From Oscillospiraceae bacterium (GTDB lineage Bacteria; Bacillota; Clostridia; Oscillospirales; Oscillospiraceae): a DNA stretch of 64,000 nt. This document shows positions 1 through 64,000 of this stretch, piece after piece (the first letter of the stretch is position 1; every line of letters begins with the position of its first letter). The stretch is from contig JAETQF010000013.1 of assembly GCA_021770845.1 (NCBI GenBank), positions 1 to 64,000 of the forward strand, in the 5' to 3' direction. The translations under genes were made by a program, and so were the position numbers. Below the pieces are notes generated by a model. It was not told the DNA's origin and searched no databases. It was given only the letters and a program-made list of their open reading frames with translations.

Positions 1-465
1 TTCACCTCCAAGCTGGCCGGCACCGAGCGGGGCATCACCGAGCCCACCCCCACCTTCTCCGCCTGCTTCGGCCAGGCCTTCCTGGAGCTGCACCCCACCA
101 AGTACGGTGAGGAGCTGGTGAAGAAGATGGAGAAGTCCGGCGCCAAGGCCTACCTGGTGAACACCGGCTGGAACGGCACCGGCAAGCGCATCTCCATCAA
201 GGACACCCGCGGCATCATCGACGCCATCCTGGACGGCTCCATCCTGAAGGCCGAGACCAAGACCATCCCCTACTTCAACCTGGCGGTGCCCACCGCCCTG
301 CCCGGCGTTGACCCCGCCATCCTGGATCCCCGGGACACCTACGCCGACGCCTCTGAGTGGGACACCAAGGCCAAGGATCTGGCCGGCCGCTTCGTGAAGA
401 ACTTCGTGAAGTACACCGGCAACGACGCCGGCAAGGCCCTGGTGGAGGCCGGCCCGTCGGTGTAA
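1..465 (+). CDS. pckA: Phosphoenolpyruvate carboxykinase (ATP), C-terminal part
   Basis: This is the C-terminal 154 residues of an ATP-dependent PEP carboxykinase; the frame is open from base 1, so the gene begins upstream of the window. The enzyme interconverts oxaloacetate plus ATP with PEP, CO2 and ADP in the cytoplasm. Seen: the stretch [11 protein letters not shown] followed by [14 protein letters not shown], then [12 protein letters not shown] and [14 protein letters not shown], all typical of the C-terminal half of this family, which is usually about 530 residues. It ends with TAA at 463-465. Its location directly before the oxaloacetate decarboxylase genes puts two enzymes of the oxaloacetate node side by side, but a 216-bp gap with a repeat element lies between them, so they need not share one transcript. 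Confidence 0.96.
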
Positions 466-575
466 CAAAGTCCGCTCTGCTGCGCTTCCGCCTGACGGCG
501 AAAGCTCCGCCCGCTCCCTTTGTTCCACCTCTCCCCACGCGACCCGCTTCGCTGGGCTCGCGCGGGGGCCCCATT
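466..575 (-). repeat. Structured dispersed repeat, copy 1 (inverted orientation)
   Basis: Non-coding element between pckA and oadA. Read on the minus strand it starts with GGGGCCCCCGC, has a hairpin whose arms are GCGAGCCCAGC / GCGGGTCGC, then GTGGGGAGAGG, a purine-rich stretch, a second hairpin AGCTTTCGCCG / CAGGCGGAAGC, and ends in AGCGGACTTTG. The same order of blocks occurs at 22036-22141 and 46668-46773 with different arms in the first hairpin. A further GC hairpin lies at about 602-628, and the oadA ribosome binding site follows. Function unknown; no long ORF here has coding character. Confidence 0.75.
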
Positions 576-681
576 GAACTGCATAGACCGGGCGAACGAG
601 GGCGCCGTGCTTCGGCGCGGCGCTCCGTTTTCCCGCCCCCGACCGGAACCAAGCCAAGAGAAATTTGGAGGTGTATCCAAT

Positions 682-2085
682 TTGAAGAAACAGGTTCAGT
701 TCACGGAGACCGTGCTCCGTGACGCAAACCAGTCCCTGATGGCCACCCGCCTGCCCTACTCCGACTACGCCGACATCCTGTCCACCATGGACAAGGCCGG
801 CTACTACTCGGTGGAGTGCTGGGGCGGCGCCACCTTTGACTCCTGCCTGCGCTACCTGGGAGAGGATCCCTGGGAGCGGCTGCGCAACATCCGCAAGAAT
901 ATGCCCAACACCCGGCTGCAAATGCTGCTCCGGGGCCAGAACCTGCTGGGCTACAAGCACTACCACGACGACGTGGTGGAGAAGTTCGTGGAGCTGTCCA
1001 TCAAGAACGGCATCGACGTGATCCGCATCTTCGACGCCCTCAACGACTTCCGCAACATCACCACCGCCCTGGAGGCCACCAAGAAGTACGCCAACAAGCG
1101 CACCGTGGCCTCCGGCTGCATCTCCTACACCCAGAGCCCGGTGCACACCGTGGCCAAGTACGTGGAAATGTGCAAGGAGCTCAAGAACATGGGCTTCGAC
1201 ACCATCTGCCTGAAGGACATGGCGGGCACCATGAGCCCCAACGAGGCCGAGGGCCTCATCAAGGGCATCAAGGACGCCATCGGCGATATGCCCATCATCC
1301 TCCACACCCACTGCACCACCGGCATGGCCTACATGACCCTGATGAAGGCCATCGACTCCGGGGTGGACGTCATCGACACCGCCACCTCCTGCTTCTCCAA
1401 CGGCACCAGCCAGGCGGCCACCGAGACCATGTTCTACGCCCTCCAGCAGTACGGTGTGGACACCGGCCTCAACGAGGACGTGATCAACAAGGTCAACGAC
1501 TACTTCAAGCCCATCAAGCAGAAGTATGTGGATTCCGGCCTCATCAACCCCAAGAGCATGGCCACCGATTCCCAGGCCCTGGTGTACAAGGTGCCCGGCG
1601 GGATGCTGTCCAACATGATCGCCAACCTGAAGGATCTCAACGCCATGGACAAGTTCGACGCCGCCCTGGCCGAGATCCCCAGCGTCCGGGCCGACCTGGG
1701 CTATCCCCCGCTGGTGACCCCCCTGTCCCAGATGGTGGGCAACCAGGCCGTCACCAACGTGCTGATGGGCGAGCGGTACAAGCAGATCTCCAAGGAGATC
1801 AAGAACTACTTCAAGGGCGAGTACGGCATCGCCCCCGCCCCCGTCAGCCCCGAGCTGGAGGCCAAGATCCTGGGCGAGGGCGGCAAGCCCGTGGACTGCC
1901 GCATTGAGGACTCCAAGCGCACCGGCGAGGAGTTCAAGGCCGCCCGGGAGGCCCTGGGCGACCTGTGCCGCTCCGAGGAGGATGTGATGAGCTACATCTG
2001 CTTCCCGGATCAGGCGGAGAAGTTCTTCCAGGATCGCAAGGCCAAGGAGGAGAACGTGGCCACCTACACCATCACCGAGGCGTAA
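682..2085 (+). CDS. oadA: Oxaloacetate decarboxylase, alpha (carboxyltransferase) subunit
   Basis: Carboxyltransferase that moves the carboxyl group of oxaloacetate to the biotin of a carrier protein. I start it at TTG 682, because GGAGGTG at 666-672 is 9 nt upstream and the protein then begins MKKQVQFTETVLRDANQSL, the normal start of the family; an in-frame upstream extension would be translated repeat sequence. Seen: the HMGL-like TIM barrel with RDANQS near residue 15, LLRGQNLLGY, KDMAGTM and the metal-binding HTHCTTGMAYM, followed by the conserved carboxylase domain. At 467 residues it lacks the C-terminal biotinyl domain of the roughly 600-residue enterobacterial OadA; that domain is encoded separately at 2459. 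Pyruvate carboxylase subunit B is the nearest alternative, but the OadG and OadB neighbours favour the sodium-pumping decarboxylase. Confidence 0.93.
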   Translation: MKKQVQFTETVLRDANQSLMATRLPYSDYADILSTMDKAGYYSVECWGGATFDSCLRYLGEDPWERLRNIRKNMPNTRLQMLLRGQNLLGYKHYHDDVVEKFVELSIKNGIDVIRIFDALNDFRNITTALEATKKYANKRTVASGCISYTQSPVHTVAKYVEMCKELKNMGFDTICLKDMAGTMSPNEAEGLIKGIKDAIGDMPIILHTHCTTGMAYMTLMKAIDSGVDVIDTATSCFSNGTSQAATETMFYALQQYGVDTGLNEDVINKVNDYFKPIKQKYVDSGLINPKSMATDSQALVYKVPGGMLSNMIANLKDLNAMDKFDAALAEIPSVRADLGYPPLVTPLSQMVGNQAVTNVLMGERYKQISKEIKNYFKGEYGIAPAPVSPELEAKILGEGGKPVDCRIEDSKRTGEEFKAAREALGDLCRSEEDVMSYICFPDQAEKFFQDRKAKEENVATYTITEA

Positions 2086-2097
2086 GGAGGGAGACGT

Positions 2098-2457
2098 ATG
2101 AATACTCTCGCGCTTACCGCCGGCAGGCTGAACGTGGGCGACGCCGGCGTCACCGCCGTGCTGGGCTACGCTGTGGTGTTTTTCGGGCTGGTGCTGCTGA
2201 TGTGCGTGATCATGATCATGGGCAAGGCCATGGCGAGCTCCGGCAAGAAGGCCGACACCAAGGCGCCCGCGGCTGCGGCCCCGGCTCCGGCGGCTCCTGC
2301 CGCGCCTTCCGCGCCCCCGGCCCCCGGCTCCGCCGGCGAGATCAAGCTGTTCGACGTGCCCGACAAGGAGGCCGCCATGATCATGGCGATTGTGGCCGAC
2401 CAGATGGGCAAGCCGCTGAACGAGCTGCGCTTCAAGTCCATTAAGGAGGTCAAGTGA
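2098..2457 (+). CDS. oadG: Sodium-pump decarboxylase gamma subunit (OadG family)
   Basis: Small 119-residue membrane protein expected to hold the alpha subunit to the membrane-bound beta subunit. Seen: one strong transmembrane helix at about residues 20-42 (AVVFFGLVLLMCVIMIMG), then an Ala/Pro-rich flexible linker at about 55-78, then a short folded tail. This is the layout of OadG. The start at ATG 2098 has GGAGGG seven bases upstream, and the gene ends one base before the biotin carrier gene, so translation is probably coupled. The C-terminal part (VPDKEAAMIMAIVADQMGKP) has no recognised catalytic motif. Confidence 0.85.
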   Translation: MNTLALTAGRLNVGDAGVTAVLGYAVVFFGLVLLMCVIMIMGKAMASSGKKADTKAPAAAAPAPAAPAAPSAPPAPGSAGEIKLFDVPDKEAAMIMAIVADQMGKPLNELRFKSIKEVK

Positions 2458-2458
2458 A

Positions 2459-2860
2459 ATGAAATATAAAGTGACCCTGAACGGCCGCACCTACGAGGTG
2501 GAGGTGGACGCCGGAAAGGCTATGCTGACCGACGAGTACGAGGCCTATGCCCCCGCCCCCGCCGCTCCTGCCGCCCCCGTTGCTGCGGCCCCTGCCGCTG
2601 CTCCCGCCCCGGCCGCGGCCCCGGCGGCCCCCGCCGTCACCGCCGCGGGCGAGCCCGTGGAGTCCCCTATGCCCGGCACCATCCTTCGGGTAGAGGTGGC
2701 CCAGGGCGCCGCCGTCAAGGAGGGCCAGCTGCTGGTGGTGCTGGAGGCCATGAAGATGGAAAACGAGATTCTCGCCCCCAAGGACGGCACCGTCGCCCAG
2801 GTGGTGGTGCAGAAGGGCAGCCATGTGGAGACCGGTTCGCCGCTGATCATCCTGGCGTAA
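2459..2860 (+). CDS. Biotin carboxyl carrier protein of the decarboxylase
   Basis: 133-residue biotinyl protein that carries CO2 between the OadA carboxyltransferase and the OadB sodium pump. Seen: a short N-terminal beta segment (MKYKVTLNGRTYEVEVD), a long Ala/Pro linker at about residues 30-62, then a biotinyl/lipoyl domain with the biotinylation motif EAMKMEN near residue 97 (the lysine is the attachment site). This resembles the gamma subunit of glutaconyl-CoA and methylmalonyl-CoA decarboxylases as much as the OadA C-terminus, so I leave the symbol blank. It sits 1 bp after oadG and 12 bp before oadB, inside one operon. Confidence 0.93.
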   Translation: MKYKVTLNGRTYEVEVDAGKAMLTDEYEAYAPAPAAPAAPVAAAPAAAPAPAAAPAAPAVTAAGEPVESPMPGTILRVEVAQGAAVKEGQLLVVLEAMKMENEILAPKDGTVAQVVVQKGSHVETGSPLIILA

Positions 2861-2872
2861 GGAGGGGCTTCT

Positions 2873-4297
2873 ATGAATATCTTGGAAACCCTGTCCAAGC
2901 TGGCCACCGAGTCCGGCTTTGCCGGGTTCTTCGCGGCGGGCGGCTGGAAAAACCTGATCATGATCGCCATCGCCTGCGTGCTGCTCTACCTGGGCATCGG
3001 CAAGAAGTTCGAGCCGCTGCTGCTGGTGGGCATCGCTTTCGGCGTGCTGCTGACCAACATCCCCGGCGCGGGGCTGTACCACATGGGGATGTGGGACGCC
3101 TACGTGTATGAGTGCGCCTATGACCCCGTCAACGACTACGCCCTCTACAATACGGCGCAGGAGCGGGCCTATGACGAGATGGAGATGAACTATTATATCG
3201 TAGCCCGGGCCAGCGGCCACACCACGGAGCAGATCGAGGACTACTTCGAGCAGCAGGCCGGGGCAGACGTCACCAATGACTTCCTGGCCCTGTACGCCAC
3301 GTGCGACCAGAACGCAGCCAACGACCTGGCGGGCAAGCTAAAAGGAAGCCTGTCCTTCACCGACATCATTCATCTGGGCGGCCTGCTGGATATCCTGTAT
3401 ATCGGCGTGAAGGCGGGTGTGTATCCCTGCCTGATCTTCATGGGCGTGGGCGCCATGACCGACTTTGGCCCCATGATCGCCCGGCCCTCCTCCATGCTCA
3501 TGGGCGCGGCGGCGCAGCTGGGCGTGTTCTTCGCCTTCTTCGGCGCCTGCCTGCTGGGCTTCGCCGGCAACGTGGCCGCCTCCATCGGCATCATCGGCGG
3601 CGCGGACGGGCCCACGGCCATCTACCTGACCACGAAGCTGGCCCCGGCCTTCCTGGGCCCCATCGCCATCGCCGCCTACTCCTATATGGCCCTGATCCCC
3701 ATGATCCAGAAGCCCCTGATGCGGGCGCTGACCACGGAGAAGGAGCGGAAGGTGAAGATGGAGCAGGCCCGGAACGTGTCCAAGGTGGAGAAGATCATCT
3801 TCCCCATCGTGGTGTCCGTGTTCGTGATTCTGCTGATCCCCTCCACCGCCCCCCTCATCGGCTGCCTGATGTTCGGCAACCTGCTGCGTGAGACGGGCGT
3901 CACCGAGCGCCTGTCCGATACCGCCCAGAACGCCCTGATGAATATCGTCACCCTGTTCCTGGGCATCAGCGTGGGCGCCACCACCGTGGCCGCCCGGTTC
4001 CTGTCCCTCCAGACCCTGATGATCGTGGGCCTGGGCGTCATCGCCTTCATGTTCTCCACCATCGGCGGCCTGCTGATGGGCAAGATCATGTACAAGGTGT
4101 CCGGCGGCAAGATCAACCCGCTGATCGGCTCCGCCGGCGTGTCCGCCGTCCCCATGGCGGCCCGGGTGTCCCAGGACGTGGGCCGGGAGTCCAACCCCAA
4201 CAACTTCCTGCTGATGCACGCCATGGGCCCCAACGTGGCCGGCGTCATCGGCTCCGCCATCGCGGCCGGCTTCCTGCTGGCCCGGTTCGGCGGCTGA
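2873..4297 (+). CDS. oadB: Sodium-translocating decarboxylase beta subunit with an insertion
   Basis: Polytopic membrane subunit that decarboxylates carboxybiotin and exports sodium. Seen: family motifs GVGAMTDFGPMIARP, GGADGPTAIYLTTKLAP (the conserved DGPT region of the ion path), SVGATTVAARFL and HAMGPNVAGVIGSAIAAG at the C-terminus. It is 474 residues, longer than the roughly 370-430 usual for the family. The extra length is near residues 75-150, a soluble, acidic and tyrosine-rich stretch (for example ERAYDEMEMNYYIVARASGH) between the first membrane helices and the LGGLLDILYIGVKAG helix. It closes the oad operon and is followed directly by a strong terminator. Specificity (oxaloacetate rather than another acid) rests on OadA. 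Confidence 0.92.
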   Translation: MNILETLSKLATESGFAGFFAAGGWKNLIMIAIACVLLYLGIGKKFEPLLLVGIAFGVLLTNIPGAGLYHMGMWDAYVYECAYDPVNDYALYNTAQERAYDEMEMNYYIVARASGHTTEQIEDYFEQQAGADVTNDFLALYATCDQNAANDLAGKLKGSLSFTDIIHLGGLLDILYIGVKAGVYPCLIFMGVGAMTDFGPMIARPSSMLMGAAAQLGVFFAFFGACLLGFAGNVAASIGIIGGADGPTAIYLTTKLAPAFLGPIAIAAYSYMALIPMIQKPLMRALTTEKERKVKMEQARNVSKVEKIIFPIVVSVFVILLIPSTAPLIGCLMFGNLLRETGVTERLSDTAQNALMNIVTLFLGISVGATTVAARFLSLQTLMIVGLGVIAFMFSTIGGLLMGKIMYKVSGGKINPLIGSAGVSAVPMAARVSQDVGRESNPNNFLLMHAMGPNVAGVIGSAIAAGFLLARFGG

Positions 4298-4310
4298 GCT
4301 GCCCGAACAA

Positions 4311-4343
4311 AGTCCCCCGCCCATCCCGGGCGGGGGACTTTTT
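4311..4343 (+). terminator. Intrinsic terminator of the oad operon
   Basis: AGTCCCCCGCCC and GGGCGGGGGACT form a 12-bp stem with a 4-5-nt loop, followed by TTTTT. It lies 14 bases after the oadB stop. Confidence 0.9.
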
Positions 4344-4381
4344 GCCTGCCCCCGGGGCTTTTCTTTTTCCCCCGACTGTGA

Positions 4382-4387
4382 TATAAT
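4382..4387 (+). promoter_or_regulatory. Probable -10 element for cobB
   Basis: TATAAT 24 bases before the cobB start. The -35 position shows only a T-rich run (TTTTCT), so the promoter is a moderate prediction. AAGGAGGGAGG at about 4396-4406 is the ribosome binding site. Confidence 0.5.
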
Positions 4388-4410
4388 CCCCTCAAAAGGA
4401 GGGAGGGCCC

Positions 4411-5133
4411 ATGACTCCTCAGGAACAGCTGCAGCAATGGATTGCGGACAGCGGCAACATCGTCTTTTTCGGCGGGGCGGGCGTGTCCACCGAAAGCGGC
4501 ATCCCGGACTTCCGCAGCGTGGACGGCCTCTACAATCAGAAGTACGACCAGCCGCCGGAGACCATCCTCAGCCACACCTACTTTGAGGCCCGGACGGAGG
4601 ACTTCTACCGCTTCTACCGGGACAAGATGCTGTGCCTGGACGCCCAGCCCAACGCCGCCCACAAAAAGCTGGCGGAGCTGGAGCAGGCGGGCAAGCTGAA
4701 GGCGGTGGTGACCCAGAACATCGACGGCCTCCACCAGGCGGCGGGCAGCCGGACGGTGTACGAGCTCCACGGCTCCGTCCACCGGAACTACTGCACCAGG
4801 TGCCGCGCCTTCTACGGCGTGGACTTCATCGCCGATGGCCAGGGCGTGCCCCGGTGCCCCGTGTGCGGCGGGCTGGTGAAGCCCGACGTGGTGCTCTACG
4901 AGGAGGGGCTGGATCAGGACACCATCGAGGGCGCCGTGCTGGCCATCAGCCGTGCGGACGTGCTCATCGTGGGGGGCACCTCCCTGGTGGTGTACCCGGC
5001 GGCGGGACTCATCAACTACTACCGTGGGAACAAGCTGGCCCTCATCAACCGGGATCCCACCCCCTATGACGGGCAGGCGGATCTGGTGATCCACGACTCC
5101 ATCGGAAGGGTGCTGGGAGGGATCGGGCTGTGA
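4411..5133 (+). CDS. cobB: NAD-dependent protein deacylase, classical sirtuin
   Basis: Removes acetyl or other acyl groups from lysine using NAD, giving nicotinamide and O-acyl-ADP-ribose. Seen: the NAD-binding motif GAGVSTESGIPDFRS at about residues 21-35, TQNIDGLHQAAG with the conserved Asn/Asp, the catalytic histidine in ELHGSVHRNYC, a four-cysteine zinc site (CTRC and CPVC), and GGTSLVVYPA near the C-terminus. Length 240 is normal. The ribosome binding site is strong and ATG 4411 is the first start after it. The next gene overlaps its stop codon, so the two are translationally coupled. A second, atypical sirtuin is encoded at 8840. Confidence 0.95.
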   Translation: MTPQEQLQQWIADSGNIVFFGGAGVSTESGIPDFRSVDGLYNQKYDQPPETILSHTYFEARTEDFYRFYRDKMLCLDAQPNAAHKKLAELEQAGKLKAVVTQNIDGLHQAAGSRTVYELHGSVHRNYCTRCRAFYGVDFIADGQGVPRCPVCGGLVKPDVVLYEEGLDQDTIEGAVLAISRADVLIVGGTSLVVYPAAGLINYYRGNKLALINRDPTPYDGQADLVIHDSIGRVLGGIGL

Positions 5134-6023
5134 GAGACCAGCGAGTGGCCCGGGCCATGCCGGTGCTGGCGGCTCTGGGCAAGTCTGTGTGCTACCTGGC
5201 GCTGTTTGTGGGGATGCAGGTGGCCATCATGCTGCCGGAGACGGTGTATATCGGCGTAATGGCCGCCCTGGGGGGCGACGTGGAGGAGCTGTACGACCAG
5301 CTCATGGCCAGCGCCATGACCTACACCATGATCTCCGGCCTGCTGACCATCGCCATTGTCATCGCCGTTTACCGCCTGCGCCGCAAGCCCATGGCGGAGG
5401 CGCTGTGGCTCCGGGGGGTGGACGGCCCCACCCTGCTGACGGGGGCGGCCCTGGCCCCGGCGCTGTACCTGATCGTGGGCGGGGCGCTGGCCCTGCTGCC
5501 GGAGGCGTGGCTGGAGAGCTACAACGAGGCCTCCGCCGGCATTGACAGCGGCACCCTCACCGGGGTGCTGGCGGTGGCGGTGGTGGCCCCGGTGGTGGAG
5601 GAGCTCATCTTCCGGGGGCTGATGCTGAACCGCCTGAGCCAGGTGATGCCCGGGTGGCTGGCGGCGGTGCTGTCCTCCGCCGCCTTCGGGGTGTGCCACG
5701 GGCACCCGGTCTGGTTTGCCTACGCCTTTGTGCTGGGGGCCTTCTTCGCCCTGCTGGATCTGCGGGCCCAGTCCATCCTGCCCTCCATCCTGGGCCATAT
5801 CGCCTTTAACGCCATCAGCCAGATCCTGTCCTTCGTGCCCGAGGAGGGGGAAGGGGCGGCGCTGGTGGTGCTGATCCTTGCCGCCATCGCGGCCCCCATC
5901 CTGAACCGGAGGGGCGTGGCGGCCCTGTTCCGGCGCAGGCCCAGGCAGGCGGCCCTGCCCGCCCCGGACTGGGATCTGCCCACCCAGCCGGGAACCTATG
6001 ACTACAACCCCTGGGACGAGTGA
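5130..6023 (+). CDS. CPBP-family intramembrane glutamic protease
   Basis: Membrane protease of the CPBP (CAAX protease / bacteriocin-processing, Abi) family, 297 residues with about eight hydrophobic segments. Seen: motif 1 VVEELIFRGLML (the EE and R of the active site) at about residues 156-167, motif 2 AFGVCHGHPVWFAYAFVLG, and a third conserved histidine/asparagine in HIAFNAISQI. It starts at GTG 5130, which overlaps the TGA of cobB, with GGGAGG at 5115-5120 as ribosome binding site. The C-terminal 35 residues are soluble and rich in Pro and Arg. The substrate cannot be told; pairing with cobB may only be an operon arrangement. Confidence 0.88.
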   Translation: MRDQRVARAMPVLAALGKSVCYLALFVGMQVAIMLPETVYIGVMAALGGDVEELYDQLMASAMTYTMISGLLTIAIVIAVYRLRRKPMAEALWLRGVDGPTLLTGAALAPALYLIVGGALALLPEAWLESYNEASAGIDSGTLTGVLAVAVVAPVVEELIFRGLMLNRLSQVMPGWLAAVLSSAAFGVCHGHPVWFAYAFVLGAFFALLDLRAQSILPSILGHIAFNAISQILSFVPEEGEGAALVVLILAAIAAPILNRRGVAALFRRRPRQAALPAPDWDLPTQPGTYDYNPWDE

Positions 6024-6027
6024 ACCG

Positions 6028-6053
6028 CGCCCCGCTCCGAAAGGAGCGGGGCG
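6028..6053 (+). terminator. Hairpin terminator after the CPBP gene
   Basis: CGCCCCGCTCC GAAA GGAGCGGGGCG, an 11-bp stem with a GAAA tetraloop, 4 bases after the stop. The following tract TTCTGCT is only weakly T-rich. Confidence 0.75.
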
Positions 6054-6093
6054 TTCTGCTGCCATGATTTTATCGAAAAACAATAAAAAATGC

Positions 6094-6122
6094 TTGACAA
6101 ACGATATTACCCGTGGTATGCT
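6094..6122 (+). promoter_or_regulatory. Sigma-A promoter of the DUF2975/HTH operon
   Basis: TTGACA at 6094-6099, a 17-nt spacer, and TATGCT at 6117-6122. The start codon is 21 bases further on, so the leader is very short. Confidence 0.85.
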
Positions 6123-6143
6123 CTGGGGCAAGAGGTGGTTGAG

Positions 6144-6698
6144 ATGGAACGAACTTCCGTACAGAAGCTGGCCCGGGTGCTGCGGGTCATGGTGATCATG
6201 GTGTTCATCTGTAATCTGATTGTCCTGCCCATCGCGCCCTCCCTGGTCTATTGGTACGCCAACCAGTGGGAGCTGGCCTACCGGCTGGAGATCGGAAACA
6301 GCGTCCTGAGCCTTTGGCTGCACGGGCTCTCCCGCGTGTGGAAAAACAGCCCCTACACCCTTGTTCTGGCCCTGTTTCTGGTGGTTTGCGGAATCTGCAC
6401 CGCCCTGATCCTGTGGCAGGGCAAGCGGGTGCTGGACACGATTTTGAGGGGGGAGCCCTTTTCCCTTGACAACGCCGCCAATCTGCGGCGGGCGGCGGTA
6501 TGCTGCTTCGTCATTTCGGGGATGGCGCTGGTTCGGCTGATCTGGGGGTTGGCCGATTACGGGAATATCGGCCCACTGCTCAGCTACAACGCCCTGTTCG
6601 TCCCCATCTTCCTCATGGGCGGGCTGCTGTTCCTGGTGATGTCCGCCCTGTTCCGGCAGGCCGCCGAGCTGAAGGCGGAAAACGACCTGACGATTTAG
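6144..6698 (+). CDS. DUF2975 family membrane protein
   Basis: 184-residue integral membrane protein with four predicted helices, at about residues 12-35, 65-90, 110-130 and 145-170, of the DUF2975 type. ATG 6144 is chosen because AGAGGTGG is 5 bases upstream and the promoter lies just before; an in-frame upstream ATG would fall inside the promoter. DUF2975 proteins are usually encoded next to a small Cro-type repressor, as here. The molecular function of the family is not known to me; the pairing suggests a membrane-linked regulatory or stress unit. Confidence 0.8.
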   Translation: MERTSVQKLARVLRVMVIMVFICNLIVLPIAPSLVYWYANQWELAYRLEIGNSVLSLWLHGLSRVWKNSPYTLVLALFLVVCGICTALILWQGKRVLDTILRGEPFSLDNAANLRRAAVCCFVISGMALVRLIWGLADYGNIGPLLSYNALFVPIFLMGGLLFLVMSALFRQAAELKAENDLTI

Positions 6699-6771
6699 GG
6701 GGCGGGCGTATGGAAACGGTAAGCCGTCCCCGCCCCCGCAGGGGGCAGGGACAGGAAGGAGGGCGGGGCGT

Positions 6772-6987
6772 ATGGCGATAATCGTCAACCTGGACGTGAT
6801 GATGGCCAGGCGGAAGATGTCCCTGGGGGAGCTGTCCCAGAAGGTGGACGTGACCATGGCCAACCTGTCCATTTTGAAGAACAACAAGGCCAAGGCGGTG
6901 CGCTTTTCCACGCTGGCCGCCATCTGCAAGGCCCTGGACTGCCAGCCGGGGGACATTTTGGAGTATGTCCCCGACGGGGAGGACTGA
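6772..6987 (+). CDS. Small Cro/C1-type HTH regulator (YozG-like)
   Basis: 71-residue helix-turn-helix protein; the body MMARRKMSLGELSQKVDVTM through ALDCQPGDILEYVPDGED covers one complete HTH_XRE fold with no effector domain. Such single-domain proteins accompany DUF2975 membrane proteins in many Firmicutes. It lies 73 bp after the DUF2975 stop, with AGGAAGGAGGG upstream of ATG 6772, and probably shares the promoter at 6094. It may regulate its own operon; no clear palindrome was seen at that promoter. Confidence 0.85.
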   Translation: MAIIVNLDVMMARRKMSLGELSQKVDVTMANLSILKNNKAKAVRFSTLAAICKALDCQPGDILEYVPDGED

Positions 6988-7010
6988 CAACCCAACAGAC
7001 GCAACCGCAT

Positions 7011-7037
7011 GACCGCCCCGGCCATGGGGCGGTCTTT
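7011..7037 (+). terminator. Intrinsic terminator after the HTH gene
   Basis: GACCGCCCC and GGGGCGGTC form a 9-bp stem followed by TTTT, 24 bases after the stop codon. Confidence 0.85.
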
Positions 7038-7067
7038 TGCAGCCCAATTTGGAAAGGAGAACCGAAT

Positions 7068-7517
7068 ATGAAACGGTTTTTGACGCTGTGCCTGCTCCTG
7101 CTTCTGGCGGCGGGCTGCACCGTGGGCAGGCCCTCCGGCAAGCTGGAGCGGATCGGCCGGGCGCTGGATCTGGATCTGTCCGGCGGCACGGTGGCGCGGT
7201 TTGAGGACAGCCACGGCGGCTTCCTCGGCGACGGCCTCACCGCCGCGGAGGTGGAGATCGACGGGCTGGCGGAGACCCTGGCCGCCGCCCCGGGCTGGCG
7301 GCCCCTGCCCCCGTCGGAGAGCACCGTCCAGGCCCTCCGGCTGTGCGGGCTGGAGGAGCTGCCGGAGGAGGGCTGCTGCTACCTCTATGACCGCCACAGC
7401 GAAAGTACGGATCCCTATGACGACTCCCGGCTGCACCAGCGGTACTCCTGGAATTTCACCGCGGCGGTGTATGACAGCGGGCGCGGGCGGCTCTATTACT
7501 ACAGATTTGACACATAG
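7068..7517 (+). CDS. Predicted lipoprotein, unknown function
   Basis: 149-residue protein with a lipoprotein signal: a Lys/Arg start, a hydrophobic core (FLTLCLLLLL) and the lipobox LAAGC with the acylated cysteine near residue 17. The mature part is acidic and contains LDLDLSGGTVARFEDSHGG and a C-terminal YSWNFTAAVYDSGRGRLYYYRFDT that looks like beta strands. I do not recognise the family. AAAGGAGAACC provides the ribosome binding site. It is followed after 12 bp by another lipoprotein gene, so the two probably form one unit. No promoter was clear; the gene lies behind the terminator at 7011. Confidence 0.75.
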   Translation: MKRFLTLCLLLLLAAGCTVGRPSGKLERIGRALDLDLSGGTVARFEDSHGGFLGDGLTAAEVEIDGLAETLAAAPGWRPLPPSESTVQALRLCGLEELPEEGCCYLYDRHSESTDPYDDSRLHQRYSWNFTAAVYDSGRGRLYYYRFDT

Positions 7518-7529
7518 GAGGAATTTGCG

Positions 7530-7937
7530 ATGAAAAAAGTGTTTGCGGCGGGGCTGGCGGCCCTGTGGCTGACCGTCCTGACCGGCTGTAGCCGAGGCGG
7601 CGATATCGAGGCCGACCTGGTGTTCGTCAACCAGTCGGACGCGGTGATCGTGGAGGTGGTGGTGGCGTTCCAGGATCAGAGCGGGGGAACCCGGAACGCC
7701 GACAGCTCCCCCCTGAAGCGGGGGGAATCCTTCGGCTTCGAGGCGGGGGAGTACCCGGTGACGGTGTATGTGTACGACAAGGCCGTGGGCGATGTGGCGG
7801 AAGGGGCGCTGGCCCAGCTCACCATCCGGGAGGCCCCGCCTGAGGGAGAGCGGTGGTACGTCGCCGCCCGGGACGGGACGAGGGGCCTGACCCTTCTCAC
7901 CAGCGATCATCTGCCGGATCCGGACGAGGCGGGCTGA
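7530..7937 (+). CDS. Predicted lipoprotein, unknown function
   Basis: 135-residue protein with signal [19 protein letters not shown], the lipobox LTGC placing the lipidated cysteine near residue 20. The mature part ([20 protein letters not shown], then [13 protein letters not shown]) reads as a small beta-sandwich, with two to three strands predicted from alternating hydrophobics. The family is not recognised. GGAGGAATTTGCG precedes ATG 7530. It sits 12 bp after the first lipoprotein gene and likely works with it at the cell surface. Confidence 0.75.
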
Positions 7938-7954
7938 GCCCGGGCGCGTTCGCC

Positions 7955-7983
7955 TTGCCTTTCCGGGAAAACTGTGCTATCAT
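7955..7983 (+). promoter_or_regulatory. Sigma-A promoter of the uridine phosphorylase gene
   Basis: TTGCCT at 7955-7960, 17-nt spacer, TATCAT at 7978-7983, 30 bases before the start codon. Confidence 0.75.
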
Positions 7984-8013
7984 AAAGGCAGTTTAAGGAA
8001 AAGAGGTGCGGCC

Positions 8014-8787
8014 ATGATCGCGTCGGAGCGTCAATTCCACATCAACTGCAAGGCCGGGGACGTGGGCCGGTACTGTATCCTCCCCGGGGATCCGGGGCGG
8101 TGCGAGAAGATCGCCCAATACTTTGACCACCCCGCCCACGTCACCACCAACCGGGAGTACGTCACCTATACCGGCACCCTCCTGGGGGAGAAGGTGAGCG
8201 TCACCTCCACCGGCATCGGCGGGCCCTCCGCCGCCATCGCCATGGAGGAGCTGGCCAACCTGGGGGCGGACACCTTCCTCCGGGTGGGCACCTGCGGCGG
8301 CATCAAGCTGGATGTGTCCAGCGGCGACATTGTGGTTGCCACCGGCGCGGTGCGCATGGAGGGTACCAGCCGGGAGTACGCCCCCATCGAGTTCCCCGCG
8401 GTGCCGGACTACGGGGTGCTCACCGCCCTGGTGGACGCGGCGAAAGCCTCTGGCCGCCGGTGGCACGCCGGGGTGGTGCAGTGCAAGGACTCCTTCTACG
8501 GCCAGCACTCCCCCCAGGTGATGCCGGTGTCCTACGAGCTGCAAAACAAGTGGGAGGCGTGGAAGCGGCTGGGCGTGCTGGCCTCCGAGATGGAGAGCGC
8601 GGCACTGTTCACCGTGGCCGCCCACCGGGGGGTGCGGTGCGGCTCCGCCTTCCACGTGATCTGGAACCAGGAGCGCAACGCCGCCGGCCTGGATCAGACC
8701 CGGGACGAGGACACGGACTCCGCCATCCGGGTGGGGATTGAGGCCGTCAAGCTGCTCATTGCCCGGGATCGGGAGAGCCAGAGCTGA
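8014..8787 (+). CDS. udp: Uridine / nucleoside phosphorylase
   Basis: Phosphorolyses uridine (or a related nucleoside) to the base and ribose-1-phosphate for salvage. Seen: [17 protein letters not shown] (phosphate-binding GDPxR motif) at about residues 23-39, [25 protein letters not shown], and the ribose-binding EMESAALF. 257 residues matches hexameric uridine phosphorylases of the PNP/UDP class I fold. It is monocistronic, with its own promoter and terminator. Exact base preference cannot be told from the sequence. It converges on the SirTM/macrodomain operon, which consumes NAD-derived ADP-ribose; I infer no direct link. Confidence 0.9.
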
Positions 8788-8796
8788 CGAGCCAAC

Positions 8797-8838
8797 AGAC
8801 GCCCTGAGCAAGGCCACGGCCTTGCCCAGGGCGTCTTT
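8797..8838. terminator. Bidirectional terminator between udp and the SirTM gene
   Basis: AGACGCCCTG..CAAGGCC and GGCCTTG..CAGGGCGTCT form a long stem, followed by TTT on the plus strand. It serves two convergent genes. Confidence 0.75.
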
Positions 8839-8839
8839 G

Positions 8840-9709
8840 TCACTTCAGTCCGGCCAGCACTGACCCGATATCCCCGTCGATGCACAGGGATCGCTCCCGC
8901 AGCTCCCGGGGGACGGCGGCCTGCCCCCGGTTGACGCAGGCGTACACCGCCCTGGGGTTCCGGGCCGTCAGCCTCCAGAAGGGATATTTGATGATGCCCG
9001 GGGTGTTGCAGCCCACCCCCAGCTCCAGGAACACCACCCGCTGCCCCTCCAACCGCCGGAGGAAGTCCTGATACCGCTCCCGGGCCCGGTGCCAGCCCTC
9101 GTCCTCCACGAAGGTGTTGTCCGAGCGCAGATTCATGGTCATGGGCCTGCCGCAGACGGGGCAGCGGGGGATCAGCGCCGACGGGATCCTCATGTCCCGC
9201 TGCTCCGCCACCATACGGCGCACCGTCTCCTCGTTGTCGTAGGTGCGGGCATGGCAGGGCCGGGAGCACTGCCACAGCCCGTAGTCCCCCTGGGTATAGA
9301 ACAGCCGCTTCTTGTCAAAGCCCGCCAGCTGGAATTGGTGATCCACGTTGGTGGTGAGCACGAAATAGTCCCTGTCCGCCACCAGCTCCAGCAGATCCTC
9401 GTAGACCGGCCTGGGGGCCCGCTCATAGCGGTTCACCATGATGTGGCGGCTCCACCACGCCCAGTATTCCTCCAGCGTCTCAAAGGGGTAAAAGCCCCCG
9501 GAGTACATATCCTGGATGCCGTATTTTTTCTGAAAGTCGCCGAACTGCCGCTCAAACCGCGCCCCGTCGTAGGTGAGCCCCGCCGAGGCGGACAGGCCCG
9601 CCCCCGCGCCGATCACCACGGCGTCGGCCCCATCAAGCGCCTCCCGCAGCTCCTCCGTCCGGGGCCAGCAGGCGGCGGTAGATTCCCTCGTCAAGCTCCT
9701 TGTACACAT
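8840..9709 (-). CDS. Class M sirtuin (SirTM), protein ADP-ribosyltransferase-like
   Basis: Macrodomain-linked sirtuin. Seen: the NAD motif GAGAGLSASAGLTYDG, TTNVDHQFQLAGF (the Asn/Asp of the sirtuin active site), then YTQGDYGLWQC where classical sirtuins have the catalytic histidine. The Gln at that place is the hallmark of SirTM enzymes, which ADP-ribosylate a lipoylated GcvH-like protein in species studied. A zinc site is formed by CSRPC and CPVC. The 5' end overlaps the macrodomain gene by 77 bp if ATG 9707-9709 is used; a TTG 15 bases further in is another candidate, so the start is uncertain. The usual partners GcvH-L and LplA2 are not in this window. Confidence 0.88.
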   Translation of the reverse strand: MCTRSLTRESTAACWPRTEELREALDGADAVVIGAGAGLSASAGLTYDGARFERQFGDFQKKYGIQDMYSGGFYPFETLEEYWAWWSRHIMVNRYERAPRPVYEDLLELVADRDYFVLTTNVDHQFQLAGFDKKRLFYTQGDYGLWQCSRPCHARTYDNEETVRRMVAEQRDMRIPSALIPRCPVCGRPMTMNLRSDNTFVEDEGWHRARERYQDFLRRLEGQRVVFLELGVGCNTPGIIKYPFWRLTARNPRAVYACVNRGQAAVPRELRERSLCIDGDIGSVLAGLK

Positions 9710-10445
9710 TGAAGATCACCTTCCTGATGGATGTTTTTTGCCGGAGGAACTGCGTCACCGTCTCCACGGCGATCTCCGCGGCCTCCTGGTTGGGGAAGTG
9801 GAACTCCCCGGTGGAGATACAGCAGAAGGCCACGCTCTCCAGCCCGCGCAGCCCCGCCAGCTCCAGGCAGGCGCGGTAGCAGGAGGCCAGCTCCTCCCGA
9901 TCCCGGCGGGTGATTTCTTCCCGGACGATGGGGCCCACCGTGTGGAGCACGTACCGGGCGGGGAGGTTGTACCCCGGGGTCAGCTTGGCCCCGCCGGCGG
10001 GCTCCGGGCAGCCCTGGGCCTCCATGATCTGTCTGCACGCCTCCCGGAGCTGGAGGCCCGCCGCCGAGTGGATGGCGTTGTCGATGCACCCGTGGCAGGG
10101 GTGGAAACAGCCCAGCAGAGCGGAGTTGGCGGCGTTGACGATGGCGTCCGCCCTCAGCCGGGTGATGTCCCCCCTCCAGAGGGAGATCTGGGGATGGGGG
10201 CCGGCGGCGGGCAGGGCCGCCCCGTCCACCACCCCCCGCTCCTCCCGCTCGGCGGACAGCAGCTCGTCCTGGGCGGCGAGAAACTCCCGGCTCAGCGGCA
10301 TGGGGGGCCGGACGTTCATCAGGCTGCGCAGCAGCCGTCGCTGGCTGGTTTCGTCCGGCGGGAATTTCCGGGCCTGGGCCCGGTATGCGGGCAGCTCCGC
10401 CAGCAGCATGGCGTTGAGCCGCCGGATCTGTTCGATGCGCTCCAT
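9633..10445 (-). CDS. SirTM-linked macrodomain protein (probable ADP-ribosyl hydrolase)
   Basis: 270-residue protein with an N-terminal helical part (about residues 1-75) and a macrodomain. Seen: GDITRLRADAIVNAANSALLGC (ADP-ribose pocket), FHPCHGCIDNAIHSAAG with the His/Cys cluster typical of zinc-containing macrodomains found with SirTM, and the second loop CCISTGEFHFPNQEAA. By family knowledge it removes the ADP-ribose that the neighbouring SirTM adds. ATG at 10443-10445 is used, with GGGGAG upstream and a promoter at 10473-10501. It is the first gene of a two-gene operon and overlaps the SirTM start. Confidence 0.9.
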   Translation of the reverse strand: MERIEQIRRLNAMLLAELPAYRAQARKFPPDETSQRRLLRSLMNVRPPMPLSREFLAAQDELLSAEREERGVVDGAALPAAGPHPQISLWRGDITRLRADAIVNAANSALLGCFHPCHGCIDNAIHSAAGLQLREACRQIMEAQGCPEPAGGAKLTPGYNLPARYVLHTVGPIVREEITRRDREELASCYRACLELAGLRGLESVAFCCISTGEFHFPNQEAAEIAVETVTQFLRQKTSIRKVIFNVYKELDEGIYRRLLAPDGGAAGGA

Positions 10446-10472
10446 CAAGGCCACTCCCCTTTCACAGCCCCT

Positions 10473-10501
10473 ATGATAGCAAAGCCTTGCCGCCCTGTAA
10501 A
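10473..10501 (-). promoter_or_regulatory. Promoter of the macrodomain/SirTM operon
   Basis: On the minus strand TTTACA (10496-10501), 17-nt spacer, TATCAT (10473-10478). It lies back to back with the hxlR-type gene promoter, 55 bp away. Confidence 0.8.
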
Positions 10502-10555
10502 GTACGCACAAGGTTGTGGCATAGGCACCGGGCGGTAACCGTCCGCCCCGCCGCC

Positions 10556-10584
10556 TTGACCTGGGCGGAAAGATGGAGTACAAT
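10556..10584 (+). promoter_or_regulatory. Promoter of the HxlR-family regulator gene
   Basis: TTGACC at 10556-10561, 17-nt spacer, TACAAT at 10579-10584, and AAAGGAGG directly after. Confidence 0.8.
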
Positions 10585-10606
10585 GAAGCAAAAGGAGGCT
10601 GCCGCC

Positions 10607-10954
10607 ATGGAGACAAAGACCCTGCCCGCCTGCCCGGTGGAGACTACGCTGACCCTCATCAGCGACAAGTGGAAGGTGCTCATACTCCGTGATCTGCTGA
10701 CGGGCACCAAGCGGTTCGGGGAGCTGAAAAAATCCATCGGCGGCGTGAGCCAGAAGGTGCTCACCGCCCAGCTCCGGCAGATGGAGGACAGCGGGCTGCT
10801 GACCCGGACGGTGTACCCGGAGGTGCCCCCCAGGGTGGAGTACGCCCTGACGGAGCTGGGGCTCAGCCTGAAGCCCGTGCTGGACGCCATGCAGATCTGG
10901 GGGGAGCGGTACAAGGAGACAGCGGGCGGACGAACCGGCCGCGGAACGGCATAA
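10607..10954 (+). CDS. HxlR-family winged-helix regulator
   Basis: 115-residue transcription factor. Seen: CPVETTLTLISDKWKVLILRDLLTGTKRFGELKKSIGGVSQKVL (given here as the family core, residues about 9-52 read in order), LRQMEDSGLLTRTVY and the wing PPRVEYALTELGLSL. The N-terminal cysteine followed by a tryptophan-containing helix is the HxlR pattern, in which Cys can sense electrophiles or oxidants. It is transcribed divergently from the macrodomain/SirTM operon with a 161-bp shared region, so it is the most likely regulator of that operon. ATG 10607 has AAAGGAGG 9 bases upstream. Confidence 0.9.
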   Translation: METKTLPACPVETTLTLISDKWKVLILRDLLTGTKRFGELKKSIGGVSQKVLTAQLRQMEDSGLLTRTVYPEVPPRVEYALTELGLSLKPVLDAMQIWGERYKETAGGRTGRGTA

Positions 10955-10958
10955 AATC

Positions 10959-10993
10959 ACCCCGGGCGGAGCCGCGGCTCCGCCCGGGGTTTG
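10959..10993. terminator. Bidirectional terminator
   Basis: ACCCCGGGCGGAGCC and GGCTCCGCCCGGGGT pair almost perfectly around a GC loop, followed by TTTG. It separates the convergent HxlR and FG-GAP genes. Confidence 0.85.
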
Positions 10994-11012
10994 TTCTGAG
11001 GGAAAGCGGGCG

Positions 11013-13205
11013 TTACTTCGTGCTGATGGTGGCCGTCCTGGTCTCTCCGATCCAGCCCACCGTGAAGGTGCCCATGGCCTCGGCCAGGTCACGCAGCCGG
11101 TAGTAGCTGGTGTCGCCGCCGTTGGCGTCGGTGATCATGAAGTACCGGATCCCCTTCTGCACCCCGTTCACCAGCACCGGAGCGGTGCCCATGCGGTAGG
11201 GCTGGGGGCCCACAAAGCGCAGCTGGCACTCCACGGCGTTGTTGTGGTTGGGATAGGGGGCGTACCGCTTGCCGGTGACCAGATTGATGGATCCGTTCCA
11301 GGACACGTCGAAGATCCCCTTCTGATCCCACAGCGCGTCAGTCATGAACCAGGCCAGATCCCGCACCGCCACATAGTTCTCACCGTTGAGCATATAGGTA
11401 TAGAGGGTGAAGGCCCTGGACTCGTCGCCGTTCACCACCACCCGCTGCACGTTGGGGTTGACCCGCTGGGGCTCCTGGGTGGCCTGGCCGGGGTTCACGT
11501 CGTAGGCGCACACGCCGTAGTGCAGGGTGTTCACCAGGATCTCCGGCCTGCCATCGCCGTCGATATCGGTCACGGTGGGGGCGGCATAGGAGCCGTTGTC
11601 CGTCTTGACCGCGTCGTACTCATAGATGGAGGGGTGAAGCTTGTGCTTGGTGATCAGCTTGCCGCTGCCGTCCAGCACGTAGAGGGAGCCGTCCACCCCG
11701 GTTCTGGTGCCGGCGGCGTTGGAAGTCCAGGAGGCAAAGACGACCTCCTTCTTCCCGTCGCCGTTGAGGTCGGCGGCCACCGGCTCGCCGGCGATCTCGT
11801 ACACGGAGCCGTTGGTGCCGGGCAGGACGTAGGGCCAGCCCTCCAGCTCCCGGCTGCTGTCCCGCAGGGAGTAGCAGTGGATCTTGCCGTCGAAGGAGTT
11901 AAACAGGATCTCGTTCACCCCGTCGCCGTTGACGTCGGCCACCAGGGGCGCCAGCTGCACGCCGCCGCTGACGCTGTTGGCGTTCTGGTTCAGGGGGGCG
12001 CCCAGGCCGGGGTTGGTCAGGTTGGTGGGGATAGTCTCCCAGCCGCTGAACCGGGTGTGATCCTGGTTCAGGATGTACACGGTGGCGTACTTGGTGTCCC
12101 GGACGGTGAAGGGATTCCGGCTGCCGGGGTTCTGGAAATAGACGGTGCGATCCGCCATCAGGGCGGACACCACCACCTCGGACTTGCCGTCCCCGTCCAC
12201 GTCCACATAGCGGGCGATGGAGGCGGTCATGGAGGGGCCATAGGTGCCCGCGCGGCCCTTCTGGGCCAGGGACTCCCAATCCAGGCCGATGCCCCAGCCG
12301 CCGTTGTCCCGCTTCAGCTCGCGGCTGTAGTCCTCATAGAGGCCCACGGCGCCCCAGGGGATCCGCCCGCCAAAGCTGAACTGATCCTGCTGGCTGCTCT
12401 GGAAGCTGCCGCCGGCCATCACGGGGGTGCCGTCGCCGTTGAAGGCGTTGACGAAGAAGTTGTCGGTGGGCATGATGATCTCGGGCAGGCCGTCGCCGTC
12501 CAGGTCGCCGGTGGCGATGCCGTTGGCGTAGATGCCGTCCATATAGGAGTAGGGCAGGGCCCCGCCCACCTCCGCCTTGGGCCAGCCGGGCTTCAGATTG
12601 CCGTCACAGCCGTAGACGTACAGGCTGACGGAGTGGGCCACGCCCAGGCCGGCGATGATCTCCTGCCTGCCGTCGCCGTCCACGTCGGCCGCCGCCAGCG
12701 CCCAGACGGCGCCGCCGGTGCTCTTGGGCCAGCCGGACAGGAAGTAGCCCTGATTGTTCAGCACGGAGATGGTGCCGTTGGCGTAGGCCACGGCGATCTC
12801 CAGCTTGCCGTCGCCGTCCAGATCCTTGACGATGGGGGTGGTGTACACCTTGCCGTCCGCCGCGTTCCCGCCCTTGTCATAGCGGGCGTAGGGGGTGGAG
12901 CGATCCCGGCCGGCGTTGACCTGCCACTTCACCTTGCCGGTGGCGGCGTCCGCCACGGTGAGGGAGTAGGCGGCGGTGACCACCTCCAGCTTGCCGTCGC
13001 CGTCCAGATCCACCACCACGGGGGCGGCGTAGTAGGACTCCTCTACGTACTCGATGCCGGAGTGGGCCTCAAGCACCTGCTGGCCGCCCACCAGGGTGTA
13101 CTTTTCCTTCAGCCCGATCACCGAGGGCTCCGCGGCGTAGGCCGCGGGGACGGCCAGCGAACAGAACAGCGCCAGGGACAACACAAGGGACAGAGCTTTC
13201 TTCAT
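11013..13205 (-). CDS. Secreted FG-GAP/VCBS repeat protein with C-terminal stalk-like domain
   Basis: 730-residue exported protein. Seen: a signal peptide (KKALSLVLSLALFCSLAVPA, likely cut after AYA), then at least eight calcium-binding FG-GAP/VCBS-type blades with motifs such as DLDGDGKLEVV, DVDGDGRQEII, DLDGDGLPEII, DVDGDGKSEVV, DVNGDGVNEIL, DLNGDGKKEVV and DIDGDGRPEIL spread over residues 50-590, suggesting a beta propeller. The last 140 residues (YMLNGENYVAVRDLAWFM and YYRLRDLAEAMGT) look like the two halves of a copper-amine-oxidase-N-like domain common on Clostridia surface proteins. No catalytic motif or LPXTG anchor is visible. A cell-surface binding or scaffold role is inferred. Start ATG 13203-13205 has AAAGGTG upstream. 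Confidence 0.88.
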   Translation of the reverse strand: MKKALSLVLSLALFCSLAVPAAYAAEPSVIGLKEKYTLVGGQQVLEAHSGIEYVEESYYAAPVVVDLDGDGKLEVVTAAYSLTVADAATGKVKWQVNAGRDRSTPYARYDKGGNAADGKVYTTPIVKDLDGDGKLEIAVAYANGTISVLNNQGYFLSGWPKSTGGAVWALAAADVDGDGRQEIIAGLGVAHSVSLYVYGCDGNLKPGWPKAEVGGALPYSYMDGIYANGIATGDLDGDGLPEIIMPTDNFFVNAFNGDGTPVMAGGSFQSSQQDQFSFGGRIPWGAVGLYEDYSRELKRDNGGWGIGLDWESLAQKGRAGTYGPSMTASIARYVDVDGDGKSEVVVSALMADRTVYFQNPGSRNPFTVRDTKYATVYILNQDHTRFSGWETIPTNLTNPGLGAPLNQNANSVSGGVQLAPLVADVNGDGVNEILFNSFDGKIHCYSLRDSSRELEGWPYVLPGTNGSVYEIAGEPVAADLNGDGKKEVVFASWTSNAAGTRTGVDGSLYVLDGSGKLITKHKLHPSIYEYDAVKTDNGSYAAPTVTDIDGDGRPEILVNTLHYGVCAYDVNPGQATQEPQRVNPNVQRVVVNGDESRAFTLYTYMLNGENYVAVRDLAWFMTDALWDQKGIFDVSWNGSINLVTGKRYAPYPNHNNAVECQLRFVGPQPYRMGTAPVLVNGVQKGIRYFMITDANGGDTSYYRLRDLAEAMGTFTVGWIGETRTATISTK

Positions 13206-13338
13206 CTGATACACACCTTTCTCAAATGACCTTCCGGGCCATGCCCGCGGACAGAAGGCGGGCACAGGCGGAAAACAGCCGCCCATCTTTTGAGCAGATT
13301 GGAGCTTTCTCAAAAAACGAGGGCGATATCTACAGCAA

Positions 13339-13367
13339 AGTATAGCATCTCCCACAAACGCTGTCAA
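13339..13367 (-). promoter_or_regulatory. Promoter of the FG-GAP protein gene
   Basis: On the minus strand TTGACA (13362-13367), 17-nt spacer, TATACT (13339-13344): near consensus. The leader is about 125 nt and contains no obvious hairpin. Confidence 0.85.
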
Positions 13368-13400
13368 GGGAGAGCGCCGGGGCGGTTTTGCCTCCGCGGC

Positions 13401-13429
13401 TTGACTTTTCGCCTGCAAGAGGGTATGCT
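13401..13429 (+). promoter_or_regulatory. Promoter of the Crp/Fnr regulator gene
   Basis: TTGACT at 13401-13406, 17-nt spacer, TATGCT at 13424-13429. It is divergent from the FG-GAP promoter, with 33 bp between the two -35 boxes. Confidence 0.85.
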
Positions 13430-13496
13430 GTTGCCGGGAAGAAAGGGCGGATCGGAGCATGGAACTCAGAAAAAAAGGGGGCGGAGGCCGGTGAAT

Positions 13497-14150
13497 ATGC
13501 GGGACTGGTTTCCCATCTGGGATCAGCTGACGGACGCCCAGCAGGGCCGCATTCTGGACAGCCTGATCCCCCGCCGGATCCAGGCGGGCACGGTGATCCA
13601 CAACGGCAGCGCGGACTGCGCGGGGCTGCTGCTGGTGGAGTCCGGCCGGCTCCGGGCCTATATCCTGTCGGACGGGGGCCGGGAGATCACCATCTACCGG
13701 CTGTTTGACCGGGACATCTGCCTGTTTTCCGCCTCCTGTATGCTGCGCAGCATCCAGTTCGACGTCACCATCCAGGCGGAAAAGGACACGGATCTCAGGG
13801 TGATCCCCACGGAGGTCTACCAGCAGATCATGGCGGAGTCCGCCCCCCTGTCCAACTACACCAACGAGATCATGGCCGCCCGGTTCTCCGAGGTCATGTG
13901 GCTGCTGGAGCAGGTCATGTGGAACAGCATGGATCGGCGGGTGGCCGGCTTCCTGCTGGAGGAGTCCGCCATCCAGGGCGGCCCGAAGCTGGCCATCACC
14001 CACGAGGCCATCGCCAACCACCTGGGCACCCACCGGGAGGTGGTGACCCGGATGCTGCGCTACCTCCAGGGCGAGGGGATGGTCAGGCTGTCCCGGGGGA
14101 CGGTGGAGCTGCTGGACGCCAAAAAGCTGCGGGCCCTGGGCCAGGCGTAA
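13497..14150 (+). CDS. Crp/Fnr-family transcriptional regulator
   Basis: 217-residue regulator with a cyclic-nucleotide-binding-like domain (about residues 20-130; ADCAGLLLVESGRLRAYI and EITIYRLFDRDICLFSASC) and a C-terminal winged helix (about 150-215; ITHEAIANHLGTHREVVTRM is the recognition region). No N-terminal Cys cluster of the Fnr iron-sulfur type is present, and the pocket lacks a clear cAMP signature, so the effector is unknown; the cysteines in DICLFSASC may matter for redox sensing. ATG 13497 is preferred over GTG 13491, because GGAGG is 9 bases from the ATG but only 3 from the GTG. It converges on the thiol-redox operon, whose promoter carries a Crp-type palindrome. Confidence 0.9.
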   Translation: MRDWFPIWDQLTDAQQGRILDSLIPRRIQAGTVIHNGSADCAGLLLVESGRLRAYILSDGGREITIYRLFDRDICLFSASCMLRSIQFDVTIQAEKDTDLRVIPTEVYQQIMAESAPLSNYTNEIMAARFSEVMWLLEQVMWNSMDRRVAGFLLEESAIQGGPKLAITHEAIANHLGTHREVVTRMLRYLQGEGMVRLSRGTVELLDAKKLRALGQA

Positions 14151-14151
14151 G

Positions 14152-14193
14152 AAACCCCCTCCCCGCTTCCAACCGGAGGCGGGGAGGGGGTTT
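14152..14193. terminator. Bidirectional terminator
   Basis: AAACCCCCTCCCCGC and GCGGGGAGGGGGTTT pair perfectly over 15 bp around a 12-nt loop, between the convergent Crp/Fnr and CoA-disulfide-reductase genes. Confidence 0.92.
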
Positions 14194-14195
14194 GC

Positions 14196-15887
14196 TCATC
14201 GATCCATCCCGCAGGCCGTGGCCGATTCAATGAGGCGGCGGTCGTTTGCCACCGCGTCGTAGAACCGGAAGCCGCCGGAGAAGTTGCGGCACTCAAAGCC
14301 GCGCTCCGCCAGAATCCGGCAGGCGATGTAGCTGCGCAGGCCGCTCTGGCAGATCACGTACACCGGCTTGCCGGCTTCCAGCTCGCCCAGCCGATCCCGC
14401 AGCTCATCCACCGGGATATTGCGGAAGCCCTCCACCCGGCCCTGGGCGTACTCCTGGGGGGTGCGCACGTCCAGCAGGGTCACGCTGCCGTCCCGGGGCA
14501 GGGCGGCCAGCTCCTCCAGGTGGAACTGCCTGACAAGGCCCCGGGCCAGATTGTCCACCAGGAAGCCCGCCATGTTCACCGGATCCTTGGCAGAGGAGTA
14601 GGGCGGCGCGTAGGCCAGATCCAGATCCTTGAGCTGGAGGGCGGTCAGCCCGGCCCGCAGGGCGGTGGCCAGCACGTCGATCCGCTTGTCCACCCCCTCG
14701 TAGCCCACGATCTGGGCCCCCAGCAGGCGGTAGGTGCCCTTCTCAAAGACGACCTTCATGGTCATCACCTTGCCGCCGGGGTAGTAGCCCGCGTGGCTCA
14801 TGGGGGAGAGCACCACCGTGTCCACGTCCAGCCCCGCCCGCCTGGCGGCGGCCTCATTGAGGCCGGTGGCCGCCCCGGTCATGTCGAACACCTTGATCAC
14901 CGAGCTGCCCTGGCTGCCGGAATACCGGCTGTCCCCGCCGCAGATGTTGTCCGCGGCGATGCGGCCCTGCTTGTTGGCGGGGCCCGCCAGGGCGATGAGC
15001 GTATCCTGCCCGGTGACCCCGTGCTTCACCTGCACCGCGTCCCCCACGGCGTAGATGTCCGGCAGGGAGGTCTCCATCCGGTCGTTGACCACGATGCTGC
15101 CCCGCAGGCCCAGCTCCAGCCCCGCCTCCTTGGCCAGGGCGGTGTCCGGGGTGACGCCGATGGCCAGCGCCACCAGGTCGGTGTGGAGGGACGAGCCGTC
15201 TTTCAGTTGCACGTCCACGCCGCCCTCCCGCTCCTCAAAGCCTGCCACAGCCCGGCCCAGGGCCAGCTTCACCCCGTGCCTGCGGGCCTCGTTGTGGAGA
15301 AAGGCCGCCATATCCGGGTCGAAGGGGCTCATGAGCTGGTTGAGCTGCTCCACAATGGTGACCTCCAGCCCCAGCTCCCGCAGGTTCTCCGCCAGCTCCA
15401 GGCCGATGAAGCCGCCGCCCACCAGCACCGCGGATTTGGGGCGGTTGACGTCGAGATACGCCTTGAGGCGGAAGGTGTCCTCCACCGTCCGCAGGGTGAA
15501 GATCCGCTCCAGATCGATGCCGGGGATGGGGGGCCGGGTGGGCTTGGCCCCGGGGGAGAGGATCAGCTTGTCGTAGCTCTCCTCAAACTCCGCCCCGGTC
15601 TCCAGGTTTTTGACGGACACCGTCTTGCGCTCCGGATGGATGGCCGTCACCTCATGGCGTACCTTCATCTCCACCCGGAAGCGGGCGTAGAAGCTCTCCG
15701 GGGTCTGGAGGGTCAGCTCCTCGGGATCCTCAATGGCCCCGCCGATATAGTAGGGCAGGCCGCAGTTGGCGTAGGAGATGTAGCCCGACCGCTCGAACAC
15801 CACGATCTCCGCCCCTTCGTCCAGCCGGCGCAGCCTTGCCGCCGCCGTGGCGCCCCCCGCCACGCCGCCGATGATCACAACCTTCAT
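14196..15887 (-). CDS. CoA-disulfide-reductase-like flavoenzyme with C-terminal rhodanese domain
   Basis: 563-residue FAD/NAD(P)H enzyme. Seen: FAD motif VVIIGGVAGGATAAARLRR at the N-terminus, the single redox cysteine in SYANCGLPYYIGG near residue 43 (CoA disulfide reductase / NADH oxidase pattern rather than a CxxxxC pair), the NAD motif SAVLVGGGFIGLELAENL, the second FAD motif PDIYAVGDAVQ, and a fused rhodanese domain with active-site loop VICQSGLRSY near the end. Such fusions reduce CoA disulfides, persulfides or polysulfides. It is the last gene of thioredoxin-rhodanese-this enzyme, 1 bp after the rhodanese gene. Exact substrate is not decidable here. Confidence 0.88.
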   Translation of the reverse strand: MKVVIIGGVAGGATAAARLRRLDEGAEIVVFERSGYISYANCGLPYYIGGAIEDPEELTLQTPESFYARFRVEMKVRHEVTAIHPERKTVSVKNLETGAEFEESYDKLILSPGAKPTRPPIPGIDLERIFTLRTVEDTFRLKAYLDVNRPKSAVLVGGGFIGLELAENLRELGLEVTIVEQLNQLMSPFDPDMAAFLHNEARRHGVKLALGRAVAGFEEREGGVDVQLKDGSSLHTDLVALAIGVTPDTALAKEAGLELGLRGSIVVNDRMETSLPDIYAVGDAVQVKHGVTGQDTLIALAGPANKQGRIAADNICGGDSRYSGSQGSSVIKVFDMTGAATGLNEAAARRAGLDVDTVVLSPMSHAGYYPGGKVMTMKVVFEKGTYRLLGAQIVGYEGVDKRIDVLATALRAGLTALQLKDLDLAYAPPYSSAKDPVNMAGFLVDNLARGLVRQFHLEELAALPRDGSVTLLDVRTPQEYAQGRVEGFRNIPVDELRDRLGELEAGKPVYVICQSGLRSYIACRILAERGFECRNFSGGFRFYDAVANDRRLIESATACGMDR

Positions 15888-15888
15888 G

Positions 15889-16209
15889 TCAGCACTCCAC
15901 CTTTCCCTTGTAGGCGGCGATGCCGCCGATATTTTTTGCGTTGGTATAGCCCATCCGCTCCAGCAGCCCTACCGCCTGACGGCTCCGGGCGCCGCTGTGG
16001 CAGTAGACGAACAGGGGCGCGTCCTTCCCCGCGGGGACGGGCTCCGCCCCGCCCAGGGTTTGCAGCGGCACGTTGACGCTGTTGGGGATGTGGCCCTCCC
16101 GGTACTCCTGGGGGGTGCGCACGTCCAGCAGCACCGCGCCGGGGGTGGCGCCGTATTCGCTCACGCCCTGGTTGATGTCGGGCCCTCTCAGAAAGTCAAA
16201 GAATCCCAT
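15889..16209 (-). CDS. Single-domain rhodanese-like protein
   Basis: 106-residue rhodanese fold, probably a persulfide or sulfur-transfer protein. Seen: LLDVRTPQEYREGHIPNSVNVPL, then the active-site loop FVYCHSGARSRQAVGLL with the catalytic cysteine near residue 71, and the C-terminal NIGGIAAYKGKVE. The first 20 residues are a short hydrophobic start (MGFFDFLRGP) not typical of a signal peptide. It lies between thioredoxin and the rhodanese-fused flavoenzyme, so the operon holds two rhodanese domains. GGAGGGG-like purines before ATG 16207-16209 support the start. Confidence 0.9.
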   Translation of the reverse strand: MGFFDFLRGPDINQGVSEYGATPGAVLLDVRTPQEYREGHIPNSVNVPLQTLGGAEPVPAGKDAPLFVYCHSGARSRQAVGLLERMGYTNAKNIGGIAAYKGKVEC

Positions 16210-16221
16210 GGCGCGCCCCCC

Positions 16222-16527
16222 TCACAGCAGGGCCAGGATCTGGCTTTTCGGCCGGGCGCCCATGGACTGGTTCACCACCTGGCCGTCCCGCACCACCATC
16301 AGGGTGGGGATGCTGGTGACGCGGTACTGGGCCGCCAGCTCCGGCTGCTCGTCCACGTTCACCTTGCACACCTTGATGTCGGGGCGCTCCGCCGCGATAT
16401 CCTCCAGGATGGGCCCCACCATGCGGCAGGGGCCGCACCAGGGGGCCCAGAAGTCCAGCAGAACGGGGCGGTCGGCGTTCAGAACCTCCGACGAAAAATT
16501 GGCTTGACCGATATTGATAACAGACAT
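16222..16527 (-). CDS. trxA: Thioredoxin
   Basis: 101-residue thioredoxin, a general disulfide reductase. Seen: the active site FWAPWCGPCRMVGP near residues 27-40 and the cis-proline loop SIPTLMVVRDGQ. ATG 16525-16527 is used because AAGGAGACC is well placed upstream; a longer in-frame extension would cross the promoter. It is the first gene of the thiol-redox operon with the rhodanese and the CoA-disulfide-reductase-like enzyme, which suggests joint use in reducing disulfides or persulfides. A thioredoxin reductase is not in the window. Confidence 0.95.
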   Translation of the reverse strand: MSVINIGQANFSSEVLNADRPVLLDFWAPWCGPCRMVGPILEDIAAERPDIKVCKVNVDEQPELAAQYRVTSIPTLMVVRDGQVVNQSMGARPKSQILALL

Positions 16528-16561
16528 AACGTTGGTCTCCTTTTCTTTATTTGATGGCCCT

Positions 16562-16602
16562 ATTATACCCAAAGCCCCCAGGCCCTTCTGTGACAATGTC
16601 AC
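16562..16602 (-). promoter_or_regulatory. Promoter of the thiol-redox operon with Crp/Fnr-type palindrome
   Basis: On the minus strand the -10 is TATAAT (16562-16567), but the -35 position (16585-16590) is CAGAAG, not a sigma-A box. The perfect inverted repeat GTGACA-T-TGTCAC at 16590-16602 is centred about 41 bases before the expected transcription start, the place of a class II Crp/Fnr activator. The Crp/Fnr protein encoded at 13497 is the obvious candidate. Confidence 0.7.
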
Positions 16603-16779
16603 CCTTCCCGCTCCCAGTTGAAACAAAAAAGCCCCGGGCAAAGCCCGGAGCCCGGCCGCGGGCCCAGTACAGCGGGCCGCGATCCCCCGCCCCTCTCCGC
16701 CCCGCGGGTGGCGGGAATTTCTGAGCTGGCATAATGTGGGAAAATCGCTATTCAAACTTCATCGCATAGCCGCCCGCAG

Positions 16780-16896
16780 GGCGGCCCCCCAACCGCGAGC
16801 CCAGCGCAGCGGGTCGCGGTTGGAAGCGAAGAAATACCCTGCATAGCGCAGTTTTCGGCGAAGCCGAAAAGGTCGCGGTGCAGGGTATTTCTGAGC
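16780..16896 (-). repeat. Composite hairpin element after tRNA-Lys, related to the dispersed repeat
   Basis: Two stacked palindromes. The first, 16789-16823, is CCAACCGCG...CGCGGTTGG with internal arms CGAGCCCAGCG / GCGGGTCG, the same arms as repeat copy 1. The second has perfect 13-nt ends GAAATACCCTGCA and TGCAGGGTATTTC (about 16830-16892) around a nested hairpin TTTTCGGC-GAA-GCCGAAAA. It lies directly 3' of tRNA-Lys in the direction of transcription and could end or process the tRNA transcript. Confidence 0.65.
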
Positions 16897-16972
16897 TGGT
16901 GACCCAGCGGGGACTCGAACCCCGGACCTTCGCCTTAAAAGGGCGTTGCTCTACCAACTGAGCTACTGGGTC
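16897..16972 (-). tRNA. tRNA-Lys (anticodon TTT)
   Basis: Full cloverleaf on the minus strand: acceptor GACCCAG / CTGGGTC, D arm GCTCAGTTGGTAGAGC, anticodon loop CTTTTAA giving TTT, T arm CGGGG-TTCGAGT-CCCCG, discriminator A and encoded CCA. It is last in the five-tRNA operon. Confidence 0.97.
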
Positions 16973-17051
16973 ATATTTACTTGTGTAAAGGGACACAGCG
17001 GAAGGAAATCGAGGCGGCCCAGCCGCAGGCGCAGGCCGCCGCTCCGATCTC

Positions 17052-17169
17052 GACGGGGCCCCCGCAAAGCCGCCCTTCAGGCTTTGTGGGGAAGCGAGGA
17101 AATTTCCCGTCCGGCGCAGCTTTCCGCCGCCCTTCAGGCGGGAAGCGGAGCGGTAAGGGGAATTTCCGA
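17052..17169 (+). repeat. Structured dispersed repeat, copy 2
   Basis: Between tRNA-Lys and tRNA-Gln. Blocks in order: GGGGCCCCCGC, arms CAAAGCC / GGCTTTG with loop GCCCTTCA, GTGGGGAAGCGAGG, then a second hairpin CAGCTTTCCGCCG / AGGCGGGAAGCGG. In tRNA-operon orientation it follows the CCA end of tRNA-Gln by 2 bases. Confidence 0.75.
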
Positions 17170-17171
17170 GC

Positions 17172-17246
17172 TGGCTGGGATGGCTGGACTCGAACCAGCG
17201 AATGCGGGAGTCAAAGTCCCGTGCCTTACCACTTGGCTACACCCCA
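17172..17246 (-). tRNA. tRNA-Gln (anticodon TTG)
   Basis: Minus-strand cloverleaf: acceptor TGGGGTG / CATCCCA, anticodon loop CTTTGAC giving TTG, T arm GCTGG-TTCGAGT-CCAGC, discriminator G and encoded CCA. Confidence 0.96.
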
Positions 17247-17299
17247 ATATAGAAGTGAGGCAAGGGCCGGAGCGGACGCTCCGGCCCTCAGCCACGGTA

Positions 17300-17376
17300 T
17301 GGGGTGGGTAATGGGGCTCGAACCCACGACACCCGGAACCACAATCCGGTGCTCTGCCAGCTGAGCTATACCCACC
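17300..17376 (-). tRNA. tRNA-His (anticodon GTG)
   Basis: Minus-strand cloverleaf: acceptor GTGGGTA / TACCCAC, an extra G at position -1 opposite discriminator C as expected for tRNA-His, anticodon loop TTGTGGT giving GTG, T arm GTGGG-TTCGAGC-CCCAT, encoded CCA. Confidence 0.96.
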
Positions 17377-17458
17377 ATATGCAATTGGAACTGCCAAAAC
17401 GAGCCTCCGCAAAGCCAACAAACGAAACCCCACGGAGAAAGGGCGGACTTTGGCCCAA

Positions 17459-17570
17459 CGGGGCCCCCGCAAAGCCGTCCCTTGGCTTTGTGGGGAAAGG
17501 AGGAAGGAATGGAGCGGGTGGAGTCCTCGCCAAAGGCGGGGACGGAATGGAGCGGAATTTCTTCCGACGC
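17459..17570 (+). repeat. Structured dispersed repeat, copy 3
   Basis: Between tRNA-His and tRNA-Arg; nearly identical to copy 4 over about 110 nt. Blocks: GGGGCCCCCGC, arms CAAAGCC / GGCTTTG, GTGGGGAAAGGAGGAAGGAA, and a second hairpin GTCCTCGCC / GGCGGGGAC. Before it (17402-17458) lies a degraded partial unit containing CCGCAAAGCC and GGACTTTGG. Confidence 0.8.
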
Positions 17571-17572
17571 CG

Positions 17573-17649
<77 letters not shown>

Positions 17650-17703
17650 GTATCAAAAGAGAAAACGGGGCAGGGAAACGGAACCAAGCGGACTTTGCGT
17701 CCA

Positions 17704-17813
17704 AACGGGGCCCCCGCAAAGCCGCCCTTTGGCTTTGTGGGGAGAGGAGGAAGGAATGGAGCGGGTGGAGTCCTCGCCGAAGGCGGGGACGGAACAGAGC
17801 GGAATTTCTTCCG
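17704..17813 (+). repeat. Structured dispersed repeat, copy 4
   Basis: Between tRNA-Arg and tRNA-Gly. Same block order as copy 3 with scattered substitutions that keep the hairpins (arms CAAAGCC / GGCTTTG and GTCCTCGCC / GGCGGGGAC). AGCGGACTTTGCG at 17688-17700, just before it, is the tail block of another unit, as if two units once lay in tandem. Confidence 0.8.
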
Positions 17814-17816
17814 ACG

Positions 17817-17890
17817 TGGAGCGGGTGATGGGAATCGAACCCACGCGACCAGCTTGGAAGGCTGGGATTCTACCATTGAACTACACCCGC
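17817..17890 (-). tRNA. tRNA-Gly (anticodon TCC)
   Basis: Minus-strand cloverleaf: acceptor GCGGGTG / CACCCGC, anticodon stem-loop CCAGC-CTTCCAA-GCTGG giving TCC (reads GGA), T arm GTGGG-TTCGATT-CCCAT, discriminator T and encoded CCA. It is the first tRNA after the promoter. Confidence 0.97.
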
Positions 17891-17923
17891 ATAAAGGGCG
17901 CATCCGCAAATGTCAGCCTGGAT

Positions 17924-17952
17924 ATGATAGCATAAACCCCATCCGTTGTCAA
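17924..17952 (-). promoter_or_regulatory. Promoter of the tRNA operon
   Basis: On the minus strand TTGACA (17947-17952), 17-nt spacer, TATCAT (17924-17929), 33 bases before tRNA-Gly. No other promoter was seen between the tRNAs, so all five are probably one transcript. Confidence 0.85.
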
Positions 17953-17978
17953 TCCCCTCACACAAAAAACCCGGAAAA

Positions 17979-18004
17979 AGGCCCGCGCAGCCGCCGCGCG
18001 GGCC
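17979..18004 (-). terminator. Terminator of the two-component operon
   Basis: On the minus strand GGCCCGCGC and GCGCGGGCC pair around an 8-nt loop and are followed by TTTTTCC, 6 bases after the histidine kinase stop. Confidence 0.85.
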
Positions 18005-18009
18005 CATGC

Positions 18010-20340
18010 TCACAGGCGCAGGATGGGCAGCCCCTCCGGATCCTCCCCCGCCAGGGGCAGGGTCACCGTGGCCTTGAACAGATCCCCGTCTATGCTGATC
18101 TCAAATTTCCCGTGCTGGAGCTCCGTCAGCGACTGGGCAATGGACAGCCCCAGCCCGCTGCCCGAGGCGTTGCGGGACTCGTCCCCCCGGACAAACCGCT
18201 CCATCAGCCGCTCCGCCGGAATGTCCAGCGGATCCCGGGAGATGTTCTTCACCGACAGCACCGCCCGGCCCCCGTTCTCCCGCAGCTCCACGTACACCCG
18301 GGTGCCCGGCAGGGCGTATTTGGCGCAGTTGGTCAGCAGGTTGTCCAGCACCCGCCACAGGTGCCGGCCGTCCGCCTCCACCCAGACGGCCTCCTCCGGC
18401 AGGGTGCGCACCACCGTCAGCCCCTGGGCCTCCAATCGCTCGCCGCACTCCGCCAGGGCCTGATCCGCCAGCTGCTTGAAGTCCAGCCGCTCCCAGTTCA
18501 CCGTCAGGTTGCCCGTGGACGCCTTGGACGCCTCCACCAGATCCTCCGTCAGCTTCTTCAGCCGCTGGCTCTTGCGATCCAGCACCTCGATATATTCCCG
18601 GGCCTTGGGATCCTGTATGTCCACCTTTTTCAGCAGATCCACGTAGTTGATGATGGAGGTCAGCGGCGTTTTCAGATCGTGGGACACGTTGGTGATGAGC
18701 TCCGCCTTGAAGTGCTCGCTGCGCATCCGCTCGTCCACCGCCGTGGAGATGGCGTGGCCCAGGTTGTTCAGCTCGTCGGCGTGGCCCCTCAAGTCCGGCA
18801 GCATCCGCTGGGTGTCGATCTGGTAGCCGGGATTGCCGCCGATGATCTCCTGGGTGCCGCGGCGGATCTTCTTCCACTGGTAGGCCCAGGTACACAGGTA
18901 GGCCGCCGCCAGGAGGGTTCCCAGCAGCCACGGCCCGGCGGCCCACCGGATGGTAGCCAATGTGAAGATCGGGTATGCCATACAGCCTATCACCGCCTTC
19001 CAAATCAGAGGGATGGCCTGAACGGCCCGTCCCAATGCCCCGGCCAGCCGCCACAGCGTATGCCAGCACCACGCGCAGACTGCCCACGTCCAGGTGTTGC
19101 GCAGCAGGGTGTGGGCCTTGGCCCGGGCGCACACCGTCACCAGCGCCGCCAGGCCCATGGCCGCCGCCGCGGCCACCCCCAGCCCCACGCCGATGAGCTG
19201 CATAAACATGGGGAAGTCCCCGTAGGCGTCGGCCACAATGACGATGCCCAGCGCCACCGCCCCCACGCCGCCCAGCAGCAGCAGGGTCAGCAGCACATCC
19301 CCGGGCATCCGGTGGAACCAGTTGAGGTAGACCCCCTCCACCCCCCGCTTGCGGCCCGCGCCGCAGCAAAGGTACACCGTCAGCAGCACCCCCAGCGTGC
19401 CCAGCATGATGGTGGCGGCCAGATATCCCTCCCGGGCGGCCTGCCACTCGGCCAGCTTGTCGGCGGCCCGCTTGTACTGATCGTCCACCCGGAGGGCTTT
19501 GTCCACCCAGAAGATGAGGCTGGCGTTGGCCTCCTCCGCCTCCGCCTGGGCCTCCGGGGTGAGCATCCAGGTCAGGCTCTCCGGCTCGAAGATATAGCCG
19601 AACTGGTTGGCCTCCAGGCAGGCCCGGATGGTGGGGTAGTAGATGTAACGCTCCCCGTCCGCTTCCACCACCCGCAGCGCATAGGTATCGCCGTTCTCGT
19701 CGGCCAGGATCTGATCTCCCCCAATGGCAACGGGGTCGCCGCCGCTGTCCACCAGTTGGGCGGACACACCCTCCTCTTTCGCCTTTCGGGCGGCATCCAC
19801 CCAGATGGGCAGCAGGCCGCGCCAGTCGGAGTGATAGCGCACGCCGGCGTAGTCCTTGGCGTTGACGCTGCTGGCCGGGTGCTCCTCGTTATAATATTCC
19901 CAGCCGGTACTGATGCTCTGGGTTTTGCCTGTTCCCCGGCGGTAGTCCACCCAGTAGTCGATGTCCGCCTGGGCGCCGTTCTCCCGGGTGTTGCCGTAGA
20001 TGATATTGCCCTCCCTGTCCAGCAGCTGCCAGCGCAGATTGGTGGCCCCGGCGTCCAATTCCGCCTCATACCACTCGATGGCTCGCCGGTTCGCCAGATC
20101 CAGCGTCTCCCCGGCCGCCTGCCGATCCTTCAGCTCCACCAGCTCCCGCACCCTGAAGTAGTCCTGCCGCACCAGATATTTCTGGGTATAGCCGCTGCTC
20201 TCGTCATAGAAGTAGGCGTCGCCCCACAGCGCGTCGAAGTTGGCCATCTGGTACCAGGACATGATTGCGGTGGCGGTGAAGGCCGCCACCGCCGCCATGA
20301 AGGCCAGGGCCTTCATGGCCATATTTTCCCGCCATTTCAT
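18010..20340 (-). CDS. Sensor histidine kinase with large sensor and polytopic membrane region
   Basis: 776-residue kinase. Seen: a first membrane helix at about residues 8-28; a long soluble, presumably outer segment to about residue 300 rich in Trp, Tyr and acidic residues; several hydrophobic helices between about 300 and 480 (for example GYLAATIMLGTLGVLLTVYL and GVGAVALGIVIVADA); then HisKA with the phospho-acceptor His near residue 553 (NVSHDLKTPLTSIINYVDLL), and the ATPase domain with DNLLTNCAKYA and SGSGLGLSIAQSL. It starts at ATG 20338-20340, overlapping the response regulator stop by 4 bases. The signal is unknown; the polytopic insert is larger than in simple PhoR/VanS kinases. Confidence 0.92.
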   Translation of the reverse strand: MKWRENMAMKALAFMAAVAAFTATAIMSWYQMANFDALWGDAYFYDESSGYTQKYLVRQDYFRVRELVELKDRQAAGETLDLANRRAIEWYEAELDAGATNLRWQLLDREGNIIYGNTRENGAQADIDYWVDYRRGTGKTQSISTGWEYYNEEHPASSVNAKDYAGVRYHSDWRGLLPIWVDAARKAKEEGVSAQLVDSGGDPVAIGGDQILADENGDTYALRVVEADGERYIYYPTIRACLEANQFGYIFEPESLTWMLTPEAQAEAEEANASLIFWVDKALRVDDQYKRAADKLAEWQAAREGYLAATIMLGTLGVLLTVYLCCGAGRKRGVEGVYLNWFHRMPGDVLLTLLLLGGVGAVALGIVIVADAYGDFPMFMQLIGVGLGVAAAAAMGLAALVTVCARAKAHTLLRNTWTWAVCAWCWHTLWRLAGALGRAVQAIPLIWKAVIGCMAYPIFTLATIRWAAGPWLLGTLLAAAYLCTWAYQWKKIRRGTQEIIGGNPGYQIDTQRMLPDLRGHADELNNLGHAISTAVDERMRSEHFKAELITNVSHDLKTPLTSIINYVDLLKKVDIQDPKAREYIEVLDRKSQRLKKLTEDLVEASKASTGNLTVNWERLDFKQLADQALAECGERLEAQGLTVVRTLPEEAVWVEADGRHLWRVLDNLLTNCAKYALPGTRVYVELRENGGRAVLSVKNISRDPLDIPAERLMERFVRGDESRNASGSGLGLSIAQSLTELQHGKFEISIDGDLFKATVTLPLAGEDPEGLPILRL

Positions 20341-21038
20341 GACATTTTCTCCATTTTGTACCCCAGCCCCCACACCACCTTGAGATACCGGGGATTGGCG
20401 GGGTCGATTTCGATTTTCTCCCGCAGGTGCCGGATGTGGACGGCCACGGTGTTCTCGCTGCCCAGGGCGGGGTCGTTCCACACCTGCTCGTAGATCTGGG
20501 CGGTGGAGTACACCCGGCCCAGGTTCTTCATCAGCAGCCGCAGGATGTTGTACTCAATGGGGGTGAGGCTCACCGGCTCGCCGTCCACCGTCACCGCCTT
20601 GGCCTCGTCGTCCATGACGATGGTGCCGTTGCGCAGGGCGCCGTCCTCCGTCTCCGCCGCGGCCTTGCCCCCCAGGGTGGTGTACCGCCGCAGCTGGCTT
20701 TTCACCCGGGCCAGCACCTCGATGGGGTTGAAGGGCTTGGTGATATAGTCGTCCGCGCCGATGTTGAGCCCCAGCACCTTGTCCGTGTCCTCGCTTTTGG
20801 CGGTGAGCAGGATGATGGGGATGTTGCCCTCCTCCCGCAGCTTGGCGGTGGCCCGGATGCCGTCCAGCCTGGGCATCATCACGTCCATGAGGATGAGGTC
20901 GATATTCTCCGTGCGCACCGCGGCGATGGCCTCCTCCCCGTTGTAGGCCGACACCGTGCGGTAGCCCTCGCTGGTGAGGTAGATCTCCAGCGCCGAGACG
21001 ATGTCCTTGTCGTCGTCGCAGATCAGAACCGTATACAT
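20337..21038 (-). CDS. OmpR-family response regulator
   Basis: 233-residue DNA-binding regulator, partner of the overlapping kinase. Seen: receiver domain with acidic pair LICDDDKDIV, phospho-acceptor Asp in LILMDVMMPRLDG (near residue 53), LLTAKSE and the switch lysine in DDYITKPF; then a winged-helix effector domain (about 135-230) with TPIEYNILRLLMKNLGRVYS and ENTVAVHIRHLREKIE. PhoB/VanR-like. Its promoter at 21104-21132 has a long GC hairpin in the leader. Confidence 0.95.
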   Translation of the reverse strand: MYTVLICDDDKDIVSALEIYLTSEGYRTVSAYNGEEAIAAVRTENIDLILMDVMMPRLDGIRATAKLREEGNIPIILLTAKSEDTDKVLGLNIGADDYITKPFNPIEVLARVKSQLRRYTTLGGKAAAETEDGALRNGTIVMDDEAKAVTVDGEPVSLTPIEYNILRLLMKNLGRVYSTAQIYEQVWNDPALGSENTVAVHIRHLREKIEIDPANPRYLKVVWGLGYKMEKMS

Positions 21039-21065
21039 TGGCGCCTCACTCCCGTTATATGTATC

Positions 21066-21132
21066 GTAGGGGAGGGGCCTGCCCCTCCCCTACCCTCATC
21101 CTTATTGTACCTGCCGGCCAATTAAGTTGCAA
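21066..21132 (-). promoter_or_regulatory. Promoter and leader hairpin of the two-component operon
   Basis: On the minus strand TTGCAA (21127-21132), 17-nt spacer, TACAAT (21104-21109). The transcribed leader then contains GTAGGGGAGGGGC / GCCCCTCCCCTAC (about 21066-21093), a 13-bp stem with a 2-nt loop that ends about 30 bases before the response regulator start. It could act as an attenuator or be a small palindromic repeat. Confidence 0.75.
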
Positions 21133-21186
21133 CCGGGAAAATCTTTAAATTCCGTTTAAGGCGGAACCTTGCCGGGGGAATTGGGC

Positions 21187-21891
21187 TCAATCGTACCACC
21201 CGATCTCGCTCAATATCCCCATGTTGGGGTAGCGGGCGTGGAGCACGCCGTCGGGAAAGGCGGCGTCCAGAAAGCGGCTGACGGCCCCCAGGGCGGGCTC
21301 CCCCTCCCGGCGGCGCTCCATGCGGCCCAGGGCGGCGGCGGTGACAACAGTGCTGAACATCAGGAAGGCCGCGGCGCCCATGGCGATCCGCCGGCCCTGT
21401 TCCCGGGGGATGCGGCCCACAAGGCGGCACAGCGCGGGGCAGACCGTCCGCACCCACAGCACCGCCGCCGCGCCCCAGAACAGGCAGAACACCAGGTTCA
21501 CCCGCCCGTTCAAATTCAGCGGCAGATGCCGGTAGTCCCAGAAGCAGGCCCCGAACAGCACCTCCTGGATCAGGGAGCATATGTACTCGTATACGCCGCC
21601 CAGCACCGTTCCCGTCAGGAAGATCTGGGCGTTGGATCGCTGATCCATCCGGTGGAACACCAGGGTGAGCAGCACCGCCCCGGCCCCCCAGACAATGCTG
21701 AACTGACCGTAGAGCAGGCTGCTGCGGCTGGTCAGCTCCCCCCGGGTCACCAGCCAGAACACCACCTCCACCAGATCCCCCGCCACCCCGGCGATGAGGA
21801 ACAGCCAGAACACCCAATACAGGGTAAGGGGGCCGTGTCCGGTATTCAGCGCGTTCTCTTTTTCACGCTGTTGGGCGGCTTCTCTGATCAT
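21187..21891 (-). CDS. Predicted ABC-type IV membrane protein (PF06541-like)
   Basis: 234-residue polytopic protein with about five or six hydrophobic helices. Seen: the segment TGTVLGGVYEYICSLIQEVLFG followed by CFWDYRHLPLNLNGRVNLVFCLFWG, which is the conserved core of the putative ABC-transporter type IV family (PF06541) common in Clostridia. That family name reflects annotation practice; transport has not been shown as far as I know. The C-terminal tail (AVSRFLDAAFPDGVLHARYPNMGIL) is soluble. GGAGGAAT precedes ATG 21889-21891. It is probably monocistronic. Confidence 0.78.
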   Translation of the reverse strand: MIREAAQQREKENALNTGHGPLTLYWVFWLFLIAGVAGDLVEVVFWLVTRGELTSRSSLLYGQFSIVWGAGAVLLTLVFHRMDQRSNAQIFLTGTVLGGVYEYICSLIQEVLFGACFWDYRHLPLNLNGRVNLVFCLFWGAAAVLWVRTVCPALCRLVGRIPREQGRRIAMGAAAFLMFSTVVTAAALGRMERRREGEPALGAVSRFLDAAFPDGVLHARYPNMGILSEIGWYD

Positions 21892-21998
21892 GGTATTCCT
21901 CCTTGGGATGGGCCGTGGCTTTATATTGTCAGCATAGCACAGGCCCAGTTGAAAAATGCGAAAGGAAATCTAAAAAATTTTTTAAATTTGTGTCAGCA

Positions 21999-22028
21999 AG
22001 GCCCGCGCCCCAGCGGAGCGCGGGCCTT
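21999..22028 (-). terminator. GC hairpin after the HIT gene
   Basis: AAGGCCCGCGC and GCGCGGGCCTT form an 11-bp stem with an 8-nt loop. It lies downstream of the minus-strand HIT operon, beyond repeat copy 5. There is no strong T tract on the minus strand, so termination is a moderate inference. Confidence 0.5.
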
Positions 22029-22035
22029 TACCAAA

Positions 22036-22141
22036 ACGGGGCCCCCGCAAAGCCGTCCTTCAGGCTTTGTGGGGAGAGGAGGGGCAAGGGAGCGGGCGCA
22101 GCTTTCGCCGCAGGCGGAAGCGGAGCTTAGCGGACTTTGCC
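22036..22141 (+). repeat. Structured dispersed repeat, copy 5
   Basis: The cleanest copy: GGGGCCCCCGC, arms CAAAGCC / GGCTTTG with loop GTCCTTCA, GTGGGGAGAGGAGG, GGGAGCGGGCG, second hairpin CAGCTTTCGCCG / AGGCGGAAGCGG, and tail AGCTTAGCGGACTTTG. It fills the gap between the PF06541 and HIT genes. Confidence 0.8.
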
Positions 22142-22147
22142 CCGACG

Positions 22148-22486
22148 TCAGCCGGGAGGCCAGGTCATATCCCGGCCCGCCAGCACGTGGAAGTGCAGAT
22201 GGGGCACGGACTGGCCCGCCTGCTCGCCGCAGTTGGACACCACCCGGAAGTCGGTGACGCCCAGCTCCCTGGTCACCTTGGCGATAACCTCAAAGATGTG
22301 GGCCGTCACAGCGGAATTCTCCCCGGTGATCTCCCCGCAGGAGCCAATGTGGGTTTTGGGGATCACCAGGAAATGGACGGGGGCCTGGGGATCGATGTCA
22401 TAAAAGGCCAGGCATTGCTCGTCCTCATAGACCTTTTTGGAGGGGATCTCCCCCTTGACAATTTTGCAGAACAGGCAGTCGGGCAT
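22148..22486 (-). CDS. HIT-family (HINT-like) nucleotide hydrolase
   Basis: 112-residue histidine-triad protein; family members hydrolyse purine nucleoside phosphoramidates such as AMP-lysine. Seen: the N-terminal CLFCKIVKGEIPSKKVYEDE, and the catalytic triad VPHLHFHVLAGR near the C-terminus. The two N-terminal cysteines, spaced CxxC, can form half of a zinc site as in many HINTs. It is the last gene of a small group with the cupin and DUF4250 genes, separated by 13 bp from the cupin. Confidence 0.95.
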   Translation of the reverse strand: MPDCLFCKIVKGEIPSKKVYEDEQCLAFYDIDPQAPVHFLVIPKTHIGSCGEITGENSAVTAHIFEVIAKVTRELGVTDFRVVSNCGEQAGQSVPHLHFHVLAGRDMTWPPG

Positions 22487-22499
22487 AGTGGATCCTCCT

Positions 22500-22829
22500 T
22501 TACTGTTGGGGTACGACGGCGAAGAACTCCAGGTCGCCGCCGCTGTCGTTGATGAGGGAATGGGCCTGCCCCTTGGGGCAGTAGTGGCAGTCCCCGGGCC
22601 GCAGCGGCTCCTCGCCGCCCTCCACCTTCACCTTCCCCGTGCCGGACAGGATATAGACGATCTCGCTGCTGGTCTCGTGGGTGTGGCAGCCGATGGAGGA
22701 TCCGGGGGGCAGAATGCCGTGGAGGATGCGGTTCAGGCCGTCCACGTGCATCTGGGCGTGGATCTCGCCCTCGCCGCCCAGGAAGTGGGGGATGGTCTCC
22801 ACATCCATCTTGGAAAAGTCGATGAGCAT
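22500..22829 (-). CDS. Small cupin-domain protein
   Basis: 109-residue single cupin. Seen: motif 1 CHTHETSSEIVYILSGTGKV, with two His and a Glu as probable metal ligands, and motif 2 PLRPGDCHYCPKGQAHSLIN with the third His. Length and sequence match stand-alone AraC-type sugar-binding or mannose-6-phosphate-isomerase-like cupins of gut Clostridia. The substrate is unknown. It starts at ATG 22827-22829, 13 bp after the DUF4250 gene. Confidence 0.85.
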   Translation of the reverse strand: MLIDFSKMDVETIPHFLGGEGEIHAQMHVDGLNRILHGILPPGSSIGCHTHETSSEIVYILSGTGKVKVEGGEEPLRPGDCHYCPKGQAHSLINDSGGDLEFFAVVPQQ

Positions 22830-22842
22830 GATGGTTCTCCTC

Positions 22843-23022
22843 TCAAAGGGGTTTGAATTGGTTGACGGCGGGGTCGTAGGCGTACCCCGCCCCGGCCAGC
22901 TTCTCCGCCAGCTCCGCCTCGCTCACATCCAGCCCGCCGCACAGGGCGGACAGGCTGGGGTACTCGTCCCGGAGCTTGGTGTTCACATAGCTGAGCAGAA
23001 TATAGGGATCTTGTGGAAGCAT
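22843..23022 (-). CDS. DUF4250 protein
   Basis: 59-residue protein, MLPQDPYILLSYVNTKLRD to YDPAVNQFKPL, which matches the short DUF4250 family found across Clostridia; its role is unknown. ATG 23020-23022 is used because AAAGGAGG lies directly upstream; the longer in-frame reading would run into the palindromic element at 23046. The body contains two short helices and a C-terminal motif GYAYDPAVNQF that is the most conserved part of the family. Confidence 0.85.
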   Translation of the reverse strand: MLPQDPYILLSYVNTKLRDEYPSLSALCGGLDVSEAELAEKLAGAGYAYDPAVNQFKPL

Positions 23023-23045
23023 CGTAAAACCTCCTTTGCGGGTCT

Positions 23046-23138
23046 GTAGGGCGTGACCACCGGACACGCCGCTTTGTGGGATGGAACGCACCGGGTGGTT
23101 ATAATGGGGGCGCGGCGCGCCGGGTCGTCGCGCCCTAC
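23046..23138. repeat. MITE-like palindrome between alaS and the DUF4250 gene
   Basis: The ends GTAGGGCGTGAC and GTCGCGCCCTAC are inverted repeats that extend, with mismatches, over about 27 nt on each side (CACCGGACACGCCGC against GCGGCGCGCCGGGTC). The central 40 nt is unpaired. The outer ends resemble the GTAGGGG...CCCCTAC hairpin at 21066. Both lie between genes on the minus strand. Confidence 0.6.
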
Positions 23139-23142
23139 CGGC

Positions 23143-25818
23143 TTACACGCCTAATTTCATGGCCACCACGTTGTCCACCATAGCCAGCGCGTTGTCCAGC
23201 ATGAGCACGTCCTTGCCGCCGCCCATGGCGCTGTCCGGCTTGCCGCCGCCGGAGCCGCCGGCGATGGCGCACACCTGCTTGATGATGTCCCCGGCCTTGA
23301 CGCCCTTTTTGACGGCCTCCTTGCCGCAGGCGCACAGGAAGGTGATCTTGCCGTCGTTGACGGCTGCCAGCACCGCCACCACATTGGCGTCCTTCTCCCG
23401 GAGCAGGTCGCCCATCTGGCGCAGCCGCTGGCCGTCCGCCTCGGGCACGGTGGCGGTGAGCACCTTCAGCCCGCCCACGTCGTGGGCGGCGAACAGGATG
23501 CGGTCGGTCTCGCCGGCGGCCTCCTTGGCCTTGAACTTCTCCACCATCTGGTGCAGGTTCCGGATCTCGCCCATGACGGCCTCCGCCTTCTCCCGCAGCT
23601 CGCCGGGCTTGGCCTTCAGCGCCGCCGCCGCCAGGGCCACCCGCTCCTGGACTTCCTCAAAGAAAGCCAGGGTCTCCCGGCCGGTGGTGGCCTCGATGCG
23701 GCGCACGCCGGAAGCCACGGAGAACTCGCTCTTGATGCGGAAGGCCCCCGCCATGGCGGTATTGGACAGGTGGGTGCCGCCGCAGAACTCCACGGAGTAC
23801 CCGTCCCCCATGTCCACCACCCGCACGGTGTCGCCGTACTTCTCGCCGAACAGGGCGATGGCGCCCTTCTTCTTGGCCTCCTCGATGGGCAGCACCTGGG
23901 TGTCCACCGGGTAGCCCGCCAGGATGGCGTCGTTGACGGTGCGGCCCACCTGGGCCACCTGCTCCGGGGTCATGGCCTCGAAGTGGGTGAAGTCGAAGCG
24001 CAGCCGGTCGGGCTCCACCAGGGATCCGGCCTGGTGCACGTGATCCCCCAGCACCTCCCGCAGAGCCTTGTCCAGCAGATGGGTGGCGGTGTGGGCCCGG
24101 GCCACGGCCCTCCGGCGCTCCAAATCGATCTGGGCGCACACGGTGTCGCCCACCTTCAGCACGCCCTCGGTCATCTTGCCGTAGTGCATATATTTGCCGC
24201 CCTTGTTCTTCTGCACGTCGGTGACCTCGAAGCCCACCTTGTCGGCAAAGATCATGCCCCGGTCGGCTATCTGACCGCCCATCTCCGCGTAGAAGGGGGT
24301 CTTGTCCAGCACCACAATGCCCTCCACGCCGGGCATCAGCTCCTCGGCCAGCTCGTTCTCCACCACAAGGGCCACCACTTTAGCGCCCTCAATGGCGGTG
24401 TGCTCATAGCCGTCAAACTCCGTCTCGGGCACGTCCTTGCCGAACTCCACCCCGGCCCAGCCCAGGTCGCCCAGGGCCTCCCGGGCCTTCCGGGCCCGCT
24501 GGCGCTGCTCGTCCATCAGCTTGTGGAACTCGGCCTCGTCCAGCTCCAGGCCCTGCTCCTGCGCCATCTCCAGGGTCAGATCCACGGGGAAGCCGTAGGT
24601 GTCGTACAGCTTGAAGGCATCCGCGCCGGAGAAGGTCTTTTCCCCCTTCTCCTTGTGGCCGGCCAGCATCTCGTTGAAGATCTTGAGGCCCCCGTCGATG
24701 GTCTTGGCGAAGTTCTCCTCCTCCACCCGGATCACCTTGGTGATATAGTCCTGCCGCTCCCGCAGCTCGGGGTAGTGACCCTCGTTCTCGTGGATCACAG
24801 TGTCGCACACCTGATAGAGGAAGGGCTCGTTGACCCCCAGCAGCTTGCCGTGGCGGGCGGCCCGGCGCAGCAGGCGGCGCAGCACATAGCCCCGGCCCTC
24901 GTTGGAGGGCAGCACGCCGTCGCAGATCATGAACACGGCGGAGCGGATGTGGTCGGTGATGACCCGCAGGGACACGTCCTTCTCCCTGGTCTCGCCGTAG
25001 TGGGCGTGGGTGATCTCGGACACCTTGTTGGTGATGTTCATCACCGTATCCACATCGAACAGAGAGCCCACCCCCTGGCACACGCAGGCCAGCCGCTCCA
25101 GGCCCATGCCGGTGTCGATGTTCTTCTGCTTCAGCTCGGTGTAGTGGTTATTCCCGTCGTTGTCGAACTGGGAGAACACCACGTTCCACACCTCGATATA
25201 GCGGTCGCAGTCGCAGCCCACGGTGCAGCCGGGCTTGCCGCAGCCGTACCTCTCCCCCCGGTCGTAGTAGATCTCGGAGCAGGGGCCGCAGGGGCCGGAG
25301 CCGTGCTCCCAGAAGTTGTCCTCCTTGCCGAATTTGAAAATGCGGTCGGCGGGTATGCCGATCTCCTCGTTCCAGATGCGGAAGGCCTCGTCGTCGGCGG
25401 GGGTGGTCTCATTCCCCGCGAACACGGAGGGGTACAGGCGGCTGGGATCCAGCCCCACCCACTCCTTGGAGGTCAGAAACTCCCAGGCCCAGTGGATGGC
25501 GTCCTTCTTGAAGTAGTCGCCAAAGGAGAAGTTGCCCAGCATCTCGAAGTAGGTGCCGTGGCGGTCGGTGTGGCCGATGTTCTCGATGTCGCCGGTGCGG
25601 ATGCACTTCTGGCAGGTGGTGACCCGGTGGCGGGGGGGCTCCTGCTCCCCGGTGAAGTAGGGCTTCATGGGGGCCATGCCCGAGTTGATCAGCAGCAGGG
25701 ACGCGTCGTTCTGGGGGATGAGGGAAAAGCTGGGCAGGCGCAGATGGCCTTTCGTCTCGAAGAACCGCAGGAACATCTCCCGCAGCTCGTTCAGGCCGTA
25801 GGGTTTGGGATCGTACAT
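23143..25818 (-). CDS. alaS: Alanyl-tRNA synthetase
   Basis: 891-residue class II synthetase that charges tRNA-Ala. Seen: aminoacylation domain from the N-terminus (GLNELREMFLRFFETKGHLR, INSGMAPMKPYFTGE), the editing domain with HTATHLLDKALREVLG (HxxxH) and CGGTHLSNTA (the Cys/His zinc site), and a C-terminal DHHA1 oligomerisation domain ending GGSGGGKPDSAMGGG. The start is ATG 25816-25818; an upstream in-frame ATG lies in the leader. It is controlled by the T-box leader at 25862-26078. Confidence 0.97.
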   Translation of the reverse strand: MYDPKPYGLNELREMFLRFFETKGHLRLPSFSLIPQNDASLLLINSGMAPMKPYFTGEQEPPRHRVTTCQKCIRTGDIENIGHTDRHGTYFEMLGNFSFGDYFKKDAIHWAWEFLTSKEWVGLDPSRLYPSVFAGNETTPADDEAFRIWNEEIGIPADRIFKFGKEDNFWEHGSGPCGPCSEIYYDRGERYGCGKPGCTVGCDCDRYIEVWNVVFSQFDNDGNNHYTELKQKNIDTGMGLERLACVCQGVGSLFDVDTVMNITNKVSEITHAHYGETREKDVSLRVITDHIRSAVFMICDGVLPSNEGRGYVLRRLLRRAARHGKLLGVNEPFLYQVCDTVIHENEGHYPELRERQDYITKVIRVEEENFAKTIDGGLKIFNEMLAGHKEKGEKTFSGADAFKLYDTYGFPVDLTLEMAQEQGLELDEAEFHKLMDEQRQRARKAREALGDLGWAGVEFGKDVPETEFDGYEHTAIEGAKVVALVVENELAEELMPGVEGIVVLDKTPFYAEMGGQIADRGMIFADKVGFEVTDVQKNKGGKYMHYGKMTEGVLKVGDTVCAQIDLERRRAVARAHTATHLLDKALREVLGDHVHQAGSLVEPDRLRFDFTHFEAMTPEQVAQVGRTVNDAILAGYPVDTQVLPIEEAKKKGAIALFGEKYGDTVRVVDMGDGYSVEFCGGTHLSNTAMAGAFRIKSEFSVASGVRRIEATTGRETLAFFEEVQERVALAAAALKAKPGELREKAEAVMGEIRNLHQMVEKFKAKEAAGETDRILFAAHDVGGLKVLTATVPEADGQRLRQMGDLLREKDANVVAVLAAVNDGKITFLCACGKEAVKKGVKAGDIIKQVCAIAGGSGGGKPDSAMGGGKDVLMLDNALAMVDNVVAMKLGV

Positions 25819-25861
25819 GGGAATTACCTCCATCTATGTTGATTTGTCTGATCACGGATAA

Positions 25862-26078
25862 AAAAGAAAACGCCCCTGCCAAACTCAGGGGTGAGCCACA
25901 CGCCCACGGTACCACCCTGATTTCCTTCTGGCAAGGACACTCAATCGCCCGGTAACGGGGGCGGCCGCCCCGGTCGTCCCGGGGGCGCTCGGGAGTGGCT
26001 TGTCCGGCGGCACACGCGAGGGCTTGCACTGTCCCCTCTCGCTGGGGCGCGGCGGGCCGGACTTGGCTCCGTCATTGC
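25862..26078 (-). promoter_or_regulatory. T-box riboswitch leader of alaS
   Basis: On the minus strand the T-box sequence TCAGGGTGGTACCGTGGGCG is at 25901-25920, followed by the terminator stem CACCCCTGAG / CAGGGGCG (about 25872-25893) and TTTTCTTTTTT. The long stem I begins near 26070 (GGAGC ... pairing with the segment ending GCCACTCC). Uncharged tRNA-Ala should favour the antiterminator. A GCC triplet in GTGTGCCGCCGG is a possible alanine specifier; this part is less certain. Confidence 0.92.
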
Positions 26079-26084
26079 CCAATT

Positions 26085-26112
26085 ATTTTATCATATTTTT
26101 TGCCGTTGTCAA
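26085..26112 (-). promoter_or_regulatory. Promoter of the alaS T-box transcript
   Basis: On the minus strand TTGACA (26107-26112), 16-nt spacer, TAAAAT (26085-26090), just upstream of the T-box stem I. Confidence 0.75.
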
Positions 26113-26131
26113 CGGGGAATGTTGACAAACA

Positions 26132-26157
26132 GGCCCCGGAGGAAGTCCTCCGGGGCC
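26132..26157 (-). terminator. Terminator of the sigma/membrane-protein operon
   Basis: GGCCCCGGAGG and CCTCCGGGGCC form an 11-bp stem with a 4-nt loop; the minus-strand tail is TGTTTGT. It follows the gene at 26167. Confidence 0.75.
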
Positions 26158-26166
26158 CCGTTTGTA

Positions 26167-27126
26167 TTATTCCGGCGCGTATTCCAGCAGGGCGGACAGG
26201 TTCAGGCTGTCCAAAATGTCGTGGAGCGCGTCCACCTCCATCTGGGTTCCAAACATGGAAAACGAGTTATGCCCGCCCCACACCGATGCCCAGAACACGC
26301 TTTTCCCCGTGTCGGAGGTATCCATCTCAATGGCAACCTCCACGCCGTCCGGGGTGGTGTACAGCTCGGCATACTCCTTGTTTCCGGTTACCCGGTACTC
26401 ATCCTCATAGGCAAAGGATCCGTTCCAGGAAAAGCCAATATTAAACCGGGTTTCCCCGTCCTGATACTCCCCGCCCAGCGCCAGAAACCGCAGCTTGTCC
26501 CGATAGGTGATGGTGCGGGCAAAGGTGCCGTAGGGGTTGGCGGCATAGCGTTCCTCCAGCCAGGACAGATCCCAGAGTCCCCAAAGACTGCCATAGTCGG
26601 ACGCCCGTTCCGCCTGGTATCTGGTCTCCTCGTATGTCTGGCCCCGCCGGAGCCCGTAGCTGGTGCTGCTCAGATTGCTCTTGAATACCCGCTTGGCCGT
26701 CCAGCCGTCCCCGGCGGTTCCGGCAATTTCCTCCACCAGCTCCGCGTCCGGGTTTTGCCACCAGTCCTCCCAAAACGCCGCGTCCCACCCCCTGAAATCA
26801 CTCCCGGTGTAGTGGCCGTCACTATATTGGGAGGAGCTGTGGCCGTGTTCCTTCAGGTACTCGTCATACTCTTTTGTAAATCGATCCCTGTCAAGATAGG
26901 TAATACGGGCCTGCCGCGCCGCCGCGGCCGCCGCGAAGGCCGTCCCCGCCAGCGCCAGACACACCGCCGCCGCGATCAGCGCCGTTCTCAGGGGCCGGAA
27001 CCGTTTTCCCTTTACAGTCTCCCGCTCCTGCCGCTCCATCAAATTCTTCATGATACGCTCCTTTCCCTCGCCGGAAAAGCGCAGATTGTCCAACGCCTCC
27101 CGGTAGTCCTGTTCAAGTCGTCCCAT
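26167..27126 (-). CDS. Membrane protein co-encoded with an ECF sigma factor (anti-sigma candidate)
   Basis: 319-residue protein: a cytoplasmic N-terminus of about 48 residues (MGRLEQDYREALDNLRFSGE...), one membrane helix at about 49-71 (ALIAAAVCLALAGTAFAAAAA), and an outer domain rich in Tyr, Trp and Asp. The layout, and the 14-bp overlap with the sigma gene, fit a sigma-regulating membrane partner, in which the short N-terminal part would bind sigma. I do not recognise a ZAS (HxxxCxxC) zinc motif, so this is not a classical RsiW/ChrR anti-sigma factor. The outer domain family is unknown. Confidence 0.7.
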   Translation of the reverse strand: MGRLEQDYREALDNLRFSGEGKERIMKNLMERQERETVKGKRFRPLRTALIAAAVCLALAGTAFAAAAAARQARITYLDRDRFTKEYDEYLKEHGHSSSQYSDGHYTGSDFRGWDAAFWEDWWQNPDAELVEEIAGTAGDGWTAKRVFKSNLSSTSYGLRRGQTYEETRYQAERASDYGSLWGLWDLSWLEERYAANPYGTFARTITYRDKLRFLALGGEYQDGETRFNIGFSWNGSFAYEDEYRVTGNKEYAELYTTPDGVEVAIEMDTSDTGKSVFWASVWGGHNSFSMFGTQMEVDALHDILDSLNLSALLEYAPE

Positions 27127-27601
27127 AGCGCTCGCCCTCCAGCATGGTTTTCAGCTTCTTCCGCCCCCGGCTCAGGTGGGCGGACACCGCCGCCCCGCTG
27201 CGCCCCGTCAGGGCCGCGATCTCGTCAATGGAATACCCCTCGTAATAAAACAGATAAATCGCCTCCCGGTAGTGCTCCGGCAGGGCCATCACCGCCTCCA
27301 GCACCTCCGACCGGGGCGGCTCCGGGGCCGCCGTCTCCGCCGCCTCCTCCAGGGGCACCGCCCTGCGCCGGAAGGCCCGCAGCTCGTCCTTGCAGGCGTT
27401 GGCCGTGGCCCGGATCACCCACGCCTTCTCGTGTTCGGAGCTGTGGAAGGCCCGCTCCGCCGTCAGCAGCTTCAGCAGCACCGTCTGGCAGATGTCCTCC
27501 CCGTCCTGGGTGGATTTCAGGTAGGTGTAGCTCAGCCGCAGGATCAGGTCGGAGTAGGTATTCACCAGCCGCTCCGCCTCCCGCGGGTCGATCTCTCTCA
27601 T
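27113..27601 (-). CDS. ECF sigma-70 family RNA polymerase sigma factor
   Basis: 162-residue alternative sigma factor. Seen: region 2 (YSDLILRLSYTYLKSTQDGEDICQTVLLKLL, described here by its start and end, about residues 17-47; then AFHSSEHEKAWVIRATANACKDELR) and region 4 (LPEHYREAIYLFYYEGYSID, EIAALTGRSGAAVSAHLSRGRKKLK). ATG 27599-27601 has AAGGAGAG just upstream. The gene downstream overlaps it and encodes its probable membrane partner. The signal is not evident. Confidence 0.92.
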   Translation of the reverse strand: MREIDPREAERLVNTYSDLILRLSYTYLKSTQDGEDICQTVLLKLLTAERAFHSSEHEKAWVIRATANACKDELRAFRRRAVPLEEAAETAAPEPPRSEVLEAVMALPEHYREAIYLFYYEGYSIDEIAALTGRSGAAVSAHLSRGRKKLKTMLEGERYGTT

Positions 27602-27756
27602 GGGTATCTCTCCTTCAAAGGCGCCTTCACTGACAATACGATTGAGGGGGGCAGATCCTGACAGGGCGGGCGGATTTTTTCCATCCGGGATTAACAAACC
27701 CGGAACATCCGCCGATAACATTAATATAAAATACGAGTTGGAACGGAGGGGCAGGC

Positions 27757-28320
27757 ATGGAACTGCGAAGCACACGGGAGATGCGCCGGAACGAACAGCT
27801 CGCCCGCGCCCAGACAAAGCGGACGGATCGCTCCCCCGCCCCGGCGGAGTCCGCCCGGACGCGGCCCCAGGGGGATCGGCTGTCCCTGTCCCGGCAGGCG
27901 GTGAACTTCCTGGAGGAGCAGAACCGCCGGATGTGGCAGTACCAGCAGGAGCGGGAGCAGAGGCGGCAGTCCCGGCTGGACAGCGAGCTCTCCGCCCTGG
28001 ACACGGCCAAAAGCCGTCTGAAGCGGATGGAGGATGAGCTGGACATCCTGAGCAAGTGCCAGAAGATCGCCGCGTCCATCATGAAGGGCAACCGGGTGCC
28101 CCCGGAGGATCTGCGCTATCTGATGGAGCACGATCAGGCGGGCTACAAGCTGGCCATGGCCATGCGGCGGCACAACCCGGATCCGGAGGACGAGGAGAGC
28201 GTGCTGGACGACGAGGACAGGAACGGCGCGGCGGAGGCGTCCGGCGGCGGAGAGGCGTTCCCCAGGCCTTCCGCCCCAGCCCCAGGCGGTAAAAGCCCCG
28301 ATACAGACACAGTGAAATGA
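27757..28320 (+). CDS. Hypothetical charged coiled-coil protein
   Basis: 187-residue soluble protein, no signal peptide. Residues about 50-105 (ALDTAKSRLKRMEDELDILS at the core) form a likely coiled coil; the N-terminus is Arg/Gln-rich and the last 50 residues are low complexity with Glu, Asp, Gly and Pro. Conserved-looking stretch: SKCQKIAASIMKGNRVPPED. I cannot name a family. GGAGGGGCAGGC precedes ATG 27757, and an AT-rich stretch (TAATATAAAATA) lies about 35 bases upstream. It is flanked by a strong terminator and appears monocistronic. Confidence 0.7.
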   Translation: MELRSTREMRRNEQLARAQTKRTDRSPAPAESARTRPQGDRLSLSRQAVNFLEEQNRRMWQYQQEREQRRQSRLDSELSALDTAKSRLKRMEDELDILSKCQKIAASIMKGNRVPPEDLRYLMEHDQAGYKLAMAMRRHNPDPEDEESVLDDEDRNGAAEASGGGEAFPRPSAPAPGGKSPDTDTVK

Positions 28321-28323
28321 ACG

Positions 28324-28357
28324 AAACCCCCGTCCGGCATCTGCCGGACGGGGGTTT
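28324..28357. terminator. Bidirectional terminator
   Basis: AAACCCCCGTCCGGCA and TGCCGGACGGGGGTTT, a 16-bp perfect stem with a 2-nt core loop, between the coiled-coil gene and clpB, which converge. Confidence 0.92.
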
Positions 28358-28361
28358 TGCT

Positions 28362-30956
<2,595 letters not shown>

Positions 30957-31060
30957 GAAGTTCACGCTCCTTTGGGCGGATGGGAAGCCCACCGCCTGTC
31001 TGTAGTTTCGGTTTTAGTATACCCCGCCCGCCGGAGATTTCATGAACTGGGTGTAAACAA

Positions 31061-31087
31061 TTAGCACTCTCGGCATCAGAGTGCTAA
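31061..31087. promoter_or_regulatory. CIRCE operator (HrcA site)
   Basis: TTAGCACTC, a 9-nt spacer, GAGTGCTAA: a perfect match to the CIRCE inverted repeat bound by HrcA. It lies between clpB (minus) and the MFS gene (plus), 11 bp upstream of the -35 of the plus-strand promoter, so it may affect both. Confidence 0.93.
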
Positions 31088-31098
31088 TCTCTTTATCC

Positions 31099-31127
31099 TT
31101 GACACCGGGCGGTTGATCTGGTACTAT
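31099..31127 (+). promoter_or_regulatory. Promoter of the MFS-gene leader
   Basis: TTGACA at 31099-31104, 17-nt spacer, TACTAT at 31122-31127. Transcription would start near 31134, giving a leader of about 180 nt. Confidence 0.7.
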
Positions 31128-31133
31128 CAATAC

Positions 31134-31312
31134 AATTCTACACAGAAGGGGGGCGCGCTCCATGGGCTGGACAAACGGCATAATTTTGGAATTTTTTGGC
31201 TGCACTTTTGCCGTCCAAGGGGTTGGTGCGCCCTTTTTCAGGAGCTGAACAGCTCCGTGCAAAGAGGCTGCGCCGATCCTGTTCTGTATTTTTCAGAAAG
31301 GACGGCGTATTT
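31134..31312 (+). ncRNA. Structured leader RNA before the MFS transporter gene
   Basis: Three hairpins can be drawn. The first (about 31147-31238) closes with GGGCGC near 31150 and GCGCCC near 31229 and contains CTGGAC..CGGCA pairing with TGCCGTCCA; it ends in CCCTTTTTC, which looks like an intrinsic terminator. The second is GGAGCT-GAAC-AGCTCC (about 31240-31256). The third pairs CGCCG..TCCT..TTCTG with CAGAA..AGGA..CGGCG (about 31270-31307) and buries the AAAGGA ribosome binding site. This is what an attenuating or translation-blocking leader would look like; I recognise no known riboswitch class. Confidence 0.5.
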
Positions 31313-31314
31313 TT

Positions 31315-32421
31315 ATGCCTGAAAACGGAAGAAATCTCAACTTATCCCGGCAGAGGCGGGCCCTCCTGCTGCTGGAGTGGGCCACCGGCTTCCGTCCGGC
31401 GGGCAGCGTGTGGGTGCTGCTGCTGGGCCTGCGGGGGTTCTCCCTGGTGGAGATCGGGCTGGTGGAGAGCCTGTTCCATGTGGTGAGCCTGTGCGGCGAG
31501 CTGCCCTCCGGCCTGCTGGCCGACCTGCTGGGCCGCAAGCGCACCCTCCTGCTCAGCCAGACTATGTTCGCCCTGGCCGCCCTGCTGATGGCGGCCTCCA
31601 ACGGCATGGCGGGTGTGTGTATCGCCATGGCGGCCACCGCCCTGGCCTACAACCTCCAGTCCGGCACCCGGGAGGCCATCACCTACGAATCCATGCTCCA
31701 GGCGGGGCGGGAGGAGGGCTACCTGCGCTTCTCCTCCCTGCAAAACGGCCTGTTCCGGCTCAGCGACGGCGGGGCCATGCTGCTGGCGGGGGCCACGGTG
31801 CTGCTGGGCTGGCGGGCGGCCTACCTGCTGGACGCCGCCGTGGCCGCCCTGGGCCTGTGCGGGGCGCTGGCCCTGACGGAGCCGGAGCGCCCCCGGGCTG
31901 AGCACCACGTCTCGTCCTTCCCCGCCGCCCTGGCGGAGGTGTTCCGGGCGGCCTGGGCCGTGCTGCGGCAGGACAGGATCGCCCGGTGGATCATGGCCCT
32001 CAACGCCCTGGTGGGGGCGGGGGCCACCTTGACCAGGTTCTTCCTCCAGCAGCGGGTGGGGGAGGCCGTCCCCCTCCCCGCCCTGCTGGGCCCGGCGCTG
32101 TTTGTGCTGGGGCTGGGCGGGGCGCTGGCGGGCCTCATCACCGGGGCGCTGGATCGGCTGTCTTACGGGAGGACGGTGCTGCTCACCGGGGCGGGGGTGG
32201 CGGCCTGCGTCCTGCTGGCCCGGGGGCGGGTTCTGCCCCTGCTGCTGCCGGCGGGGCTGCTGGCCGGCCTGCTGGACGACGCCCTCCAGCTGGTGAGCGA
32301 CAAGCGGCTCAACGCCCACTTCCCCTCCTCCGCCCGGGCCACTCTGGTGTCCGTGTCGTCCATGGTGTTCAGCCTGACCATGATCCCCCTGGCCCTCCTG
32401 TTTGGGTGGCTGTTCTCGTGA
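31315..32421 (+). CDS. Major facilitator superfamily transporter
   Basis: 368-residue membrane protein with about 10-12 helices. Seen: the MFS signature between helices 2 and 3 as ELPSGLLADLLGRKRTLLLS (residues about 62-81), a central charged loop (EPERPRAEHHVSS), and the second-half counterpart ALDRLSYGRTVLL. The N-terminus LSRQRRALLLLEWATGFRPAGSVWVLLLG is typical of drug or sugar efflux members. It is on the short side for the family (usually about 400). The substrate is unknown. Its ribosome binding site AAAGGA is inside a leader hairpin, and a CIRCE element stands upstream of its promoter. Confidence 0.85.
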   Translation: MPENGRNLNLSRQRRALLLLEWATGFRPAGSVWVLLLGLRGFSLVEIGLVESLFHVVSLCGELPSGLLADLLGRKRTLLLSQTMFALAALLMAASNGMAGVCIAMAATALAYNLQSGTREAITYESMLQAGREEGYLRFSSLQNGLFRLSDGGAMLLAGATVLLGWRAAYLLDAAVAALGLCGALALTEPERPRAEHHVSSFPAALAEVFRAAWAVLRQDRIARWIMALNALVGAGATLTRFFLQQRVGEAVPLPALLGPALFVLGLGGALAGLITGALDRLSYGRTVLLTGAGVAACVLLARGRVLPLLLPAGLLAGLLDDALQLVSDKRLNAHFPSSARATLVSVSSMVFSLTMIPLALLFGWLFS

Positions 32422-32423
32422 CG

Positions 32424-32467
32424 CGGCGCGCCGCCGGGAGTCCCCCTCCCGGCGGCGCGTTTTCTGT
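32424..32467. terminator. Bidirectional terminator
   Basis: CGCGCCGCCGGGAG and CTCCCGGCGGCGCG form a long stem with loop TCCCC, followed by TTTTCTGTCT. It separates the MFS gene from convergent radC. Confidence 0.9.
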
Positions 32468-32470
32468 CTC

Positions 32471-33169
32471 TCAATCCTTCAGCACTCCTGAATCCGCCAT
32501 GGACACCATGTCGCCGTCGGCGAAGATGCAGTGATCCACCAGCTCGATCCCCGCCTCCCGGAGCACCCACTTCAGCCGCAGGGTGGTGTCCAGATCCGCG
32601 TCCGACCAGAGGGCCACCCCGGACACATGGTTGTGGGCCAGCACCACCCGGCTGGCGTTGCAGCTCAGGGCCGTCTCCAGCACCTTCCGGACGGTGATCT
32701 GCACTGAATTCGCGATGCCCTCCCCCAGCTTTCTGGTGACGATCAGCCGGCTCTTGCCGTCCATGCACACCAGATAGGCCAGCTCATTGCGCTGGCCGAA
32801 GAACAGCGGGAGCAGCAGGCGTCCAAACTCCCAGGAGGTGAGCAGCTGCTCGCCCACCTTGCCTCTATCCTCCAGATACCGGGCCGCCACCGCCGGGATC
32901 AGCCGGAGGAGCACCGCCGTGTTCTCCCCCACCCCGTCCACCTCCATAAGCTGCTCGTGGGTGGCGTGGAACAGATCGGACAGGGAGCCGAAGTGATCCA
33001 GCAGCCGGTGGGCCAGGGGGTTCACGTCCCCCTGGGGGATGGCGTAGAACAGCAGCAGCTCCAGCACCCGGTGATCCGGCAGGCCGGACAGCCCGTTGGC
33101 CAGGAACTCGTCCTTTACCCGCTTCCGGTGTCCGGTATGGATGCCGGACAGCTTCTTCTCTCCGGCCAC
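32471..33169 (-). CDS. radC: RadC family JAMM/MPN+ protein
   Basis: 232-residue RadC-like protein. Seen: an N-terminal helix-hairpin-helix-like part (LSGLPDHRVLELLLFYAIPQ, THEQLMEVDGVGENTAV) and the metalloprotease-like core LAHNHVSGVALWSDADLD, fitting H-x-H-x7-S-x2-D of the JAMM motif. The historical link to DNA repair is doubtful; the biochemical activity is unsettled. It is 6 bp downstream of pyrE and probably co-transcribed with it. Confidence 0.9.
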   Translation of the reverse strand: MAGEKKLSGIHTGHRKRVKDEFLANGLSGLPDHRVLELLLFYAIPQGDVNPLAHRLLDHFGSLSDLFHATHEQLMEVDGVGENTAVLLRLIPAVAARYLEDRGKVGEQLLTSWEFGRLLLPLFFGQRNELAYLVCMDGKSRLIVTRKLGEGIANSVQITVRKVLETALSCNASRVVLAHNHVSGVALWSDADLDTTLRLKWVLREAGIELVDHCIFADGDMVSMADSGVLKD

Positions 33170-33175
33170 CGCCGG

Positions 33176-33850
33176 TCACCCCCGGGGCCCGTATTGCGCC
33201 AGATAGTCCTCCATCCGGCCCAGCATGGCGTCGTCGATGTACACCCTGCCGTCCACCTCCCGGTTGTGGAGGCAGTCCATAATGTCCCGGATGGTGACAA
33301 TGGGATAGACCTGGATGCCGTAGTCCTGCCGCAGCTCGTCCAGGGTGGTGCACTCCCGGGTGCCCCGCTCCATCCGATCCACGCTGACGAACAGGGCGGC
33401 AAATTTCACGTCCGCCACAGATTTGAACAGCTGGATCGTCTCCCGCACGGCGGTGCCCGCGGTCACCACGTCCTCGATGATGGCGATCCGGTCGCCGGCC
33501 TGGGGCTTGTAGCCCACCATGGCCCCGCCCTCGCCGTGATCCTTGGCCTCCTTGCGGTTGAAGCAGTAGGGCAGATCCCGGCCATAGCCCCGGTACAGGG
33601 AGGACGCGGCGGCCACCGCCAGGGGGATGCCCTTATAGGCGGGGCCGAACAGGGCGTCGATGCCCTGGGGCATATGCTCCTGGATGCAGGCGGCGTAGTA
33701 GTCCCCCAGGCGGGCGGCCTGGGCGCCGGTCTTGTAGTTGCCGGTGTTGACAAAGTAGGGGGTTTTGCGCCCCGACTTGGTGGTGAAGTCCCCGAAGGTG
33801 AGCACGCCGGAGCGCACCATAAAGTGGATGAATTCCTCCCGGTAGGTCAT
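33176..33850 (-). CDS. pyrE: Orotate phosphoribosyltransferase
   Basis: 224-residue enzyme that joins orotate to PRPP to make OMP in pyrimidine synthesis. Seen: FVNTGNYKTGAQAARLGDYY, FGPAYKGIPLAVAAAS, YCFNRKEAKDHGEGG (the flexible catalytic loop) and the PRPP-binding motif IAIIEDVVTAGTAVRETI. Length is normal. Start ATG 33848-33850 has GGGAGAG upstream. radC follows 6 bp later. No PyrR attenuator or other pyrimidine control was seen upstream. Confidence 0.96.
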   Translation of the reverse strand: MTYREEFIHFMVRSGVLTFGDFTTKSGRKTPYFVNTGNYKTGAQAARLGDYYAACIQEHMPQGIDALFGPAYKGIPLAVAAASSLYRGYGRDLPYCFNRKEAKDHGEGGAMVGYKPQAGDRIAIIEDVVTAGTAVRETIQLFKSVADVKFAALFVSVDRMERGTRECTTLDELRQDYGIQVYPIVTIRDIMDCLHNREVDGRVYIDDAMLGRMEDYLAQYGPRG

Positions 33851-33926
33851 GCGGATCTCTCCCTTTCTGTAGTTGGGGTATACGTTGGGAAATTATATCA
33901 TCTTTTTCCGGGGGAGGCAAGGGCAT

Positions 33927-34655
33927 TCAGCCCCCGGGCCGGCGGTACTCCCGGGGCAGGACGCCGAACACCCCCTTGAACGCCGCCGAGAACCGGCTGG
34001 GGCTGTCGTAGCCCACGGCCTCGGCGATCTCGGCCACGCTCCGATCCGTCTCCCGGAGGAGCTGGGCGGCCCGCTCCATGCGGTGGCCCTTGATATGGGC
34101 CGCCAGGGAGGTGCCGTAGGCCGCCTTGAAGGCCGCCTTCAGCGTAGTCGGGTTGATGTGGTACTGCCGGGACAGCTCCTCGATGGTGAAGCGCCGATCC
34201 ATGTGCCGGAGCAGCTCCTCGTGGATCTCCCGAACCAGCTCCATCTGTCCCGGCGGGGCGTCCGCCGGCGCCTCCCCGCACGGGCCGCACTGCTCCGGGC
34301 AGGTGATCTCCATCACCCGCTCCATCATCTGGTGGAGCAGGCGGCTGCACTCCGTGTCCGCCGCCCGGTAGTAGACCTCCTTGCCCACCCGGCGGCTGAC
34401 GATGAGGCCGCTGTTTTTTAACGGCCGGAGGTGATGAGAGACCGCCGGACTGGACATCCTCATCATAGCGGACAGGTTGACCACGCACTCCTCACAGTGG
34501 CACAGCAGCCAGAAGATCCGCAGCCGCGTGGTGTCGTCCAGCTGCTTGAACACGTCCGCCACCGCCTCAAAGCGGCCCACGCAGTCCAGCTGCTCCTGAA
34601 GCGGCCGGGCGTCCCGCCCCTCGCCGTGGCGGTGGGGCAGCTTGATCTCGTCCAT
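33927..34655 (-). CDS. ArsR/SmtB-AraC fusion regulator of metal efflux
   Basis: 242-residue regulator with two DNA-binding parts. Residues about 25-110 are an ArsR/SmtB winged helix: FKQLDDTTRLRIFWLLCHCEECVVNLSAMMRMSSPAVSHHLRPL by its landmarks, where CHCEEC corresponds to the alpha3 metal-binding ELCVC motif of CadC/SmtB repressors. Residues about 145-240 are an AraC-type double HTH: FTIEELSRQYHINPTTLKAA and ETDRSVAEIAEAVGYDSPSR. The linker ITCPEQCGPCGEAP adds three more cysteines. ATG 34653-34655 has AAAGGAGCG upstream. It is divergent from the HMA-protein/P1B-ATPase operon, whose promoter carries an SmtB-like operator. ArsR-AraC fusions are uncommon. Confidence 0.88.
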   Translation of the reverse strand: MDEIKLPHRHGEGRDARPLQEQLDCVGRFEAVADVFKQLDDTTRLRIFWLLCHCEECVVNLSAMMRMSSPAVSHHLRPLKNSGLIVSRRVGKEVYYRAADTECSRLLHQMMERVMEITCPEQCGPCGEAPADAPPGQMELVREIHEELLRHMDRRFTIEELSRQYHINPTTLKAAFKAAYGTSLAAHIKGHRMERAAQLLRETDRSVAEIAEAVGYDSPSRFSAAFKGVFGVLPREYRRPGG

Positions 34656-34727
34656 GGCCCGCGCTCCTTTCTGTTCGCCCAAACGGAAATTCTTTTCGCC
34701 CATTCGGCAGGGAATGGGCCGGGAGCA

Positions 34728-34792
34728 TTGACTTGCGCCCCTGTCCGCATTATACTACGGCCATAATCATTAAGCAAGCGTTTAATAGTTAT
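34728..34792 (+). promoter_or_regulatory. Promoter and ArsR-type operator of the metal-efflux operon
   Basis: TTGACT at 34728-34733, 17-nt spacer, TATACT at 34751-34756. Just downstream, 34763-34792 is an imperfect palindrome (ATAATCATTAAGC and GCGTTTAATAGTTAT) of the 12-2-12 kind bound by SmtB/CzrA repressors; it covers the transcription start, so binding would block it. Confidence 0.75.
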
Positions 34793-34820
34793 AAGGAAAT
34801 ATTCTGGGAGGATCGCCGGT

Positions 34821-35039
34821 ATGAAAAAAACGTACAAAATCGAAGTGGACTGCGCCAACTGCGCCAACAAGATGGAGGAGGCCGCCCGGAGCACCCCCGG
34901 CGTCCAGGGGGCCACCGTCAACTTCATGACCCAGAAGCTCATCGTGGAGTTCGCCCAGGGGCAGGAGCCCAAGGCCGTGATGGCGGCCGTCCTGTCCGCC
35001 TGCAAACGGGTGGAGCCGGACTGCCAGATCTTCCTGTAA
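34821..35039 (+). CDS. Heavy-metal-associated (HMA) domain protein
   Basis: 72-residue ferredoxin-like metal-binding domain. Seen: VDCANCANKMEEAARSTPG with the CxxC metal ligands at about residues 13-16, and GATVNFMTQKLIVEF. The DCANCA variant is typical of HMA domains that work with Cd/Zn/Pb ATPases rather than copper chaperones with GMxCxxC. The following ATPase lacks its own N-terminal HMA domain, so this gene probably supplies it in trans. GGAGGATCGCCGGT precedes ATG 34821; the ATPase starts 15 bp later. Confidence 0.93.
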   Translation: MKKTYKIEVDCANCANKMEEAARSTPGVQGATVNFMTQKLIVEFAQGQEPKAVMAAVLSACKRVEPDCQIFL

Positions 35040-35054
35040 GGAGGAACCCTTCCC

Positions 35055-37073
35055 ATGCAAGAACTGATCCTCAACAGCCTGCTGGCCGCGGTGGTGCTGA
35101 TGGCCCTGGTTCTGCGGTGCTGTGTGGGCACGCGGCCGGACGGCGGCATGACCCAAAAGCAGAAAACCATGCTGACCCGCATCCTCGCCGCCTCCGCCCT
35201 GCTGCTGGGCCTGCAGCTCCTTCCGGCGGAGATCTTCGCCGGGCTGGACGGGGCGCTGTTCCCCGGCGCGGGGCGCTGGATCCGGTTTGCCCTGTACCTG
35301 GCCGATTATTTGCTCATCGGCTACGACATCCTGCGCAAGGCCGTCCGGGGCATCCTCAACCGGCAGGTGTTCGACGAGAACTTCCTCATGGCGGTGGCCA
35401 CGGTGGGGGCCATGGCCCTGGCCATCTACGAGAACGGCGACTATCTGGAGGCCATCGCCGTCATGCTGTTCTACCAGATCGGCGAGTGGTTCCAGAGCTA
35501 CGCCGTGGGCCGGAGCCGCCGGAACATCAGCGAGCTGATGGACATACGCCCCGACTACGCCAACGTGGAGCGGGACGGACGGCTGGAGCGGGTGGATCCC
35601 GACGAGGTGGAGGTGGGCACCGTCATCGTCGTCCAGCCCGGGGAGAAGGTGCCCATCGACGGCGTGGTGGCGGAGGGCAGCGCCAGCCTGAACACCAGCG
35701 CCCTCACCGGCGAGAGCCTGCCCCGGGAGGCGAACCCGGGGGACGAGGTGATCAGCGGCTGCGTCAACATGACCGGCGTGCTGAAGATCCAGACCACCCG
35801 GGAATTTGGGGAGTCCACCGTGTCCAAAATCCTGGATCTGGTGGAGAACGCCAGCTCCCGCAAGTCCAAGTCGGAGGACTTTATCGCCAGGTTCGCCCGG
35901 ATCTACACCCCCGCCGTCTGCTACAGCGCCCTGGCCCTGGCCGTCCTGCCCCCCCTGGTGCGGACGCTGGCCCTGGGCCTGCCCCCGGACTGGGGCGTCT
36001 GGCTGTACCGGGCCCTCACCTTCCTGGTGATCAGCTGCCCCTGTGCCCTGGTGATCAGCATCCCCCTCAGCTTCTTCGCCGGCATTGGCGGGGCCAGCCA
36101 GCAGGGCGTGCTGGTGAAGGGCTCCAACTACCTGGAGCTGCTGTCCCAGACCCGGACGGTGGTGTTTGACAAGACGGGCACCCTGACCCAGGGGGTCTTT
36201 GAGGTGAACGGCGTCCACCACAGCCCCCTGGAGGAGGAGAAGCTGCTGGAGTACGCCGCCCTGGCGGAGAGCGCCTCCTCCCACCCCATCAGCAAGAGCC
36301 TACAGCGGGCCTACGGCCGAGAGCTGGATCGCAGCCGGGTCACCGGCATCGAGGAGATCAGCGGCAACGGCGTCATCGCCAACGTGGACGGCGTGGCGGT
36401 GGCCGCCGGCAACGACAAGCTGATGAAGCGGCTGGGCGTCCCCCACATCGACTGCCACCAGACGGGCACCATCATCCACGTGGCCCTGGACGGCAAGTAC
36501 GCCGGGCACATCGTCATCTCCGACCGGGTGAAGCCCCAGGCCAAGGCGGCCCTGTCCGCCCTGAAGCGGTCGGGCGTGTCCAAGACGGTGATGCTCACCG
36601 GCGACAGCCGGAGGGTGGCGGAGCAGGTGGCGGCGGAGCTGGGGGTGGATCAGGTGTGCGCCGAGCTGCTGCCGGCGGACAAGGTGGCCAAGGTGGAGGA
36701 GCTGCTGGCGGCCCAGACGGGCAAGGCCAGGCTGGCCTTTGTGGGGGACGGCATCAACGACGCCCCCGTGTTGTCCCGGGCGGACATCGGCGTGGCCATG
36801 GGGGCCATGGGCTCGGACGCGGCCATCGAGGCGGCGGACATCGTCCTCATGGACGACGACCCCATGAAGATCGTCAAGGCCATCAAGATCTCCCGGAAGT
36901 GCCTGGGCATCGTCTACCAGAACATCGTGCTGGCCCTGGGGGTGAAGGCCGTCTGCCTGATTTTGGGGGCGGTGGGCGTGGGCAATATGTACCTGGCCAT
37001 CTTCGCCGACGTGGGCGTGATGATTCTGGCGGTGCTCAACGCCATCCGGTGCCTGTTCGTCAGGAAGCTGTGA
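35055..37073 (+). CDS. cadA: P1B-type Cd2+/Zn2+ exporting ATPase
   Basis: 672-residue cation-pumping ATPase. Seen: membrane helices from the N-terminus with no HMA domain, the TGES actuator loop (ALTGESLPREANPG), the metal-path motif LVISCPCALVISIPL in helix 6, the phosphorylation site VVFDKTGTLTQG, the SSHPIS histidine-proline of P1B pumps, and GDGINDAPVLSRADIG. CPC followed by a Lys/Asp-containing last helix fits Zn/Cd/Pb export. It forms an operon with the HMA protein and ends at a strong terminator. The divergent ArsR-AraC protein is the expected metal sensor. Confidence 0.92.
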   Translation: MQELILNSLLAAVVLMALVLRCCVGTRPDGGMTQKQKTMLTRILAASALLLGLQLLPAEIFAGLDGALFPGAGRWIRFALYLADYLLIGYDILRKAVRGILNRQVFDENFLMAVATVGAMALAIYENGDYLEAIAVMLFYQIGEWFQSYAVGRSRRNISELMDIRPDYANVERDGRLERVDPDEVEVGTVIVVQPGEKVPIDGVVAEGSASLNTSALTGESLPREANPGDEVISGCVNMTGVLKIQTTREFGESTVSKILDLVENASSRKSKSEDFIARFARIYTPAVCYSALALAVLPPLVRTLALGLPPDWGVWLYRALTFLVISCPCALVISIPLSFFAGIGGASQQGVLVKGSNYLELLSQTRTVVFDKTGTLTQGVFEVNGVHHSPLEEEKLLEYAALAESASSHPISKSLQRAYGRELDRSRVTGIEEISGNGVIANVDGVAVAAGNDKLMKRLGVPHIDCHQTGTIIHVALDGKYAGHIVISDRVKPQAKAALSALKRSGVSKTVMLTGDSRRVAEQVAAELGVDQVCAELLPADKVAKVEELLAAQTGKARLAFVGDGINDAPVLSRADIGVAMGAMGSDAAIEAADIVLMDDDPMKIVKAIKISRKCLGIVYQNIVLALGVKAVCLILGAVGVGNMYLAIFADVGVMILAVLNAIRCLFVRKL

Positions 37074-37101
37074 CGGGGCGGAGGAAACCGCGCCTATTTT
37101 G

Positions 37102-37145
37102 AAAGGCCGCCCGGGGTGGGAACGCCCCGGGCGGCCTTTTTTTGC
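37102..37145 (+). terminator. Intrinsic terminator of the metal-efflux operon
   Basis: AAAGGCCGCCCGGGG and CCCCGGGCGGCCTTT form a 15-bp stem with an 8-nt loop, followed by seven T. Confidence 0.93.
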
Positions 37146-37150
37146 GGGAA

Positions 37151-37903
37151 TCAGCGTACAGCCTGGATGATACCAATGACGAAAAGGTGCAGGGGATAAT
37201 AGAGATAGAACATCCACTTCATCCATGTATTTGTCCTCTGGTTCTTTCCCCGTTCCCCATTATAGCTGGCCAATATCGGCACCGAGAGGATCACCGCCAT
37301 TTGAAGAATCCCATAAACTCTGTCAATGGCAAAGAAGTACACGGTGGCGTAGATCGCCACATAAAAGCCCATCCACAGCATTTGTGATTTGAACTTCCCC
37401 CGGTTTGTTCCAAAGGCCAAAACGCATAAGCTCGCCACGCAGCTCCAGTCGCTTGGAAAACTGATGGCGCAAATCAGGATGATCAGGATCGCCTTTACGG
37501 CGCCGCTGCCTATCTTGCGGCTGTTTTCCACCCTCAGCATAACCAGCCCCCACGCGAGCGGCCACATCACGCTGGTCTGGTTCAGAACGCTTCCATAGTA
37601 GAACGGGATAAAGGAGCGCCAATCCACAAAATCCATGGACGCAAACACATAGGCAAAGTGTGAAATAACGGAAAAGGCAAACAGCCTTGCGGTGTATTTC
37701 TTGATATCCCTGGTATAGTGATAACCCTCCGCGATGAAATAGCACATAACCGGGCAGGTGATCCGCCCCACAAGGTGCATCAGGATGGGCAGGGGTGCCT
37801 TCGGGTATCCGGGAAAAAGCATCCACGCGATATGGTCTATGGTCATGGCCAGAATCGCGATCAGTTTGACTTGGTTCGCGTTCAACGTTTTCCTGCTGTT
37901 CAC
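37151..37903 (-). CDS. TraX family membrane protein
   Basis: 250-residue polytopic protein, about seven helices. Seen: LNANQVKLIAILAMTIDHIAWMLFPG (residues start to about 30, quoted by its ends LNANQVKLIA and DHIAWMLFPG), HLVGRITCPVMCYFIAEGYH and the C-terminal YLYYPLHLFVIGIIQ, which are the conserved motifs of TraX (PF05857). TraX acetylates F pilin in plasmid F, but chromosomal copies in Clostridia are common and more likely acyltransferase-like enzymes of unknown target. GTG 37901-37903 is chosen as the start because GAGGT is 7 bases upstream; the in-frame ATG at 37961 lies inside the promoter. Base composition is less GC-rich than neighbours, hinting at transfer. Confidence 0.85.
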   Translation of the reverse strand: MNSRKTLNANQVKLIAILAMTIDHIAWMLFPGYPKAPLPILMHLVGRITCPVMCYFIAEGYHYTRDIKKYTARLFAFSVISHFAYVFASMDFVDWRSFIPFYYGSVLNQTSVMWPLAWGLVMLRVENSRKIGSGAVKAILIILICAISFPSDWSCVASLCVLAFGTNRGKFKSQMLWMGFYVAIYATVYFFAIDRVYGILQMAVILSVPILASYNGERGKNQRTNTWMKWMFYLYYPLHLFVIGIIQAVR

Positions 37904-37931
37904 ATGAAGCACCTCACTCTCTTTTGCCCTG

Positions 37932-37960
37932 ATTTTACCACAGACAGGGCCGAAGTTCAA
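37932..37960 (-). promoter_or_regulatory. Promoter of the TraX gene
   Basis: On the minus strand TTGAAC (37955-37960), 17-nt spacer, TAAAAT (37932-37937). It decides the GTG start of the gene. Confidence 0.8.
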
Positions 37961-38031
37961 CAAACGGCGGGTGAACTTGCCAAAACGACAGCCGCCGCGT
38001 CTGGATCTGGAGAGACTTTCCCCGCAAGCTC

Positions 38032-38060
38032 TTGCAATTTCATCTCTTTTCCGTTATAAT
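38032..38060 (+). promoter_or_regulatory. Promoter of leuS
   Basis: TTGCAA at 38032-38037, 17-nt spacer, TATAAT at 38055-38060. The leader is only about 30 nt, so leuS has no T-box here. Confidence 0.88.
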
Positions 38061-38098
38061 ATCAAAATTGAAAATTGTCGCCTAAGGGAGTGTTCGCA

Positions 38099-40519
38099 TT
38101 GAAATACGATTTCGCCGCCATCGAGCCCAAATGGCAGAAGCGCTGGGAGGAGGCCAAGGTGTACACCGCCGAGGACAACAGCGCCAAGCCCAAGTTCTAC
38201 GGCCTGGTGGAGTTCCCCTATCCCTCCGGCCAGGGGCTCCACGTGGGCCATCCCCGGCCCTACACCGCCATGGATATCGTCACCCGGAAAAAGCGGATGG
38301 ACGGCTGCAACGTGCTGTTCCCCATCGGCTTCGACGCCTTCGGCCTGCCCACGGAGAACTACGCCATCAAGAACCACATTCACCCCGCCAAGGTGACGAA
38401 GGACAACATCGCCAACTTCACCAGCCAGCTGAAAATGCTGGGCTTCGGCTTCGACTGGGATCGGGTGGTGGACACCACCGACCCCAAGTACTACAAGTGG
38501 ACGCAGTGGATCTTCCTCCAGCTCTACAAGAAGGGGCTGGCCTACAAGGCCACCATGCCGGTGAACTGGTGCACCTCCTGCAAGTGCGTGCTGGCCAACG
38601 AGGAAGTGGTGGAGGGCGTGTGCGAGCGGTGCGGCTCCCCCGTCATCCGCAAGGAGAAGTCCCAGTGGATGCTGAAGATCACCGAGTATGCCCAGCGGCT
38701 CATTGACGACCTGGACGATCTGGACTTCATCGAGCGGGTGAAGATCCAGCAGCGCAACTGGATCGGCCGCTCCACCGGCGCGGAGGTCACCTTCAAGAGC
38801 ACCGCCGGGGACGACATCGTGGTGTTCACCACCCGTCCCGACACCCTGTTCGGGGCCACCTACATGGTGCTGTCCCCGGAGCACGAGCTGGTGCGGAGCT
38901 GGCTGGAGTCCGGCAAGCTGGCCAACGCGGACGAGGTGAAAGCGTACCAGAAGGCCGCCGCCTCCAAGTCCGACCTGGAGCGCACCGAGCTGAACAAGGA
39001 AAAGACCGGCGTGAAGCTGGACGGCGTGGGGGGGATCAACCCCGTCAATGGCCGGGAGATCCCCATTTTTATCTCCGACTACGTGCTGTCCACCTACGGC
39101 ACCGGGGCCATCATGGCCGTCCCCGCCCACGACGACCGGGACTGGGAGTTCGCCAAGAAGTTCGGCTGTGAGATCATCGAGGTGGTGTCCGGCGGCGAGG
39201 ACGTGCAGAAGGCCGCCTTCACCGCCAAGGACGACACCGGCATCATGGTCAACTCCGACTTCCTCAACGGCCTCACCGTGAAGGACGCCATCCCCGTCAT
39301 CACCAAGTGGCTGGAGGAGAAGGGCATCGGCCAGGCCAAGGTGAACTACAAGCTCCGGGACTGGGTATTCTCCCGCCAGCGGTACTGGGGCGAGCCCATC
39401 CCCATGGTGTACTGCGACAAGTGCGGCTGGCAGCCCCTGCCCGAGGATCAGCTGCCCCTGCTGCTCCCCGAGGTGGAGAGCTACGAGCCCACCGACGACG
39501 GCGAATCCCCCCTGTCCAAGATGACCGAGTGGGTCAAAACCACCTGCCCCTGCTGCGGCGGCCCCGCCAAGCGGGAGACGGACACCATGCCCCAGTGGGC
39601 GGGCTCCAGCTGGTACTTCCTGCGCTATATGGATCCCCACAACGACAAGGCCCTGGCCTCCAAGGAGGCGCTGGACTACTGGTCCCCCGTGGACTGGTAC
39701 AACGGCGGCATGGAGCACACCACGCTGCACCTGCTCTACTCCCGGTTCTGGCACAAGTTCCTGTACGACATCGGCGTGGTGCCCACCAAGGAGCCCTACC
39801 AGAAGCGCACCAGCCACGGCATGATCCTGGGCGAGGGCGGGGAGAAGATGTCCAAGTCCCGGGGCAACGTGGTCAACCCCAACGACATTGTGGCCGCCTA
39901 CGGCGCGGACACCCTGCGGCTGTATATCATGTTCATCGGCGACTTTGAGCAGGCCGCCGTGTGGTCGGACAACGCGGTGAAGGGCTGCAAGCGGTTCCTG
40001 GACAAGGTGTGGAACCTGGCGGAGAGCTGCACCGACAGCCTGGACTACACCCGCGAGAACGAGGCGGGCATCCACAAGTGCATCAAGAAGGTGGCGGACG
40101 ACATCGAGTCCATGAAATTCAACACCGCCATCGCCGCCATGATGACCCTGGTGGGCGACTTCCAGAAGAACGGCTGCTCCAAGGGGGATATGAAAACCCT
40201 GGTCACCCTGCTGTCCCCCTTCGCCCCCCACATCGCCGAGGAGCTGTGGGAGCTGCTGGGCGGCACGGGCTTCGTGTGCCAGCAGCCCTGGCCCGCCTAC
40301 GACGAGAGCAAGACGGTGGCGGACACCGTCCAGATGGCGGTGCAGGTAAACGGCAAGCTGCGGGCCAACATCGTGGTGAGCGCCGGCGCGGACAACGACA
40401 CCATCGTGGCCGCCGCCCAGGCCGACCCCAAAGTACAGAAGTTCACCGACGGCATGGCCCTGGTCAAGAGCATCGTGGTGCCCAAGCGGCTGGTGAACCT
40501 CATTGTGAAGCCGCAATAA
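38099..40519 (+). CDS. leuS: Leucyl-tRNA synthetase
   Basis: 806-residue class I synthetase charging tRNA-Leu. Seen: the HIGH-type signature [19 protein letters not shown] near residue 45, a zinc ribbon (CTSCKCV and CERCG), the CP1 editing domain with [19 protein letters not shown], the catalytic loop [16 protein letters not shown], and the anticodon-binding C-terminal part. The start is TTG 38099, with AAGGGAG 9 bases upstream; the product then begins [17 protein letters not shown] small membrane-protein gene follows within 5 bp. Confidence 0.97.
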
Positions 40520-40523
40520 GCCT

Positions 40524-40664
40524 ATGGGCACGAAGTATATGCTGCTGGCCATCGTGTTGTGCCTGTGCGGGATCATATTGGCCGCTTTCCCCAGCCCCGT
40601 TGCCTGGAGCTTCGCAGGAGGCGGGCTGGTCTTGGCTCTTGTCGGCCTGTACAAAAAGGACTGA
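40524..40664 (+). CDS. Small two-helix membrane protein
   Basis: 46-residue reading frame starting ATG 40524, 4 bases after the leuS stop: MGTKYMLLAIVLCLCGIILA, then a Pro/Trp turn, then LVLALVGLYKKD. It has two hydrophobic helices and a positively charged C-terminus, a layout that is unlikely by chance in a GC-rich sequence and typical of small conserved membrane proteins. The ribosome binding site is weak (AATAAG), so expression may depend on coupling to leuS. No family is known to me. Confidence 0.55.
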   Translation: MGTKYMLLAIVLCLCGIILAAFPSPVAWSFAGGGLVLALVGLYKKD

Positions 40665-40688
40665 GCCGGCGTTAACAGTATGTGCCAT

Positions 40689-40706
40689 GGGATTTTGCAA
40701 AATCCC
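40689..40706. promoter_or_regulatory. Perfect 18-bp palindrome upstream of rpsU
   Basis: GGGATTTTGCAAAATCCC, followed by CTATATTTT. It is 14 bp upstream of the rpsU -35 box. It could end the leuS transcript or be a protein-binding site. Confidence 0.55.
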
Positions 40707-40719
40707 CTATATTTTGCGG

Positions 40720-40748
40720 TTGACAAAGCGGAGGTTTTCCCATATAAT
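40720..40748 (+). promoter_or_regulatory. Consensus promoter of rpsU
   Basis: TTGACA at 40720-40725, 17-nt spacer, TATAAT at 40743-40748: a perfect sigma-A promoter. Confidence 0.95.
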
Positions 40749-40827
40749 AGTCCTGTTAAAGCCATCGCCAATGGCCCTTAAAGCGTCCTGGAATTAACCG
40801 GACGCCTCGGAGGGAGGGAAATCATAG

Positions 40828-41010
40828 ATGTCCGAAGTTCATGTCCGCGAGGGCGAGTCTCTGGAGAACGCGCTGAAGCGTTTCAAGCGTTCCTGCGCCA
40901 AGTCCGGCGTGCTGGCTGAGGTGCGTAAGCGCGAGTTTTACGACAGCCCCAGCGTCAAGCGCCGCAAAAAGAGCGAGGCGGCCCGCAAGAACCGCAAGAA
41001 GTTCTACTAA
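40828..41010 (+). CDS. rpsU: 30S ribosomal protein S21
   Basis: 60-residue basic ribosomal protein. Seen: [20 protein letters not shown] at the N-terminus, then [20 protein letters not shown] and a Lys/Arg-rich tail, all standard for bacterial S21. GGAGGGAAATC precedes ATG 40828. It is a single-gene transcript between a consensus promoter and an intrinsic terminator; S21 helps 16S rRNA find translation starts. Confidence 0.97.
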
Positions 41011-41018
41011 GACGGTGA

Positions 41019-41053
41019 AAACAGCGTTCCGTGAAAGCGGAACGCTGTTTTTC
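41019..41053 (+). terminator. Intrinsic terminator of rpsU
   Basis: AACAGCGTTCCG and CGGAACGCTGTT form a 12-bp stem with a 6-nt loop, followed by TTTCT. Confidence 0.92.
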
Positions 41054-41096
41054 TGAGAAGCGCGAAGAAGCGTAACCATTCAAAGGAGGGGTCGTC

Positions 41097-41660
41097 ATGG
41101 CCCAGCTCACCAAAGCCGCCATCATCGACGCCTTTGTCCGTCTGCTTCAGCAGACGCCCATGGATCAGATCACGGTGCAGGCCGTCACGGCGGAGTGCGG
41201 CATCAGCCGCAACACCTTTTATTACCACTACAGCGATCTCTACGCCCTGCTGAAGGCCATGCTCCGGCGGGACATGGACGAGCTGCAGCGCCAACGCCAG
41301 CCGGGGGAGCACGCCAGCGAGGGCCTGCGGCGGCTCATCGGCTACCTCTCCGCCCGGCAGAGGATGTTTTCCCACATCTACAGTGCCGTGGGCCACGCCG
41401 CCATGGAGGACTACCTGCTGGAGACCTCCGGGGATCTGTTCATGGCCTACCTGCGGGACGCGGCGGAGGGCCTGTCCCCGTCGGAGGAGGATCTGGATTT
41501 CATCTGCCGCTCCTTCCAGTTCATGCTCATCGGCATCCTGCTCAGCTGGGTGCGCCACGGGATGAAGGGGGACGTGGCCGACCTGCTGGAGCGGGCGGAG
41601 CGCCTGTTCTTCCACGGCACCCGGCGCCTTTTGGAGGAAAACAGCCCTACTTTTTCTTGA
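41097..41660 (+). CDS. TetR-family transcriptional regulator
   Basis: 187-residue regulator. Seen: the N-terminal TetR helix-turn-helix KAAIIDAFVRLLQQTPMDQI, then VQAVTAECGISRNTFYYHYSDLYALL (residues about 24-49), and an all-helical ligand-binding part. The tail resembles the DhaS-like C-terminal domain (FMLIGILLSWVRHGMKGD). CAAAGGAGG precedes ATG 41097. No divergent target gene is adjacent, so its target is unknown. The stop codon lies inside a perfect hairpin at 41646-41673. Confidence 0.9.
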   Translation: MAQLTKAAIIDAFVRLLQQTPMDQITVQAVTAECGISRNTFYYHYSDLYALLKAMLRRDMDELQRQRQPGEHASEGLRRLIGYLSARQRMFSHIYSAVGHAAMEDYLLETSGDLFMAYLRDAAEGLSPSEEDLDFICRSFQFMLIGILLSWVRHGMKGDVADLLERAERLFFHGTRRLLEENSPTFS

Positions 41661-41673
41661 AAGAAAAAGTAGG
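41646..41673. terminator. Palindrome spanning the TetR stop codon
   Basis: CCTACTTTTTCTT-GA-AAGAAAAAGTAGG, 13 perfect base pairs. The TGA at 41658-41660 is in its centre. The tail is CAAAAAGAAC, not T-rich on the plus strand, so it may be a repeat element rather than the true terminator. Confidence 0.55.
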
Positions 41674-41763
41674 CAAAAAGAACTTGATGCCCGCTTCCAA
41701 CCGTGCGGGTGGATTTAACATATCCGCCCGTTACGGGGCGGGGCGCTGGGCGGAAACGGAATA

Positions 41764-41797
41764 GGGCGGGAGGGCGTTCGGCGTCCTCCCGCCTTTT
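41764..41797 (+). terminator. Intrinsic terminator between convergent genes
   Basis: GGCGGGAGG and CCTCCCGCC form a stem around an 11-nt loop, followed by TTTTCTTT. Confidence 0.8.
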
Positions 41798-41799
41798 CT

Positions 41800-42126
41800 T
41801 TACCAGAGCACGAACCCGATGACAAGCAGCACGGCGGCGATCCCCCGGATGATGTGGTGGGAGAGGTGGACGTTTCCCGCATACCTCCCGTTGGCATAGG
41901 CCGCGGCGCAGATCAGCAGACAGCCCACGCCGGCAGTGGAGGCGTCCGACACATTGACGCTCAAGGTCAGATGAAAGATGGCCGCAAGGATCACGCAGAG
42001 GCCGCCGCAGGCCATCGCAACGGCAAAGCCCCGGGCGGCGGGATCCTCGGAGTTGAACCGAGCGGCCGCCGCGATGAGATGTAACAGTCCGAACAGAATA
42101 GCCAACACGCTGACCGCCATATACAT
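41800..42126 (-). CDS. Hypothetical membrane protein
   Basis: 108-residue protein with four hydrophobic helices: about residues 1-20 (MAVSVLAILFGLLHLIAAAA), 32-55, 64-80 and 90-108. The ends of the helices carry a few His residues (NVHLSHHIIRG). It lies 12 bp after pcrA on the same strand, so it could be the last gene of that transcript. I do not recognise a family or a catalytic motif. Confidence 0.65.
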   Translation of the reverse strand: MYMAVSVLAILFGLLHLIAAAARFNSEDPAARGFAVAMACGGLCVILAAIFHLTLSVNVSDASTAGVGCLLICAAAYANGRYAGNVHLSHHIIRGIAAVLLVIGFVLW

Positions 42127-42138
42127 CGCAATTCCCCC

Positions 42139-44625
42139 TTACAGTTTTTTCATGAGCTGGGCGGTGAACTTCAGCATCAGCCGCTTGGTGCCCACCCCGT
42201 CGAAGGCGATCTCCAGCAGGGTGTCGCCCCCCACCTTTTGAGTGGACAGCACCATGCCCCGTCCAAACGCCTTGTGCTCCAGCATATCCCCCTTCTGGTA
42301 CTCCGGCAGGCCCGCCCCTGGGGCGGACACCGCCGACTGGAAGGCGGGCCGGGCCGCCGCCTTCTGGGGCCGCCCCGGCGTGTAAGTGCTCCGCCGCTCC
42401 CCAGTCCCGTAGGCGCTCCCGCCCTGGCGGTAGGGCTCCCGGTAGGTGGACACCCGGGGCGTCTGGTCGAACTCGTCCCAGTCCCCGCCTGTGGGGGTGG
42501 GGTCTAAGTAGGAACGGCCCGACTGCTCCAGCAGCTCCGCCGGGATCTCCCCGGCGAACCGGGAGGGCCGGTTGGTGCTGGTGCGGCCGAACAGCATCCG
42601 CTGGCCGGCGCAGGTGAGGTACAGCCGCTCCCGGGCCCTTGTCAACGCCACGTAGCACAGCCGCCGCTCCTCCTCCATCTCGTCCGGCTCCCCGATGGCC
42701 CGCAGGCCGGGGAAGATGCCCTCCTCCATGCCCACCACGAACACCGTGGGAAACTCCAGCCCCTTGGCGGAGTGCATGGTCATCATCACCACCGCGTCCT
42801 CGTCGGGGTCGTGGCTGTCCAGGTCGGTGTACAGGGCGATCTCGTCCAGGAAGCCCGCCAGGGTGAGCTCCCCGTCGGCGTTCTCCAGGTAGCTGTTGAT
42901 GGAGGTGAGCAGCTCCCGCACGTTCTCCAGCCGGGAGCGGCTCTCAAGGTCGTTTTTGGCCTGGAGCATGGCGGCGTAGCCCGTCCGGGCCACCACCTCC
43001 TCGTAGAAGTTGGGCAGATCCATGGTGCGGGACAGCTCCGTCAGCTCCTCCATCATGGCGGTGAACTGGCCCAGCTTGTTGGCCGCCTTTTGCAGCTCCG
43101 GGTAGTCCCCGGCATGGGCGATCACCTCCCACAGGGACAGCCCCCGATCCGCCGCGATGGCCCGTGAGCGCTCCACGGTGGCGGGGCCGATGCCCCGGGG
43201 CGGGTTGTTGATGATCCGGGTGAGCCGCAGGTCGTCGGCGTGGTTGTGAAGGACGCACAGGTAGGCCAGCATATCCTTGACCTCCGCCCGGTCGAAGAAC
43301 CGGGTGCCGCCGATGACCTTGTAGGGGATGCCGCCCCGCTTGAAGGCCACCTCCAGCTGGTTGGACTGGGCGTTCATCCGGTAGAGGACGGCGTGGGTGT
43401 TCCACTTGATCCCGTCCCGGAAGTCCTCCATCAGCCGGCCGGCCACGAAGCGGGCCTCGTCGTTCTCGTTCATGGCGGTGTAGAGGTGCACCTTCTCCCC
43501 CGCCGCCCCCGCCGTCCACAGCTCCTTGCCCTTGCGGCCCTGGTTGTGGCGGATGACGGCGTTGGCCGCGTCCAGGATGTTCTTGGTGGAGCGGTAGTTC
43601 TGCTCCAGCCGGATGGTGCGGCAGTCCTTATACTGATCCTCGAAGGACAGGATATTCTCGATGGTGGCCCCCCGGAAGCGGTAGATGGACTGGTCGTCGT
43701 CCCCCACCACGCAGATGTTCTCCCGTCCCCCCGCCAGCAGGGAGGACAGCAGGTATTGCAGGTTGTTGGTGTCCTGGTACTCGTCGATGAGAACGTAGCG
43801 GAATTTTTTCTGATAATATTCCAAAACGTCGTCATGCTGCTGGAACAGCCGGACGGTGTGGAGGATGATATCGTCAAAGTCCAGCGCCCCCGCCTCCCAC
43901 AAACGCTTTTCGTAGGCGGCGTAGAGCTGGGCGATCTTGGTCAGCCGGAAGTCGCCGGACTGCTCGGCGTCCTCCAGGAACTCCTTGGACAGCCGCAGCT
44001 TGTCCTTAGCGGCGGAGATCGTCCCCAGCACGGAGCGGGGCGGGAACTGCTTGTCGTCGAAGCCCAGCTCCTTGATACAGTCCTTCATCACCCGGATGGA
44101 GTCGTCGGTGTCGTAGATGGTGAAGGAGGAGGGGAAGCCCAGCTTCTCAATGTCCCGGCGGAGGATACGCACGCAGGCGGAGTGGAAGGTGGATGCCCAC
44201 ACGTCCCGGGCGGAGGCGCCCAGCATCTTCTCCAGCCGATCCTTCAGCTCCCCGGCGGCCTTGTTGGTGAAGGTGATGGCGATGATGCTCCAGGGGGCGG
44301 CGGGCTCCAGGGCGCACAGGCGGTCGGCCTGGAGGCGTTTTCCCTTGTCAGGGCTTGCTGCATAGGCGCGGAGGAAGTCCAGATCGTCCTCGTTCACCCA
44401 CTCCGGCACCTCGTCGCTGTCCGAGCCCCGGCCGTAGCGGATCAGGTTGGCCACCCGGTGGATCAGCACGGTGGTCTTGCCCGAGCCCGCCCCCGCCAGC
44501 AGCAGCAGCGGCCCCTCGGTGGCCAGCACCGCGCGGCGCTGCTCGGGGTTAAGGTTTTGATAGTTTAAGCCAATGACCTCCCGGCGGAGGCGGCAGAATT
44601 CCAGTTCCTGTGACCGCGTCAGCAT
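42139..44625 (-). CDS. pcrA: UvrD/PcrA superfamily 1 DNA helicase
   Basis: 828-residue 3'-5' helicase for repair and clearing of DNA-bound proteins. Seen: Q-motif and Walker A LNPEQRRAVLATEG then LLLAGAGSGKTTVL, motif II VLIDEYQDTNNLQ, motif III VVGDDDQSIYRFRGA, motif V/VI MTMHSAKGLEFPTVFVVG and VALTRARERLYL, and the C-terminal KGDMLEHKAFGRGMVLS of the RNA-polymerase-binding Tudor-like domain of PcrA. The -10 candidate TATAAT is at 44657-44662 on the minus strand. Confidence 0.95.
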   Translation of the reverse strand: MLTRSQELEFCRLRREVIGLNYQNLNPEQRRAVLATEGPLLLLAGAGSGKTTVLIHRVANLIRYGRGSDSDEVPEWVNEDDLDFLRAYAASPDKGKRLQADRLCALEPAAPWSIIAITFTNKAAGELKDRLEKMLGASARDVWASTFHSACVRILRRDIEKLGFPSSFTIYDTDDSIRVMKDCIKELGFDDKQFPPRSVLGTISAAKDKLRLSKEFLEDAEQSGDFRLTKIAQLYAAYEKRLWEAGALDFDDIILHTVRLFQQHDDVLEYYQKKFRYVLIDEYQDTNNLQYLLSSLLAGGRENICVVGDDDQSIYRFRGATIENILSFEDQYKDCRTIRLEQNYRSTKNILDAANAVIRHNQGRKGKELWTAGAAGEKVHLYTAMNENDEARFVAGRLMEDFRDGIKWNTHAVLYRMNAQSNQLEVAFKRGGIPYKVIGGTRFFDRAEVKDMLAYLCVLHNHADDLRLTRIINNPPRGIGPATVERSRAIAADRGLSLWEVIAHAGDYPELQKAANKLGQFTAMMEELTELSRTMDLPNFYEEVVARTGYAAMLQAKNDLESRSRLENVRELLTSINSYLENADGELTLAGFLDEIALYTDLDSHDPDEDAVVMMTMHSAKGLEFPTVFVVGMEEGIFPGLRAIGEPDEMEEERRLCYVALTRARERLYLTCAGQRMLFGRTSTNRPSRFAGEIPAELLEQSGRSYLDPTPTGGDWDEFDQTPRVSTYREPYRQGGSAYGTGERRSTYTPGRPQKAAARPAFQSAVSAPGAGLPEYQKGDMLEHKAFGRGMVLSTQKVGGDTLLEIAFDGVGTKRLMLKFTAQLMKKL

Positions 44626-44685
44626 TGGTATCAGTCCTTTTTATCAAGTGCCCCACATTATATCAGAGTTGGAGTAAAAAGTACA

Positions 44686-44712
44686 GCCCGCCGGATCACG
44701 CTCCGGCGGGCT
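44686..44712 (-). terminator. Terminator of the RNase J gene
   Basis: AGCCCGCCGGA and TCCGGCGGGCT form an 11-bp stem with a 6-nt loop, followed on the minus strand by GTACTTTTTACT. Confidence 0.85.
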
Positions 44713-44719
44713 GGTTCGC

Positions 44720-46381
44720 TTATACCTCCATGATAACAGGAAGTATCATGGGATTCCGTTTTGTCTTTTTGTAGAGGTAGTTGGACAGGGTGCCCTTCAT
44801 CTCCGACTTGATGGTGGCCCAGTCCCGGATGCGCCGATCCTGGCAGCGATCCAGGGCGTCCACCGCCACCTGCCGCAGCTCCTCCATCAGCTCCTCCGAC
44901 TCCTTGACGTACACGAAGCCCCGGGTGATGATGTCCGGCCCGGAGATCACCGAGCCGTCCTCCCCGGACATGGACACCACCACCACGATCATGCCGTCCT
45001 GGGCCAGGTGCTGCCGGTCGCGCAGCACCACCGCCCCCACGTCGCCCACGCCGTAGCCGTCCACAAACACCTTGCCCGCGGGCACCGTGCCGTTGAGCTT
45101 CACGCTGTCCCGGGTGAGCTCGATGACCCGGCCCACGTCGCTGATGACGATGTTCCGGGGATCCATGCCCATCACGTCCCGGGCCAGCCGGGCGTGGGTT
45201 TTCAGGTGCCGCTGCTCCCCGTGGACGGGGATGAAGAACTTAGGCCGCACCAGGGCGTGCATGATCTTCAGCTCCTCCTGGCAGGCGTGGCCGGACACGT
45301 GGAGGGGCAGCTCCCGCTCGTTGACCACCTCCGCCTCCCGGCGGTACAGCTCGTTGATCACGTTGCCCACCGAGTCCTCGTTGCCGGGGATGGCGGAGGC
45401 GGAGATGATCACCCGGTCGCCGGGCTGAATGTCCACCTGCCGGTGGGTGTTGAAGGCCATCCGGGTGAGGGCGGACATGGTTTCGCCCTGGCTGCCGGTG
45501 CTGATGATGCACACCTTGTTCTTGGGCAGGGTCTTGATCTGGGCCAGATCCACCACCGTCCCGGCGGGTATGTTCATGTAGCCCAGCTCGGTGGACACCT
45601 TCATGGCGTTCTCCATGCTCCGCCCGGTGACGGCCACCTTCCGGCCGTACTTGGCCGCCACGTCGATGATCTGCTGGATCCGGTCGATGTTGGAGGCGAA
45701 GGTGGTGACGATGATCCGCTCCTCGCAGCCCCGGAACAGGGCCTCGAAGGAGGCCCCCACGCTCCGCTCGCTCTTGGTGAAGCCGGGGCGCTCCACGTTG
45801 GTGGAGTCGCACAGCAGGGCCAGCACCCCCTCGTTGCCCAGCTCGCCCAGCCGGGTCAGGTCGGCCATGCCCCCCTGGATGGGGGTGGGGTCGATCTTGA
45901 AGTCGCCGGTGTGGACGCACACGCCGATGGGGGTGCGGATGGCGAAGGCCACCGCGTCGGCGATGGAGTGGTTGATGTGGATGAACTCCACGGAGAACTT
46001 GCCCGCCTTGACGGTCTCCCCCGCCTCGCAGGTGATGAGCTTCACCTTGTCGGTGAGCCGGTGCTCGTCCAGCTTCAGCTTGATGAGCCCCGCCGACATC
46101 CGGGTGGCGTAGATGGGGGCGTTCACGTCCCGCATCAGGTAGGGGATGGCGCCGATGTGATCCTCGTGGCCGTGGGTGATGAAGATGGCCCGGATCCGAT
46201 CCCGGTTCTGGATCAGGTAGGTAAAGTCGGGGATCACCACGTCGATACCGTACATATCGTTGTCCGGAAAGCCCATGCCCACGTCCACCACGATCAGGTC
46301 GCCGCCGTACTCGTAGACGGTGAGGTTCTTGCCGATCTCGTTGAGACCGCCCAGGGAAATGATTTTCAGTTTTTCTGCCAT
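44720..46381 (-). CDS. rnj: Ribonuclease J
   Basis: 553-residue beta-CASP metallo-beta-lactamase nuclease; cleaves RNA endonucleolytically and 5'-3' exonucleolytically in mRNA decay. Seen: IISLGGLNEIGKNLTVYEY, the zinc site FITHGHEDHIGAIPYL (HxHxDH), CVHTGDFKIDPTP, and the beta-CASP motifs STGSQGETMSALTRM and PVHGEQRHLKTHA. ATG 46379-46381 has AAAGGAGTTATT upstream; a longer in-frame reading has no such site. It is alone on its transcript. Confidence 0.95.
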   Translation of the reverse strand: MAEKLKIISLGGLNEIGKNLTVYEYGGDLIVVDVGMGFPDNDMYGIDVVIPDFTYLIQNRDRIRAIFITHGHEDHIGAIPYLMRDVNAPIYATRMSAGLIKLKLDEHRLTDKVKLITCEAGETVKAGKFSVEFIHINHSIADAVAFAIRTPIGVCVHTGDFKIDPTPIQGGMADLTRLGELGNEGVLALLCDSTNVERPGFTKSERSVGASFEALFRGCEERIIVTTFASNIDRIQQIIDVAAKYGRKVAVTGRSMENAMKVSTELGYMNIPAGTVVDLAQIKTLPKNKVCIISTGSQGETMSALTRMAFNTHRQVDIQPGDRVIISASAIPGNEDSVGNVINELYRREAEVVNERELPLHVSGHACQEELKIMHALVRPKFFIPVHGEQRHLKTHARLARDVMGMDPRNIVISDVGRVIELTRDSVKLNGTVPAGKVFVDGYGVGDVGAVVLRDRQHLAQDGMIVVVVSMSGEDGSVISGPDIITRGFVYVKESEELMEELRQVAVDALDRCQDRRIRDWATIKSEMKGTLSNYLYKKTKRNPMILPVIMEV

Positions 46382-46667
46382 AATAACTCCTTTATAAGTT
46401 TGGTAAAGTTTTTTTGCGCAAGACACGGAGGGCGGATCAAACTGTCCGCCCTGCCGTCCCTATGTAGATGGCGGAGGAAGCTGGGCATAACAAAAGTCCG
46501 GCGCGAACCTGCCGCGCCCGGCCCGCGCGGGCGGCGGACAGCTTCCGGTTCGCCCCCACCCGGCCCTGTCTCGCCGGGATGGAGCGTCCGGGCCGTCCGG
46601 CCCCGCGCCCTGTGCCCATCCGCTCTGCCTATCAAACACCGCTGCCACCAGCGGTTTACGCCTCGTC

Positions 46668-46853
46668 GGCACAAGCTGCGCTCATTCGCTTCCACCTGCG
46701 GCGAAAGCTCATCCGCTCCGCTGTGCCTCCTCTCCCCACAAAGCCTGAAGGGCGGCTTTGCGGGGGCCCCATAAGGGCAAAGTCCGCTCGACTCCGTTTC
46801 CTTGCTTCTCCCCTGCCCACAAAAGTAAAGGGCGCTTTTGCGGAGCCCCATTG
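46668..46853 (-). repeat. Structured dispersed repeat, copies 6 and 7 (tandem, inverted)
   Basis: In the 730-bp gap between rnj and the HTH gene. Read on the minus strand, 46668-46773 has GGGGCCCCCGC, arms CAAAGCC / GGCTTTG, GTGGGGAGAGGAGG and the second hairpin AGCTTTCGCCG / AGGTGGAAGCG. A second, shorter unit at 46780-46853 keeps the tail AGCGGACTTTG and has arms CAAAAG / CTTTTG. Together they form the tandem. The rest of the gap (46382-46667 and 46854-46985) shows no coding signal I trust. Confidence 0.75.
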
Positions 46854-46988
46854 GCTGGAGAGGAACCGTTTCCGGCAGTATACCACACCCCGGGGGAAAA
46901 GTACAGCTTTTTTTGTCGAACGGCAGCCCAATTCGGCGGGCCGTATCGGCGGCGCCTTTGGGCAAATTATCCTCCCCGTTTCAAAAAA

Positions 46989-47051
46989 TGTAAAATGTGC
47001 TTGACACAGAATGTAAAGCGTGCTATACTTCAATCGTAAAGCGAACTTTAC
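46989..47051 (+). promoter_or_regulatory. Promoter and operators of the HTH/membrane-protein operon
   Basis: TTGACA at 47001-47006, 17-nt spacer, TATACT at 47024-47029. Around it the motif recurs: TGTAAAATGTGC (46989), TGTAAAGCGTGC (47012, in the spacer) and the perfect palindrome GTAAAG-CGAA-CTTTAC at 47036-47051 over the transcription start. The small HTH protein probably binds here and represses its own operon. Confidence 0.8.
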
Positions 47052-47114
47052 ATCACTTCCACCAAGGGGGAACTCATCATGGCGCACACAACCTGCGCCG
47101 TCAGGAGGGATGAC

Positions 47115-47318
47115 ATGGAAAACCGCATCGCCGCCCTGCGCAAGGAGCGGCGGATCTCCCAGGCGGAGCTGGCCGAGGCGGTGGCCGTCACCCGGCAGAC
47201 CATCATCTCGCTGGAGAGCGGGCGGTATAACGCCTCGCTCCTGCTGGCCCACAAGATCGCCCAGTATTTCAATACCACCATTGAGGACATTTTTCTGTTT
47301 GAGGAGGAAACGCCATGA
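47115..47318 (+). CDS. Small XRE-family HTH regulator
   Basis: 67-residue helix-turn-helix protein (MENRIAALRKERRISQAELA, then VAVTRQTIISLESGRYNASL, ending TIEDIFLFEEETP) of the YgzD/short-Xre type, which accompany small membrane-protein genes in Firmicutes. I use ATG 47115 because AGGAGGG ends 5 bases upstream and MENRI is the usual start; an in-frame ATG at 47079 with its own purine-rich site is a weaker alternative. Its stop overlaps the next start. It likely autoregulates through the palindrome at 47036-47051. Confidence 0.9.
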   Translation: MENRIAALRKERRISQAELAEAVAVTRQTIISLESGRYNASLLLAHKIAQYFNTTIEDIFLFEEETP

Positions 47319-47566
47319 AGCGCAGCTGTAATTTTAACATAAACCCCGCTTTTGCCGTCGGCGTCATCCTGCTGTGGATCGGCATTTTCGTCCGCAGCGT
47401 GCTGGAGCTGGGCGGCCCTATGGGCGCCGCGGCCCATTTCCTGTGCGGCGCGGGGTGCGGGCTGGCCTTCATCGGCCTGCTGTACGGCTCCCCCAAGACC
47501 CGGCCTCTGTTTGACAGGTTCCACGCCTTCAAGCTGCGGCTCCTGGGGCGGGACGCCGCCAAATGA
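47315..47566 (+). CDS. Small membrane protein of the HTH operon
   Basis: 83-residue protein with two hydrophobic helices, at about residues 12-32 (AFAVGVILLWIGIFVRSVLE) and 38-60 (AAAHFLCGAGCGLAFIGLLYG), and a basic C-terminus (FDRFHAFKLRLLGR). It overlaps the HTH stop by 4 bases, so translation is coupled. Unknown function; small membrane partners of short Xre regulators are common. Confidence 0.78.
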   Translation: MKRSCNFNINPAFAVGVILLWIGIFVRSVLELGGPMGAAAHFLCGAGCGLAFIGLLYGSPKTRPLFDRFHAFKLRLLGRDAAK

Positions 47567-47578
47567 GGAGGAAGCGCC

Positions 47579-48040
47579 ATGCTGATGCGGATGTTTGACA
47601 CGTCGGACTACGACCGCTCCCTGCGCCGCCGCCGTCTGATGGCTTTTGGCCTGCTGGCGGTGGGGATCACGGGCCTCCTGTGCTATATCTTCCTTATTCA
47701 CAACAGCGAAGTGCTGTCCGACTATGCCCGGGGCTTCTATCTGGGCGCGGCCAGCGGTATGACCATCGCCGCGGTGGTTCTCCTGGTTCGGATGCAGTAT
47801 CTGCTCACCCACCCGGAGGCCCGGAAAAAGGCCAAGATCCAGGAGCAGGACGAGCGGGAGAAGGCCATCATGAACCAGTCCTTCCAATTTGCCGGGATGT
47901 TCACCTTCTTTGCCGCCGCGGCCTCCCTGTTTGTGCTGGTGGCGGTGAGTCTGGAGGCCGCCGCCGCGGTGGTGGCGGTGGTGGGCGTGTACTCCATCAC
48001 CTGGCTGTTCCGGATGCTCTACCTGTCCAAAACGCTGTGA
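47579..48040 (+). CDS. Membrane protein of the HTH operon (DUF2178-like)
   Basis: 153-residue protein with four hydrophobic helices: about residues 20-42 (LMAFGLLAVGITGLLCYIFL), 50-72, 105-127 and 130-148. Between helices two and three is a charged cytoplasmic loop HPEARKKAKIQEQDEREKAI that resembles the DUF2178 pattern of Firmicutes. GAGGAAGCGCC precedes ATG 47579. Three genes (HTH, 83-residue protein, this one) form a unit. The next gene overlaps its stop by 4 bases and may be read through. Confidence 0.75.
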   Translation: MLMRMFDTSDYDRSLRRRRLMAFGLLAVGITGLLCYIFLIHNSEVLSDYARGFYLGAASGMTIAAVVLLVRMQYLLTHPEARKKAKIQEQDEREKAIMNQSFQFAGMFTFFAAAASLFVLVAVSLEAAAAVVAVVGVYSITWLFRMLYLSKTL

Positions 48041-48939
48041 GCGCCCGGTATCTCACCCTGACCATCACCCCCGAGCTGGCGGGGCTGGAGGTAAACACCC
48101 TCCTGCGCCGCACCCTGGGTCTGTCGGGCACGGTGCTGCGCCGGGTGAAGTGGCTGGAGGACGGCATCACCCTGGACGGGGCGCGGGTGAACGTCCGCGT
48201 CCGGGCGCGGGAGGGGCAGACGCTGGCGGTTCGCTTAACCGACCCCATCCCCCCCGCCGAGCCAGTTCCCACAGAGGGCCCGCTGGATATCGCCTATGAG
48301 GACGCCGACCTGGTGGTGCTGAACAAGGCCCCCGGGGTGCTGGTGCACCCCAGCCACGGCCACTTTGACGATACGCTGGGTAATTTTTTGATGTATCATT
48401 ACCAGCAGGCCGGGGACGAGTCCGGCTTCCACCCCGTCCACCGGCTGGATAAGGGCACCTCCGGCCTGCTGGTAATCGCCAAGCACCCCCACGCCCAGGA
48501 GCAGCTGAAGAACCAGCTCCACACCGGGGACTTCCGGCGGGTGTATCTGGCGGTGTGCGACGGCGCGCCGCCCGCCCCTTCTGGCACTGTGGACGCCCCC
48601 ATCGGGCGGGCGGAGGGCTCCCTCACCCGGCGGGCGGTGCGCCCGGACGGACAGCCCGCCCGCACCCATTATAAGGTAGTGAGCCGCCTGGGCCCCCGGA
48701 CGCTGGTGGGGCTGGAGCTGGAGACGGGCCGCACCCACCAGATCCGGGTGCACATGGCCCACCTGGGCTGCCCCCTCACCGGGGACTTCCAGTACGGAAC
48801 GGAAAACCGGGCCCTGATCAGCCGCCCCGCCCTCCACTCCGCGGCGCTGGAACTGACCCACCCCATCACCGGGGAGCGGATGCGCTTTACCGCGCCCCTG
48901 CCCGATGATATAAGACAACTCATAGAAAAGGAGCATTGA
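48037..48939 (+). CDS. RluA-family pseudouridine synthase
   Basis: 300-residue enzyme that isomerises uridine to pseudouridine in 23S rRNA or tRNA. Seen: an N-terminal S4-like part (LEVNTLLRRTLGLSGTVLRR), the catalytic motif HPVHRLDKGTSGLLVIAK with the active-site Asp, RRVYLAVCDG, and ETGRTHQIRVHMAHLG. GTG 48037 overlaps the previous stop TGA; no ATG gives a better start. Which site is modified cannot be told. Confidence 0.92.
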   Translation: MSARYLTLTITPELAGLEVNTLLRRTLGLSGTVLRRVKWLEDGITLDGARVNVRVRAREGQTLAVRLTDPIPPAEPVPTEGPLDIAYEDADLVVLNKAPGVLVHPSHGHFDDTLGNFLMYHYQQAGDESGFHPVHRLDKGTSGLLVIAKHPHAQEQLKNQLHTGDFRRVYLAVCDGAPPAPSGTVDAPIGRAEGSLTRRAVRPDGQPARTHYKVVSRLGPRTLVGLELETGRTHQIRVHMAHLGCPLTGDFQYGTENRALISRPALHSAALELTHPITGERMRFTAPLPDDIRQLIEKEH

Positions 48940-48940
48940 C

Positions 48941-49123
48941 ATGGCAAAAAACGACCGCTTTCAAGTCATCCAGACGGAGGGCAACGGCCTGACCGCCCCC
49001 CAGCGCGTCATACTGCTGGACACCGCCACCGGCGTACAGTACCTGTTCGCCTCGTCCGGCAACGCGGGCGGGCTGTGCCCCCTGATCGACCGGGACGGCA
49101 AGCCCATGACCTGGGACACGTAA
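48941..49123 (+). CDS. DUF6440 family small protein
   Basis: 60-residue protein: RFQVIQTEGNGLTAPQRVIL followed by DTATGVQYLFASSGNAGGLC and PLIDRDGKPMTWDT, a pattern that fits the DUF6440 family of small Clostridia proteins, of unknown function. It begins 1 base after the rluA-type gene stop (the AGGAGCATTGAC before ATG 48941 is the ribosome binding site), so it is in the same operon, and a strong terminator follows. Confidence 0.85.
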   Translation: MAKNDRFQVIQTEGNGLTAPQRVILLDTATGVQYLFASSGNAGGLCPLIDRDGKPMTWDT

Positions 49124-49130
49124 AGGAAAA

Positions 49131-49167
49131 AGCCTTTCCCCTTTCTCGGAAGGGGAAAGGTTTTTTT
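49131..49167 (+). terminator. Intrinsic terminator after the DUF6440 gene
   Basis: CCTTTCCCC and GGGGAAAGG form a 9-bp stem with flanking A/T pairs and a 9-nt loop, followed by seven T. Confidence 0.92.
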
Positions 49168-49175
49168 ATTCCCCC

Positions 49176-49201
49176 TGTGACATTCCCCGCCAAACCGCGT
49201 C
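49176..49201 (+). promoter_or_regulatory. Probable ECF-sigma autoregulatory promoter
   Basis: TGTGACA at 49176-49182 and CGTC at 49198-49201, 15 nt apart; this TGACA/CGTC pair resembles ECF-type promoters rather than sigma-A. The sigma gene starts 36 bases downstream, as expected for autoregulation. Confidence 0.6.
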
Positions 49202-49237
49202 TTTATGGGTGAAGGGCCTTTCTTAGGAGTTGATACC

Positions 49238-49798
49238 ATGGAGGACAACCAGATCATCGCGCTGTTTCTCGCTCGGGACGAGGACGCCATCCAGGCCGCC
49301 CAGCGGCAGTACGGCGCCTACTGCGCCGCCATTGCCAACGGTATTTTGGACGACCCCGGCGCGGCGGAGGAGTGCGTCAACGACACCTGGCTGAAGTGCT
49401 GGCAGTCCATCCCGCCTCAGCGCCCCCGGTCGCTGAAGGGCTACGCGGGGCGGATCGTCCGCAACCTGGCGCTGTCCGTCCGGCGGGCGGACAGCGCCCA
49501 GAAGCGGGGCGGCGGGCAGGTGCAGCTGGCCCTGGACGAGCTCAGCGAGGTGGTGTCCGGCGGCGAGACCCCGGAGGGGGCGCTGGATCGGCAGGCGTTC
49601 CGGGCGGCGCTGGACGGCTTTCTGGCAAATCTGCCGGAGGAGCGCCGGAACCTGTTCCTGCGCCGGTACTGGTATCTGGACAGCGTGGAGCAGCTGGCCA
49701 AGCGGTTCTGCATGAGTAAAACCCAGGTGACCACCACGCTCCACCGGCTGCGGGTGAAGCTGCGCGCCCATCTTGAACAGGAGGGATTTGAAGTATGA
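49238..49798 (+). CDS. ECF sigma-70 family RNA polymerase sigma factor
   Basis: 186-residue alternative sigma factor. Seen: region 2 (AAIANGILDDPGAAEECVND, then TWLKCWQSIPPQRPRSLKGY, with AGRIVRNLALSVRR) and region 4 (NLPEERRNLFLRRYWYLDSV, AKRFCMSKTQVTTTLHRLRVKLR). ATG 49238 has TAGGAGTTGATACC upstream. Its stop overlaps the next start by 4 bases. It is the second ECF/partner pair in the window and differs in sequence from the one at 27113. Confidence 0.92.
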   Translation: MEDNQIIALFLARDEDAIQAAQRQYGAYCAAIANGILDDPGAAEECVNDTWLKCWQSIPPQRPRSLKGYAGRIVRNLALSVRRADSAQKRGGGQVQLALDELSEVVSGGETPEGALDRQAFRAALDGFLANLPEERRNLFLRRYWYLDSVEQLAKRFCMSKTQVTTTLHRLRVKLRAHLEQEGFEV

Positions 49799-50814
49799 AA
49801 AACCACGAACTTTTGGATATGATCGGCGACGTGAACGAGGACTATGTGCTGGAGGCGGGGAACAACGTGGGAAAGCCCCGGTTCCGCTGGAAAACCCTGG
49901 CGGCCTGCGCCGCCTGCGCGGCCCTGGTGCTGGGGGCTTACTCCGTGTACCGGGCGGCCCACCCGCCCCTGCACGGCTACACCGTGCTGGAGGGCGGCGG
50001 TATGACCACCCTGGAGGATGTGAAAGCTCCGGCGGGCGGGGAATCCGACCCCAACACCATTCCCGGCGGGGCCTATGTAGGCGGCGACAAGGGGGAAACG
50101 GGCATTGACGGCACCGAATACACCGTCCCCGGCCAGGACGCCCCCGGCCAGGAAAAGGCCGCAGCCCAGTATGATGCTCTCATGAAAAACGGCGGCATCA
50201 ACGCGGCGGCCCCCAACCAGGACTGGTACGGCGGAGCCTGGATCGACAACAGCTTTTACCCGGAGACCCGGCTGACGGTGGCCATCGTGGACGGCTTCCG
50301 CACTCCCGAACTGGAGGCGAAGATCACGGGCTGGTGCGGCGACGGCGTGGTGTTCCAGAGCGCGAAGTACAGCCACGCCTATCTGGACGGCCTGATGGAG
50401 CAGGTGGCGCCCCTGCTGGACGGCACGGGGCTGAGCTGCGGCGTCGGCGTGGACGTGATGGCCAACTGCCTGGGGGTTGACCTGTACAGCAACGGGCAGA
50501 CCATCCCCGACAGCATCCTGGCCCAGCTGGCCAAGCTGGATCCGGCGGGCGACGCCATCCGGGTGCGGCTGTTCACCGGCAAGCTGGACACCTTGACAGA
50601 CGATATGGTGAAGGGCCCCGCCCCGGCCCCTGTTGACCCGGAGGCCCGGGCCACTCCCGCCACAACGGTGGACGGCGGGGAGACCGTCTACCACGGCGAG
50701 GACGCCCCCGCGGACGCCGTCCCCGGCGGTGCCCAGCCCCAGGACGGGGCGCAAAAGTGCGGCGAACCGGAGGAGGGCAAGCTGGCCCATTATGACTTAC
50801 TCCCGGACGACTAA
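49795..50814 (+). CDS. Membrane partner of the ECF sigma factor (putative anti-sigma)
   Basis: 339-residue protein: about 33 cytoplasmic residues (MKNHELLDMIGDVNEDYVLE), one membrane helix at about 34-52 (LAACAACAALVLGAYSVYRA), and a large outer part rich in Gly, Pro, Asp and Ala that ends in a low-complexity tail (about residues 265-339). The short N-terminus EDYVLEAG is a conserved sigma-binding-like start in Clostridia partners of ECF factors. No zinc anti-sigma motif is visible. Coupled by ATGA overlap to the sigma gene. Confidence 0.75.
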   Translation: MKNHELLDMIGDVNEDYVLEAGNNVGKPRFRWKTLAACAACAALVLGAYSVYRAAHPPLHGYTVLEGGGMTTLEDVKAPAGGESDPNTIPGGAYVGGDKGETGIDGTEYTVPGQDAPGQEKAAAQYDALMKNGGINAAAPNQDWYGGAWIDNSFYPETRLTVAIVDGFRTPELEAKITGWCGDGVVFQSAKYSHAYLDGLMEQVAPLLDGTGLSCGVGVDVMANCLGVDLYSNGQTIPDSILAQLAKLDPAGDAIRVRLFTGKLDTLTDDMVKGPAPAPVDPEARATPATTVDGGETVYHGEDAPADAVPGGAQPQDGAQKCGEPEEGKLAHYDLLPDD

Positions 50815-50850
50815 ATTTTGCTTCCCTTTTGGGGCAAAAGCGGTTATAAT

Positions 50851-50894
50851 ACGGACAGCCGGAGGCTATGATCCGGCTGTCCGTATTTTTTACC
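50851..50894 (+). terminator. Intrinsic terminator between the ECF operon and the rhomboid gene
   Basis: ACGGACAGCCGGA and TCCGGCTGTCCGT form a 13-bp stem with an 8-nt loop, followed by ATTTTTT. A TATAAT lies just before it at 50845, so if that is a promoter the terminator is in the rhomboid leader. Confidence 0.88.
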
Positions 50895-50908
50895 ACGAGG
50901 TGACCCAT

Positions 50909-51502
50909 ATGGCCCGCGACGATATGCACCGCCCCACCATGAAGATCTCCTACAACGCCCCGGTGGCCCTCACCTTCGCCCTGATCTCCCTGCTGGCGCT
51001 GGTGGCCAACTACTTCACCGGCGGCTGGGTGAACGCCAACCTGTGCTCCGTCTACCGCTGCTCCCTGCTGGCCGACCCCCTGGGCTTCTTCCGCTTCTTC
51101 GGCCACGTGCTGGGCCACAGCGGCTACGCCCACTACATCGGCAACATGGTGCTCATTCTGGTGCTGGGCCCCAACCTGGAGGATCGGTTCGGCAGCTGGA
51201 ACGTGCTGTGGGCCATTTTGTTCACCGCCCTGGTGTCCGGGCTGGTGCAGTTCATCTTCTTCCCCGGCACCGCCCTTTTGGGCGCGTCGGGCATCGTGTT
51301 CATGATGATCCTGCTGTCCTCCTTCGGCGGGGTGAAAAACGGCACCATCCCCACCACCCTGATTTTGGTGGCCATCTTCTATCTGGGCGGCGAGCTGTGG
51401 GACGCCATCTTCGTCCGGGACAACATCTCCCAGCTCACCCACATCATCGGCGGGCTGTGCGGCACAATTTTGGGCTTCATTCTGTCGTCTGGCAGGAGAT
51501 AA
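50909..51502 (+). CDS. Rhomboid-family intramembrane serine protease
   Basis: 197-residue membrane protease with six hydrophobic helices. Seen: GHVLGHSGYAHYIGNMVLIL (the L1 loop and helix 2 with a conserved His/Asn), the active-site Ser in GASGIVFMMI (GxSG) at about residues 131-134, and the catalytic His in THIIGGLCG at about 180. ATG 50909 has GAGGTG upstream; the reading in the earlier direction is not needed. A partial duplicate of its 3' end follows at 51537. Substrates are unknown. Confidence 0.9.
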   Translation: MARDDMHRPTMKISYNAPVALTFALISLLALVANYFTGGWVNANLCSVYRCSLLADPLGFFRFFGHVLGHSGYAHYIGNMVLILVLGPNLEDRFGSWNVLWAILFTALVSGLVQFIFFPGTALLGASGIVFMMILLSSFGGVKNGTIPTTLILVAIFYLGGELWDAIFVRDNISQLTHIIGGLCGTILGFILSSGRR

Positions 51503-51536
51503 GTATTCCCGCCCGGTGGGCGGGGATGCCCTGATG

Positions 51537-51590
51537 GCCGGCGGGCTGTGCGGCACCATTCTCGGCTTCGTCTTATCCGGCAGGAGATAA
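51537..51590 (+). pseudogene. Duplicated fragment of a rhomboid gene 3' end
   Basis: GCCGGCGGGCTGTGCGGCAC ... GGCAGGAGATAA encodes AGGLCGTILGFVLSGRR and a stop, against IGGLCGTILGFILSSGRR at the end of the gene above (51446-51502). The copies differ at several bases and one codon, so this is an older duplication or the relic of a second rhomboid gene, not a recent repeat. A short GC hairpin (CCCGCCC / GGGCGGG, about 51509-51526) lies between them. Confidence 0.75.
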
Positions 51591-51634
51591 AAACAGCGTC
51601 CCCATCCAAACCGGATGGGGACGCTGTTTTTTAT
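51589..51634. terminator. Bidirectional terminator
   Basis: AAAACAGCGTCCCCATCC and GGATGGGGACGCTGTTTT form an 18-bp stem around a 6-nt loop. It ends the rhomboid and the malic-enzyme transcripts. Confidence 0.95.
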
Positions 51635-51637
51635 GGT

Positions 51638-52816
51638 TCAGACCCGGGCCGCGCCCGTCTCCCGGGCGGCCTGGGCCACCGCCGCGGCCACGGCGGGGCA
51701 CACCCGCTCGTCAAAGGCGGCGGGGATGATATAATCCGGGGAGAGCTCGTCCTCCCCCACCAGCCCCGCCAGGGCCCGGGCGGCGGCCAGCTTCATCTCC
51801 TCGTTGATCTCCGAGGCCCGCACGTCGAAGGCCCCCCGGAACACCCCCGGGAAGGCCAGCACATTGTTGATCTGGTTGGGAAAATCGCTGCGGCCGGTGC
51901 CCACCACCGCCGCCCCCGCCTCCCGGGCCAGATCGGGCATGATCTCCGGCGTGGGGTTGGCCATGGGGAACAGGATGGGCTTCGGGGCCATGGAGCGCAC
52001 CATCTCCTGGCTGACGAGCCCCGGGGCGGACACCCCGATGAACACGTCCGCCCCCCTCAGCGCCAACCCCAGCCCGCCCGCCCGGAGCTCCGGCCGGGTG
52101 AGCTCCGCCAGCTCCGCCAGGGCGGGATCGTCCGCCAGATCGGGCCGCCCGGGGTATACAATGCCCCGGATGTCGCACAGGACGGCGTGCCGCAGCCCCA
52201 TGGAGCGCAGCAGCTTGTAGATGGCCGTCCCCGCGGCCCCCGCCCCGGACAGGACGAGCCTGACCTCCTCCAGCCGCTTGCCCACGATCTTCAGGGCGTT
52301 GGTCAGCGCCGCCGCCACGATAATGGCGGTGCCGTGCTGGTCGTCGTGGAAGATGGGGATGTCGCACCGCTCCTTGAGCCTGCGCTCGATCTCAAAGCAC
52401 CGGGGGGCGGAGATGTCCTCCAGGTTCACCCCGCCGAAGGAGCCCGCCAGCAGGGCCACCGTGTTCACGATCTCGTCCACGTCCTTGGAGCGGACGCACA
52501 GGGGCACCGCGTTCACCCCGCCGAAGGCCTTGAACAGCACGCATTTGCCCTCCATCACCGGCATACCCGCCTCCGGGCCGATGTCGCCCAGCCCCAGCAC
52601 GGCGGTGCCGTCGGTCACCACCGCCACCGTGTTCCACCGGCCCGTCAGCTCATAGCTCTTGTTCCCATCCTTTTGGATCTCCAGGCAGGGCGCGGCCACC
52701 CCGGGGGTGTAGGCCAGGGACAGGGACTGCCGATCCCGCACCTCCATCTTGGGCACCGTGTCCAGCTTGCCCCGCCATTCATAGTGCAGCCGCAGCGATT
52801 CCGCAGCATAGTCCAT
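51638..52816 (-). CDS. NAD(P)-dependent malic enzyme
   Basis: 392-residue oxidative decarboxylase turning malate into pyruvate and CO2. Seen: YTPGVAAPCLEI (catalytic Tyr), VVTDGTAVLGLGDIGPEAG, the metal/substrate site PIFHDDQHGTAIIVAAAL, and the nucleotide fold VRLVLSGAGAAGTAIYKLL. Short bacterial type (about 390 residues), usually NAD-using. It is 16 bp downstream of glgX in an operon with a nitroreductase. Together with pckA and the Oad genes at the other end it suggests active C3/C4 interconversion. Confidence 0.93.
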   Translation of the reverse strand: MDYAAESLRLHYEWRGKLDTVPKMEVRDRQSLSLAYTPGVAAPCLEIQKDGNKSYELTGRWNTVAVVTDGTAVLGLGDIGPEAGMPVMEGKCVLFKAFGGVNAVPLCVRSKDVDEIVNTVALLAGSFGGVNLEDISAPRCFEIERRLKERCDIPIFHDDQHGTAIIVAAALTNALKIVGKRLEEVRLVLSGAGAAGTAIYKLLRSMGLRHAVLCDIRGIVYPGRPDLADDPALAELAELTRPELRAGGLGLALRGADVFIGVSAPGLVSQEMVRSMAPKPILFPMANPTPEIMPDLAREAGAAVVGTGRSDFPNQINNVLAFPGVFRGAFDVRASEINEEMKLAAARALAGLVGEDELSPDYIIPAAFDERVCPAVAAAVAQAARETGAARV

Positions 52817-52832
52817 TGTGTGATCCTCCCGT

Positions 52833-54941
<2,109 letters not shown>

Positions 54942-54954
54942 GGGCCGTCCCCCC

Positions 54955-55464
54955 TTACCCGCGCAGCCAGGTCACCCGGTCTGGCTCATAGAAGCCCCGG
55001 GCCGGCGGATCCTCGTCGGGCACGCCCACGGCGATGAGGGCCACCGGCACGGACTGGGTACCCAGCAGCTCCTGGAGCTTGGAAATACGGGGGCTGGGCC
55101 AGCAGCCGCACCAGCACGTGCCGTACCCCAGCGCCGCCGCCTGGAGCAGCAGGTTCTCCACCGCCGCCCCGCAGTCCAGCGGCCAGTACCCCGCCACCTT
55201 GCCCGCCTGGGCCTCCGGCCGGCCGCACACCACGATGGCCAGGGAGGCGGTGTCCAGCATGGAGGCGAAGGGGTGGGCGTAGCGCAGCTTGGTCTTCAGC
55301 CCCTGATCCTCCACCACGAAGAACTCCCAGGGCCGGGTGTTCCGGGCGCTGGGGGCCATCATAGCCGCCTCCAGCATGAGCTTCACGTCCTCCTCGGGCA
55401 CCGGGGCCCCGGGCTTGTACTTGCGGATACTCCGCCGCGCGCGGATGGTCTGGGTGCAGTCCAT
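54955..55464 (-). CDS. Nitroreductase-family flavoprotein
   Basis: 169-residue FMN-dependent oxidoreductase. Seen: the N-terminal RARRSIRKYKPGAPVPEEDV (FMN phosphate-binding Arg cluster), APSARNTRPWEFFVVED, and ENLLLQAAALGYGTCWCGCW. The short form is common in Clostridia. Three Cys in GTCWCGCW are unusual and may bind metal or just be incidental. The substrate is unknown. It is first in the operon with glgX and the malic enzyme. GGAGGCATTATC precedes ATG 55462-55464. Confidence 0.9.
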   Translation of the reverse strand: MDCTQTIRARRSIRKYKPGAPVPEEDVKLMLEAAMMAPSARNTRPWEFFVVEDQGLKTKLRYAHPFASMLDTASLAIVVCGRPEAQAGKVAGYWPLDCGAAVENLLLQAAALGYGTCWCGCWPSPRISKLQELLGTQSVPVALIAVGVPDEDPPARGFYEPDRVTWLRG

Positions 55465-55491
55465 GATAATGCCTCCTTTAAAGTTTAAAAA

Positions 55492-55519
55492 ACCGGGCGG
55501 GCTTCCGCCCGCCCGGTCA
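55492..55519 (-). terminator. Terminator after the P-loop protein gene
   Basis: ACCGGGCGGGC and GCCCGCCCGGT form an 11-bp stem with a 4-nt loop; on the minus strand the tail is TTTTTTAAAC. It ends the 55538 gene, and since the nitroreductase start is only 28 bases on, the following operon may depend on readthrough. Confidence 0.88.
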
Positions 55520-55537
55520 GGGTTCGCTCCCGTGATC

Positions 55538-55948
55538 TCAGAAATATTTCTTCACGCCCTCGCTGGCCTTGGACGCGTCCTCGCTGATGGACACGGTGTA
55601 CTTGATGCCGCTTTTCTGGGAGAAGGCCTCCAGCCAGTCCAGGAAGGGCTCCACGTCCTCGTTGCCCACGGTGGGCACCAGCTTGTTCAGGCTCTCGATG
55701 AACACGTGGGTGATGTCGTAGTTGCTGGCGTACAGGCCGTACAGGAAGCCCCGCAGGGTGTCGTAGTTGGGGATATTGTAATCAGAGGTATCGACCAGCC
55801 GGATCGAGTAATGGATGTCATAGTTCAGCTTAGAATCGTGGGCGATGGCCACAACGTTGCCGTGCTCCGTATCCACCGCGGTATTGATGAGGTCGATCAT
55901 CTGCTTGGTTTTTCCGGTGCCCTTCTGGCCCATGATTACCTTGACCAT
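55538..55948 (-). CDS. Small P-loop protein of unknown function
   Basis: 136-residue soluble protein. Seen: a Walker A-like motif at the very N-terminus, VKVIMGQKGTGKTKQMIDLI, then a hydrophobic beta strand YDITHVFIESLNKLVPTVG that could be Walker B-like (Glu in place of the usual Asp). No other NTPase motif is clear, and the length is only about half of a normal P-loop domain. Such proteins are sometimes annotated as twitching-motility (PilT) proteins in Clostridia, which I consider doubtful. The codon use is less GC-rich than its neighbours. AAGGAGTGATCC precedes ATG 55946-55948. Confidence 0.72.
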   Translation of the reverse strand: MVKVIMGQKGTGKTKQMIDLINTAVDTEHGNVVAIAHDSKLNYDIHYSIRLVDTSDYNIPNYDTLRGFLYGLYASNYDITHVFIESLNKLVPTVGNEDVEPFLDWLEAFSQKSGIKYTVSISEDASKASEGVKKYF

Positions 55949-56087
55949 TTTGGATCACTCCTTACTTGAGTATAGAGGGGAGTCCCTCTTTGATAGTTCC
56001 ATGTTACCATGATCCGGCGGAAATTTCAATACAGGAAAACAAAGTTCATGGAAAATTCGGAAAATCCCCGCCGGGGGGCGGCCAGGG

Positions 56088-56116
56088 TTGCAAGGCCGCG
56101 GCAAATGGGGTATACT
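56088..56116 (+). promoter_or_regulatory. Promoter of the asparaginase gene
   Basis: TTGCAA at 56088-56093, 17-nt spacer, TATACT at 56111-56116, 40 bases before the start. Confidence 0.82.
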
Positions 56117-56156
56117 TGTCCCGCACGCTTCAGCAGACAACACAGGAGGCGCTGAC

Positions 56157-57161
56157 ATGAAACGCATTTTACTGCTGTCCACCGGGGGCACCATCGCCTC
56201 CCGGCTCACCGACGAGGGGCTGGCCCCGGGGCTGGACGGCGAGGCCCTCACCCACTACCTGGGCGGCCTGCCCGACAGCTACGACCTCACCGTCCGGGAC
56301 ATTCTCCACCTGGACTCCTCCAACATCCAGCCGGAGGAGTGGCGGCTCATCGCCCGCCACGTCTACGACGCCCGGAACGGCTTTGACGGCGTCGTCATCT
56401 CCCACGGCACCGACACCATGGCCTACACCGCCTCGGTGCTCAGCTATATGCTGCTGGGTATTCCCATCCCCGTGGTGCTCACCGGGGCCCAGCTGCCCAT
56501 TGAGCACCCCCTCACCGACGGGCTGGACAACCTGCGCACCGCCTTCGCCATGGCGGCCTCCGGCCGTCCCGGGGTGTTCCTGGCCTTCGACCGCCGGGTG
56601 ATGCTGGGCTGCCGGGCGGTGAAAACCCACACCACCGCCTTCGGCGCCTTCGACAGCGTGAACTGGCCCCTTGTCGGCCAGGTGAACGGCGCGGGGCTCA
56701 CCATCCGGGAAGACGCCATCCCGGCAACGGACGGCCCCTGCCTGCTGCGGGACGCTCTGTGCCAGCAGGTGTTCCTCATCAAGCTCACCCCCGGGCTGGA
56801 TCCGGAGATCTTCGATATGCTGCTGCGGATGCACTACCGGGGGGTGGTCATCGAGGCCTTCGGCGCCGGCGGGCTCCACTTCATCCGCCGGAACCTCATC
56901 GAGAAACTCCACGCCGCCGCCCAGGCGGGGATGGCGGTGGTGGTGTGCAGCCAGTGCCTGTACGAGAGCAGCAACTTCACCCTCTACCAGGCGGGGCAGA
57001 AGGCGCTGGCGGAGGGGGTCATCCAGGGCTACGACATGACCACCGAGGGGGCGGTCACCAAGCTGATGTGGGCCCTGGGCCAGACGGACAGCCTGGACGA
57101 GGTGCGGGCCCTGTTCGCGAAAAGTTTGTGCGGGGAGGTTGGAAGTACGCGGCCGCACTAA
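56157..57161 (+). CDS. ansA: L-asparaginase (type I)
   Basis: 334-residue amidohydrolase converting asparagine to aspartate and ammonia. Seen: the N-terminal catalytic Thr in LLLSTGGTIASR, the second signature GVVISHGTDTMAYTASVL with Thr-Asp, VVLTGAQLPIEHP and FGAGGLHFIRR. No signal peptide, so cytoplasmic. ATG 56157 has CAGGAGGC upstream. A GC hairpin after the stop separates it from the DtxR gene. Confidence 0.94.
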   Translation: MKRILLLSTGGTIASRLTDEGLAPGLDGEALTHYLGGLPDSYDLTVRDILHLDSSNIQPEEWRLIARHVYDARNGFDGVVISHGTDTMAYTASVLSYMLLGIPIPVVLTGAQLPIEHPLTDGLDNLRTAFAMAASGRPGVFLAFDRRVMLGCRAVKTHTTAFGAFDSVNWPLVGQVNGAGLTIREDAIPATDGPCLLRDALCQQVFLIKLTPGLDPEIFDMLLRMHYRGVVIEAFGAGGLHFIRRNLIEKLHAAAQAGMAVVVCSQCLYESSNFTLYQAGQKALAEGVIQGYDMTTEGAVTKLMWALGQTDSLDEVRALFAKSLCGEVGSTRPH

Positions 57162-57168
57162 ACAAACG

Positions 57169-57195
57169 CGGGGGCGGTTGATATCCGTCCCCGCT
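57169..57195. terminator. Bidirectional terminator
   Basis: GCGGGGGCGG and CCGTCCCCGC pair (with one G-T) around a 7-nt loop, between the convergent asparaginase and DtxR genes. Confidence 0.75.
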
Positions 57196-57199
57196 GCTC

Positions 57200-57574
57200 T
57201 TATTCCAGCCCCATGTCCCGGTTGATGTGCGCCCGGAGGGCGTCGAAGGACTCCACGCTGAGGTCGTGCTCGATCCGGCAGGCGTCGGCGGCGGCGGTGT
57301 CCTCCGCCACCCCCAGGTGGATCAGCCACTTGGTGAGCAGCAGGTGCCGCTCGTAGATCCGCTCGGCGATCTCCAGGCCCTCGCCGGTGAGGGTGAGGAA
57401 GCCCCCCTCGTCCATCACCACGAAGCCCCCCTCCCGCAGCAGGCTCATGGCGCGGCTGACGCTGGGCTTGGAGAAGCCCAGCCGCTGGGCCACGTCGATG
57501 GAGCGCACCGGCCCCTGCTCCCCCAGGGCCAGGATGGCCTCCAGGTAGTTTTCCGCGGACTCGTGTATATTCAC
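57200..57574 (-). CDS. DtxR/MntR-family metal-dependent regulator
   Basis: 124-residue iron- or manganese-dependent repressor. Seen: the winged helix IHESAENYLEAILALGEQGP, then VAQRLGFSKPSVSRAMSLLR, and the metal-binding dimerisation part RHLLLTKWLIHLGVAED to RIEHDLSVESFDAL with His and Glu/Asp ligands. There is no C-terminal SH3-like domain, so it is MntR-like in length. GTG 57572-57574 is used because GGAGGT is 7 bases upstream; the product then begins VNIHESAEN. Its targets are not visible here. Confidence 0.92.
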   Translation of the reverse strand: MNIHESAENYLEAILALGEQGPVRSIDVAQRLGFSKPSVSRAMSLLREGGFVVMDEGGFLTLTGEGLEIAERIYERHLLLTKWLIHLGVAEDTAAADACRIEHDLSVESFDALRAHINRDMGLE

Positions 57575-57642
57575 CCAATCCACCTCCAAACCAGGCTCCG
57601 CCCGGGCGGGCGGGTTTGCCAATGCTTACCAGGGATAAAGAC

Positions 57643-57671
57643 AGTATATCATATTCCCCCCTCCATGGCAA
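57643..57671 (-). promoter_or_regulatory. Promoter of the DtxR-type regulator
   Basis: On the minus strand TTGCCA (57666-57671), 17-nt spacer, TATACT (57643-57648). It is back to back with the ATP-grasp promoter, 18 bp apart. Confidence 0.78.
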
Positions 57672-57689
57672 CGGGTATTCTTGCGGCCG

Positions 57690-57718
57690 TTGCAATTTTT
57701 CCCCGAATATGGTATGAT
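57690..57718 (+). promoter_or_regulatory. Promoter of the ATP-grasp gene
   Basis: TTGCAA at 57690-57695, 17-nt spacer, TATGAT at 57713-57718. Confidence 0.8.
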
Positions 57719-57759
57719 GCTTTTGATTTTGATACGGCCCAGGGCCGGGGAGGTTTTTC

Positions 57760-58788
57760 ATGGGAAACGTGAAATTTTTGATCCAGCGGGTGCTGGATAT
57801 GAACTACAAGGCCATGCTGGACACCATCGGCCAGATCCATGAGCGGACGGGCCGCTCCCGCTGGTGGATCTTCCAGGATATGCGCCGGTGCGCCACCCAA
57901 TACGGCGCGGGCTACGTGGACTACAACCTGTTCGAGCTGTACGACCTGACCCCGGAGCTGCGGGACACCTACCTGACCCGGGGCCGGAACAACGAGATCG
58001 TGGTGAAGTACAACAGCAAGACCGCCATGGACGAGCTGGACGACAAGGCGAAATTCAACGCCCGCTTCGCCGGCTTCCTCCACCGGGACTGGGTGCACGT
58101 CACCGGGGAAAACAAGGAGGAGGTGCTGGACTTCCTCCGCCGCCATGATGCCTTTATGTCCAAGCCCACCCACGGCTGCTGCGGCCGGGGGATCGAGAAG
58201 CTGAACACCGCCGACTTCCCCTCCCTGGACGCGCTGTATGAGCGCCTGCTGCAGCAGGCCCCGGATCTGGAGCTGGAGGAGCTCATCGTCCAGCACCCCG
58301 CCCTGAACGCCATCTACCCCGGCTCCATCAACACCGCCCGGATCGTCACCCTCCGGGGCAAGCAGGGCAAGGTGTACTTCATCGCCGCCCTGCTGCGCAT
58401 CGGCAACGGGAAATTTGTGGACAACTTCGACAACGGCGGAATGCTGGCCCCGGTGGATCTGGACACGGGCACCATCACCGGGGTGGCGGTGGACAAGTTC
58501 AAGAACGTGTACGAGAAGCACCCCGCCACCGGCGCCGCCATCCAGGGCTGCGTCATCCCCGACTGGGACAAGGCCAAGGAGCTGGTGACCCGGGCCGCCC
58601 CTCTCATCCCGGAGGTGCGGTACGTGGGGTGGGACGTGTGCTTCACCCCCGACGGCCCCTGCCTGGTGGAGGGCAACCAGTACCCCGCCCACGACCTCTA
58701 CCAGCACCCGGTGCAGACCCCGGATCGGGTGGGGATCATGCCCCGCTTCCGGGCGGTGGAGGCCGAGGAGGCCAAATTGGACGGATAA
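57760..58788 (+). CDS. Sugar-transfer-associated ATP-grasp protein
   Basis: 342-residue ATP-grasp enzyme of the kind often found with sugar-transfer genes (PF14397-like). Seen: an N-terminal helical segment with WWIFQDMRRCATQYGAGYVDYN by its ends, the phosphate-binding KPTHGCCGRGIEKL near residue 133, EELIVQHPALNAIYPGSINTARIVTLR, RIGNGKFVDNFDNGG, and the metal-binding YVGWDVCFTPDGPCLVEGN. The product of its ligation is unknown, and no glycosyltransferase or capsule genes are nearby. GGGGAGG precedes ATG 57760. Confidence 0.85.
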   Translation: MGNVKFLIQRVLDMNYKAMLDTIGQIHERTGRSRWWIFQDMRRCATQYGAGYVDYNLFELYDLTPELRDTYLTRGRNNEIVVKYNSKTAMDELDDKAKFNARFAGFLHRDWVHVTGENKEEVLDFLRRHDAFMSKPTHGCCGRGIEKLNTADFPSLDALYERLLQQAPDLELEELIVQHPALNAIYPGSINTARIVTLRGKQGKVYFIAALLRIGNGKFVDNFDNGGMLAPVDLDTGTITGVAVDKFKNVYEKHPATGAAIQGCVIPDWDKAKELVTRAAPLIPEVRYVGWDVCFTPDGPCLVEGNQYPAHDLYQHPVQTPDRVGIMPRFRAVEAEEAKLDG

Positions 58789-58793
58789 CGCTT

Positions 58794-58824
58794 CGGCCCC
58801 GGGCTCTTTGCCCGGGGCCGTTTT
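58794..58824 (+). terminator. Intrinsic terminator after the ATP-grasp gene
   Basis: CGGCCCCGGGC and GCCCGGGGCCG form an 11-bp stem with loop TCTTT, followed by TTTT. Confidence 0.92.
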
Positions 58825-58919
58825 CCGCCCTTTGGGCGGATCCGTCCGGAAGGTTTTTCCTCTCGCCGGAATTTTCCGCTTCTCCAGCGAAATTTTTGTG
58901 AAAATCGCAGAGGAACCCC

Positions 58920-59149
58920 TTGACAGCCCCGGCGGCTCTTTGTTAGAATTGGAACAGCGAATCCCCAAACCCACCCGGCCCGGCTACTCCCTTGGGCGCA
59001 GCACGCCCATAGCCGCGCCGAGGAGAAAAAAGGAGGAAAATCCGCGAACCGGCGGTGCGGCAATGTGGAGACTTGCCGTAATGTCCACGGGGTAAACCCC
59101 CCGCGGGCGAGGGCGCGCTGCGGAGGCGGCGTGTCTGCGGTTCACCGCT
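58920..59149 (+). promoter_or_regulatory. Promoter and long leader of the UgpC-type ATPase gene
   Basis: TTGACA at 58920-58925 and TAGAAT at 58944-58949 (18-nt spacer). The leader of about 190 nt contains GAGGAGAAAAAAGGAGGAAAA (59016-59040, a purine run that could look like a ribosome site but is 110 bases from the start codon), short hairpins such as GGGGTAAACCCC (59090-59101) and GCGGCGTGTCTGCGG. The start codon itself has no good Shine-Dalgarno within 12 bases. The rest of the 361-bp gap is plain. Confidence 0.6.
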
Positions 59150-60289
<1,140 letters not shown>

Positions 60290-60316
60290 GGGTTCGTCAG
60301 CCTACCATAGCAAAAG

Positions 60317-60347
60317 AGGCCCCGCCGCGTTCGCGGCGGGGCTTTTC
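60317..60347. terminator. Bidirectional terminator
   Basis: GCCCCGCCGCG-TTCG-CGGCGGGGC forms a 9-bp stem with a TTCG-type loop and TTTTCTT on the plus side, between the ugpC and permease genes. Confidence 0.9.
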
Positions 60348-63300
60348 TTACTCTACGGTTTTCAGGCTCTCCACCATATCCACCTTTTTCAGCTTGAAGT
60401 GGGCCGCGATGTTCACCATCACGGAGAACACCACCGTCAGCGCCGCCGCCAGCACATAGGCGTAGGGGGGCGCGGTGCGGCCGAACATCACGATGTCCAC
60501 CTCCACCGTCAGCACCATCCAGGCGTGGAGGAACCGGCCCATCACCAGCCCCAGAACGATGCCGAACAGGGTGAGGAACACGTTCTCCCGGTAGACATAG
60601 GCGGTGATCTCCTTGTCGAAGAAGCCCAGCACCTTCAGGGTGGCCAGCTCCCGGGTGCGCTCGGTGATGTTGATGTTGGTCAGGTTGTAGAGCACCACGA
60701 AGGCCAGCGCCGCCGCCGACAGGATGATGATCACCACCGCGTAGTCGATGGCCTCCATGCTGTTGGTGAAGCTGTCCCGGATGGCGGCGATGTAGGAGTG
60801 GGAGGTCACCGCGTCCATGGCCATGAGCTGGGCGGACACCTCGTCCGACTGCGCCCCGTCCCCGTACTTCAGCAGGATCAGGTTCTGGGCCGGGGTCTCG
60901 CCCAGCAGCCGCTCATAACAGGCCACCGACAGATAGACGTTGTGCTGGACATAGTGCTCCACAATGTCGTCCACCCGCACGTCCACCCGTCCGTCCTTGT
61001 CCAGGGTAATGGTGTCGCCCACCTCCACCCCCAGCAGCTCGGACAGCTTTTCCGTGATGACGGCGCCGTCCTCTGGCAGGGCCACCGCCCCGTCGTCCTG
61101 CCGGTGGCGCAGGTTCATGAACCGGGTGAAGCCCTCGAAGTCGTCGATGGCGTACAGCCCCACGTCGTAGGCCACCCCGCCAGCGGAGGCCTCCGCCGTG
61201 TGCTGGCTGGTGAGGTGCCACCGCTCCACCTTGCCGCTGTTGTCCAGATAGTCCGTCACCGCCGCCAGCTCGTCCGGGGCCGCGTCCTCGTCCAGCCCCA
61301 CCGTGGCGTCGTAGAGGGAGATCTCGTCAAACTGCTTGTTGAGGATGGCGAAAATGGACTCGTGGAGCCCGAAGCCGGTGACAATCAGGGCGGTGCAGCC
61401 GCCGATGCCGATCACCGTCATCCAGAACCGCCGCTGGTAGCGGAACAGGTTCCGCATGGTCACCTTCCAGGTGAAAGTGAGCCGCTTCCAGATAAAGCCC
61501 ACCCGCTCCAGCAGCACCCGCTTGCCCGCCTTGGGGGCCTTGGGGCGCATCAGGTTGGCGGGGGTGGCGATCAGCGTGGACAGGCAGGCCCACAGCGCCG
61601 CCCCGGTGGTGCACAGCACCGCCGCCAGCACCGCCAGCACGCACAGCACCGTCTGCTCCCGGAACTCCAGGGGGGGCATGGCGTACATGATGTTGAAGGC
61701 GTTGGCGATCACCGCCGGGATCAGGGTGCAGCCGATGGCCAGGCCCAGAATTCCACCCAGGAGGCTGGCCAAAAAGGCGTAGCCGATGTACTTTTTGGAG
61801 ATGGACAGCCGGGAGAAGCCCATGGCCTTCAGCGCACCGATCTCGGTGCGCTGCTCCTCCACCATCCGGGTCATGGTGGTCAGGCAGGCCAGCGCCGCCA
61901 CCAGGAAGAAGATCACCGGGAAGATGGTGGCCAGATTGCTCACCCGCTCCGTGTCCTGGTCGAAGCCCACGAAGCCCGCGTTGGTGTTCCGCCCCAGGAC
62001 GTACCACTGGCACTCCTCCACCTTGCCCAGCTCGTCCCGGGCGTCGTCCAGCTTCTGCTGGGCGTCGGCGATCTTCTCGTCCGCCTCGGCCCTGCCGTCC
62101 TCGTACTCCTTCAGGCCGTCGGCGTACTCCGCCTCGCCGTCCTCCAGCTTTTGCAGGGCGTCGGCCAGCTCCTGCTCGCCGTCCCGCCGGGCCTGGGCCA
62201 GATCGGCCTGCCCGTCTTGGTAGTCCCGGCGGCCGTCGGCGATCTCCCGCTCTGCCTGGGCCAGCTGCCGCCCGGTGTCGTCCAGGGTGGCTCGGGCGCT
62301 GTCCAATTCCGCCTTGGAGGCGTCCAGCACTGCACGGCTTTCGTCCAGCTGGGCCTTCACCCCGTCCAGCTGGGCCTTCACCGGGGCCAGCTGGGCATAG
62401 CCCTCGTCCAGGGCGGCCTGGGCCCCGTCCAGCTGGGCCTTCTGCTCCGCCAGCTGGGCCTTCACCTGCTCATAGGCCGGGGTGCCCTCCGCCTGCTTCA
62501 GCGCCGCCTCATACTGGGCCAGCCCTTCGTTTACCTGGGCCTGCTGGCCGTCCAGGGCAGCCTTGTTCTTCTGGTACTCCGCCAGCCCGTCCTGGTACTG
62601 GGCCAGCCCCGCCTGGTACTGGGCCAGCCCGTCCTCGTACTGATCCAGCCCGTCCTCGTACTGGGCCAGCCCGTCCTCATACTGGGCGCGGCCGTCGTCC
62701 AGCTCCCTCTGGGCGTCGTTCAGCTTTTGCAGGGCGTCCGCCAGCGTCCGCCGGGCGTCGGCCAGCTCCCGCTCCAGGGTGTCCTGCCCCTCCCGGTAGT
62801 CCACCCAGCCGTCGTCCAGCTCCTTCCGGGCGTCGTCCAGCTCCTGTTTGCCGTCAGCAAGCTCCTGTTCCGCGTCGGCTTTTGCGTCGTCAAGCTCTTT
62901 CTGGGCGTCGTCCAGCTCCTTCTGCGCGTCCCCGATGAGGGTGTCGTACCGGAGCTGGGCCCGCTCCTCCGCCAGCCCGTCCAGGCTGTCCAGAAGGGCC
63001 TCCGCCCGATCCTCGTACTCGTCGCTGTAGCTGTCCAGCTCCTTGAGCCCCCGGCCGGTGAAATAGGCGGCGGTGTAATAGTCATAGGTGAAATTCTCCC
63101 CCGGCACGAACAGGAAGGCGTCCACCGATCCGCTGCCCAGGGAGGAGGTGCCCCGGTCGGTGCCCACGTACAGCGGGCAGTTCACCACGCCCACGATGGT
63201 GTAGGAGGTGTGCACCAGATCCCCCTCGTGATCCTCGTCCAGCACCAGCTCCACCGTGTCCCCCACGTCCAGCCCCAGCTCCACCAGCAGCAGGCCCTCG

Positions 63301-63692
63301 GTGACGCACTCGTCGGGGGCCTCCGGCAGGCGGCCCCGCTTCACCTCCAGCAGGTTGAGCCGCTCCGGCATGGAGCGCACGGTGACGATGCAGTCCACCG
63401 CCGTGGCGTCCACCGTCCAGGCGCCCTCCACCTGATCCACACCCTCCGCCGCCCCCAGGGCGTCCAGATCCCCCTGGGTCAGCCCCAGGGTGGACAGCAC
63501 CCAGCCGTCCATGAGGCTGGTGCGGTCGTAGTAGTTGTCGGCGGTGAATTTCATGTCCGGGGCGGTGGCCCGCAGGCCGGACAGGAAGGCCACCGCCAGC
63601 GCCGACAGCACCAGGATGGACAAAAACCGGCTGAAGGTATGCCTGATCTCCCGGACGGCGTCGGTGGTCAGGCGGTTTTTATGGGCTACCAT
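60348..63692 (-). CDS. Large FtsX/MacB-type ABC permease with coiled-coil insert
   Basis: 1114-residue permease. Seen: a first helix at about residues 20-42, a soluble outer domain, then a very long coiled-coil from about 240 to 560 made of Gln/Asp/Glu/Ala/Leu-rich heptad-like repeats (units such as QYEDGLA repeated about six times, then many QLD and ELDDA units), and two FtsX membrane blocks ([23 protein letters not shown] and [21 protein letters not shown], then [16 protein letters not shown]). The product pairs with the ATPase just upstream on the same strand, whose stop overlaps this start. A role in export or envelope stress is likely; the ligand is unknown. Confidence 0.88.
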
Positions 63693-64000
63693 TCGATCTC
63701 CTCCACGGGGGTGGGGGCGTCGTTGCGCTCCATGGCCGCCACCCGCCCGTTCTTGATGTGGATCACCCGGTCGGCCATGGGGGTGAGGGCGGTGTTATGG
63801 GTGATAACGATGACCGTCATGCCCCCCTCCCGGCAGGTGTCCTGGAGCAGCTTCAAAATGGCCTTGCCCGTCACATAGTCCAGCGCCCCGGTGGGCTCGT
63901 CGCACAGCAGCAGCTTGGGGTTCTTGGCCAGGGCCCGGGCGATGGCCACCCGCTGCTGCTCCCCGCCGGACAGCTGGGCGGGGAAGTTGTCCAGCCGGTG
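63686..64000 (-). CDS. ABC transporter ATPase (LolD/MacB type), C-terminal part
   Basis: The frame is open to base 64000, so this is the last 104 residues of an ATPase that begins beyond the window. Seen: [20 protein letters not shown] (signature), [17 protein letters not shown] (Walker B and D loop, typical of LolD/MacB) and [17 protein letters not shown] with the switch His. The stop overlaps the permease start by a few bases, so the two are co-translated and form one transporter. Confidence 0.95.

Follow-up and report, generated by a model that had tools for sequence, protein, structure and literature searches.

The intergenic repeat studied here is one copy of a real, structured, and mobile element that is found class-wide. 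It folds on one strand, is present or absent between relatives, inserts in a polar manner with one fixed end, and shows direct duplications where genes end. This copy is located in a stretch of 64,000 nt (hereafter the window) that corresponds to contig C31 of an Oscillospiraceae genome (G000; 48 contigs, 82% complete), referred to below as its own genome. Six copies and a short relative had been listed there in an earlier note; all of them are present, with coordinates within 10 nt of ours (Table 1), and a repeat search of the window recovered the copies independently (entries D4, D9, I1, I3, I5, and I10).

Table 1. Copies of the element in the window, with covariance-model boundaries, and parts of the copy under study
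Feature	Position	Strand	Remarks
Full copy, variant hairpin I	458-575	-	3' end overlaps PEPCK gene end (1-465, +) by 8 nt
Divergent copy	17052-17171	+	3' end flush (0 nt) with tRNA-Gln 3' end, antisense
Full copy	17457-17569	+	3' end 3 nt off tRNA-Arg 3' end
Full copy	17704-17816	+	3' end flush (0 nt) with tRNA-Gly 3' end
Copy under study	22035-22147	+	CGACG end abuts stop codon (TCA on +) of HIT-domain gene 22148-22486 (-)
Hairpin I of 22035 copy	22043-22074	+	12-bp stem CCCCGCAAAGCC/GGCTTTGTGGGG, one G-T wobble
Conserved purine linker AGAGGA between hairpins	22075-22080	+	
Hairpin II of 22035 copy	22081-22143	+	outer stem GGGGCAAGG/CTTTGCCCC
Hairpin II apical stem, 22035 copy	22101-22121	+	GCTTTCGCC/GGCGGAAGC, one T-G wobble
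Full copy	46664-46773	-	in close relative G060, 27 nt of hairpin II missing
Short relative	46774-46852	-	direct tandem with 46664-46773; 31.8 bits; without hairpin II apical part and CGACG end

Architecture and fold of the element

The aligned copies have in common NNNGGGGCC and a hairpin I of 12 bp, which the linker AGAGGA separates from a long hairpin II made of two parts; they end in CGACG. The element runs from NGGGG to CGACG, and every base of the latter is conserved in 91 to 96% of 114 distinct ends. The block order proposed earlier was right in its two hairpins and purine-rich linker, but the stem of hairpin I measures 12 bp, including the flanking CCCC and GGGG, and the AGCGGACTTTG block, although present, is part of the 3' arm of the long hairpin II and not a separate tail.

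Standard pairs account for 93.8% of the cells in 16 copies from its own genome, in which both sides have changed in 17 of 32 pairs, compared to a shuffle mean of 6.9. Among 56 distinct distant rows, changes on both sides were found in 32 of 32 pairs, in an alignment fitted to the covariance model, which favors the modeled structure. On the plus strand we counted 508 G-U but 44 A-C cells (177 distinct rows). Because G-U cells are mismatches on the minus strand, the plus strand is the folding strand, either as RNA or as single-stranded DNA. U-G is the prevailing form of one apical pair of hairpin II in the genus set (87 rows in alignment A4 and 57 in A5), less so among distant copies. The fold is therefore real, though swapping of whole hairpins between copies would leave pairing intact and may account for some of the covariation seen within the genus.

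Distribution and genomic setting

A covariance model (R1) retrieved 31 matches at E ≤ 1 in its own genome and blastn retrieved 24 at E ≤ 0.01, so that chance is excluded. The earlier note had suggested such a model and a search of relatives, and had named few further copies or a described Rfam family as outcomes that would speak against it; many more structured copies were found instead. At E ≤ 0.01, the model matched 37 of 60 related genomes, its own included: 33 of 37 genomes of its own genus, with up to 54 copies, and 4 of 23 genomes from other families of the order. No match at this threshold was obtained in G010, G012, G013, and G026, which make up the other 4 of the 37 genus members. At E ≤ 1e-5, carriers amount to 28 of 148 genomes and 23 of 112 genera of the class, with its own genome and one congener counted.

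On the copies examined, no family of Rfam 15 reached its gathering score, be it in a scan of the window, with the 22035 copy, or with six loci; E-value scans of the 22035 copy and the six loci gave matches that were all far below that score. What the window scan returned at gathering score were tRNAs and malK-I only, the latter a known cis-regulatory RNA family (RF03069) at 58969 to 59155 (+) with 124.4 bits. The window further holds a coding repeat of about 40 to 56 nt within a minus-strand gene (11520 to 13023) and a 21-nt periodic array within a long minus-strand gene (62027 to 62931).

In sequence records, a 20-nt core of the element occurs in at least 113 stretches of genomes and a 19-nt core in 17 viral stretches. 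Full copies, confirmed by the model, are present in records of Christensenella, Traorella, Blautia, Mediterraneibacter, Lachnoclostridium, Fournierella, [Clostridium] clostridioforme, Yanshouia, and Anaerotruncus, and blastn matched one phage record and one Subdoligranulum plasmid record. At a phage locus (L225), four copies adjoin portal, capsid, and tail genes. A copy in Christensenella (L138) lies within a region (380 to 5852) that encodes Mob_Pre, RepA_N, and a streptomycin adenylyltransferase and is in large part common to records of several Clostridia.

We used a home-made codon-trained gene caller, trained on the window, to place the copies relative to genes. Of 137 distinct copies, 130 are intergenic, so the earlier statement that all copies are intergenic holds with few exceptions. 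The strands of the neighboring genes were ++ for 50 copies, -- for 37, +- for 15, and -+ for 12, the remaining copies having one neighbor missing. Since this orientation is near random, the fold is not a fixed-orientation mRNA signal, and a cis-regulator of that kind was rejected. The 5' end lies within 4 nt of an upstream stop codon in 18 copies and within 4 nt of a start codon in 0; the 3' end lies within 4 nt of a facing stop codon in 10 and of a start codon in 3.

Among 274 copies examined, 26 point their 3' end at that of a tRNA no more than 60 nt away; the gap is 0 to 3 nt in 25 of them and exactly 0 in 16. In the same set, no 5' end of the element lies less than 12 nt from any tRNA end, and one 3' end is separated from a tRNA 5' end by 2 nt. 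The 25 cases are not independent, because 16 of them (3 in the window and 13 in relatives) adjoin the tRNA genes for Gln, Arg, and Gly in a single cluster common to several genomes; with the 4 others in its own genome and 5 in distant genomes, they represent about 12 tRNA loci. Copies at tRNA 3' ends make up 7 of 30 in its own genome (the weakest of the 31 matches left out) and 5 of 56 among distant copies. A further copy of G000 stops 1 nt short of the apparent mature 5' terminus of a putative ssrA gene, recognized by its start, with counterparts in G002 and G033; ARAGORN reported no gene at this site in G000.

Four copies with low model scores (L045, L046, and L047, each 1501 to 1616, and L050, 1501 to 1606) are found at tRNA 3' ends, 0 to 2 nt away. 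The window copy at 17052 and L045 have a GAAGCGA-type linker in common, as well as a GAGC end replacing CGACG. Elsewhere in G000, L040 and L042 (C28:2076 and 2856) adjoin GTTTCACGTGAAAC palindromes that resemble parS sites, and so does the distant L396.

Direct duplications, empty sites, and turnover

Neither the polarity toward tRNA 3' ends, nor the wide range, nor the direct duplications described below had been reported in the earlier note, which had suggested inspecting the copies for target-site duplications. Such duplications are present, and their length varies. In 26 of 205 contexts, compared to 0.6 per shuffle, the sequence 0 to 5 nt past CGACG is a direct copy of the sequence left of the element (239 rows were collected; 218 passed the length and identity filters, and 205 were left after near-duplicate contexts had been dropped). 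These 26 stand for fewer independent events, as orthologous (L055/L056 and L031/L076) and tandem (L114/L356) cases are counted, along with L117 and the low-scoring L144. Duplications extend from about 0 to 2 nt (L036 and L038) up to 79 nt (L119), and some are identical over their length (57/57 at L309, 50/50 at L031, and 22/22 at L354). In the cases that we read, the intact gene end, stop codon included, was usually in the left copy, and the right copy was a fragment. At L031, where the element is absent in G060, the right copy continues into downstream DNA that G060 has without the element.

Immediately past the 3' end, 22 of the 26 cases have A and 4 have C; a T precedes the duplicate in 16 of 26, and the duplicate itself begins with G in 16 of 26. 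Among the distant copies, 7 of 56 reached the duplication score, compared to 2.2 per shuffle, and 4 start within 5 nt; several are tandem arrays, L396 being a clear single case.

We considered an integrative island or a tyrosine-integrase remnant, because it would explain both the restored gene ends and the tRNA sites. It was rejected: no second direct repeat bounding an island was found within the sequence available around 88 copies with long context (loci of >4 kb, window included), and the duplicated sequences differ from gene to gene.

We searched for the joined flanks of 16 own-genome copies in G060, G002, and G033. G060 yielded sites without the element for L029 and L038, and G002 yielded one for L036, with a duplication of 0 to 2 nt or a small deletion; for L002 and L033 the site was filled in a relative, and L026, L027, L028, L030, L039, and L041 gave no clean empty-site comparison. 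The site of the 22035 copy looks empty in G022, G064, and G032, and other genomes carry elements with different stems there. At one site in five genomes (L149, L333, L327, L322, and L324), the flanks are kept and the hairpins differ as whole units, with a duplication of 12 to 13 nt kept in the four rows counted.

Head-to-tail tandem arrays occur at L117 (6763 to 7093), L081 (1380 to 1621), and L189 (3575 to 3792), and in these the CGACG end of the inner units is missing or altered where the units meet.

Possible routes of spread and relation to known systems

We tentatively favor a family of small nonautonomous mobile elements in which a plus-strand RNA copy would be joined via its 3' end and copied at the target. 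The plus strand folds into the two hairpins joined by the purine linker. The folded copy, which is most likely RNA cut out of read-through transcripts (or else a single-strand copy), would attach via its 3' end (..CGACG[A]) to a free 3'-OH of the target strand, in many cases ahead of GG. Typical targets would be the 3' end of a tRNA gene or the vicinity of a stop codon. Copying of the element from the 3'-OH and fill-in of an offset cut could then produce a duplication of variable length, and insertions would persist wherever the duplicate leaves the end of the gene whole. The enzyme assumed to act in trans is a reverse transcriptase or a polymerase of the host. The covarying, strand-specific fold, the near-random orientation to genes, the empty sites, the duplications, the base past the 3' end, and the position at tRNA 3' ends speak for this explanation.

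Some observations count against this explanation. No 5'-truncated copies were noticed in passing, a visible duplication is kept in only 26 of the 205 contexts, 16 of the 25 tRNA cases come from one cluster, and the two copies of a duplication differ mostly at synonymous sites, as given below. RVT_1 is present in 9 of the 15 genus genomes with at least 20 model matches (the copy-rich set) and in 3 of 8 class carriers from other families, most assemblies being incomplete and the insertions possibly old. At E ≤ 1e-8, RVT_1 had no match in G018, G020, G023, G024, G031, and G036 (6 of the 15 copy-rich genomes) or in G034, which has 19 copies; at 1e-5, it had none in the single-contig G135, which has 10 model matches, or in G138, G114, G168, and G073 (5 of the 8 class carriers).

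A DNA-only, MITE-like element is a possible but rather unlikely alternative. Here a putative transposase or recombinase acting in trans would read the hairpins as folded single-stranded DNA and join the CGACG end. Transposition of single strands is known for the IS200/IS605 group. The sharp ends, the empty sites, and the copies in viral contigs and in a mobilizable region would agree with such a mechanism, and a fold of single-stranded DNA also tolerates G-T wobbles. Moreover, a Y1_Tnp (PF01797) match was found in 7 of the 8 class carriers from other families, some of them partial or with stops. Within the genus, however, Y1_Tnp had no match in 13 of the 15 copy-rich genomes and one each in G020 and G024, whereas it is plentiful in G012 and G026 (8 and 10 matches), both of which are without copies of the element. 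Variable-length duplications are also atypical of DDE and Y1 enzymes; the MITE of a DDE transposon has a short duplication of fixed length, unlike the range of about 0 to 79 nt seen here.

The left and right copies of the duplications differ at 78 synonymous versus 18 nonsynonymous positions (2 of 33 rows were skipped, and the count includes L117, a tandem array of the element, and L119:779, whose frame is uncertain). GC3 is 0.71 on the left versus 0.79 on the right, and 29 left versus 50 right of 64 differing codons end in G or C, in automatic frames of which that of L114 is visibly wrong, with its codons in the GC3 totals. Simple insertion followed by decay does not predict this pattern of mostly synonymous differences with a GC3-poorer left copy. 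A neutral right copy would not show it either; homologous recombination of whole alleles between species, or homing, could. At L171 the gene end on the left has been recoded, the right copy is similar to relatives that lack the element, and G000 and G002 have other sequence between the two genes.

In addition, at 8 places (L031, L069, L071, L075, L076, L114, and L119 twice) the bases adjoining GGGG are the reverse complement of the junction A|B, spanning -5..-8 to +3..+9 with scores of 9 to 13. Scores of at least 9 were reached by 9 of the 26 duplication-bearing copies versus 1.1% of permuted pairs. This upstream complement is a feature of a subset found via the duplications, and it could represent either a guide or a remnant of snap-back synthesis. 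It is doubtful, though conceivable, that the element is an RNA-based interspersed element in which a short structured RNA would be turned into DNA at 3' ends, with tRNA 3' ends and stop codons preferred, sometimes using a guide of 10 to 15 nt immediately 5' of the fold that would pair across the target junction, and carrying along a recoded gene end by which the target gene stays whole.

RNA-guided homing is improbable. It would take the 10 to 15 nt upstream as a guide pairing across A|B, such that the gene end, guide, and element together home into the same gene of another species, where the recoded end keeps the gene whole. The junction-spanning complements and the recoded end at L171 speak for it. 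However, the ninth case, L144, has its complement at -12..-3 and misses the junction, 16 of the 26 score at most 5, and over all copies complementarity between 40 nt upstream and 30 nt downstream is not in excess (5.16 versus 5.06). The leaders between duplication and element had no source at any unrelated locus among the loci compared, and snap-back copying of the overhang would leave the same mark. At L370 (G022:C9), an upstream complement, GCGCCAGCCAGTCGCCC, follows the gene although the element is absent.

Splicing of the group I intron type was considered since the complement spans A|B, and rejected as the main reading: copies lie almost only outside genes, the guide base opposite a T at the end of the left side of the junction is A and not the G of a U-G pair, and the right copy of a gene that we take to be recR-like is decayed in G000.

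It is quite improbable that the element is a host-beneficial RNA, for example, a 3'-end or tRNA-processing signal under selection at orthologous sites. The ssrA-side and tRNA-cluster sites do recur in several genomes and the structure is conserved, but a single site can hold different stem sequences, or none, in different genomes, the 4 genus genomes without a match lack it at that threshold, and orientation to genes is near random.

Small interspersed repeats of bacteria are usually explained by RAYT or DDE enzymes, and a class-wide family of this kind fits either explanation poorly. Its signature is unusual and testable: the fold is strand-specific, the 3' end coincides with the 3' ends of tRNAs, and the duplications are long, variable, and gene-sparing. 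The many natural insertion events offer a place to look for the mobilizing enzyme. The element could be a case of RNA-templated spread of small elements in bacteria, and it is a marker of exchange between gut Clostridia, phages, and mobilizable DNA.

SINE-like retroposons of eukaryotes are small, structured, RNA-like units with a fixed 3' end and duplications of variable length. The element has such duplications and a fixed 3' end as well, but it is bacterial, no tail was seen, and RVT_1, with matches in some carriers but not in others, does not clearly track it. The E. coli tyrT repeats, or rtT RNA, carry a copy of a tRNA 3' end at one locus, in which they are alike; no fold in common is known. 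The pneumococcal BOX and RUP repeats, which are modular and structured, are likewise small interspersed repeats in a Firmicute; the element has an architecture and insertion pattern of its own and is set apart from them by description, not by sequence. REPs and REPINs with their RAYT are also short, palindromic, present in many copies, and, like the element, probably mobilized in trans; the element differs in having no GTAG tag beside a 20- to 40-bp palindrome and in the lack of Y1 from 13 of 15 copy-rich genomes.

The earlier note had called the repeats a REP/MITE-like noncoding element of no described family. The genome-wide, structured nature and the REP-like lifestyle stand, membership among REPs does not, and Y1 does not track copy number in the genus. 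As to novelty, alongside the Rfam result, a literature search, with most subscription papers outside its reach, gave no description of the element family or of its insertion habit; a term search of PMC12306157 returned no Oscillospira or Clostridi names. CGTC-tagged REPs are described as 20 to 40 bp long, with one stem of 8 to 9 bp and a CCA tail, mostly arranged as head-to-head dimers, intergenic, near stop codons, without an associated transposase, and spread over five phyla, Firmicutes not among them (Di Nocera, De Gregorio and Rocco 2013, PMC3733652). The element resembles them in its CGTCG (the reverse complement of its 3' end, on the minus strand), its intergenic location near stop codons, and the apparent lack of a dedicated transposase; still, that it is a REP of the RAYT (GTAG) or CGTC superfamily is very improbable, given its two long hairpins over about 110 nt and its head-to-tail arrays. 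The conserved linker, the direct duplications, and the polarity toward tRNA 3' ends also set it apart from CGTC-tagged REPs. These are the closest published kind that we found, from which the element departs in size, stem, and tail.
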